Shown here: positions 1 to 33,026 of the stretch, in pieces
How positions within the stretch are numbered: position 1 is the stretch's first letter
How the letters are laid out: each line of letters starts with the position of its first letter
Virus record (IMG/VR): IMGVR_UViG_3300042400_001848
Span: 1-33,026 of that record
Origin: a virus
DNA length: 33,026 nt
Direction: 5' to 3' (one strand)
Translations under genes and position numbers: made by a program
Notes under the pieces: model-generated
What the model was told of the DNA's origin: nothing
What the model saw: only the letters and a program-made list of their open reading frames with translations
Database searches by the model: none

Positions 1-1077
1 GTAAACGTTTATGTGAATGGAGAAAAATGGACCAAATATGATTCAATCCTAGATATGCCTCGTGGAGAACGTGCATACATGATAAAAACTGGAGTTACTA
101 CTGGAATAGATTTATACTTTGGTAACAACAACTATGGCAAAGTACCTGGATATGGAGCTGACGTTACTGTTGAATACTTAGTAACTGAAGGCGCTAATGG
201 AAATATTAGAACTAATGACCCATCGAAAGTTCAATTTGAATTTATTGATACTGGTTTTAGTATCCTAGGTGATGAAATTGATCTTAATCAATTTATTGAT
301 GCAGTTACCACACATCCTCCCTTCTTTGGTTCAAATCCAGAAGATTCTAACTTAACTCGTCTTATTGCTCCTCGCATGTCAAAGAGCTTTGCTCTAGTTA
401 ATGCAGACCATTACGAGATCTTATTGAGAAAACTTAAATTATTTTCAGTAATCAACGTTTACTTAGATGAACTAGACAATCGTATCTTAAATTTATTCTT
501 GATTCCAGATATCAGAAAAACTTTCAATACTGGCCAAGATTATTTTAATGCAAATATTGATCGTTTTATTTTAAGCGATTACCAAAAACAAGAATTACTA
601 AGATTTATTGAAAAATCCGGATCTAAATTAATTTCAACAGATATTATAATTATTGATCCTGTTCCATCTAACTATGTAATTAATACTTCAGTTATTGTTT
701 TTGATGATGTTGACACTGAAATTATTAAGCGCGATATTCTTAATGCATTAGGAACGTTCTTTATTGAAAACACAAGAAGAAGTCGAATTCCAAAGAGCGA
801 CTTAATCAAAATTATTGAGAGTGTAAATGGAGTAGACTCAGTGTCAGTTAATATTATTTCACAAAAGAATGAACTTGCAAAAATTGCAAACCCAAATGCG
901 GCAGATGTTGGACTTGATGAATTTAACGATATTGTGACTCTAGCAAACGAGCTTCCTCTAATTAGAGGAGGATTCAGTGATCGTTACGGAAACGTATATG
1001 CTACTGGAATTTCAGAAGAGTCCTTAGGTGCAGTAAATATCCAGATCAAGGCAATTATGCCAAGACCAAAAATGTAA
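1..1077 (+). CDS. Baseplate wedge protein, T4 gp6 / baseplate-J-like, C-terminal part (5' truncated)
   Basis: The frame is open from base 1 (V-N-V-Y-V-N-G-E before the first Met-like codon), so the true start lies outside the window. About 358 codons are visible. Near the visible N-terminus, GKVPGYGADVTVEYLVTEG has the glycine-rich pattern of baseplate J/gp6-family proteins (G-x-x-P-x-x-G-x-x-[IV]-T-V-x-Y). In T4, gp6 forms the ring of wedge dimers that holds the baseplate together around the tail tube. The remainder is an alternating alpha/beta region ending in IKAIMPRPKM. The next gene follows 6 bases later and the terminase genes are close, as expected in a morphogenesis cluster. Family is fairly sure; exact gp6 orthology is inferred from the fragment. 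Confidence 0.72.
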   Translation, partial: VNVYVNGEKWTKYDSILDMPRGERAYMIKTGVTTGIDLYFGNNNYGKVPGYGADVTVEYLVTEGANGNIRTNDPSKVQFEFIDTGFSILGDEIDLNQFIDAVTTHPPFFGSNPEDSNLTRLIAPRMSKSFALVNADHYEILLRKLKLFSVINVYLDELDNRILNLFLIPDIRKTFNTGQDYFNANIDRFILSDYQKQELLRFIEKSGSKLISTDIIIIDPVPSNYVINTSVIVFDDVDTEIIKRDILNALGTFFIENTRRSRIPKSDLIKIIESVNGVDSVSVNIISQKNELAKIANPNAADVGLDEFNDIVTLANELPLIRGGFSDRYGNVYATGISEESLGAVNIQIKAIMPRPKM

Positions 1078-1083
1078 AATAAA

Positions 1084-1329
1084 ATGGTAAAAGGAAGCAT
1101 ATTTCGACCTGTACTTCAGCGTCGAGAAAAAAGAAAACACGTAGGTTTTGAGTATAAAGGTCAGATCCTAAAGCGAACCCTCTCTTCACAGATGTTTGGT
1201 GTAAATGAGACTCTTACTACTTATATTTCACAGATTGAAAAGATCGTCTATGAGTGGGTAGAGGCAGTAAAACAAATTAAGATCCACGCAAATCCTGCAG
1301 TGGACAAGTATGAAGAGAAAATAAAATAA
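1084..1329 (+). CDS. Small hypothetical protein (81 aa)
   Basis: Not recognised. It is a basic 81-residue protein starting at ATG 6 bases after the baseplate gene, with the next gene starting 4 bases after its stop, so it is clearly part of the same transcription unit. The N-terminal third is rich in Arg/Lys (RPVLQRREKRKHVGFEYKG), while residues 40-75 look like one amphipathic helix. No cysteine pair, signal peptide or membrane segment is seen. Its position between a wedge protein and the terminase pair suggests a virion or assembly role, but nothing in the sequence proves this. Confidence 0.6.
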   Translation: MVKGSIFRPVLQRREKRKHVGFEYKGQILKRTLSSQMFGVNETLTTYISQIEKIVYEWVEAVKQIKIHANPAVDKYEEKIK

Positions 1330-1333
1330 TTAT

Positions 1334-2068
1334 ATGGCAGATCAAAACCAAAAAATGAGTAAAGAAAGCCGTCGCCATTTAAAAGACGAGATTCAGGCTT
1401 TGCTAGGATCCATTGGTTCTGAGAACAATCAAAACGATTTAGTAATTGATACTGAAATCTCAAATGAAACTAAGGCAGAGAGCCCTTATGATTTCGAAGC
1501 AATGAGCAGTCAATTTACTCTAAAAGCTAGAGAAATAACAGATTCTCTTTTTAAGAATTTCGTAGATATTGGAATCTTTGAAGAAAACGATTATGCAAAA
1601 CATAAAAAGGAATTAGATACAATTAACATTTCCAACTTCTTTTTCCAGTTAAAAACATTAAAGATAACAATTATTAAGGTAATGGAAGAAATTACCTCAG
1701 GTAATACTCATCCCCGTTTAATTGAAGTGATGGGACAGTTACAAGATAAGATGGCGGCAATTACTAAAATGCAGGCAAACTATATTATCTTTTTAGAAGA
1801 TACTTATCAAAAATTAAATCGAGATAAGCCAGTAAATGAGGACGATCAGAAGATAGGTTCGAGTCCAGAAGAGGGACAATTTTTTATTACAGTAGGAACT
1901 AAAAACCTTACGAAAAGTTTACCAGCATCTTCCCTAGAACGCCCTAGTGGTAAAACATCTGGTACTCTCGTTAATCCAAGTAACAAGCATGAACTTATGC
2001 GAGAAAAAAACATTGAAATCGAATCTGATGATTCAGACGATTTTATCGATCTCACTGGGATAATTTAA
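1334..2068 (+). CDS. Probable small terminase subunit (T4 gp16-like)
   Basis: A 244-aa protein lying directly (7 bases) upstream of the large terminase, the place of gene 16 in T4-like genomes. Its central region is helical and contains HPRLIEVMGQLQDKMAAITK, which resembles the T4 gp16 stretch around SPRHMEVFATLMGQM as I remember it: a basic-hydrophobic motif followed by a long helix. In T4, gp16 forms a ring that recognises DNA and stimulates the gp17 ATPase. The N-terminus is charged and polar, and the C-terminus is acidic (ESDDSDDFIDLTGII), a tail that could contact gp17. Call rests on synteny plus a short motif; a profile comparison would settle it. Confidence 0.58.
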   Translation: MADQNQKMSKESRRHLKDEIQALLGSIGSENNQNDLVIDTEISNETKAESPYDFEAMSSQFTLKAREITDSLFKNFVDIGIFEENDYAKHKKELDTINISNFFFQLKTLKITIIKVMEEITSGNTHPRLIEVMGQLQDKMAAITKMQANYIIFLEDTYQKLNRDKPVNEDDQKIGSSPEEGQFFITVGTKNLTKSLPASSLERPSGKTSGTLVNPSNKHELMREKNIEIESDDSDDFIDLTGII

Positions 2069-2075
2069 AGTACGT

Positions 2076-4055
2076 ATGAGAGATATAATGTCAAATAGTG
2101 GCGCATTCACGTCTCGTAAGATTTCTAGGATAGGAGGAGACGATGATGATACAAACACCTCGATATGGACCACCATTCGCATCAATAAGATTCTTGATGA
2201 AATCGATAATGGTCTAGATATTAAGGGTCTACATAATTCTCCATTTAAGGACAATGATATTAACTTAAAACGTGCAAATCTGCCGTTTGAATATACACCA
2301 GACGAATGGAAAGAGCTTTCAAAGTGTAAAGAAGATATTATCTATTTTGCATATAATTATTGTTATATTCAAACTGGAGACGGTGTTAAGTTAATTAAAG
2401 AAGCTGGCGGGTTACGTGATTTTCAAGAACAAATTCTTCTCGCATTTAAGAATAATAAAATGAATATCCTAATGGCAAGTCGTCAAACTGGTAAATCCGT
2501 GACCTCTGCTATTTTTATCCTGTGGTTCTTGCTTTTCCATGCTGAAAAAACTGCGCTAGTTGTCGCCGATAACTTTACAACTACTCGAGAATTATTAGAT
2601 AAGTTTAGAATTTCATTAGATAACCTTCCATTTTTTATGAAGCCTGGAATCAAGCACATAAATACTGGAAATATTAAATTTGATAATGATAGTCGTATTG
2701 TTGGTCGAACTACTACTAAAAAATCAGGTATCGGTCTTACTGTAAACTTATTATACATTGATGAGTTTGCGCATATCGACCAGGCAAAATTAGATGAATT
2801 TTATCGAGCAATATTCCCTACTATCACGGCTGATCCTAATGCAAAATCGATTATTACGTCCACACCAAATGGTAAAAACAAGTTTTACGATATTTGGGTA
2901 GATGCGATTGAGGGCAGAAGCAGTTATGTTCCACTTCGTGTGGATTGGTGGCAGGTTGCTGGTCGTGGTGAAGAGTGGAAACAACAAGCGATTGCAGATA
3001 TTGGAGGAATTGAAGATTTTAACCAGGAATATGGACTGCAATTCTTCTCTTCTGATGAACTCCTATTAGGATCAACTGAACTTAAGCGATTAAACAATAT
3101 TAAAGTTGAATACTTAAATTCGCGACTTCCACTCAATGAAGATCGTGCATATATTAATGACTATCTGCTATTTCATCCAAAATACGTAACTCGAGAAATC
3201 GACGATTGGAAAAATGATCCAGCAAATTATGTGTTTACTATTGATACTGCAGATGGAGTAGGAGGAGACTATTCAGTTTTAAATATTTACAAAGTAGTGG
3301 CGATGCCAGTTTCTGAATTACTTAAGAAAAAAGATGCAGTCAGAAACGAGTTAGACACTATTTCGCTTGTACAAGTAGGAGTGTTCCGAACTAACAAGTT
3401 AGACGTTACTCAATTTGCAGCTGCAGCAGAATTCATTACTTACAAAATTTTTAATCCAGATAAAGTTCGCATTGTTCTTGAGATGAATCATAAAGGAGAA
3501 ATAGTTCACTCTAGATTCTCAGATAATTCTAATTATTGGACTGGACAATTTGTACATAGCAAACACACTGAAATGGCAGTACAAGCAAAGCTAGGATTAA
3601 GACTTGGGCCAACGAATAAGATTAAATATTGCGAACGGTTCAAATACCTCATTACTATGAATAAAATTATTCCAACTGATTACTTAACTTTTATGGAGTT
3701 AATGTCATTTGGAAAAACCAAAGGCGGGTCGTACCGCGGTCAAAATGGAAATGATGATCTTGCCATGACATCAGTTAACCTGGCTCCATTCTTTGATTCT
3801 CCACAGTTCTGGGATCTAGGAGTAGACACTTATGAAAATATGCCTCCTACATACAGAAAAGAGATCGAGGAGAAAATATTTAGCATATATCGTGAAAATA
3901 ACACGAAGAGTTTGTATAATTTTGAAGAGTTGAAGAGACTAAATACGATACAGGACACTTCCGTTCCTAACACTAAACCGACTGCGGTCAATGTATTTGA
4001 TTTAGAATCTCTTGAACAAATGAGAAAAATAAAGAATAGATTTTTTAATTCTTAA
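2076..4055 (+). CDS. Terminase large subunit (T4 gp17-like ATPase/nuclease)
   Basis: The DNA packaging motor protein, which translocates concatemeric DNA into the prohead with ATP and cuts it. It is 659 aa, close to T4 gp17 (610 aa). ATPase domain: Walker A SRQTGKS at residues 135-141, Walker B LLYIDE at 225-230, coupling motif STPNG near 262-266. RNase H-like nuclease domain: FTIDTADG (Asp390, Asp393), a second acid in RIVLEMNHKG (Glu469), and the third cluster NGNDDLAM (Asp560/561). All catalytic elements are present, so it should be functional. ATG at 2076 is used; a second in-frame ATG at 2088 is possible. It closes the first operon: about 46 bases separate it from the next gene. Confidence 0.96.
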   Translation: MRDIMSNSGAFTSRKISRIGGDDDDTNTSIWTTIRINKILDEIDNGLDIKGLHNSPFKDNDINLKRANLPFEYTPDEWKELSKCKEDIIYFAYNYCYIQTGDGVKLIKEAGGLRDFQEQILLAFKNNKMNILMASRQTGKSVTSAIFILWFLLFHAEKTALVVADNFTTTRELLDKFRISLDNLPFFMKPGIKHINTGNIKFDNDSRIVGRTTTKKSGIGLTVNLLYIDEFAHIDQAKLDEFYRAIFPTITADPNAKSIITSTPNGKNKFYDIWVDAIEGRSSYVPLRVDWWQVAGRGEEWKQQAIADIGGIEDFNQEYGLQFFSSDELLLGSTELKRLNNIKVEYLNSRLPLNEDRAYINDYLLFHPKYVTREIDDWKNDPANYVFTIDTADGVGGDYSVLNIYKVVAMPVSELLKKKDAVRNELDTISLVQVGVFRTNKLDVTQFAAAAEFITYKIFNPDKVRIVLEMNHKGEIVHSRFSDNSNYWTGQFVHSKHTEMAVQAKLGLRLGPTNKIKYCERFKYLITMNKIIPTDYLTFMELMSFGKTKGGSYRGQNGNDDLAMTSVNLAPFFDSPQFWDLGVDTYENMPPTYRKEIEEKIFSIYRENNTKSLYNFEELKRLNTIQDTSVPNTKPTAVNVFDLESLEQMRKIKNRFFNS

Positions 4056-4063
4056 CATTTTCT

Positions 4064-4075
4064 TAGTATTATTAT
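4064..4075 (+). promoter_or_regulatory. Possible non-late promoter element (TAGTATTATTAT)
   Basis: An AT-rich motif in the 46-base gap after the terminase, 38 bases before the next ATG. It resembles the TAGTATAGTAT element found before the ligase gene and the 80-aa basic protein gene. It has no late-type ATAAATA box. Weak on its own. Confidence 0.3.
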
Positions 4076-4101
4076 ATAGAGCCGAAAAAAATCAATCAGT
4101 T

Positions 4102-4416
4102 ATGCAATCTTTAAAATTCAATGGAGATATTACGTTAGACGAAGTCTTCAACCAGCATCGAATCTTGATCTACGACAATGTGCTAGATGCAATTCAAAAG
4201 AATTACAAAGATTCTACAATTGAAGAAATTAAAGTCGTAACGATTACCTTAAACAACATTGAGTATTCAATAAACCTTTCTAGAAGTAAATTTGTTAGTG
4301 GTCTAGAAAACGCTATCTCTTTTTACGAAGCAGCTGAGGAATATGAGAAATGTCAAAGCTGTGTAGACATCATCAAAGATCTTAATAAGAAAAAAAAGAG
4401 AAAAGCAACTAACTAA
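4102..4416 (+). CDS. Hypothetical protein (104 aa) upstream of the sigma factor
   Basis: Not recognised. A 104-aa protein with an alpha/beta start and a lysine-rich tail (DLNKKKKRKATN). Residues 55-95 look helical and carry two cysteines (EKCQSCVDI), too few for a full zinc site. It is preceded by a 46-base gap with a possible promoter and followed 3 bases later by the sigma factor gene, so the two are probably co-transcribed. A partner or regulator of the sigma factor is conceivable from position alone; I see no motif to support it. Confidence 0.6.
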   Translation: MQSLKFNGDITLDEVFNQHRILIYDNVLDAIQKNYKDSTIEEIKVVTITLNNIEYSINLSRSKFVSGLENAISFYEAAEEYEKCQSCVDIIKDLNKKKKRKATN

Positions 4417-4419
4417 CAT

Positions 4420-5046
4420 ATGGGATACGAAGAAATAAATGGTAAAATCAACTTACGCATTCAGGAAATATCAGAAAAACTATTAACTGGCGAAATAACT
4501 GAGCCTGAAAGAAACGAATTAGCACAACTCATCTATCCAAAATTAAAGTTTTATATCTGGAAATTCTGTAAAAATGAATTTGATACAGAAGAGGCTTTAC
4601 AATATGCTCTAAAACGTATATTTAAAAATGTTGCTCAATTCAATTTTGAAAAAGGTAGATTTACTACATGGATTTATACAATTGCCCGTAACGAGACTCT
4701 ATATTATCTTTATCACAAGAAAAAACACAATCACCTTGATATAGATGATCTTTATCCAAAGGTCGATCGACCAGATGATTTTGAAGATAATAAAAGCTAT
4801 CACCTGGATATTGAAGAGCTCTATGCAAAAACAGTACACGAGATATTTAATATTGATGATGAGACGATGAAGAATATTGCAATCGATAAGATGATAAAAA
4901 ACAAAAAGGTAAAACAGATTGCGACTGATTATGAAATGAACGAGAACACTGTAAAAACCAAACTTCGAAAAATAAGAATCGATATTCGAGATGCAGTAAT
5001 TAAAGAAAATCCAGACCTAGAAGAAAAAATAAGAATGTTAATATGA
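4420..5046 (+). CDS. RNA polymerase sigma-70 family factor, ECF-like (candidate late sigma)
   Basis: A 208-aa two-domain sigma factor. Region 2 (about residues 35-100) contains [19 protein letters not shown], the typical sigma-2.2/2.4 signature of ECF factors (F-x-x-x-K-G-x-F-x-x-W-[IL]-x-x-I-A-R-N). Region 4 (about 150-190) has a helix-turn-helix [19 protein letters not shown]. An acidic linker separates them and region 3 is absent. It should replace the host sigma on RNA polymerase and direct it to phage promoters; in T4 that job belongs to gp55, which reads TATAAATA. Since ATAAATA boxes precede many late genes here, this is the natural candidate reader. Its stop overlaps the next start (ATGATG), implying translational coupling. 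Confidence 0.82.
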
Positions 5047-5504
5047 TGTTTGATAAAATTAATCCAATTAGAGTATTTAAGAATCTCAAAGCTTCAATTG
5101 AAGACCTAGCAAATTTCTATAAATACCAAAAAATTATCTTTGAGCTTCAGCGCGAAGGCAAGTTAGAGGCAATTGGTTTCTCATTAGATTCGAATGCCAA
5201 CCTATATCTTGGAATAAATTTGAATCCTGAACTTTTGCTTTATTCTGAAACGTCAACTGAACCTGCCGAACTTAAGATGATTGGCGAAAAAATGAGAAAA
5301 TACACAGATTTTCTAACAAAAGAAGGTATTCTCGACTTTGTTAAAGTCGATTACGATCGTATTCAGACAGAGACGTATTATGGATATATCCTTCAAGTAA
5401 GATATGACTTTAAAAAATACAGACGTGGCAGTTTTATTTATGGAATCAGCTACTTTCTTGCTATCGGAGCCTCTATTGCAGCTCTAGTATTAGTTTTAAT
5501 CTAA
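5043..5504 (+). CDS. C-terminal tail-anchored membrane protein, unknown function (153 aa)
   Basis: Not recognised. The start ATG overlaps the stop codon of the sigma factor gene by four bases; a second ATG at 5046 is equally possible. The first ~130 residues are soluble and mixed alpha/beta. The last ~20 ([19 protein letters not shown]) form one clear transmembrane helix ending at the C-terminus, the layout of a tail-anchored inner-membrane protein. The basic stretch KKYRRGS just before it would stay in the cytoplasm. Coupling to the sigma gene suggests joint expression, not necessarily a joint function. Confidence 0.62.
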
Positions 5505-5521
5505 TAATCCATTAAAAACCA

Positions 5522-5529
5522 AATAAATA
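5522..5529 (+). promoter_or_regulatory. Late promoter box AATAAATA
   Basis: AATAAATAATAAAAATC in the 41-base gap, 24 bases before the ATG at 5546. It matches the box seen before ten other genes in this window, including the A-rich 3' flank. Confidence 0.65.
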
Positions 5530-5545
5530 ATAAAAATCAAATACT

Positions 5546-5860
5546 ATGAAACGTTTTGAAGAATTTTTAACTAAGCACTGGACAAAAATTGTATTAATCT
5601 TATTACTTACAATCTTTGTAAATACTTGCAGCAATCCAAATAAGACTGTAAACAAACGTATTGACACTCTGTCAGCTAACGTAGATTCGCTTACTGCTGA
5701 AATCAATACTCTTAAGACTTCAACTTTAACTAAAACTGATCTTCAGATTGAAGGGCTAAAAGTTGAAAAAAGAATGATCCAGTCAACTGATCGTCGCATC
5801 CTAGATGTAAACAGGCAATCTGAAATTGACCAGGAGTTGAAAAAATTAGAAGGAAAATAA
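5546..5860 (+). CDS. Membrane-anchored coiled-coil protein (104 aa)
   Basis: The N-terminus MKRFEEFLTKHW is followed by one transmembrane helix (about residues 13-28, TKIVLILLLTIFVNT), then a coiled coil of heptad-like repeats (residues 40-75: RIDTLSANVDSLTAEINTLK). This is an N-in, C-out, single-pass layout. A cysteine follows the helix (NTCSNP), but the preceding residues do not make a good lipobox, so a lipoprotein is doubtful. The first 10 residues (K-R-F-E-E-F-L-T-K) resemble the head-targeting tags on other late proteins here but lack the glutamate cleavage site. A late box precedes it and its stop overlaps the next start. Function unknown; an envelope or lysis role is plausible. Confidence 0.62.
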   Translation: MKRFEEFLTKHWTKIVLILLLTIFVNTCSNPNKTVNKRIDTLSANVDSLTAEINTLKTSTLTKTDLQIEGLKVEKRMIQSTDRRILDVNRQSEIDQELKKLEGK

Positions 5861-6525
5861 TGATCGAGTGGATTAAGAGAAGCAAGGAGGGGATCATTCG
5901 TGCAATGTTCCTCATTCCTATTTTATCAGTTGCAACTATTTCTATTTCTCACGTAGTTAGCTGGTATGATTTAGCCAACCCAATTAGCTGGGCAGTATAT
6001 CTTTCAGTTGCAGTAGAAATTGCTGCAATGTCAGCTATTGCCGCAGCCTCAGTTAAAGTAAAAGGATTTTCTGTATGGTTCGTGTTCATTATTGTAACAC
6101 TTATCCAGTTTATTGGAAATATCTTCTTTTGTTATTCTGAAATAGATATTACCTCAACTTCATTTAAAAATTGGTCAGAATTAACTGGTCCAGTTTTTGA
6201 AATGATCGGTAGTGATATTACTGATACTATTGCACAAAGAAGATGGTTAGCCATGTTAGAAGGAGGCTTACTTCCTTTAATTTCGCTTACGTGTTTGCAC
6301 TTTTTTATTAAGTACGGCGAAATAGATAATATTAAATCAACTAAACAGGTTGAGGAAAAAGTATTAATTGAAGAAGAGTTACCAGTTACCGAAGTAATCA
6401 ATGGAGGACCAGTGGAAGAAGTAAAGCCGTCTGCTCCAATCGAACCATCAGTCGGAGGAGCTTTTCCAAAAATTGAAAGACGCTCTGAAATGAGCGAAAA
6501 AATGAAAAAAATCCAAGGAAAATGA
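5860..6525 (+). CDS. Integral membrane protein with about four transmembrane helices (221 aa)
   Basis: Start ATG overlaps the preceding stop by one base. Hydrophobic segments are near residues 14-35 (MFLIPILSVATISISHVV), 42-65 (WAVYLSVAVEIAAMSAIAAA), 69-90 (FSVWFVFIIVTLIQFIGNIF) and 128-148 (GGLLPLISLTCLHFFI). The last ~70 residues are soluble, acidic and proline-rich, then end in a lysine-rich tail (MSEKMKKIQGK). I do not recognise the family. It is larger than a typical holin, though the tandem placement after a TM/coiled-coil protein would suit an envelope-modifying role. Membrane topology is well supported; function is not. Confidence 0.62.
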   Translation: MIEWIKRSKEGIIRAMFLIPILSVATISISHVVSWYDLANPISWAVYLSVAVEIAAMSAIAAASVKVKGFSVWFVFIIVTLIQFIGNIFFCYSEIDITSTSFKNWSELTGPVFEMIGSDITDTIAQRRWLAMLEGGLLPLISLTCLHFFIKYGEIDNIKSTKQVEEKVLIEEELPVTEVINGGPVEEVKPSAPIEPSVGGAFPKIERRSEMSEKMKKIQGK

Positions 6526-7055
6526 TTCCTAATTTAAACGAAGTTTGTGCATGCTGTGGAGGATATGAAGACCAACCGCTACTTCAAATATTCGGAGATA
6601 ACTGCTTTAGAGTAGTAGAGGGTAAATCTACACATGGTGAATTTTGTATAGGAGATTTTGCATTTCCAGTAGACGGTTATCAGTGTACTGGATTAAATGT
6701 AGATATTGATGGCGGTGAAATAGTTCTATTTGATAATCAAATATTTGCTGCATCGCCAAGTCAAACTCTAGAGAGCGAAAAACTTTATGTTAGGGGTTTG
6801 ATGCTCAGGATCATTTATCCTACCAATAACACAGACGGAGAAGAAATTCAACTTGTTGATAAATCCGTGAAACTAGTAATGGAAAATGCCGACTTAATTT
6901 CAGCAGAATATCCATTATACGACTTTTTTACAATCTTTACTAATCCAAAGTCAAATAAGGCCGAAGATTTAATAAATAAGATAAAGATAGTCAATCCTAA
7001 CCTATTGTATAAAATTAGAGTTTCTGCTCTAATCATATATGGAAAGGCTGTATAA
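6522..7055 (+). CDS. Hypothetical protein with N-terminal cysteine motif (177 aa)
   Basis: Not recognised. It overlaps the preceding gene by four bases (ATGA type). The first 40 residues hold C-A-C-C-G-G and two further cysteines (DNCF, EFCIG); a small metal site or disulfide is possible. The rest is beta-rich with turns, then a more helical C-terminal third. No signal peptide or membrane helix. It sits among structural-type genes in one run of overlapping frames, so a minor virion protein is a reasonable guess only. Confidence 0.6.
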   Translation: MIPNLNEVCACCGGYEDQPLLQIFGDNCFRVVEGKSTHGEFCIGDFAFPVDGYQCTGLNVDIDGGEIVLFDNQIFAASPSQTLESEKLYVRGLMLRIIYPTNNTDGEEIQLVDKSVKLVMENADLISAEYPLYDFFTIFTNPKSNKAEDLINKIKIVNPNLLYKIRVSALIIYGKAV

Positions 7056-7070
7056 AAAAATAAAAAACAA

Positions 7071-7469
7071 ATGCTAAATAGCGGAGTTGAATTAATAACA
7101 TTATCAGCTGGTCTTAATTATGAGCCAACTTTTGTTAGTACAGATAAAAGAGTTCCAGCCGGAGCGCCAACCAGCCTTGGCTACTGGCAAATCGGAGAAA
7201 TTCAACAATACGGATTCGCAAAGGGTCCAATATTTAAAGTTGGTTTCTTGGATGTAAGCAGTGTATCTGCAACCCATGTAAAAATCTGGGGAATCACTAA
7301 TAAAAATAATGATGCTCCTATTTTCCCACTTACTTACTTTACGCTAAATCCTGAGGTTACTGTGTACTTGAAGAAATTTATTTTTTGTGATGCCTTTGGA
7401 GTAGAAGCAGTTGAGACTGATTACAATGTAATTGGGTACAAAAAAGCAGCAGTGCCTTTAGCTTGGTAA
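7071..7469 (+). CDS. Hypothetical beta-rich protein (132 aa)
   Basis: Not recognised. A 132-aa protein of alternating hydrophobic and small residues with many aromatics and glycines (GYWQIGEIQQYGFAKGPIFK), consistent with a beta-sandwich of the kind found in phage tail or decoration proteins. The 15-base gap before it contains TATAAAAAAATAAAA, 20 bases upstream of the ATG, a possible weak variant of the late box. Its TAA stop shares bases with the next ATG (TAATG), so the two are translationally coupled. Confidence 0.6.
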   Translation: MLNSGVELITLSAGLNYEPTFVSTDKRVPAGAPTSLGYWQIGEIQQYGFAKGPIFKVGFLDVSSVSATHVKIWGITNKNNDAPIFPLTYFTLNPEVTVYLKKFIFCDAFGVEAVETDYNVIGYKKAAVPLAW

Positions 7470-7930
7470 TGAAGAAAGTTAACGAAAATAGTATTTCACC
7501 AATGGTTTCTCGAGGAGATTTTACTCGAGGCTTACCTTTTTATGGCTCTAAAGGGGACTTTAACTTTACTGTTTCTAGAAGTAAATTTACTCCAGGTATC
7601 TCAGTAAGTCAAGCTCCATTAACTGATATGTCAGTTAAAGGTGATCCTGGATTCTCAGAATTTGATATGAGTATCTCTAAACTTAAAATGTATTTTAAGC
7701 CTGGGGATAGAATTAGAGGTATTGCAGTCAATTCTATGCTAGATCATGAAAATGGAAAAATGGTAGTTGGTAAATTACACAAAATTGTTCCAGATTATTC
7801 AAATAATACCATGAAAGTTTGGGTTAAAAATCCCAAGACTCTAGAAATACAAGAAGTTTACCCTGAATCTATTGAGAGAATCTATGAATCACATAGAGCA
7901 ATGTCATTCACTCAATTTATAAATTCGTAA
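7469..7930 (+). CDS. Hypothetical protein (153 aa), last gene before a terminator
   Basis: Not recognised. I start it at ATG 7469, which overlaps the previous stop (TAATG), rather than the TTG six bases upstream. The N-terminal part is low-complexity and rich in Ser, Gly and Phe (GDFTRGLPFYGSKGDFNFTV). The middle (residues 75-135) looks like a small SH3/KOW-type beta barrel: KPGDRIRGIAVNSM then KMVVGKLHKIVPDYSNNTMK and a final strand. A hairpin with a U-tract follows, so this gene ends its unit. Possibly structural. Confidence 0.6.
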   Translation: MKKVNENSISPMVSRGDFTRGLPFYGSKGDFNFTVSRSKFTPGISVSQAPLTDMSVKGDPGFSEFDMSISKLKMYFKPGDRIRGIAVNSMLDHENGKMVVGKLHKIVPDYSNNTMKVWVKNPKTLEIQEVYPESIERIYESHRAMSFTQFINS

Positions 7931-7952
7931 ATATTTACTTTTAATTGATTTG

Positions 7953-7986
7953 AAAAGCAACTAGTCTAAGAACCAGTTGCTTTTTT
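7953..7986 (+). terminator. Rho-independent terminator
   Basis: Perfect 10-base stem AAAAGCAACT / AGTTGCTTTT with a 12-base loop, ending in a run of six T. It separates the 7930 stop from the 8016 start. Confidence 0.85.
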
Positions 7987-7991
7987 GCTTA

Positions 7992-7999
7992 TATAAGAT
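7992..7999 (+). promoter_or_regulatory. Possible degenerate late promoter box (TATAAGAT)
   Basis: TATAAGATA-AAAAAA lies 24 bases before the ATG at 8016, the preferred spacing of the ATAAATA boxes, directly after a terminator. One base differs from TATAAATA. A promoter is needed here after the terminator. Confidence 0.45.
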
Positions 8000-8015
8000 A
8001 AAAAAATAATTAGAC

Positions 8016-9023
8016 ATGAGTCAAAAAATTGATCCAGAAGAAGCAGAAAGGTTTCTCAATGAACAAGATGAAAAGTATGGAGTCAACAAAGCTGCCGAAC
8101 TTGTTGTTGAGACTGAAAAGGAACCTGAAAAGATAACTAGCTTAGGTAAAGCGCAAAGCCATCAAAATCTAGTCGAACTTTCTGCCGCCGAAGAGTCTCC
8201 ATGGAAAATATTAAACTTGGAAAATCTTCCTTCTCAGGGACTATTTTATCCAGAAGGAGCAGAACTGCTTATTCGTTCAGCAAAGACCAAAGAAATTAGA
8301 CATTGGTCAACAATCGATGAAACTGATCCTATTGATGTCAGAGAAAAGATAAATTTTGTACTTAATGCCTGTACTAAATTTAAGATTAAAGGTCAGGCTA
8401 TGCCTCTTAACTTTAATGATTTTCTTGAAATCGATAAGTACCATATTATTTTTAGAATATATGAACTTACTTTTCCAAATCAGGAGAATAAGCTATGGGC
8501 ATACATTAAGTGTTCAAATACTCAATGTAATCATGTAAATCAGACCCAAGTTACAAGTAAGAACTTATTAGGTTTTAGATTTCCTGAAGAGCTTATGAAA
8601 TGGTATTCACCAGAAGAAAAATGTTTTGTTATTGTTTCTGAAAAACTCGGAGAAACATTTAAGATCTTTTTACCAAATATTGGAACCTCTGCAAAATTCA
8701 GACAAAAACGCAGAGAAGAACAAGAAAAAGGAATCCCTATTGATGACTCCTTTTATTCATATGGACCTTACTTAATTCGAGAATGGCGAAAGATCGACAT
8801 GTCTATGCTCACTGAACTAAAATTTGCATCTCTTGAATGGAAAGAAAACAAGTTTGTAGTTATCCATAAATTTACTGATTCTCTAGAAAAACAAAGCCTT
8901 AATAAAGCTGCTAGTGTTTGCGAAAAATGTAAAACACAGACGGAGAGCCACATTTTTTTGGGAGGAAGCTTCACTGTTAAAGATATTTTCATTATTTCAG
9001 CTGGACTTGATGAACTTATTTGA
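8016..9023 (+). CDS. T4 gp26-like baseplate protein with four-cysteine site
   Basis: A 335-aa protein. After a polar, acidic N-terminus (residues 1-60), residues 62-150 carry LENLPSQGLFYPEGAELLIR, KTKEIRHWSTIDETD and FLEIDKYHIIFRIYELTF, a pattern I associate with T4-type gp26 baseplate hub proteins (T4_baseplate family). Two cysteine pairs, C166-x4-C171 (IKCSNTQCNH) and C302-x2-C305 (VCEKCKTQ), could bind one zinc ion across a long insertion. It is the first gene after a terminator and overlaps the next gene by 14 bases. Hub assembly is the inferred role; the family call is from motif memory, moderately sure. Confidence 0.58.
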   Translation: MSQKIDPEEAERFLNEQDEKYGVNKAAELVVETEKEPEKITSLGKAQSHQNLVELSAAEESPWKILNLENLPSQGLFYPEGAELLIRSAKTKEIRHWSTIDETDPIDVREKINFVLNACTKFKIKGQAMPLNFNDFLEIDKYHIIFRIYELTFPNQENKLWAYIKCSNTQCNHVNQTQVTSKNLLGFRFPEELMKWYSPEEKCFVIVSEKLGETFKIFLPNIGTSAKFRQKRREEQEKGIPIDDSFYSYGPYLIREWRKIDMSMLTELKFASLEWKENKFVVIHKFTDSLEKQSLNKAASVCEKCKTQTESHIFLGGSFTVKDIFIISAGLDELI

Positions 9024-9222
9024 GCTTAATGCTCGGTTAGCGGTGAAGCTGGGTCAATCCCTAGACACTCTCTATAATTTAGAATACATGGAATACTCAT
9101 TACTCTTAAATATTCTTAAAAAAGATATTGACGAGAAGAACGATGTCCTTACTCAAGAAACGACGGCTGTGTATAACAACCCAATTAAAGTCAATCTACC
9201 AGAAGGCTTAAAGTTAAAATAA
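9010..9222 (+). CDS. Small helical protein (70 aa) overlapping the gp26-like gene
   Basis: I start it at ATG 9010, inside the last codons of the upstream gene; a frame extended further upstream is open but lies wholly within the gp26-like gene. MNLFELNARLAVKLGQSLDT and the following residues predict two amphipathic helices, then a short polar tail. Not recognised. A small helical protein encoded in overlap with a hub-assembly protein could be an assembly chaperone, by position only. Its stop codon is part of the late promoter box of the next gene. Confidence 0.58.
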   Translation: MNLFELNARLAVKLGQSLDTLYNLEYMEYSLLLNILKKDIDEKNDVLTQETTAVYNNPIKVNLPEGLKLK

Positions 9223-9225
9223 ATA
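9218..9225 (+). promoter_or_regulatory. Late promoter box AATAAATA
   Basis: AATAAATAACAAAAAGA, 24 bases before the GTG at 9242, overlapping the stop codon of the preceding gene. The conserved spacing supports GTG as the real start. Confidence 0.6.
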
Positions 9226-9241
9226 ACAAAAAGAAACAAAG

Positions 9242-10915
9242 GTGGCTGACAACAAATATAAAGTATCCAGTGAATTTTTAGATGCATGGTCGAAGAATTC
9301 TGCAGAAAGATTAGCAGAGGCAAAGGCACGCGTCGATGCCTACTCTGTTGCATATTCAGCTGCAAGTAAATTAGTCGATGATTATATTAAGGCTACTCCT
9401 GGAGATGCTGCAGAAAAAGCTAAATTTGATGCACAATATACCCCAACTGGTCCAGGTATCGATTTTGATAGAAGTGGAATTCGATTAGTAGATCTTAGCA
9501 ATAAAATTAAGGACTGGAACGGAAGTTTATTACCGACTAAGGACTTAAAATCAAATCGGGGTGCAAATGAATATTACGCAAAGCTTCAAGCGCTAATTGC
9601 AAAGTCGCCAGATGATATTTTTGCAGCAGATGCTCAACTGATTCGTGAAAAAACATTAGCCATTACTCCACCTTTTACGGGTGACCTTGATGAAGATGCA
9701 TTCAACTCACTAGGATTAGAAAATACCCAAATTGATAATATTGTACCTCTTGGTTTTTTGGTTAATGAATACAATGCCTTTAATAAGAGTACGCCAGCTA
9801 CTTCTCCTCCTGGACCTGTAAATGAAGCAAAGCCAGCTGAACCTACTCCAGCAGCTTCTCCGATCAATGCTGCAGAAAAGGGAGAAAAACCAAAAGCTGC
9901 TTCGACTTTAAATCCAGAAAAAGAAAGTGCAACTCCAGTTGAGGCAACGGCAGGCACCGTAACTACCGCAAAACCAGAAGTTCCAAAGGAGGTGACTCCA
10001 GTCAAACCAGAAACTGGAACTACTGTAAATGTAACAGTTGCTCCAACTCAGCCTGTCACTCCATCACCCGAGCCAACGCCAACTGCTTCGGCTACTCAAT
10101 CTACACCAACAACACAGTCTGCTGCATCACCAATTAATGCTGACGCTAAAAAAGAAGAAAAAGTCGGCGGAGTAAATAGTACTTTTCTTACTAAATTATT
10201 AGGTAAGGAAAATGTAGAAAAACTTGCAAGTAATTCATCCGCCCTAAATGAAAGTAAAGCGAGTTCTGCTATAGAAAAATCAAAGGAAACTATACAGAGC
10301 ACAACGTCGACTAACGAATTAAATAAAGAAACTAATACTTCTTCGGTCACTTCAACTACTTCAACTCTTAATCCAGCGGATGTCGCTAAAGCTAAGCCAA
10401 AGGTAGACATGGCGGCTCTTACTAGATTACTAGGTAAAGATAATGTAGATAAGCTTACAAATACTACTTCTGAAAAAATAAGCTCATCTGTTGTAAATGA
10501 AACAAAGAAGGTTGACGAAATAACAAAATCAGCTGAGTCTAGTGCAGCCGGAGAAACTGGTAAAATTGGCGGAGTAACTGCCGAACTTGGCGCACCGACT
10601 CTACCTAAAGAAACCAAGACTTCTACTGAAATTACAAAAACTGCGCCGACTCTGCCTGCTGCTCTAAAACCTGCTGAGAAAAAAGCTGAATTGGAAAAAA
10701 CTCAGCCCATGACTGCCTCTAAACCAGACGCAGTTAGTCTTACTGAAAGTAAAGAAACAAAGGGAGAAGCACCAAGCGAAAGTGCTGGACCTGCAGCCGC
10801 TGTACAGGGTGCGCCTTCAACTACAAACATCGATCTTTCAGGAGTAGAAGCTCGACTTGCTCGACTAGAAATACTCCTATCTGGCCCACTTGATGTAAAA
10901 ATTATTGAATCATGA
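9242..10915 (+). CDS. Long low-complexity protein with internal repeats, probably virion-associated (557 aa)
   Basis: GTG start, set by the late box 24 bases upstream. Residues 1-185 are ordered and helical. Residues ~190-525 are Ala/Pro/Thr/Ser/Lys-rich and repetitive: ASPINA occurs twice, STLNP twice, APTLP-type segments twice, and a 13-residue motif L-T-[KR]-L-L-G-K-[ED]-N-V-[ED]-K-L occurs at residues 316-328 and 393-405. The C-terminus returns to a short coiled coil (GVEARLARLEILLSG). An ordered head, long flexible linker and C-terminal helix suggest a tether or scaffold. Its stop overlaps the next ATG. Long minus-strand frames opposite it are artefacts of its codon bias. Function unknown. 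Confidence 0.65.
   Translation: MADNKYKVSSEFLDAWSKNSAERLAEAKARVDAYSVAYSAASKLVDDYIKATPGDAAEKAKFDAQYTPTGPGIDFDRSGIRLVDLSNKIKDWNGSLLPTKDLKSNRGANEYYAKLQALIAKSPDDIFAADAQLIREKTLAITPPFTGDLDEDAFNSLGLENTQIDNIVPLGFLVNEYNAFNKSTPATSPPGPVNEAKPAEPTPAASPINAAEKGEKPKAASTLNPEKESATPVEATAGTVTTAKPEVPKEVTPVKPETGTTVNVTVAPTQPVTPSPEPTPTASATQSTPTTQSAASPINADAKKEEKVGGVNSTFLTKLLGKENVEKLASNSSALNESKASSAIEKSKETIQSTTSTNELNKETNTSSVTSTTSTLNPADVAKAKPKVDMAALTRLLGKDNVDKLTNTTSEKISSSVVNETKKVDEITKSAESSAAGETGKIGGVTAELGAPTLPKETKTSTEITKTAPTLPAALKPAEKKAELEKTQPMTASKPDAVSLTESKETKGEAPSESAGPAAAVQGAPSTTNIDLSGVEARLARLEILLSGPLDVKIIES
10187..10456 (+). repeat. Two copies of a 39-base coding repeat (LTxLLGKxNVxKL)
   Basis: Copy one spans 10187-10225 and copy two 10418-10456, in the same frame. 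They encode LTKLLGKENVEKL and LTRLLGKDNVDKL. Most base differences are silent or conservative, so the peptide, not only the DNA, seems conserved. Confidence 0.75.
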
Positions 10916-11151
10916 TAACTGAATATTCAGACCAACTAAAAAACGTGTATTTGAAATATAATCGATTACACAACGAACTTTCAAATCTAGAAAAACTTGC
11001 ACAAGATCTGTCAAACAAACAGGCTATGCTAAGCCAAGAATTAGATGATAATCGAAAGACCGAGAAATTTTTAATAAATAAGATAGAAGAGACGATTAAT
11101 CGCAAGATTACTCAAGAAGATCTTATGCAAATAATTAATACCAATGAATAA
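10912..11151 (+). CDS. Small coiled-coil protein (79 aa)
   Basis: ATG overlaps the preceding TGA (ATGA), so translation is coupled. Nearly the whole sequence is predicted coiled coil: leucines and other hydrophobics spaced at heptad positions in LKNVYLKYNRLHNELSNLEK and on to about residue 60. No membrane segment or cysteines. Not recognised. It overlaps the following membrane/coiled-coil gene by eight bases, which suggests a functional set of coiled-coil partners. Confidence 0.6.
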   Translation: MITEYSDQLKNVYLKYNRLHNELSNLEKLAQDLSNKQAMLSQELDDNRKTEKFLINKIEETINRKITQEDLMQIINTNE

Positions 11152-11560
11152 GGACAAAATCTACTTAATACTAATTAGTGTTTTACTGCTAACTAGTTTA
11201 ATTTTTGGTTACAAATGGTTCTATAGTGGAAACTCTGCGTCTAAGGAAAGAGTTAAACAACTTGAAGCTGAATTCAAAGAGTTAGAGAAAAAGAAGAAAG
11301 AGAGCGATACTCGAATAAAATATTGGGAGACACAATTTGCTGCTCTACAAGCAAAATCAGACTCGCTTAACGCTGAAATTGATGCTCTTGAGAAACAAGC
11401 CAAAGACGCAGAAGTTGAGGCTAAAAAATCAAAGGCTAAATTTGAGGCATTGAGTAAACAACTTGCGGAAACACGTCATAAAATAGAAGAATTTAAAAAG
11501 AATCCTCCCAACCGAACTGGAGACCTTCTACTTGAATCTATAAAAAATAAAACCAAATAA
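11144..11560 (+). CDS. Signal-anchored coiled-coil protein, candidate i-spanin (138 aa)
   Basis: One N-terminal transmembrane helix (residues 6-23, IYLILISVLLLTSLIFGY) after a short lysine-containing N-terminus, then about 90 residues of charged coiled coil (KQLEAEFKELEKKKKESDTR onwards) with a proline-containing tail. This is the topology of inner-membrane spanins (Rz-like): N-in, helical periplasmic domain. Spanins have no conserved sequence, so topology and position are the only evidence. The next gene, one base later, is exported and coiled-coil too. An alternative is a structural envelope-contact protein. Confidence 0.5.
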   Translation: MNKDKIYLILISVLLLTSLIFGYKWFYSGNSASKERVKQLEAEFKELEKKKKESDTRIKYWETQFAALQAKSDSLNAEIDALEKQAKDAEVEAKKSKAKFEALSKQLAETRHKIEEFKKNPPNRTGDLLLESIKNKTK

Positions 11561-11561
11561 A

Positions 11562-12077
11562 ATGAAAGTAAGCAAACTCGCAATATTTTTCCTATTTATT
11601 GTAACGTTATTTAGTTCATCAGTCTCTGCACAAACGATTGATTATCCAAGATATGAAGTAGATTCGCTTGGACAAAAAGTTGTAGTAATGACAATTGAAC
11701 AAGCAATGAAATTAGATAATAATTCAGAGCTTCTAACACTATTTGAAAAATTAAATTCTCAATTAGGAGAGTATGATAGTACATGTATTAAAGTAATAAA
11801 TGATAAAGAAAAAGTAATTAGCATACAAACTGTTGAGATCTCAAAATTAAAAGAATCATTAAACATAAAGGACGAGCAAATTGCTTCTTTACAGCATAGA
11901 ATTGCAGAATATATTGTTAATATTGGAATTTTACAAGATCAAGTAAAAAATAGAGAAGACGTAATTTCCGAAAAGGACAAACAAATAAGAGGACTTAAAA
12001 CTAAAATGATCTTTGGCGGGATTGGCAGTGGCGCTGCAATCGTTGGATTAATTTTAGGTCTAATCTTCATACATTAA
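11562..12077 (+). CDS. Exported coiled-coil protein with C-terminal membrane helix (171 aa)
   Basis: N-terminal signal peptide (residues 1-23; LAIFFLFIVTLFSSSVSA then QT) with an A-x-A-like S-x-A cleavage site and no lipobox cysteine. Residues 75-145 form a coiled coil (VEISKLKESLNIKDEQIASL). Residues 148-169 (MIFGGIGSGAAIVGLILGLI) make a glycine-rich C-terminal transmembrane helix. The layout, signal peptide plus periplasmic coil plus C-terminal anchor, is close to unimolecular spanins except that the outer-membrane lipid anchor is missing. It follows the candidate i-spanin with one base between them. Lysis function is inferred only. Confidence 0.52.
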   Translation: MKVSKLAIFFLFIVTLFSSSVSAQTIDYPRYEVDSLGQKVVVMTIEQAMKLDNNSELLTLFEKLNSQLGEYDSTCIKVINDKEKVISIQTVEISKLKESLNIKDEQIASLQHRIAEYIVNIGILQDQVKNREDVISEKDKQIRGLKTKMIFGGIGSGAAIVGLILGLIFIH

Positions 12078-12092
12078 AAGAATAGTTGATAA

Positions 12093-14069
12093 ATGAGACA
12101 AAGTAGATTTGTAAGTCTAAGTTCATATTGTGTAGCTGAATATATGTTTGACCCATTGGGGTCATTGGATTTTTATACAGATTCGTTTGTATTACTTCAA
12201 AATAACCATGTAGACGCACATCAAATTTTTAATATTGATGGCTCATATAGCTCAACGAAGAATATTCAAGACTTAACAGCCGTTCCTATTTCAAATAACA
12301 CATATGCGTATTTAGATAGCGAGAAAACTCCAAATTATCTTGTATACGATTCAGAAATTACTCAAACCCCAATTTCTGGATATAATGTTATTATGGACAA
12401 GGTAAGGTTTCATTTTGTTTCAGGTTTTGAGCTTGACAATTTTAAAGCCCTAATTCTTAGCGTTAAGCACACTGAAAATGATGGTAAAAACAATTTATTT
12501 GCCAGCATTTTACTTGCACCGGAAACGAGTGCACAATTGATCAGTTACAATCCAAAACCTCTTTTCTTAAGTAATGCTCTATATGATCGATATATCGATA
12601 TTTTAGTTCCATCAATTAAGAATATTAATGAGGAGTATAAAACTGCGCCAGTGCCTGCTACGACCTTTGTTGCTGCAATCACACCAAACGCGCTAAACTC
12701 AACCGGCTTCATTTATAATAACCAAATTTCAATCGGCTTAGCTGAATGCGGCAAGCGAAATACTCTTTATACAAATATTGGTCAGACCTACGATACGTTT
12801 GAGGTAAGCGAATATTATGAAGCGCCTCTTTCTCAAAGTAACGAATTTGATAATGTCGGCGCATATATTGATGAAGCCAGTGATGGAGATTTCATTGAAT
12901 TTTATTTAACATTTAATGCCGGTTTTCCAGCAGATCTTATTGGAATACTAAACGCTAGAAATCCATCGGATGATTGGATTATCATACATCAAATTAGTGT
13001 GTTTGAACAAATTGGCACAAGCTTTAATAATACATCACGATTCGTATTTTTCCAAGAAGATAGATTCGATGAGCCAAACACCTTTAGGCCTGTATTAAGA
13101 AATGCAAACGAAGCAGTAAGTATGTCAGTAGATTACCTTGCTCGATTAACAAATCGTCGTAATGGTGAACAAATTATTCGAGAAGCTTCTTTTTCGCTAG
13201 CATCACCAAAGAAATATGGTAAGAAGCTAATAACAATTCCTTTATTGGATAAACCGCAGTCTCAGAAAATCTACAATAAAATTATCAAGAAGAATTTTGA
13301 AGCAACTAAATTATTCATTGAACCAACGTTAAATGCATCAGGTTCACCAGTTAATCCGAACCAGGTAGCAACCGTTGTTCGGACTGAATACGTTCCAATT
13401 TTCTTCAATAATAGCAGTATTTCTATTTCAAACGTAAGTTCTTTAATGAAGGTTAAAGATTCAATGGAAGAAGTAATCTTTTCACAAGGAAAGCTTAGAT
13501 TTATCCTTTCACCGTTTGACAATATAATTAAGCTAAAGGTTTATACTACAAACAGTTCAAGTGATAAGATGACACTTGCTCCACTGGACTTAAATGTAAA
13601 CTCAGCAAAATATCGCCTTGTTTTTGAAACGAATAGTGGAAAAGTCTCAGTCACTAACTTAAACGATGCCAAGATTGAAAACCTTTCTACTGGTGTACTT
13701 GGATTCAAGGTTTCTAAAAAGGATAGTACTTCCGTTCTTGCATCAACTACCAAAACAGTATATTTAGTTTCAGTAGGTCAAGATGGTACCGAAACCTTAA
13801 TTTATACTGGAGAATGGAGAAAGCCGACTGAACAGGCTGATGTGGATGCGGCAATTGCTGCAGTAAAAGTAGAAGCCAACCAGGCTAGCCAGACACAGTC
13901 TATTCTTGCAGGAATCAAGCAAAATATTTCTATCTCCGAGGTGACAGGATTAGTTAAACCATTAACTGCTATTAAAACAACGGCAATCGTTCCAATATCT
14001 AATAAATTTGGAGTAAGTAAGCCAAAATCAGTATCTGTGAATTCGACTAACGCAGGGAAGAGTGCATAA
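12093..14069 (+). CDS. Large hypothetical protein, probably structural (658 aa)
   Basis: Not recognised. A 658-aa protein with no signal peptide or membrane helix. Residues 1-370 are beta-rich with many Asn, Ser and aromatic residues, like phage neck, tail or fibre proteins. Residues 370-600 include KKYGKKLITIPLLDKPQSQK and beta-strand repeats. The last ~70 residues switch to Ala/Val/Thr/Lys-rich sequence resembling the linker regions of the 557-aa protein upstream. No clear late box: TTGATAAATG overlaps the start itself. It follows the signal-peptide coiled-coil gene by 15 bases, so read-through expression is likely. Confidence 0.62.
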   Translation: MRQSRFVSLSSYCVAEYMFDPLGSLDFYTDSFVLLQNNHVDAHQIFNIDGSYSSTKNIQDLTAVPISNNTYAYLDSEKTPNYLVYDSEITQTPISGYNVIMDKVRFHFVSGFELDNFKALILSVKHTENDGKNNLFASILLAPETSAQLISYNPKPLFLSNALYDRYIDILVPSIKNINEEYKTAPVPATTFVAAITPNALNSTGFIYNNQISIGLAECGKRNTLYTNIGQTYDTFEVSEYYEAPLSQSNEFDNVGAYIDEASDGDFIEFYLTFNAGFPADLIGILNARNPSDDWIIIHQISVFEQIGTSFNNTSRFVFFQEDRFDEPNTFRPVLRNANEAVSMSVDYLARLTNRRNGEQIIREASFSLASPKKYGKKLITIPLLDKPQSQKIYNKIIKKNFEATKLFIEPTLNASGSPVNPNQVATVVRTEYVPIFFNNSSISISNVSSLMKVKDSMEEVIFSQGKLRFILSPFDNIIKLKVYTTNSSSDKMTLAPLDLNVNSAKYRLVFETNSGKVSVTNLNDAKIENLSTGVLGFKVSKKDSTSVLASTTKTVYLVSVGQDGTETLIYTGEWRKPTEQADVDAAIAAVKVEANQASQTQSILAGIKQNISISEVTGLVKPLTAIKTTAIVPISNKFGVSKPKSVSVNSTNAGKSA

Positions 14070-14107
14070 TAGCAGTAAGAAATTAAGAATATTTAAACAG
14101 GATAGCA

Positions 14108-14115
14108 GATAAATA
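14108..14115 (+). promoter_or_regulatory. Late promoter box GATAAATA
   Basis: GATAAATAAAATAAAATAAA in the 68-base gap, 30 bases before the ATG at 14138. It has the same core and A-rich flank as the other late boxes. Confidence 0.62.
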
Positions 14116-14137
14116 AAATAAAATAAATCATTACGAA

Positions 14138-15727
14138 ATGAATGAATTAGTGCAAAGAATACTAGGTGAGCTTAATAACAATCCAGCATTGCGTTCTCAA
14201 CCTCTAGTAAAAATTCTAGCCGAATCGACTACTAAATCTATTGAATTGGGTGAAAATCCAGCCCATATTTATAATGGTCTTAAAAGCGGTCTAGTTTCAA
14301 TCAATGAAAGCCTTAATGATTCTAACTTAACGGCAATAATTCAAAACTTAGATACTGTTGCTAAAACGCCAGAAGCAAAAGTTGAAAAAATTGCAAAAGC
14401 CGTAAATCTTAGCTCAAAAATTGATGCTATTAAAGAATCTAACGCTTATGCTAATCCTATTGTTAAAACAAAAGTTGATTCATTTAATGATACGTTAAAT
14501 CGCGGAGCATTAGACTTTGCATTATGCGAATCATTTATCAAAACTTTCAGTCAATATGGATATGATTCAGTTATCAAAACTGCAGTAGAACAAGTTAATA
14601 CTTATCTTTCTGAAAATCAATCTACTCTAGCAGTATTAAACACTATTTACAGAATGGATTCTATGGGATCTCCTATGTATGCTGGTGTAAGTTCAGACTT
14701 AAAAAACATGTTAATTACTGAAAGCTATAGTGCAGACGTTGTTAAAGTGAAATACGGAACATCTGTTCCACTAGTTACAGAATTAGTAAATACTTTAAGT
14801 ATTATTGAATCTGCAAATACTGGAAACTTTACACTTGGTGAAGGTAACTACGATACTAAAGTAACTAATTTAATTACGCCAGCTTTAAAAACAGCAGACG
14901 GATTATTACTTTATACTGACAATCGTTTCTTATCAATTCGCGAGTCAAAAGGATTACTTGGAAACGAAGCTAAAGTTCACGTAGACGGAGCATTTAAAAT
15001 TGCTGATGTTGATCCTAATTATGTAAGAACAACATATGGTAATTTCTATGATGTGTGTGAAGCCTATGCAACATTAGGATTTGCAAAATCAGAAGATGGT
15101 CTTGGTGTAGAATCTAAGTCAATTAGAAACTTTACACTTGGTTTTAAATTAAACGAAGAAAAAGGAGTTGATCTTTATATTAATAATACTAAGATTGGAA
15201 CACCTGCTTCAGTTAACGTATCTGAAGCTCTTGCGCTAGAACCAAATATCACTAAAGCAAAAGTTGCTAAAATCGTTGAAAATACTAACTCTTTGTTTAA
15301 TTTTGAATTTATTAAAGAGATCACAAATGAAAGAATATTAAGCGAAGCTACTTTAGTGAAGTTAAATGACTCTTACTTTATTTGTGAAAAAGTAAATTCT
15401 GCAGATAGAGTTTGGAATCAAGTTAATGAATTTGAATTATATGAATTCTTTAAAACTAAATTTGGATATGATGTTAGCCCTATTTTCAAAACTAAAATCG
15501 AAGAGTCGGTTGCTGGATTAAAGAAAATCGAAGAAAGCAAAAAGATAATACTTACAGATATTGCAAAACTTGAAGGATCAGTTACTAAATTAACAGAAGC
15601 AGTTAATGCATCTGGAATAGAAGTATCTGAAATTAAGAAACTAGAATCAATTAAAGAATCTATCGAAGCTACAATCAATAAACTTAAACAAGATTATATT
15701 GCGCTAGACCTTTCAAAAAAAAAGTAA
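14138..15727 (+). CDS. Late protein rich in prohead-protease-like sites; candidate prohead core/scaffold (529 aa, possibly extended by frameshift)
   Basis: Not recognised by family. It follows a late box. The pattern [IL]-x-E-[SAG], the T4 gp21 prohead protease consensus, occurs 13 times by my count (for example LAE-S, INE-S, IKE-S, ITE-S, IIE-S, IRE-S, LSE-A, LTE-A); composition would predict about one or two. In T4, the core protein gp22 is cut to peptides by gp21, so a scaffold-like or processed head protein is a fair hypothesis. Residues ~445-525 are a coiled coil (KKIEESKKIILTDIAKLEGS). The frame ends in LSKKK-stop inside an A9 run, directly before 80 open codons in the -1 frame. A heavily expressed capsid component is the alternative. 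Confidence 0.62.
   Translation: MNELVQRILGELNNNPALRSQPLVKILAESTTKSIELGENPAHIYNGLKSGLVSINESLNDSNLTAIIQNLDTVAKTPEAKVEKIAKAVNLSSKIDAIKESNAYANPIVKTKVDSFNDTLNRGALDFALCESFIKTFSQYGYDSVIKTAVEQVNTYLSENQSTLAVLNTIYRMDSMGSPMYAGVSSDLKNMLITESYSADVVKVKYGTSVPLVTELVNTLSIIESANTGNFTLGEGNYDTKVTNLITPALKTADGLLLYTDNRFLSIRESKGLLGNEAKVHVDGAFKIADVDPNYVRTTYGNFYDVCEAYATLGFAKSEDGLGVESKSIRNFTLGFKLNEEKGVDLYINNTKIGTPASVNVSEALALEPNITKAKVAKIVENTNSLFNFEFIKEITNERILSEATLVKLNDSYFICEKVNSADRVWNQVNEFELYEFFKTKFGYDVSPIFKTKIEESVAGLKKIEESKKIILTDIAKLEGSVTKLTEAVNASGIEVSEIKKLESIKESIEATINKLKQDYIALDLSKKK
15718..15724 (+). promoter_or_regulatory. Candidate -1 ribosomal frameshift site A-AAA-AAG
   Basis: The last sense codons of the 529-aa frame read TCA AAA AAA AAG TAA. 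The heptamer A AAA AAG is in the correct phase for -1 slippage, the same slippery sequence as E. coli dnaX. After slipping, the frame stays open for 80 codons. No strong downstream hairpin is obvious. A homopolymer assembly error in the nine-A run is the main alternative. Confidence 0.5.
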
Positions 15728-15966
15728 TTAGTCTAACTGAATCTAAAAGCAAGTTTAACGTCGGAGACCCAGTTGAAGTAAAAGGAAAAATAGGTAAGGT
15801 AACTGCAGCCAATGGAATTACACAAGATTACTTGGTAATGATAGGATTTAAAAACGAAAGATATAAAGAATCTGAATTAAGTAAACCGGCACCAGCAAAA
15901 AAAGATAAAAAGAAAGACCTTACTCGAAAGAAGAGACCTAAAGAAAAATCGAATAATATTGCATAA
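15724..15966 (+). CDS. -1 frame extension of the 529-aa protein: KOW/SH3-like domain plus basic tail (80 codons)
   Basis: Open from the A9 run to TAA at 15964-15966 with no credible start of its own; the only internal ATG would leave a short fragment. It begins VISLTESKSKFNVGDPVEV and continues KGKIGKVTAANGITQDYLVM, a compact beta-barrel pattern like KOW/SH3 domains (V-G-D-x-V-x-V-x-G-x-x-G-x-V). It then becomes very lysine-rich (AKKDKKKDLTRKKRPKEKSN), suited to nucleic acid or acidic-partner binding. The codon use matches its neighbours and a terminator follows 8 bases after the stop. Joined in -1, the product would be about 609 aa. I am confident the segment is coding; how it is joined is open. 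Confidence 0.65.
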   Translation, partial: VISLTESKSKFNVGDPVEVKGKIGKVTAANGITQDYLVMIGFKNERYKESELSKPAPAKKDKKKDLTRKKRPKEKSNNIA

Positions 15967-15973
15967 CACTAAG

Positions 15974-15999
15974 AAAAGGAGCATTTTTGCTCCTTTTTT
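15974..15999 (+). terminator. Rho-independent terminator
   Basis: Perfect 10-base stem AAAAGGAGCA / TGCTCCTTTT, loop TTTT, followed by more T. It sits 8 bases after the stop of the frameshifted extension, which supports the extension as the true gene end. Confidence 0.9.
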
Positions 16000-16020
16000 A
16001 TTTTATTTGGCCCAGAATTT

Positions 16021-16031
16021 TAGTATAGTAT
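16021..16031 (+). promoter_or_regulatory. Candidate non-late promoter element TAGTATAGTAT
   Basis: An exact 11-mer shared with the DNA ligase leader (29267-29277). In both places it lies 31 bases before the ATG and is preceded by AATTT. A TTTG at 16006-16009 could be an upstream element. It directly follows a terminator. Confidence 0.5.
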
Positions 16032-16051
16032 TCCTAAACAATTCATATAAC

Positions 16052-16294
16052 ATGACAAAAACTGTTAAAATCGGGCCAATTCAACGCCGCAAAAATGACA
16101 ATGCTATTACTGCAGTAGTTCGTAAACAAGTTAACAAAATGAAACTTGGAGAATTTTTTGAAATTTCTGGCGTTGATCCAGAAACTGTACAAAATCTTCG
16201 TTCCACTCTTTCTTACTTTTCAAAGAAAGACGGCTTCCGAGTTAAAACAAAACATTCTGGCGGAAAATTGACTATTGACCGTGTTAGAAAATAA
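16052..16294 (+). CDS. Small basic protein, possible nucleic-acid binding (80 aa)
   Basis: The open frame extends back to a TTG at 15959, but that stretch contains the terminator and the promoter-like element. I therefore start at ATG 16052. The 80-aa product is rich in Lys and Arg. The second half (VQNLRSTLSYFSKKDGFRVK then GGKLTIDRVRK) suggests a helix followed by a two-stranded wing, as in small winged-helix DNA-binding proteins; this is a guess from pattern. It has its own probable promoter and stands alone between a terminator and the methyltransferase cluster, fitting a small regulator or DNA-binding protein. Confidence 0.6.
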   Translation: MTKTVKIGPIQRRKNDNAITAVVRKQVNKMKLGEFFEISGVDPETVQNLRSTLSYFSKKDGFRVKTKHSGGKLTIDRVRK

Positions 16295-16346
16295 TCAAAA
16301 CTAATCTTGAGTCGACAGTACAATAATTAAACACTAAATTAAAAAT

Positions 16347-17174
16347 ATGGATACCAGAATAGACTTCAATACTGCAAAAAAGTTCGATCAAGTAGAATTA
16401 GTTGATTGGAAAACTAGATACGCAGACTTTAAATTTTACGTTAGAAAAGGCCTAAATGAGGTAAAATATAACGTCGGAACAAACGTTTCAAAGGGCCCAA
16501 ATAGTGGCGAGTATATCAAGCCATTTACGTCTAAGACCATGGGTCAGCCATTGAATATTAATGCAATCCTTAACCAGTCAGATACTTGGTTAGATATCGG
16601 TGGTCACTTAGGTTTCTTTTCGATTCGTATGGCAAAACAATTTCCCAATATTAAAAAAGTAATTTCCTATGAAGCGTTACCGCATAACGTAAGCTTTGCA
16701 TTGGAAAATATTAAATTAAACAATGTTGAAGGAACTTGCGAGTTTGTACAAAAAGCAATCGTCCCAAATGAAGACGAGTCAATTAGCTTCTTTATTTCGT
16801 CTGACTCTGGAAAGCACTCAATTCTTCCAGTAAAAGGTCGCGAAAGTATTACTGTGCCTGCAATCAATATCAATGATGCAATTGCCCAAACTGGTGCAAC
16901 TGCTATTAAAATGGACGTTGAAGGTGCTGAATATGAATTAATTAAGGCTGTAAAAGACTGGTCAAATATCCGAGTAGTGGTAGTAGAATGGCACTTCAAT
17001 GCGATGCGAACCATCACTAAGGACAAAAACTATCGTGTTACTCTTTTCCAAGAGATTATGTCAATCCTTGGCAAGAACTTTGACACTATCCGTCAATTAC
17101 CAAACGTCGAATACGGTAAAAACTTCATTACTCACTTTGTTGCTATCAAGACTGATGGTAAAGAGTCCCTATAA
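16347..17174 (+). CDS. FkbM-family SAM-dependent methyltransferase (275 aa)
   Basis: Class I methyltransferase of the FkbM type. Motif I LDIGGHLGFFS is at residues 82-92, the acidic loop ISYEALPHN follows near 106-114, and the family hallmark KMDVEGAEYELI is at 188-199. FkbM enzymes mostly O-methylate sugars or small molecules, so DNA-base methylation would be atypical. Its neighbours are an MBD4-like glycosylase gene, overlapping by 20 bases, and a glycosyltransferase. The target may therefore be a sugar placed by that glycosyltransferase, either on DNA or on a surface glycan. Family call is strong; substrate is unknown. Confidence 0.85.
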   Translation: MDTRIDFNTAKKFDQVELVDWKTRYADFKFYVRKGLNEVKYNVGTNVSKGPNSGEYIKPFTSKTMGQPLNINAILNQSDTWLDIGGHLGFFSIRMAKQFPNIKKVISYEALPHNVSFALENIKLNNVEGTCEFVQKAIVPNEDESISFFISSDSGKHSILPVKGRESITVPAININDAIAQTGATAIKMDVEGAEYELIKAVKDWSNIRVVVVEWHFNAMRTITKDKNYRVTLFQEIMSILGKNFDTIRQLPNVEYGKNFITHFVAIKTDGKESL

Positions 17175-17571
17175 TTTACTACAAGAAATATACCACGAGC
17201 ATCCATGGCGGATGCTCGTGTGTTGTATCATGTTAAATTGTACTTCCCGTAAACAGGTGGATCAAGTACGAGAAAAATTCTTTCGCAAATATCCAGATGC
17301 AGTCGAAGCAGAACGTTCGGATCCTGCAGAAATGGCAGAACTTATTGCTCTTCTTGGATTTAAAAATAAACGCACTCAAACTATAATTCGTTTCTCGAGT
17401 GACTGGATGACCCTAGATTGGTCTGAACCCAATGAATTATATGGAATAGGTAAGTACGGACAAGATTCCTGGGAGATATTCCAGAAGGGCAACCTGAACG
17501 TTGTGCCTACTGATGGTGTATTAGATACTTACTTGGCCTGGGCCAGAACCCAACTTCAAAAAACAATATAA
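17155..17571 (+). CDS. MBD4-like mismatch DNA glycosylase (HhH-GPD superfamily), 138 aa
   Basis: Strong resemblance to the catalytic domain of MBD4, the G:T / G:U mismatch glycosylase. Visible matches are HPWRMLVCCIMLNCTSRKQV (MBD4: PWKLL...FLNRTSGK), FFRKYPDA, IALLGFKNKRTQTIIRFS, and the helix-hairpin-helix ELYGIGKYGQDSWEIF (residues 94-109). The aspartate in VVPTDGVLDTY (Asp120) aligns with the catalytic Asp of MBD4 (PEDHKLNKY). It should cut the N-glycosidic bond of thymine, uracil or an oxidised derivative opposite G. I start at ATG 17155, overlapping the methyltransferase by 20 bases; the open frame further upstream lies over that gene. The family fold begins close to this start. A perfect 11-bp hairpin lies in the first codons. 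Confidence 0.82.
   Translation: MVKSPYNLLQEIYHEHPWRMLVCCIMLNCTSRKQVDQVREKFFRKYPDAVEAERSDPAEMAELIALLGFKNKRTQTIIRFSSDWMTLDWSEPNELYGIGKYGQDSWEIFQKGNLNVVPTDGVLDTYLAWARTQLQKTI
17194..17220 (+). repeat. Perfect 11-bp inverted repeat in the start of the glycosylase gene
   Basis: CACGAGCATCC - ATGGC - GGATGCTCGTG, an 11-bp GC-rich stem with a 5-base loop, 40 bases after the start codon. No T-run follows, so it is not a classical terminator. It could attenuate translation or be a coincidence of the coding sequence for HEHPWRMLV. Confidence 0.7.
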
Positions 17572-17577
17572 GAATAT

Positions 17578-18636
17578 ATGAAATCACTATACGCATACTT
17601 TGGCTTATTGAATTTACATACAATTGATTCTCCAGGCCACTCACTTTATCAAATTGGCCTAATGGATTCACTTCGTCAAACCTTTGGAATTGAGCAATTT
17701 GATTTTTTCTCATATTACCCAGAAGACTTACAAAAGACTCATAGTGAATCTGGTTCGCGAATGTATCCTGCATCTTCTCTCGGCAACATATTTGAGCGCT
17801 ATAAAGATGAAATGGTTCACGATCATTTGATGTTAGATGAGACGCTTGCCAATATTACTGCCAAAAAATATAACATGCTCTTTCTTAAAGCTAGATTTAG
17901 AAATCTTTCTACTTTACAGAAAAAATGGAAAGATGCCAAAGCATTTGAACTGCTTATTGAAACTGCAATCCATTCTGGTTATACGAAAGATCAAATTATT
18001 ATCCTGGATACTGATCTTTCTTTGCCAGATTCTTTTTCTAGAAGGTATGGTGCCTCAGTAACTATTGTGATTCCGTCAATAGATTTTCCAGGAATATCCA
18101 ACCGTTTCTTATTAGACTGTGTTAGCGTTCATACCGCTAACTATATTAGAGATAGAAATACAGTTTTTTATGGAAATATTGATACTTCAAGTTATAAAAG
18201 CGGAAATTCAAAAAATGCAATTTTAGGAGAAGCTTTATCTTGGATCGCTAACTCTGAAAATAAATTAATTATTATTAGCAAGCAGAAAGATTTAGACGAG
18301 TGGAATGCTATTGCAGATGGAATTTTACGAAATAATCGCGGGACTATATGGAATGCACTAGAATCAAGTTTAGTAATGCTCAATATTACTAAGGACAAAT
18401 ATGATACTGTGCGCTTTATTCCAGCTAGAGTATATGAAGCAATGATCTTTGGCATGATTCCAGTCTCATATAATTTTAATTTCTTATGCGAAACATTTTC
18501 TTTTTCAAACATAGATGATTTAGTAGAAATTATTAAATATCTAAATGACTGTGAACCTGAAGATCAAAAGAAAGCATACATTCACTTTATCGATAATTAT
18601 TGTAAATACATTAAAGATTTAAACCAATGGAAATAG
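17578..18636 (+). CDS. GT-B glycosyltransferase resembling phage T4 beta-glucosyltransferase (352 aa)
   Basis: 352 aa, against 351 for T4 Bgt. From memory of Bgt, several segments align in order: DTDLSLPDSFSR (residues 144-155) with its FTDIRLPFSQSW, which holds the proposed catalytic Asp100; a strand ending in YG followed by Ser/Lys/Gly residues (198-211) with YGGSFRSGQR of the UDP-glucose site; and IPARVYEAMIFGMIPVSY (281-298) with ITLRVWETMASDAVMLID, including the ribose-binding R-V-x-E. The N-terminal MKSLYAYFGLLNL fits a GT-B first strand. If correct, it would glucosylate hydroxymethylated bases in phage DNA; it could instead glycosylate another target. It starts 6 bases after the glycosylase gene and overlaps the next ORF by 10 bases. 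Confidence 0.58.
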   Translation: MKSLYAYFGLLNLHTIDSPGHSLYQIGLMDSLRQTFGIEQFDFFSYYPEDLQKTHSESGSRMYPASSLGNIFERYKDEMVHDHLMLDETLANITAKKYNMLFLKARFRNLSTLQKKWKDAKAFELLIETAIHSGYTKDQIIILDTDLSLPDSFSRRYGASVTIVIPSIDFPGISNRFLLDCVSVHTANYIRDRNTVFYGNIDTSSYKSGNSKNAILGEALSWIANSENKLIIISKQKDLDEWNAIADGILRNNRGTIWNALESSLVMLNITKDKYDTVRFIPARVYEAMIFGMIPVSYNFNFLCETFSFSNIDDLVEIIKYLNDCEPEDQKKAYIHFIDNYCKYIKDLNQWK

Positions 18637-18803
18637 GGAAACTTGAAGAAAAAGCAATCCGAGTAGTTAAAAGTTGTACCAATACATCTCAAATTGATGC
18701 TGCTACTCAATATGTAGAATTATATTTTAAGAAAACTGGCAATCTGCCATACCTAAGATACTTAATCACTAAACTTGACGAACTAGCAAATTCTTTTTCT
18801 TAG
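18627..18803 (+). CDS. Small hypothetical protein (58 aa)
   Basis: ATG at 18627 overlaps the end of the glycosyltransferase gene by 10 bases; TAG at 18801. The product begins MEIGKLEEKAIRVVKSCTNT and is almost wholly helical, with the pattern K-x-x-x-S-C-x-N-x-x-Q-x-x-x-A-x-x-Y. Small helical proteins of this sort (S-C-x-T-x-x-Q-x-x-x-A) are frequent in phages and mobile DNA; function not known. Coding character is supported by the overlap, the full use of the gap and codon choice like its neighbours. Confidence 0.6.
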   Translation: MEIGKLEEKAIRVVKSCTNTSQIDAATQYVELYFKKTGNLPYLRYLITKLDELANSFS

Positions 18804-18810
18804 CTGCATT

Positions 18811-18836
18811 TTCCTAATAAATAATATTATTAGGAA
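18811..18836 (+). promoter_or_regulatory. Late promoter box (18816-18823) inside a perfect 10-bp inverted repeat
   Basis: TTCCTAATAA - ATAATA - TTATTAGGAA: 10-bp arms with a 6-base centre. The left arm and centre contain AATAAATAATA, the late-box core, 35 bases before the ATG at 18851. The palindrome could be an operator over the promoter, or a weak bidirectional terminator for the 18803 stop. Confidence 0.6.
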
Positions 18837-18850
18837 ATAATGTAGTTTTT

Positions 18851-19933
18851 ATGAGAAGAATTATTTTAATTGGTTTACTACTAAGTAGTTTAGCTGGGTA
18901 TTCACAAACCTGCAGCACCATCACTGCTTATGATTACATGGAAACCTGGAATTGGACAGGTGATTGGTGGATTCCTGCAGCTACGACTAATTTTTACACA
19001 AATGCATCAGTTAGTCCCAGTACAAGCGCAGTTTTATATGGAACTGGTGGGGGAAGTAGTGCAAATGAAGTCGACTGGTATTCTATGCCAAACCGAACTG
19101 GACTAAATCTAAGTTCAGCATATCATTTTAAATTTAGACTTGGATCTTATCGATTTACTTCAACTAGTGCTACTAGAGGAGTAGACGTTGGTGATTTTAT
19201 AGAAGTTCAACTGAGCACAAACGGTGGAGTTACCTATACTTCTGAAATCAGAGTCACTGGAAACAGCAATGCCTATTGGTCATATAATACAAATGGTACA
19301 ATAAACAAAATCGCAAACGGCACCCTAACTACTTATTCACCAACTGGTGGAGGTGATCGTACCTTAACTGGAGACGGATACTCAGTAATAGATCTTACTC
19401 TTCCTTCTGGGATAACCCAATGTGCAGTTGATATTTACTGCAGAGCAAATGCTGCCGGTGAAGAGTGGTGGATCGACAATATAGAATTAATTGAATATTT
19501 TACATGTGCACCCCTTCCGATTGAACTTATTTACTTTACTGCACAGTCGGTCGGCTCGCGTGTCGTTTTAGATTGGACAACTGTTTCTGAACTTAATAAT
19601 GACCATTTTATACTTGAACGATCAACTGATGCGTTGCAATGGACAGAAATAGGAAGAGTCGATGGAGTCGGCACCACTTCGCAGCTTTCTACATATCATT
19701 TTATTGATGCTCACCCAAATATTGGCGCAAACTATTACCGACTTTCTCAAGTAGACTTTGATGGAACTCAAGAGTTTTTCAATTTAGTATATGCAGAAAT
19801 TAGTGATCCGCGAATAAACTGTAAATATTCATATTTCGATATAGCTGGACAGGAAGTAAATTATGATTTTGCTCCTCCTGGAATATATTTTAGGTTATGT
19901 GGTGAAACTATTGAAAAGATAATTAAGAACTAA
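18851..19933 (+). CDS. Secreted Bacteroidetes-type protein with degenerate T9SS-like C-terminal region (360 aa)
   Basis: Clear signal peptide (residues 1-19, IILIGLLLSSLAGYSQ). Residues 20-215 form a beta-sandwich-like region (DFIEVQLSTNGGVTYTSEIR), similar to adhesin or carbohydrate-binding domains. Residues 222-315 have the Bacteroidetes hallmark PLPIELIYFTAQ ... VLDWTTVSELNNDHFILERS ... GANYYRLSQVDFDGTQEF that normally precedes a type IX secretion sorting domain. The end, YFDIAGQEV then APPGIYFRL and IEKIIKN, matches the last strands of a type A sorting domain but is shorter than usual. It looks host-derived, yet carries a phage late box. It may be exported to the cell surface late in infection, or be a virion adhesin. 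Very unusual content for a phage. Confidence 0.8.
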   Translation: MRRIILIGLLLSSLAGYSQTCSTITAYDYMETWNWTGDWWIPAATTNFYTNASVSPSTSAVLYGTGGGSSANEVDWYSMPNRTGLNLSSAYHFKFRLGSYRFTSTSATRGVDVGDFIEVQLSTNGGVTYTSEIRVTGNSNAYWSYNTNGTINKIANGTLTTYSPTGGGDRTLTGDGYSVIDLTLPSGITQCAVDIYCRANAAGEEWWIDNIELIEYFTCAPLPIELIYFTAQSVGSRVVLDWTTVSELNNDHFILERSTDALQWTEIGRVDGVGTTSQLSTYHFIDAHPNIGANYYRLSQVDFDGTQEFFNLVYAEISDPRINCKYSYFDIAGQEVNYDFAPPGIYFRLCGETIEKIIKN

Positions 19934-19946
19934 CCAATTCGGCTAA

Positions 19947-19954
19947 GATAAATA
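19947..19954 (+). promoter_or_regulatory. Late promoter box GATAAATA
   Basis: GATAAATAATAAGAAAG, 27 bases before the ATG at 19974, in a 40-base gap. Close to the consensus of the set. Confidence 0.68.
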
Positions 19955-19973
19955 ATAAGAAAGATTTCTTATA

Positions 19974-21935
19974 ATGAAATATGTTTCACCTTATGGAACC
20001 ACTCCAGAATCTGCACAATTAATTTGCGAATATTTTAAAGGAAACGAGCAAATATTTGCTAAAGTAGTAACTTTTGAAAACGTTGAATGGGAAAGCCGCA
20101 TGTTAAATATTGCAGAGTCTGCAATTTCAGAAAAAGCATTAATTGATCTTCACTTTGATATGATTGTTAATGATGGTGCTCGTGCAATCACTAAATATTA
20201 CAAAAACTTAATTTCTGGTAAAAATGATGTGCTTGAAAGAGCTAAAATCAAATTTACTAATCTTAATAGCCACCGAATCGACGAATCTGCCGATATCTTT
20301 AGACAGCGTGCAAAGAAGAGAATGACTAACATGCTTGCTGAATTAGACCTAAATACTATTAATTGGGCAACAAATCCAGGTGGAGCATTACAAACTCAAT
20401 TAACTAATGCTACTGGACAAACTGTTCCTACTTCCGATCTTCAAAATCAATTAAAAGCTGCCCTAACTGGAGGTGCAAAACCTACCGCGACTGGAGCAAT
20501 TGCAAATACTCCAGAAGAATTTGATAAAGCCCTTGCTGGGGGAGAATATACTGGTAAAACTGAAGGCAGCACAATGGGGTTTTTGCATGAATTATGGAGT
20601 GCACTTACTGAGGGAGGATCTACTATTGGAATTGTTCACTTAGTCTTAGATATAGTTGGAGTAGTCGGAGACATATTCGGGCCAGCAATACCAATTGGAT
20701 TAGTTGCAGACGTACTGAACGCAATCATTTATTTTGTCAGAGCAGCGACTGCTCCAGAAGGAGAAAGCGGCAAGTTCTGGTTACTTGGTTCTATTTCATT
20801 AATTGCAGCATTCGTATTTGGTGCAGGTGATGCCCTAAAATTACTTAAACCTGCTGCAAAATCTGCTGCTCCAGTAATGGAAGCCATTCTTAAAGGTGGT
20901 TCGAAAGCAGGTGGTGACGCTCTTGCAAAAGTATCAGCAAAAGAAGCTGGTCCAGTAATGAAATTATTACAATTTATTTCGAAAAATATTAGCGAAGTCT
21001 TAGGAAAAGCAAGTGGTCTTCTTGGAAAATTCTTTGATGGATTTATTGCAAAATTAGTAGGTTGGATTCCTTTTATTGGAAAACCGCTAAAAGGTTTCTT
21101 TGAATCGATCGGCACGTCATTTGCAAAATATGGCGATAACTTAACGGGCTTTGCAAAAGAATATTCAGCTGCTGAAAAAGCAGCTATTGAAATTGGAGCA
21201 AAGGAAATTGATACTGGAGTAGAAACAATGTTAAAAAACAGTAATCAGTCTTTAATCATTGATGATGCTACTAAAATGGCAAAAATAGTTGACCAGGACG
21301 GTAAAGCGATAACAAAAGAATTTCAAGCCGACTGGTTGAAAAAGGACTTTGACAAAAAAGCAGCAGGTCTCTTCGGTAACGACAAAGCAATTGCTAAATA
21401 TTATTCAAATGTTGCCTCTTCAAATGCCGTAATGGCAGAAGGAATCGGCAAATACTTTATTAAGAAAGGTTGGAAATCAATCAAAGGTACTGGTAAACTT
21501 GCATTTTTTATAGGCAAACAAATTATCAAACTAATTAATAATGGAAAAGATTGGCAAGATCTAGGATACAAAAAAGAAGAGGTTGAATATTGGGGAAATT
21601 CAGCGCTTCATAGCTGGCTGCAAGATGAAATTCACAAGAAAAAAGAAGAAACTGGTGCAACCTATCTTCCAGCAATAGACCTTGATTCTGATCAAAAGGA
21701 AGTATTCGATAATATTACAAACTATCAAAACAATTATGCTAAATTATTTGGACAGCCAAGTATTATTCCAGTAATCTACAATAAGTATGGAAATACTGAA
21801 GATGAATTCAATGAATTTTTCGATGAAGTAAAAAAAGGTACAGTAAAACCAGAAGATTCAGACGAATCTAAAAAAGAAAGTGTGAAAGAATCTATTTCAC
21901 ACTTACGTTATATTATCCCTTATTCTAAATTTTAA
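19974..21935 (+). CDS. Large late protein with central hydrophobic region; candidate ejected/internal virion protein (653 aa)
   Basis: Not recognised. Residues 1-200 are helical and charged. Residues 217-258 (GIVHLVLDIVGVVGDIFGPA, then a second hydrophobic stretch) and 268-286 are Gly/Ala/Val-rich hydrophobic segments like those in pre-toxin regions of polymorphic toxins and in pore-like ejection proteins. An Ala/Gly/Lys-rich helical section (280-400) follows, then a soluble alpha/beta end with KESVKESISHLRY. A late box precedes it. It ends 2 bases from the stop of the minus-strand gene that faces it. Similar hydrophobic-core architecture in that neighbour suggests related roles; channel formation or DNA ejection is inferred only. 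Confidence 0.6.
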   Translation: MKYVSPYGTTPESAQLICEYFKGNEQIFAKVVTFENVEWESRMLNIAESAISEKALIDLHFDMIVNDGARAITKYYKNLISGKNDVLERAKIKFTNLNSHRIDESADIFRQRAKKRMTNMLAELDLNTINWATNPGGALQTQLTNATGQTVPTSDLQNQLKAALTGGAKPTATGAIANTPEEFDKALAGGEYTGKTEGSTMGFLHELWSALTEGGSTIGIVHLVLDIVGVVGDIFGPAIPIGLVADVLNAIIYFVRAATAPEGESGKFWLLGSISLIAAFVFGAGDALKLLKPAAKSAAPVMEAILKGGSKAGGDALAKVSAKEAGPVMKLLQFISKNISEVLGKASGLLGKFFDGFIAKLVGWIPFIGKPLKGFFESIGTSFAKYGDNLTGFAKEYSAAEKAAIEIGAKEIDTGVETMLKNSNQSLIIDDATKMAKIVDQDGKAITKEFQADWLKKDFDKKAAGLFGNDKAIAKYYSNVASSNAVMAEGIGKYFIKKGWKSIKGTGKLAFFIGKQIIKLINNGKDWQDLGYKKEEVEYWGNSALHSWLQDEIHKKKEETGATYLPAIDLDSDQKEVFDNITNYQNNYAKLFGQPSIIPVIYNKYGNTEDEFNEFFDEVKKGTVKPEDSDESKKESVKESISHLRYIIPYSKF

Positions 21936-21937
21936 AA

Positions 21938-23539
21938 TTACTTCTTAATTCTCTTAAGAATATTTGCGATTGGTGCTTTAAATTCATCACCTTCACCAGT
22001 ACAACCTGTCCAGTAAGCTTTTGCTAGAACTGAAATATCTCCACCTAATTCGTCGTCTAGAACTGAGTATACAGTATCTTTCGCATCAATTTTTTGATAT
22101 TCAACGCTTACTTCTTTTGCCATTTCTGGAGTTAATCCGGTAATTAGAAGCGCAATTGAACACTCTTCTTGGTCAGTAGTGTTTCCAAATAATCCGCTAC
22201 CATTTTTAAGATCAAGTAACATTGATGCAATATCTGATGCTCCCTGTTGTTTTGCATTTGCAATATATTTACTAGGATCTGCAGCTAACGTATCATAATA
22301 TCCCATAACTTCTGCAGCTTTTGCTCCTAATCCAGGCTCTTCTGCTCCTTCTGGAGTTTCTCCGGCATTTGTTCCTGCGTTTACTGCTCTAGCTGCAACT
22401 AACGCAGTTGCTGTTTTATTAATATTTGCAGCAGTAAGTACATCCGTTGCTGTTTTTGGACTTAATTGAGTCAATAGAGTAGCATAATTAGTAGCAATAG
22501 GGCTTTTTCCACCATATGCTACCATTAGTTTTGCACCGTCATCTGATTTACCAATTAATTTGGCAGTACCTTTAGTTCCAGATTTTGAAATCCATTCAAA
22601 ACTTTCACCTCCAATTTTAACTCCAACTTTTTCAAGAGCGGAAAGTTTTCTAGCAGTATCTAATTTTGCAAATACTGTACTTAATCTAGTAATATCTGCA
22701 ATAACCCCAACGCTCTTTCCTAATGCTGCACTTGCTTGTGCCATACCTGTTGCTTTTGCTAATTTACTAGCTTTCGAGGCAGCAGATGCAACTTCGGCTC
22801 CTTTTAAACCTGCAGTAAATGCTGCAGATCCTCCAAATGAAACTATTGTTAGAGCGACGTCTCCTAAAATTGTCCAAATATTTAATCCTCTCAATACTGA
22901 TGGTTCAATTTTGCGACGATATAGATTACATGAAACTACTTCTCCATATCCACCAAATTCGTCTTCCATAAAGTCTTGGATAGACTTTCCATATTTAGAC
23001 TTAAATATTTCATCTAGTTTATCAAAATACATTTGAGGATCTACACTTTTCTCTGCAGCAATTTGCGCAAATGCTCCAGCGAGTGATGCAATCGTTTCTT
23101 CATCAGTTCCTGCGTCACCAGCTGCATTTCCACCAAAGAAGCTACCAATTCCTCCAACGATACCTCGTTCAGTCCAATCAGTTCCTTCACCGCCAGCTTT
23201 TAGAATTGCAGCTGCTGCTTCCATATCAATGTCACCCCATAAAAATTGTTCATTCATAATCCACATCATGAATTTAGGAGCAGTTTTATTAGACTTATCA
23301 ACTTTTACAAATAGTCGGTCATCTCCAACTATTCCAAAAGCAGTCTTATCTAAATCCGTAAGTTCATATTCTCCATCCTCATAGGAATTAAAGTATTCTG
23401 CTAATTTAGCAAGAAGCTGGTCATTCTCTAAATAACCTTTAAGTCTTTCGTTAAGATCATCTGAAATAACTGCAGCCTGTTCATTGACTGCACCTTGGTA
23501 ATTGTTATAAAAATCTTGATATTTTCTATCTAGAAACAT
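21938..23539 (-). CDS. Large minus-strand protein with hydrophobic Ala/Gly-rich centre (533 aa)
   Basis: Not recognised. Residues 1-200 are helical and acidic, with a glycine-rich patch at 126-143 (GIVGGIGSFFGGNAAGDAG). Residues 219-243 (LNIWTILGDVALTIVSFGGS) form a hydrophobic segment, followed by an Ala/Lys/Ser-rich helical region like the pre-toxin region of the plus-strand neighbour. The C-terminal 150 residues are soluble, ending LKRIKK. Start ATG is 16 bases after the stop of the upstream minus-strand gene, so the two share a transcript. Together with that gene it forms the only minus-strand block in the window. An internal or ejected virion protein is a plausible, unproven role. Confidence 0.6.
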   Translation of the reverse strand: MFLDRKYQDFYNNYQGAVNEQAAVISDDLNERLKGYLENDQLLAKLAEYFNSYEDGEYELTDLDKTAFGIVGDDRLFVKVDKSNKTAPKFMMWIMNEQFLWGDIDMEAAAAILKAGGEGTDWTERGIVGGIGSFFGGNAAGDAGTDEETIASLAGAFAQIAAEKSVDPQMYFDKLDEIFKSKYGKSIQDFMEDEFGGYGEVVSCNLYRRKIEPSVLRGLNIWTILGDVALTIVSFGGSAAFTAGLKGAEVASAASKASKLAKATGMAQASAALGKSVGVIADITRLSTVFAKLDTARKLSALEKVGVKIGGESFEWISKSGTKGTAKLIGKSDDGAKLMVAYGGKSPIATNYATLLTQLSPKTATDVLTAANINKTATALVAARAVNAGTNAGETPEGAEEPGLGAKAAEVMGYYDTLAADPSKYIANAKQQGASDIASMLLDLKNGSGLFGNTTDQEECSIALLITGLTPEMAKEVSVEYQKIDAKDTVYSVLDDELGGDISVLAKAYWTGCTGEGDEFKAPIANILKRIKK

Positions 23540-23555
23540 ATTTGTTTATATTATT

Positions 23556-24671
23556 TTATGTAGTTTGAGTTGTTTGTGCTGCAGGTTGATTAAACGAAGT
23601 TTTTAAATTCTCCAAACCTTTAATAAATGCTGCTTGATTTGCTTGACTTAAACCTTGTGATTGAGTATCAGTTGCTCCTTCTGTACCAGTGGTAGCCGAT
23701 GCTGCTGCACCAAAAATAGACTTTCCATCTTTATAGAAAAGCATATTTCTAAGATTTTCTGGAGTCAATTCAGTTGATGCGTATTTACTATCATATTCAT
23801 CTAGGATCTTTTTTCTAAATGCCCCATCCGTAAACATTTTCTCAAGAAAAGTCTTATCTGCAGTATTTGTAATCTCTGAATCATAAAAAAGAGGAGCTCC
23901 AGCGGCAGTCGATACTTTCGTATCTTTTGATTGTGCGTCATCTAAGGTAGTTGCCCACATTACTTTTTTATTTGCTGTGTCATATGATACTGTACCATTT
24001 GGATCGCTTCCGTCTTTGGTTTTTGCAATTAGTGTACCGTCTTGTGCAAATTCCATAAGATATAACTTACTATTTGCACGCATAGTATATGCAAACTTTC
24101 TACCTTTATCAGGTTTAGTTTCCTTATTTTCAGTAGGTTTAACGTCTTCTTCCTTTTCAGGTTGAGGATCTGGCAAAGTTGCTGCAACTGCAGTTTTTGT
24201 AAGATCTGCGATAATTTGTTGAGACAGAGTCGAAAGAGCTGCAAAACTTGGAGCATCAATAAACTCAGAGGTCGGCGGTACATTTGGATATTTAGGTTTG
24301 CCTTCTGCATCCATTCTATCCAAGATTTCAAATTGAATCTTTTGTTTAGTACGACCAAATATCTCGCCATCTTTTAATACTGTATATACGATAAACTTGG
24401 CTTTAAAGAAAGTTGGAGTAAGCTGTCCAATCTTTTGAGTAAATTGGTTTTCGTCATTAAAGTAAGCTTTAATTGCGGTAAGTCCAATCGTTGTGATTTT
24501 ACCAGCATTGTCAATTATATCTAAATCGTTAATAATTTTCATCACGAATTTAGTATTTGACTGAACACTATATGTAATTTTATGCTTTTTGCCAGAAGAA
24601 TCAACCATTACGTCTTTGCCTCTAGCCTCTGCCTCAGTTAATGAGGACCATGTGTCGAACGACTTAATCAT
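23556..24671 (-). CDS. Late protein with capsid-targeting-like N-terminus (371 aa)
   Basis: Not recognised by family. It begins MIKSFDTWSSLTEAEARG, close to the T4 internal-protein tag MKTYQEFIAE-A, with a prohead-protease-like LTE-A site at residues 11-14. Residues 20-140 and 190-250 look like two related beta-rich modules: ITYSVQSNTKFVMKIIND versus FAYTMRANSKLYLMEFAQDG, that is, an internal duplication. They are separated by a proline/lysine/glutamate linker. The C-terminus is Gln/Thr/Ala-rich. A late box is 24 bases upstream on the minus strand, back-to-back with the divergent plus-strand late promoter. Likely packaged in or attached to the head; function unknown. Confidence 0.62.
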   Translation of the reverse strand: MIKSFDTWSSLTEAEARGKDVMVDSSGKKHKITYSVQSNTKFVMKIINDLDIIDNAGKITTIGLTAIKAYFNDENQFTQKIGQLTPTFFKAKFIVYTVLKDGEIFGRTKQKIQFEILDRMDAEGKPKYPNVPPTSEFIDAPSFAALSTLSQQIIADLTKTAVAATLPDPQPEKEEDVKPTENKETKPDKGRKFAYTMRANSKLYLMEFAQDGTLIAKTKDGSDPNGTVSYDTANKKVMWATTLDDAQSKDTKVSTAAGAPLFYDSEITNTADKTFLEKMFTDGAFRKKILDEYDSKYASTELTPENLRNMLFYKDGKSIFGAAASATTGTEGATDTQSQGLSQANQAAFIKGLENLKTSFNQPAAQTTQTT

Positions 24672-24687
24672 GAAAAGTATTTTATTT

Positions 24688-24695
24688 TATTTATT
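24688..24695 (-). promoter_or_regulatory. Late promoter box AATAAATA (minus strand)
   Basis: Reads GAGAATAAATAAAATAAAA on the minus strand, 24 bases before the ATG whose A is at 24671. It is back-to-back with the plus-strand box starting at 24701. Confidence 0.65.
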
Positions 24696-24700
24696 CTCAC

Positions 24701-24708
24701 GATAAATA
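24701..24708 (+). promoter_or_regulatory. Late promoter box GATAAATA
   Basis: GATAAATAATAAAAAGACG, 25 bases before the GTG at 24726. The box spacing supports this GTG as the start. Confidence 0.68.
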
Positions 24709-24725
24709 ATAAAAAGACGATTCAG

Positions 24726-25580
24726 GTGAAACTAAAGAAATTTAATGAATATGCAGCATTCTATTCAAAGGACCCAAAGAACTTTGAAAAAAAGGTATGC
24801 TTTGCCTGTTCAGAAGGCACAGTACCTGATGTGTTTACTCACGTAAACGATTCAGCCGACTCAAAATTTACAAATACAGATGTCCCGGTTATACTATGGA
24901 ATAATTTTAACTTTCAAAAATCTCCTCTCAACGAGAGCTCAACTTTTCTTTTTAATTCAAAAGGCCTTCCGCAGTTCGAAGAAGTATCTTCAAAACTTAA
25001 AGGGGCAGACTTCTTGCCAAAATCGACCAACGAAAGGTCACAAGTCAAAGGTTTAAAGTTTCCTATCTTTGGCGTAGATGGAAAACACAAGACAGAGTTT
25101 AAAACATATGGTAAATTTAAAAAGGGAGAACAGGGGTTTCCTACATTTACCGAAAAGATCGTTCCTCAAACTAAATTTAACGTAATTGCATTTAAAGGAG
25201 AATCTATCCATATTCAAGAGAAAATTAATAAACTTGGATTTGATGTTGATCCTACAAGATTCAAATACGCAAATTCTGTAAAAAATATAACAGAATCACT
25301 AAATGAAGAGTATCCATTGGATTTCTATCATGTTGAACTATTAGAATCAAATGGTAAATTATATCTTAACTCTCTTGATACTTCGATAAACCTAAGTCCG
25401 TCACAAAGTATAAAAATGTATGAAAAAGCATACGAAGAATATTTTGCGGCTCACTTGCCAGGATGGTTTAAGAAGCAGATATTTGAGTCTCATGTAAAGC
25501 CTTATTATGCAAAGCGATATTATGATGCTGCTTTAATTAAACCGAAACACTCAATAGATTTTAAAAAATATTTAGACTAG
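24726..25580 (+). CDS. Late protein, tentative ATP-grasp-like fold (284 aa)
   Basis: GTG start, set by the late box 25 bases upstream. The N-terminus MKLKKFNEYAAFYSKD resembles the packaging tags of other late proteins but has no glutamate cleavage site. The centre (about residues 110-165) has FPIFGVDGKHKTEFKTYG and an acidic-hydrophobic strand FNVIAFKGESIHI. Near 195-215, FYHVELLESNGKLYLNSLDT recalls the metal-binding strands of ATP-grasp ligases (D/E-x-x-x-x-x-x-G-x-x-x-x-x-N/D). I am not certain the fold is catalytic. Its stop shares one base with the next GTG start, so it is translationally coupled to bS21. Confidence 0.45.
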   Translation: MKLKKFNEYAAFYSKDPKNFEKKVCFACSEGTVPDVFTHVNDSADSKFTNTDVPVILWNNFNFQKSPLNESSTFLFNSKGLPQFEEVSSKLKGADFLPKSTNERSQVKGLKFPIFGVDGKHKTEFKTYGKFKKGEQGFPTFTEKIVPQTKFNVIAFKGESIHIQEKINKLGFDVDPTRFKYANSVKNITESLNEEYPLDFYHVELLESNGKLYLNSLDTSINLSPSQSIKMYEKAYEEYFAAHLPGWFKKQIFESHVKPYYAKRYYDAALIKPKHSIDFKKYLD

Positions 25581-25765
25581 TGATTATAATCAATTGTACT
25601 AACCGAAAGATTGAGACGTGTCTCAAAGAGTACAGACAAAAAGCTGATAATATATCTCAGATTCAAGAACTTAGGGATCGTAAAACATATGAACCACCTT
25701 CTCAAAGGAAGAGAAAACAAAAGAACTTTGCAAAATACAAACAAAAAAAGTATGGGAATGCTTAA
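25580..25765 (+). CDS. rpsU: Ribosomal protein bS21 homologue (61 aa)
   Basis: A 61-aa basic protein with the bS21 pattern: an N-terminal strand MIIINCTNRKIETCLKEYRQ, a helix, then the signature ELRDRKTYEPPSQRKRKQKN and a lysine-rich tail KYKQKKYGNA. Length fits the family. bS21 sits in the 30S subunit next to the anti-Shine-Dalgarno region of 16S rRNA; in Bacteroidetes it helps hide that sequence, which fits the absence of SD motifs here. Phage-encoded bS21 is known in large Bacteroidetes phages. The GTG start shares a base with the previous TAG, and the 3' end overlaps the Nudix gene by 14 bases. It probably replaces host bS21 to tune translation late in infection. Confidence 0.85.
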   Translation: MIIINCTNRKIETCLKEYRQKADNISQIQELRDRKTYEPPSQRKRKQKNFAKYKQKKYGNA

Positions 25766-26237
25766 CTTCAATCAATATCTAAAAGAAAATTCAAAGGCTA
25801 GCCATGATGCAGCTGGGGTTGCAATAATCTATAATAATAAAATACTCCTAATTCATCCGACCAACGCTTCATGGAAAAGAGGTACTTGCGGAATTCCTAA
25901 GGGCGGAATTGAACCTGGAGAAGATCTTATGGAGGCAGCACTACGCGAATTAAGGGAAGAAACTGGAATAATATTACAACCTGAACAATTGGAGCCTTCT
26001 TCAGAATCTGTACATATTTCTCGAAAAAATGTAGAATGGATGCTATTCTATTTTATATGTAAAATAACTGATCTTTCAGAAATAGGTTTAGACTCAGAAC
26101 GATTACCGAATGATATGTTACAACTTGAAGAAATTGACTGGGGAAAATTTGTTACTGCAGAAGAGGCCTATCCAATAATGACTAGAGCACAACTAATTAT
26201 TTTAGATCGACATTTAACTCTTGATCAAAATAAATAA
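25752..26237 (+). CDS. Nudix hydrolase with capsid-tag-like N-terminus (161 aa)
   Basis: The Nudix box is complete at residues 51-73: GGIEPGEDLMEAALRELREE then TGI (G-x5-E-x7-R-E-x-x-E-E-x-G-[IV]). The preceding strand AAGVAIIYNNKILLIHP and the WKRGTCGIPKGG lead-in are typical. These enzymes hydrolyse nucleoside diphosphates linked to another group (NTPs, NDP-sugars, ADP-ribose, capped RNA); the substrate cannot be read here. I start at ATG 25752 (or 25758), overlapping the bS21 end by 14 bases; the frame is open further upstream only within bS21. The start MLNFNQYLKENSKAS resembles the head-targeting tag of T4 internal proteins, with LKE-N at the expected cleavage place. Confidence 0.9.
   Translation: MGMLNFNQYLKENSKASHDAAGVAIIYNNKILLIHPTNASWKRGTCGIPKGGIEPGEDLMEAALRELREETGIILQPEQLEPSSESVHISRKNVEWMLFYFICKITDLSEIGLDSERLPNDMLQLEEIDWGKFVTAEEAYPIMTRAQLIILDRHLTLDQNK
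26229..26236 (+). promoter_or_regulatory. Late promoter box AATAAATA
   Basis: AATAAATAAAAGAAAAAG overlaps the stop of the Nudix gene, 25 bases before the ATG at 26254. Confidence 0.65.
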
Positions 26238-26253
26238 AAGAAAAAGACCGTAG

Positions 26254-27756
26254 ATGGCATATCTTTTAAATTACTCAAACTGGCAAAAATTACATGAAGC
26301 AGCAAATGGAGAACTTCCGACTGCTGATCTTGAGTCTATTCCAGTATTACCTACTGAATCTGGTGAACGTCACTCTTTAAATCCGATTGCAGCAGAAGCC
26401 TATTCAAAAATGGTAGCTGCAGCAAACGCTGATGGAATTGACTGGGGAATCACAGATTCATATCGTCCATTAGAAGTTCAAAAACGATTAGTTAAAGAAA
26501 AAGGTTTATATTCACAAGGTGGATTAGCGGCTACTCCTGGAAAATCTAACCACGGTTGGGGTAGTGCAGTTGACCTAGATTTTAAAAAGGGTAGCGGTGA
26601 TGCTGCTTATACTTGGTTAAAAAACAATGCTGCTAAATTTGGATTTACAACAATTCCAAGAGAACCTTGGCATTGGGAGCATAAGGAAAGCGCAAAAACA
26701 GTAAAATCTGGAGAAAGCACAGCAACTATATTAACTCAAGCAGACACTGTCTCAGATACTAAAAGTAAATCATTTAATGATAAAGTTGACAACTTAATGA
26801 CTACTCCGTCCGTTGCCACTATACTTAAATATAAAGACGGCATAAACTATATGACTGCTGCGGATAAGGAAGAAATTAGAAAGCAACTCGGTGGAGTATC
26901 CATGTCACAGATTGATGATTGGGTTGCAGGAAAAATCAGCGACCGTGATTTTATTGCGCTGGCTGTTACTACAATGTTGAGTCAAAAAAATAATAATTCT
27001 AGCTTGCAACCAGTGCAATCCGGTATCAAATTACTTAGATCAGGATCTACTGGAGAAGATGTTAAAGAGATTCAAACAAAATTAAAAGAACTAGGTTACC
27101 TTACTAAAGAGCCAACTGGTGAATTTGATAAAGACACATACAATGCAGTAAAAGCATTTCAAACGAATGCATCAATTGGAGTAGATGGAATAGTTGGACC
27201 ACAAACGTATGGTGCACTATTTGGTGATAAAGCTCAACCTGCAAAGGTAGGAGCAGGCCAACTTACTGGTGCATACAGTACTGCAAATGATAACAATCCA
27301 TTTAATTTACGACCTAATAGTGGAGAACAATTTAATGGATATATTGGTAAAAAAGAAGGTTTTAGAGGTACTCAATCAATTGGCGAGTTTGCAGTTTTCG
27401 ATACTATAACAAATGGTATTAGAGCAGGTATGAAAAATCTAGAGGGATATTTTACAAGAAGAAATCTAAAAACTATATCTCAAATAATTAATACATATGC
27501 TCCAGGAGGGTCTGCTGGACAATCTCAAGCAGACACTAATAGCTATGTAAACAGCGTATTATCGTATATGCAAAAAAATTGGAAGCCAGAAATAACTGCA
27601 ACCTCTCAACTAGCGTTCAGCGGTCCTGCTGAAACTGATCCTGATAATATTAAAATGTTCAAAACGTTGGTTAGTGCAATTGCTAAACAGGAAGGTAAAT
27701 TAACACCAGGTCTAGCCTCAAGTATTGATTCATTTGATACTAAAAATTTAGCATAA
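26254..27756 (+). CDS. Three-domain peptidoglycan hydrolase: M15 (VanY-type) peptidase + PG-binding + lysozyme-like domain (500 aa)
   Basis: Residues 35-150: zinc D,D-carboxypeptidase/L,D-endopeptidase M15 fold, with SYRP (69-72), SNHGWGSAVDLD (His100, Asp107 zinc ligands) and REPWHWEH (Glu137 base, His140 ligand). Residues ~255-325: PG_binding_1 repeat (GSTGEDVKEIQTKLKELGYL ... GVDGIVGPQTYGAL). Residues ~340-450: a phage lysozyme/transglycosylase-like domain beginning NDNNPFNLRPNSGEQFNGYI with the Y-A-P-G loop. The N-terminus, MAYLLNYSNWQKLHEAANG, resembles the head-targeting tag with an LHE-A site. It lacks a signal peptide. It could be the endolysin or, given the tag and late box, a virion-carried cell-wall enzyme used at entry. 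Confidence 0.85.
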   Translation: MAYLLNYSNWQKLHEAANGELPTADLESIPVLPTESGERHSLNPIAAEAYSKMVAAANADGIDWGITDSYRPLEVQKRLVKEKGLYSQGGLAATPGKSNHGWGSAVDLDFKKGSGDAAYTWLKNNAAKFGFTTIPREPWHWEHKESAKTVKSGESTATILTQADTVSDTKSKSFNDKVDNLMTTPSVATILKYKDGINYMTAADKEEIRKQLGGVSMSQIDDWVAGKISDRDFIALAVTTMLSQKNNNSSLQPVQSGIKLLRSGSTGEDVKEIQTKLKELGYLTKEPTGEFDKDTYNAVKAFQTNASIGVDGIVGPQTYGALFGDKAQPAKVGAGQLTGAYSTANDNNPFNLRPNSGEQFNGYIGKKEGFRGTQSIGEFAVFDTITNGIRAGMKNLEGYFTRRNLKTISQIINTYAPGGSAGQSQADTNSYVNSVLSYMQKNWKPEITATSQLAFSGPAETDPDNIKMFKTLVSAIAKQEGKLTPGLASSIDSFDTKNLA

Positions 27757-27773
27757 AACCTAATAATTTTTCC

Positions 27774-27784
27774 TAGTAGAATAT
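27774..27784 (+). promoter_or_regulatory. Possible non-late promoter element TAGTAGAATAT
   Basis: Similar to TAGTATAGTAT and 29 bases before the ATG at 27803; no ATAAATA box is present in this 46-base gap. Weaker match than the 16021 and 29267 copies. Confidence 0.35.
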
Positions 27785-27802
27785 TTCAAAATATTTTATA
27801 AA

Positions 27803-28294
27803 ATGGAAAATACATTAGACCTAGCGCCAGACCAAGAAGTATTGGCACCCGTTTCAGAAACAGTAGAACAAACTACTGAAGAACCTTCAACTAGTCCAGC
27901 AACTCCACAGGAACAATTAGATGCATTGATCAATCGCCGCATGGGTGAGTTTAGCGTAAAAATCAACCATGTTGATTTAAAATACGTTAAGAATGCTATT
28001 AACCAAAAAATAGAGTGGAAGGGGCCAAATGAAGCATATCTTGTAATTATGACAATATTGACAATTGATAATGTTTTACAGGAAATGGATCCTAAGAAAA
28101 CAGAACAAGTTCAAATCTCATTGCCTTCGTCAACTATTGAATCCCTTAATTTTTTCTTAACTAAAGTTACAGGAAAAGGTATGGAGTCTGCTCAAAAATT
28201 ATTTTCAATTTCAATGATGTTCCGCCCAGCAATGGAGGCTATTCGTAAGATTGATGAAGAGATTAAAGTGCTAGAGGCAGAGCTAAAAAACTGA
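27803..28294 (+). CDS. Hypothetical protein (163 aa)
   Basis: Not recognised. Residues 1-35 are acidic and low-complexity (Thr/Glu/Pro: TVEQTTEEPSTSPATPQ). The rest is helical with alternating charged and hydrophobic residues (QLDALINRRMGEFSVKINHV, then a C-terminal coiled-coil EAIRKIDEEIKVLEAELKN). No membrane segment, cysteine motif or signal peptide. It lacks the late box and has a possible TAGTA-type element, so it may be expressed with the replication-type genes rather than with its late neighbours. Confidence 0.58.
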   Translation: MENTLDLAPDQEVLAPVSETVEQTTEEPSTSPATPQEQLDALINRRMGEFSVKINHVDLKYVKNAINQKIEWKGPNEAYLVIMTILTIDNVLQEMDPKKTEQVQISLPSSTIESLNFFLTKVTGKGMESAQKLFSISMMFRPAMEAIRKIDEEIKVLEAELKN

Positions 28295-28314
28295 GAAAAG
28301 TAATTACTCTCTCA

Positions 28315-28322
28315 GATAAATA
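28315..28322 (+). promoter_or_regulatory. Late promoter box GATAAATA
   Basis: GATAAATAATAAAAAAAT, 26 bases before ATG 28341. The spacing favours ATG 28341 over the TTG at 28332 as the start of the next gene. Confidence 0.68.
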
Positions 28323-28340
28323 ATAAAAAAATTGACAACA

Positions 28341-28733
28341 ATGAGAGTAAAAAACTTTGCAGGATTCATGAAGTCTCGTATCAATGAATCAATGGATGAC
28401 GATAATGTTTATCCAATGGACAACGAGGGAGAAAACCAATATGGTGGTAATCCTTACGGAGATCATAGCATGGGTTACGGTGCTAATCCAGAAGATGAAG
28501 AAACTAATCCAGAAGAAGCTGACGAAACTACTGCTGAAGAAGGTGATGAAGAGGACAAAGAGGTAACTCTTGAAGACCTAAAAGCAATGATAGAAGATCT
28601 TACTGAACGTATTGAAAAGCTAGAAGAGGGAGAAGAAGGCGAAGAGCCAGCTGAAGGCGAAGAGCCAGCTGAAGGCGAAGAGCCAGCAGAAGGTGAAGAA
28701 CCAGCTGAAGGCGAAGAAACACCTGCAAAGTAA
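28341..28733 (+). CDS. Highly acidic repeat protein with capsid-tag-like N-terminus (130 aa)
   Basis: I start at ATG 28341, not the in-frame TTG nine bases upstream, because of the late-box spacing. The N-terminus MRVKNFAGFMKSRINESMDD matches the head-targeting pattern with an INE-S prohead-protease-like site. Residues 25-80 are rich in Asp, Glu, Asn and Gly; residues 80-95 form a short coiled coil (LKAMIEDLTERIEKLEEGEE); the C-terminal ~30 residues are five repeats of E-G-E-E-P-A. Extreme acidity and the tag recall small prohead core proteins such as T4 gp67/gp68, or a DNA mimic. A terminator follows 22 bases after the stop. Confidence 0.7.
   Translation: MRVKNFAGFMKSRINESMDDDNVYPMDNEGENQYGGNPYGDHSMGYGANPEDEETNPEEADETTAEEGDEEDKEVTLEDLKAMIEDLTERIEKLEEGEEGEEPAEGEEPAEGEEPAEGEEPAEGEETPAK
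28635..28724 (+). repeat. Five tandem 18-bp coding repeats (E-G-E-E-P-A)
   Basis: GAAGGCGAAGAGCCAGCT repeats head to tail five times, in frame with the acidic protein. The first three copies are nearly identical (one change), the last two more diverged. Copy number may vary between strains by slippage. Confidence 0.92.
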
Positions 28734-28755
28734 TTTCAATATATCGCTAATTATT

Positions 28756-28793
28756 AAAGCGAGTGGACGCAATGCGACTACTCGCTTTTTCTT
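28756..28793 (+). terminator. Rho-independent terminator
   Basis: Stem AAAGCGAGT / ACTCGCTTT (9 bp) around a loop holding a small CGC-AAT-GCG hairpin, followed by a T-rich run. It separates the acidic protein gene from the DUF192 gene. Confidence 0.85.
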
Positions 28794-28798
28794 TTTAA

Positions 28799-28806
28799 GA
28801 TAAATA
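28799..28806 (+). promoter_or_regulatory. Late promoter box GATAAATA, unusually close to the start
   Basis: GATAAATAAC lies only 11 bases before ATG 28810 (14 before ATG 28813). By T4 geometry transcription would begin about at the second ATG, implying a leaderless mRNA, unless the box is not used. Confidence 0.45.
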
Positions 28807-28809
28807 ACT

Positions 28810-29250
28810 ATGATGAGTGAATACCTTCAAAATACTACAATTCCACTATTTGAAACTTTCTGTAGAAAGAATCAAGTTGATGGCAAAACAATAACTGCCG
28901 AAATTGCTGGAAAACCATTACAATTAATGGTTGCAACTACTCCTCGTAGTCAAGCAAAAGGTTATATGGGAGCAACTGAAGAACCGCGAGACGGAGAAGG
29001 AATACTATTTGTGTATGACGGAGAAGACACTCGATCCTTTTGGATGAAAGACGTGCCCTTTTCATTAGATATTATGTTTTTTGATTCTAACATGAATTAT
29101 ATTGGGCATGAAACCATGGCTGCACATGATGGAGCCGACGATCACAATATTCCTAAATACTTTAGTAAAAAACCTGCGCGCTTTGCAGTTGAAATAAAAT
29201 CTGGATGGTGCGATCAAAATATCGACGGCGACTGTTCCCTTAAGATTTAA
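28810..29250 (+). CDS. DUF192 family protein (146 aa)
   Basis: Matches the DUF192 fold: LMVATTPRSQAKGYMGATEE, then GILFVYDGEDTRSFWMKDVP (family pattern F-W-M-K-x-[VT]-x-x-[PS]-L-D-[IV]-[IM]-F), followed by FSLDIMFFDSNMNYIG. DUF192 is a small beta-barrel family of unknown function, usually exported in bacteria; here there is no signal peptide. In halophilic and other phages members occur near structural genes. ATG 28810 or 28813 may be the start. It follows a terminator and a late box that is too close for a normal leader. Function not known. Confidence 0.82.
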   Translation: MMSEYLQNTTIPLFETFCRKNQVDGKTITAEIAGKPLQLMVATTPRSQAKGYMGATEEPRDGEGILFVYDGEDTRSFWMKDVPFSLDIMFFDSNMNYIGHETMAAHDGADDHNIPKYFSKKPARFAVEIKSGWCDQNIDGDCSLKI

Positions 29251-29266
29251 TAATTTTACCAATTTA

Positions 29267-29277
29267 TAGTATAGTAT
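29267..29277 (+). promoter_or_regulatory. Candidate non-late promoter element TAGTATAGTAT
   Basis: Identical 11-mer to 16021-16031 and at the same 31-base distance from the ATG, here of the DNA ligase gene (29298). No late box in the gap. Confidence 0.5.
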
Positions 29278-29297
29278 CTATAATCTATACATATTAT

Positions 29298-30578
29298 ATG
29301 ACTGGTAATTTCGAAACACTTTTAGCATTTATTGGAGAAATGAATGCTTCCAACTCAACAAACCACAAGATTGAAATACTTAAAAAATACTCAGATGACG
29401 AGTTTATTTTTAAGGTGCTGCAATATACATACCATCCATATAAACAGTATGGTGTAACTTCAGCTAACTTAAAGAAGAGATCTGAAATACTTGCACCTGG
29501 TGAAGTATATGATAACTTATTCTATTTGTTAGACGATCTCAATGAGAGAAAGCTTACTGGTCATGCGGCAATCGCTGCAGCTAATTCCTTTATTCAACAT
29601 AACTCAAAATATGCTGACTTTATTTACCAAGTAATCGATCGAAACCTTGAAACCAGAGCAACGACCACTCTAATCAATCGAGTGAAACCTGGACTCATCC
29701 CGACATTTAACGTTGCACTCGCACATGATTTTACAAAAGTTAAAAATATTGACATAACTGATGGTACCTGGTTTCTTTCTAGAAAACTTGATGGAGTTAG
29801 ATGCTTAACGATTGTTCGGGATGGAACAGTTCGCTGCTTTTCAAGAAACGGTAAGGAATTTGAAACTCTTGGAGTAGTAAAAGAGGAAATCAGACGCTTG
29901 GGGATTACCGATTGCGTGTTAGATGGTGAAATATGTGTAATGAAAGAAGATGGCTCAGATGACTTTCAGGGAATCCTGAAAGAGATTCAGCGCAAGGACC
30001 ATACTATTAAGTTACCAAGGTATTGGGTCTTCGATATCTTAACTCTAGAAGAGTTTGATAGTGGTACTGGAACCGTTGCCCTATCCCAACGTCGAGTTCG
30101 TAAATCATTTGATTCGAAGATTTTGGTGACCCTGCCGCAGAGCATATTGAAGAGCGCAGAAGAACTTGTTTATTTTAGAAATACTGCAAAGGAAAAAGGT
30201 TGGGAAGGTTTGATTGCACGTCGAGATGTTGGATATGAAGGGGATCGTACAAAAAACATGCTAAAGCTTAAGGAATTTTTTGATGCGGAATATAGAGTAG
30301 TAGAGGCAATTATGGGAGCACAACGAGTTATTGTAGAAGAACGTGAAGTTGAAGAAATAGTGTTAAGTGCCGTTATTGTCGAACACAAAGGAAACCGAGT
30401 ACAAGTAGGTAGTGGATTTAATATGGATGAGCGTCGTCGATATTTTAAAAACCCTGAAAAGATCGTAGGAAAAATAATAAACGTTCAATATTTTGAATCT
30501 ACAGTTGATCAACATGGATCATATTCATTACGATTTCCAGTATTTAAAGGAGTATATGGAGATTCTCGAGAAATATAA
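29298..30578 (+). CDS. ATP-dependent DNA ligase (426 aa)
   Basis: Nucleotidyltransferase motifs are intact: motif I SRKLDGVR (residues 161-168, Lys163 accepts AMP), motif III-like VLDGEI (207-212), motif IV EGLIAR (303-308) and motif V LKLKEF (322-327). An N-terminal helical domain (1-140) and a C-terminal OB-fold (about 330-420) complete it. Length and layout fit T4-type ligases. It seals nicks in replication, repair and recombination. A TAGTATAGTAT element, not a late box, precedes it, as expected for a gene made earlier. It may also seal the gaps made after action of the glycosylase in this window. Confidence 0.93.
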   Translation: MTGNFETLLAFIGEMNASNSTNHKIEILKKYSDDEFIFKVLQYTYHPYKQYGVTSANLKKRSEILAPGEVYDNLFYLLDDLNERKLTGHAAIAAANSFIQHNSKYADFIYQVIDRNLETRATTTLINRVKPGLIPTFNVALAHDFTKVKNIDITDGTWFLSRKLDGVRCLTIVRDGTVRCFSRNGKEFETLGVVKEEIRRLGITDCVLDGEICVMKEDGSDDFQGILKEIQRKDHTIKLPRYWVFDILTLEEFDSGTGTVALSQRRVRKSFDSKILVTLPQSILKSAEELVYFRNTAKEKGWEGLIARRDVGYEGDRTKNMLKLKEFFDAEYRVVEAIMGAQRVIVEEREVEEIVLSAVIVEHKGNRVQVGSGFNMDERRRYFKNPEKIVGKIINVQYFESTVDQHGSYSLRFPVFKGVYGDSREI

Positions 30579-30598
30579 TTATTTTTGAAGAGACCTCG

Positions 30599-30606
30599 GA
30601 TAAATA
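30599..30606 (+). promoter_or_regulatory. Late promoter box GATAAATA
   Basis: GATAAATAATTAAAAGAAA, 19 bases before the ATG of the homing endonuclease gene at 30618. Confidence 0.58.
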
Positions 30607-30617
30607 ATTAAAAGAAA

Positions 30618-31412
30618 ATGTATTACGTTTATTTTTATAAAGACCCAATTACTCTTGAAATATTCTATATAGGAAAGGGTAAGGGAAATAGATTATATTC
30701 TCATTGGAAAAGAAGAAACTCGCACTATAATCGAATATTAAGAGAAAAACTTCAAGCCATTTCACAATTAAAAATGGAACCAATTATTGAAAAATATAAA
30801 GAAGATCTTGAAAATTATGAAGCTTTTTATTTAGAATTTGAGTTAATACAAAAATATGGAAGGTTAGATCTTGATCACAATGGAATATTATGTAATAGAT
30901 CATCTGGCTTTGAACATTTTAATATTCCAATGGTTTCGCTACCGACTATTCAAGACTTTCTCAAAGATAAGAAACATTTTAACTCAAAATATATTTCAGA
31001 AGAAGAAAAAAATGAAATATGTAATAATTATTTGAGCGGTTTAAGTATGATTAAATTAGCTAAAATGTATTCTCATGGACCATATACTATAAAAGAGACT
31101 CTTCTCCAATTCAATATTAAAATAAAAAATAGAGGAGGACAAATTGGTGAAAACAATGGAATGTATGGAGTAAAAAGAGAAAATACTTCCTATTTTAAAG
31201 GAAAATCCCATAGTGTTAATACTAAAAATAAAATATCATTATCGCTTAAAGGAAAATCTTCAAAAAAAATAATTGTTAATTCAATAGAATTTAATAGCAT
31301 ACATGAAGCCGAGAACCAATTAAAAATACCGAGACAAACTCTCACCAGATATGCAAAAAATAATAAATCTTTAATTAGAGACGGAAAAACATATACAATT
31401 AATTATATTTGA
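30618..31412 (+). CDS. GIY-YIG homing endonuclease (264 aa)
   Basis: The N-terminal nuclease domain has YYVYFYKDP (GIY-type), FYIGKGKGNRLYSHWKRR (YIG, catalytic Arg) and a conserved acidic E in NYEAFYLEFELIQKYG. The middle carries NUMOD-like repeats (GENNGMYGVKRENTSYFKGK then NKISLSLKGKSSK). The C-terminus has a helix-turn-helix-type recognition part (SIHEAENQLKIPRQTLTRYA). This is the layout of freestanding Seg-like enzymes of T4-like phages, which cut a cognate site and copy themselves by repair. The gene is visibly more A-rich and lysine-biased than its neighbours, consistent with recent arrival. A late box in front matches the late control of T4 homing nucleases. Confidence 0.9.
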   Translation: MYYVYFYKDPITLEIFYIGKGKGNRLYSHWKRRNSHYNRILREKLQAISQLKMEPIIEKYKEDLENYEAFYLEFELIQKYGRLDLDHNGILCNRSSGFEHFNIPMVSLPTIQDFLKDKKHFNSKYISEEEKNEICNNYLSGLSMIKLAKMYSHGPYTIKETLLQFNIKIKNRGGQIGENNGMYGVKRENTSYFKGKSHSVNTKNKISLSLKGKSSKKIIVNSIEFNSIHEAENQLKIPRQTLTRYAKNNKSLIRDGKTYTINYI

Positions 31413-31491
31413 TTTAACCTGCGGAGTAACGAGAACAACCTAATTAAAATTTTTTCAAAAAACCAATAAGTCAACCGGAGTATAAAAAAGT

Positions 31492-31659
31492 ATGGGATTC
31501 AATAAAAGGTATTTACCAGAATTAAAAGAGCTTAAAGAAGAATATAAAACTAGAGGACATGAAGAATTTGTTCGTATTCATAGAAAATACGAAGCTTTTA
31601 TTGGACCTATTCAATCTGTAAATTTTATTCAAAAAAAATTAATCAAAAAAACCAGTTAA
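31492..31659 (+). CDS. Small hypothetical protein (55 aa)
   Basis: A 55-codon ORF, MGFNKRYLPELKELKEEYKT to IKKTS, one base before the next gene. It is basic and helical with no recognisable domain. Tight spacing to the following gene and codon usage like the neighbours support it as real. The 79 bases before it hold TATAAAAAA near the start and nothing else clear. Confidence 0.55.
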   Translation: MGFNKRYLPELKELKEEYKTRGHEEFVRIHRKYEAFIGPIQSVNFIQKKLIKKTS

Positions 31660-31660
31660 T

Positions 31661-31861
31661 ATGTATTACATCGCAAAAGTAAAATTTGAAACAATTGATG
31701 ACCGTACTGGTCGCGCTAGAAAAATGTACGAACAGTATTTAGTAGAAGCAATGGATATTTCCGATGCGGAAAACAAGCTTAAAGATAAGTTTAAAGATTC
31801 GATTGCAGAGTTTGCAGTAGTAAGTGTGCAAGAATCTAAAATCATGGGTGTGATCAAGTAA
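31661..31861 (+). CDS. DUF4494-like small protein (66 aa)
   Basis: A 66-aa protein: MYYIAKVKFETIDDRTGRAR, then EQYLVEAMDISDAENKLKDK and EFAVVSVQESKIMGVIK. The strand-helix-strand order with Y-L-V-[ED]-A-x-[SD]-[FI]-x-[ED]-A-E is that of DUF4494, a family known mainly from Bacteroidetes and their phages. Function not known. It starts one base after the previous stop. This supports a Bacteroidetes host. Confidence 0.65.
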   Translation: MYYIAKVKFETIDDRTGRARKMYEQYLVEAMDISDAENKLKDKFKDSIAEFAVVSVQESKIMGVIK

Positions 31862-31867
31862 TAGGTT

Positions 31868-32179
31868 ATGAAAAAGTTGCCGACTCGAGTTGCGGAGCAA
31901 GTATATTCAGTGTTAATGAAGTTTGCAGATGCAAAGCAGGACTATTATTCAAGAGAAGTTTTTATTTTCCACTTTGGCGTGGTTCCGGATACTTCAGATG
32001 CATTTAAACTTTCTTGCATGGATGATGCACAACGTACATTCATCTGCAAAGAAGATGGTAGAATGTGGTTAGATGGAAAAGGCAGCGATCGAGTAAACCC
32101 AATTCTTCGAAAAATTACTCAAAACTTAAGGGAAGAGACTCAGATTTCTGAGTTTACCGTCCGTCGACATGAATCTTAA
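31868..32179 (+). CDS. Hypothetical protein (103 aa)
   Basis: Not recognised. A 103-aa mixed alpha/beta protein (VAEQVYSVLMKFADAKQDYY, FIFHFGVVPDTSD, then ICKEDGRMWLDGKGSDRVNP). No membrane or export signal; two separate cysteines. It starts 6 bases after the DUF4494-like gene and overlaps the next gene by 11 bases, so it belongs to an operon running into the thyA-family gene, probably with early or middle metabolic genes. Confidence 0.6.
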   Translation: MKKLPTRVAEQVYSVLMKFADAKQDYYSREVFIFHFGVVPDTSDAFKLSCMDDAQRTFICKEDGRMWLDGKGSDRVNPILRKITQNLREETQISEFTVRRHES

Positions 32180-32594
32180 TGTACCTAAAGAAAAAGATGC
32201 AGCATTTGCGCAAAACCTATTTGCTCTAATCTCAGACGCTCTTTGCGAGCTTCGTGACGAAACAGATAAGTGGCCAGATCGAATTATATTTAGTGGACCC
32301 CTTGGAAAAGAGGTTCACTCTTTTATTATGGAGAAAGGCTGGGACCTCGCAAAATTTAATCCGCAGGCAATGGCTGGCGGAAATATTATTACCTTTGACT
32401 ATTCTAAACCTCTTACTCAAATTGAAGAAAGAGGCACAACCCTATTTGACGAAAGCTTTAATAATCGAACAATGAAGGGGATCCCTGGGCCAAATACTGT
32501 GCAAAAAATAATTAGCACGTATTCTGCGCCAGCATTTAAAATAGAAAGACAAATTCGGCCTAAGCTCGAAATTTTTTTAACACAGAAAAACTAA
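32169..32594 (+). CDS. Hypothetical protein (141 aa) upstream of the thymidylate synthase gene
   Basis: Not recognised. Alpha/beta protein with [20 protein letters not shown], a loop [20 protein letters not shown], and a basic C-terminus ([19 protein letters not shown]). It overlaps the upstream gene by 11 bases and lies 10 bases before the thyA-family start. No known nucleotide-binding motif is evident. Co-transcription with thyA suggests a role in the early metabolic module, by position only. Confidence 0.6.
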
Positions 32595-32604
32595 TTTAAT
32601 TTAC

Positions 32605-33026
32605 ATGAATACCCTAGATTTGAACTATCAAAACTTATTAACTGACATTATATCAAATGGTGTTAATAAAGAAGATCGTACTGGAACTGGCACTATTTCC
32701 GTCTTTGGAAGACAAATTCGTCATAAAATGAGTGATGGTTTTCCTTTACTTACAACTAAGAAGATGCCATTCAAAACAATCGTAACAGAACTTCTTTGGT
32801 TCTTACGAGGTGATACAAATATTAAGTATTTGGTTGATAATAATTGTCATATTTGGGATGGTGATGCTTATAAGAATTATGACAAACTTTGTATTGACAC
32901 AAAGTGGATGGAACCAGTTAAAAAGGAACTAAATGGCGAAGTTTATGATATGGGAAGAAAATACGATCAAGAAGGGTTCATCAATCGTATCAAAACCGAT
33001 AATGAGTTTGCTAACAAGTGGGGTGA
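32605..33026 (+). CDS. thyA: Thymidylate synthase-family protein (3' truncated by the window)
   Basis: 140 codons are visible from ATG 32605 to the window end. The opening matches Thy[21 protein letters not shown] (with the phosphate-binding R-T-G-T), [40 protein letters not shown]. This enzyme makes dTMP from dUMP with methylene-tetrahydrofolate. The catalytic Cys and the Asn that selects dUMP (E. coli Cys146, Asn177) lie beyond the window, so a dUMP or dCMP hydroxymethylase, as used by phages with modified DNA, cannot be excluded. The high overall match to ThyA favours thymidylate synthase. Confidence 0.88.

Follow-up and report, generated by a model that had tools for sequence, protein, structure and literature searches.

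A putative type IX secretion cargo with a short C-terminal signal, encoded by an exchangeable phage gene

Why should a phage carry a gene whose product looks made for the surface of the cell it infects, and where would that product go when its C-terminal end is shorter than the sorting-domain models expect? The question is raised by one gene of a freshwater phage. The window, that is, the whole stretch of DNA analysed here, is a virus record of 33,026 nucleotides (33 kb); among its genes are those for a T4-type baseplate wedge protein, a large terminase and a VanY/peptidoglycan-binding lysin. An earlier note on this DNA had described a host-like secreted protein with a shortened type IX secretion system (T9SS) sorting domain, placed behind a late promoter and perhaps retained in the periplasm. 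The reading favoured here, at a probability of roughly 70%, is that the gene encodes an accessory T9SS cargo borne by the phage, expressed late and displayed on the infected cell, where it would presumably act. The features discussed are collected in Table 1.

Table 1. Positions of the features discussed, in window coordinates
Feature	Position	Strand	Basis or remark
Phage sigma factor (sigma-70 region 2)	4420-5046	+	Pfam E 1.2e-11; PHROG RNA polymerase sigma factor
g352, left flank of cargo slot	17578-18636	+	conserved in syntenic phages
11-bp inverted repeat around motif	arms 18810-18820, 18827-18837		arm-loop-arm TTTCCTAATAA-ATAATA-TTATTAGGAAA
Late-promoter-like motif ATAAATAAT (ATAAATAA at 18817-18824)	18817-18825	+	34 nt before start codon
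Cargo gene, 360 aa	18851-19933	+	ORF call; relatives; dN/dS about 0.12-0.2
Predicted signal peptide, residues 1-18; cleavage expected before Gln19	18851-18904	+	Q-rule
Predicted jelly-roll (lectin/adhesin-like) domain, residues 19-215	18905-19495	+	AF2; Foldseek
Fn3-like module LPIEL..NYYRLSQVD, residues 221-313	19511-19789	+	matches Bacteroidota plasmid proteins
Putative short T9SS-type C-terminal signal, residues 314-360	19790-19930	+	alignments; PMC11969387 precedent
Motif B (YFDIAGQEV)	19832-19858	+	Gly333 invariant 29/29
Motif D (GIY)	19880-19888	+	motif comparison
Motif E and stop (EKIIKN, stop)	19911-19933	+	stretch left as 3' scar in two emptied slots
GATAAATAAT motif of next gene g653, right border of slot	19947-19956	+	motif count; relatives
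g653, right flank of cargo slot	19974-21935	+	conserved in syntenic phages

The gene, its slot and its promoter-like motif

The open reading frame is a real gene under purifying selection, as judged across five pairs of family sequences. Its product begins MRRIILIGLLLSSLAGYS/QTC, the stroke marking the expected cleavage point, and ends in YFDIAGQEVNYDFAPPGIYFRLCGETIEKIIKN. HMM tests of the protein itself (Pfam, NCBIfam, PHROGs, PDB) gave no usable match. An Endotoxin_C match below the cut-off (E=0.0023) is explained by a jelly-roll in common, and identity with a toxin was rejected.

Scanning IMG/VR with the whole protein located relatives at 42 loci, and scanning with an alignment of the N-terminal domain located 80, all on viral contigs; the two scans together yield 61 distinct sequences. 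No relative of the N-terminal domain turned up when 84,980 prokaryote genomes were scanned twice; the family scans start from short peptide patterns, and remote homologues may be missed. With a 97% near-twin set aside, relatives are 52-63% identical to the window protein in the N-terminal domain and 28-39% in the C-terminal part. The epithet 'host-like' suits the C-terminal module; for the N-terminal domain no host homologue was found in the genome scans. That the gene is a host gene, or that host DNA contaminates the contig, is scarcely credible despite the host-like character of the Fn3-like module and the leader: conserved phage genes flank it on both sides, and independent contigs show the same gene order; 80 viral loci stand against none in the genome scans; and such contigs carry TerL, gp23 and sigma genes.

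The gene is best read as accessory, exchangeable cargo. The slot, the site between g352 or g58 and g653, was surveyed in phages that belong to the same terminase lineage and have kept their synteny. Jelly-roll cargo occupies it in four phages (the window, L002, L009 and L040), and MAM/CUB-type cargo with the same short end in two (L193 and L194); it is empty in six (L227-L231 and L233), and while records without cargo may be incomplete, for these six the slot sequence itself was read. In L227 the last codons of the gene persist as a 3' scar at 23/23 nt, in L229 at 22/23 nt, so a cargo was lost from both. In most other lineages the family gene is flanked by unrelated genes.

Other genes in these neighbourhoods deserve mention in their own right. 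At 16347-17571 of the window, an FkbM-type methyltransferase (PF05050) is overlapped by an HhH-GPD (endonuclease III-like) ORF, an arrangement that is syntenic in most of the phage lineage. In another phage lineage a GroEL-like chaperonin ORF recurs near the cargo at nine loci, as the third or fourth gene downstream (L120, L125, L128 and others; 538 aa in L120). Shortly downstream of the family gene, L161 has a second predicted T9SS cargo (4323-5444; TIGR04183 35 bits) and L162 the same ORF; some phages thus carry two predicted cargoes.

The late promoter proposed in the earlier note is borne out as a motif. Fourteen copies of ATAAATAA were observed in the window where 7 were expected, and 11 of the 14 lie 10-34 nt upstream of a gene start (plus strand: 5523, 9219, 14109, 18817, 19948, 24702, 26230, 28316, 28800 and 30600; minus strand: 24687); for GATAAATAAT the count is 4 against 0.4 expected. 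In every relative examined g653 is preceded by the motif, and in all five examined relatives with an occupied slot the cargo has its own copy of ATAAATAA, which takes the form TATAAATAA in L193 and L194. The motif resembles the T4 late promoter TATAAATA, and the phage sigma factor is a candidate for its reader. Here a T4-late-promoter-like signal occurs in a phage of Bacteroidota with a sigma factor gene of its own. The same late-type motif precedes a phage-encoded DUF192 (COG1430) protein at 28810-29250 of the window. L009 and L040 likewise have an inverted repeat ahead of the cargo (about 5900-5950); the hairpin of L040, TTTTAAGAG..CTCTTAAAA, differs in sequence from that of the window and is similarly placed, at the motif or directly behind it and ahead of the start codon.

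Export leader and predicted domains

A hydrophobic leader followed directly by Gln was found in 54 of the 54 distinct relatives with a readable start, which upholds the signal peptide and Sec export that had been proposed. Gln directly after the leader is the Bacteroidetes Q-rule for substrates of signal peptidase I (PMC5837995); as leader and Gln fit this rule throughout, export is supported, and the N-terminal Sec signal peptide general to T9SS cargo is likewise present in all 54. The leader also points to a Bacteroidota host, and the Q-rule together with the host-like module suggests that this host would have a T9SS.

The constancy of the leader bears on another possibility, that of a virion decoration or adhesion protein with Ig/Fn3-like domains, similar to Hoc, in which the leader plays no role in export. 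Invariant leader and Gln would be purposeless for a virion assembled in the cytoplasm; moreover, relatives with full T9SS domains exist, and the flanking genes are unrelated in other lineages. Decoration is thus quite improbable, even granting that the late-motif context suits it, that a T4-like major capsid gene adjoins or lies near the family gene at 18 loci, and that the cargo is dispensable, as decoration proteins can be.

Behind the leader, an all-beta jelly-roll is confidently predicted for the N-terminal domain. In a full-length AF2 model (pLDDT 74) this domain was poorly resolved, and Foldseek matches there were discounted; a deeper alignment of the domain, with 57 sequences, mended the model (pLDDT 94, pTM 0.91). 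Among PDB entries, the best Foldseek matches of the predicted fold are ligand-binding jelly-rolls: Eph ligand-binding domains, MAM domains, reelin, CBM16, CBM61 and a porphyran CBM. The likeness is one of fold (TM about 0.4-0.6), with identity of 5-16% and no sequence-family match. The adhesin-like beta domain read from the sequence earlier is in keeping with this lectin/adhesin-like prediction.

Similarity of the modelled fold to carbohydrate-binding modules, and the presence of glycoside hydrolases among the cargo of Cryophage (PMC7468147), might suggest a T9SS cargo that is released to the medium and acts outside the cell, for example on surrounding polysaccharide. Such release is very improbable: no catalytic domain was found in Pfam/NCBIfam-type HMM and Foldseek comparisons, and anchoring is favoured by analogy with the short C-terminal domains (CTDs) of Prevotella intermedia (PMC11969387).

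Next comes the Fn3-like module, common to the window protein and to proteins encoded on Bacteroidota plasmids, whose annotation is T9SS type A cargo; the Bacteroidetes motif PLPIEL...NYYRLSQVD, pointed out in the earlier note, belongs to it.

The short C-terminal end

The shortened sorting-domain ending is real, and it is a family trait: an end of about 45 residues is present in 48 distinct sequences. The idea of a decaying, truncated gene was rejected for this reason, and on account of the low dN/dS. The window protein itself matches neither TIGR04183 nor PF18962, and in that respect the check proposed for it came out negative. A full seven-strand sandwich with an N-terminal PNP region is not seen; PNP occurs in 0 of 48 short ends, and the PNP strands and the b4-b5 region are missing. 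What is kept is the Gly of motif B, motif D (GxY) and a basic C-terminal strand (motif E); of the 48 distinct ends, 45 have K, R or H among their three final residues. The invariant G333 falls in the b3-b4 loop; the matching Gly is needed in RgpB, where Gly to Arg blocks secretion (PMC11285876). AF2 assigns three strands (327-330, 344-350 and 353-359), which would form the single three-stranded sheet of a P. intermedia-type short CTD; the length, about 40-55 aa, and the short spacing from motif B to motif D also agree with that type. Against a spacing of 1-6 aa reported for P. intermedia, the value is 1-6 in 37 of 48 ends and 7 in the window, with motif borders drawn by the analyst's own pattern. 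A PT/GI cleavage-site motif is not evident in the family alignment; other species differ from P. intermedia here (PMC11969387).

The case that so short an end is a T9SS-type signal is well supported but indirect, and is made by exchange of endings, by a second payload and by the motifs kept. Five relatives with the same N-terminal domain (L126, L129, L136, L140 and L178) have a full T9SS type A sorting domain at the C-terminus, with TIGR04183 scores of 35-40 bits against a cut-off of 23, and the Pfam cut-off is also exceeded; for these, the TIGR04183 check that failed with the window protein gave a match. A further relative, L150, scores just below the cut-off. The contigs of L126, L178 and L150 carry a gp23 capsid gene, and the full-ended genes there are consequently phage genes. 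In a tree of the N-terminal domain the full-ended sequences do not form a single clade (p-AU 2.5e-7); three changes of ending are required, and well-supported branches force two or more of these. The second payload, MAM-like by eye with a CUB domain, has the short end in L193 and L194 and a long one in L215, which scores below the sorting-domain cut-off. Comparison of profiles of phage short and full ends gave a weak match (13 columns at 52%), as may be expected of sequences so short. The short end was sought among plasmid-borne genes of Bacteroidota and not found; the sole full-length match has a normal full CTD.

These observations also weigh on the proposal that a truncated sorting domain leaves the protein in the periplasm. 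In its present form this would have the protein exported by Sec and then stopped in the periplasm or on the inside of the outer membrane, with a short end that does no more than cap the Fn3-like module and is no T9SS signal. In P. gingivalis, RgpB that lacks its last two residues or the motif B region is indeed retained in the periplasm (PMC11285876), and the window protein lacks a sorting-domain match. However, one and the same payload bears either the short end or a full T9SS domain, and P. intermedia cleaves and glycosylates short CTDs built in this way (PMC11969387). Retention is consequently unlikely, if not negligible, and the argument from truncation is set aside: the end is conserved, is swapped with full domains, and matches CTDs that function.

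Proposed role and known systems

Display as T9SS cargo would proceed as follows. Transcription would come late, from the cargo's own TATAAATA-type promoter; the product would be exported by Sec, signal peptidase I cutting before Gln19, which would become pyroglutamate by the Q-rule; the short signal, with motifs B, D and E on a three-stranded sheet, would take the protein across the outer membrane via the T9SS; a sortase would exchange the C-terminal signal for a surface-glycan anchor; and the mature product, a lectin/adhesin-like jelly-roll on an Fn3-like stalk, would remodel the infected cell's surface, whether it masks receptors or glycans (superinfection exclusion) or affects adhesion. Support for this chain is strong up to export. 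The gene, its leader and architecture, the conserved motifs, the swapping of long and short signals and of cargo at the slot, and the promoter motif are all seen in the sequences; T9SS transport, anchoring and a function at the surface are inferred. Alteration of the surface is the most likely role of the cargo.

If the short end functions, phages can use the export machine of the host to redecorate Bacteroidota surfaces, with consequences for superinfection exclusion, adhesion and the ecology of phage and host in lakes and seas. Such a strategy would be hidden from annotation: T9SS cargo is usually counted with TIGR04183-type models, these are blind to the short signal, and phage (perhaps also host) cargo that carries it would escape entirely. 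The short ends would further serve as natural compact signals for probing the true requirements of the T9SS.

How widely this applies may be glimpsed among huge phages. LR745206 and LR756502 have Fn3-like modules with short ends, the reading frame of LR745206 being without a leader as found, and LR756500 has a full sorting domain. In L188 and L189 (huge phages LR756500 and LR756504) a leader and an Fn3-like module are joined to long C-terminal ends; T9SS-type cargo is seemingly present, then, in phages of 460-640 kb too. Tentatively, one might suppose that Bacteroidota phages from T4-like ones to those of more than 600 kb have in common a compact T9SS signal and exchangeable cargo, and use them to re-dress the infected cell late; this is a possibility on which we would not lean heavily.

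The closest functional parallel to the short end is that of P. intermedia, for which sortase cleavage and glycan attachment of short CTDs have been shown (Ye et al. 2025, PMC11969387). As judged from the published description, both kinds of end have about 40-55 residues with motifs B, D and E, a short B-D spacing, and three strands equivalent to b3, b6 and b7; in both, short CTDs coexist with long ones. The difference is that the end described here belongs to phages and is known from sequence and model.

Phage-encoded T9SS cargo is itself already known. Cryophage encodes variable T9SS cargo with sorting domains, for which superinfection exclusion was proposed (Bellas et al. 2020, PMC7468147); there the type A sorting domains are recognized by the models and the payloads are enzymatic or PA14, whereas the window cargo combines a jelly-roll payload with an end that the models miss, in a slot that may be occupied, filled by an alternative or emptied. 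In crAss-like phages, ORFs with T9SS sorting domains lie near head genes, one of them together with BACON domains (PMC6949934); these share a T9SS-type end with the window cargo, and differ in phage group, in payload and in having a sorting domain that is recognized. What is new is that phages have the short signal, that one payload can bear either this or a full domain, and that there is a cargo slot with scars.
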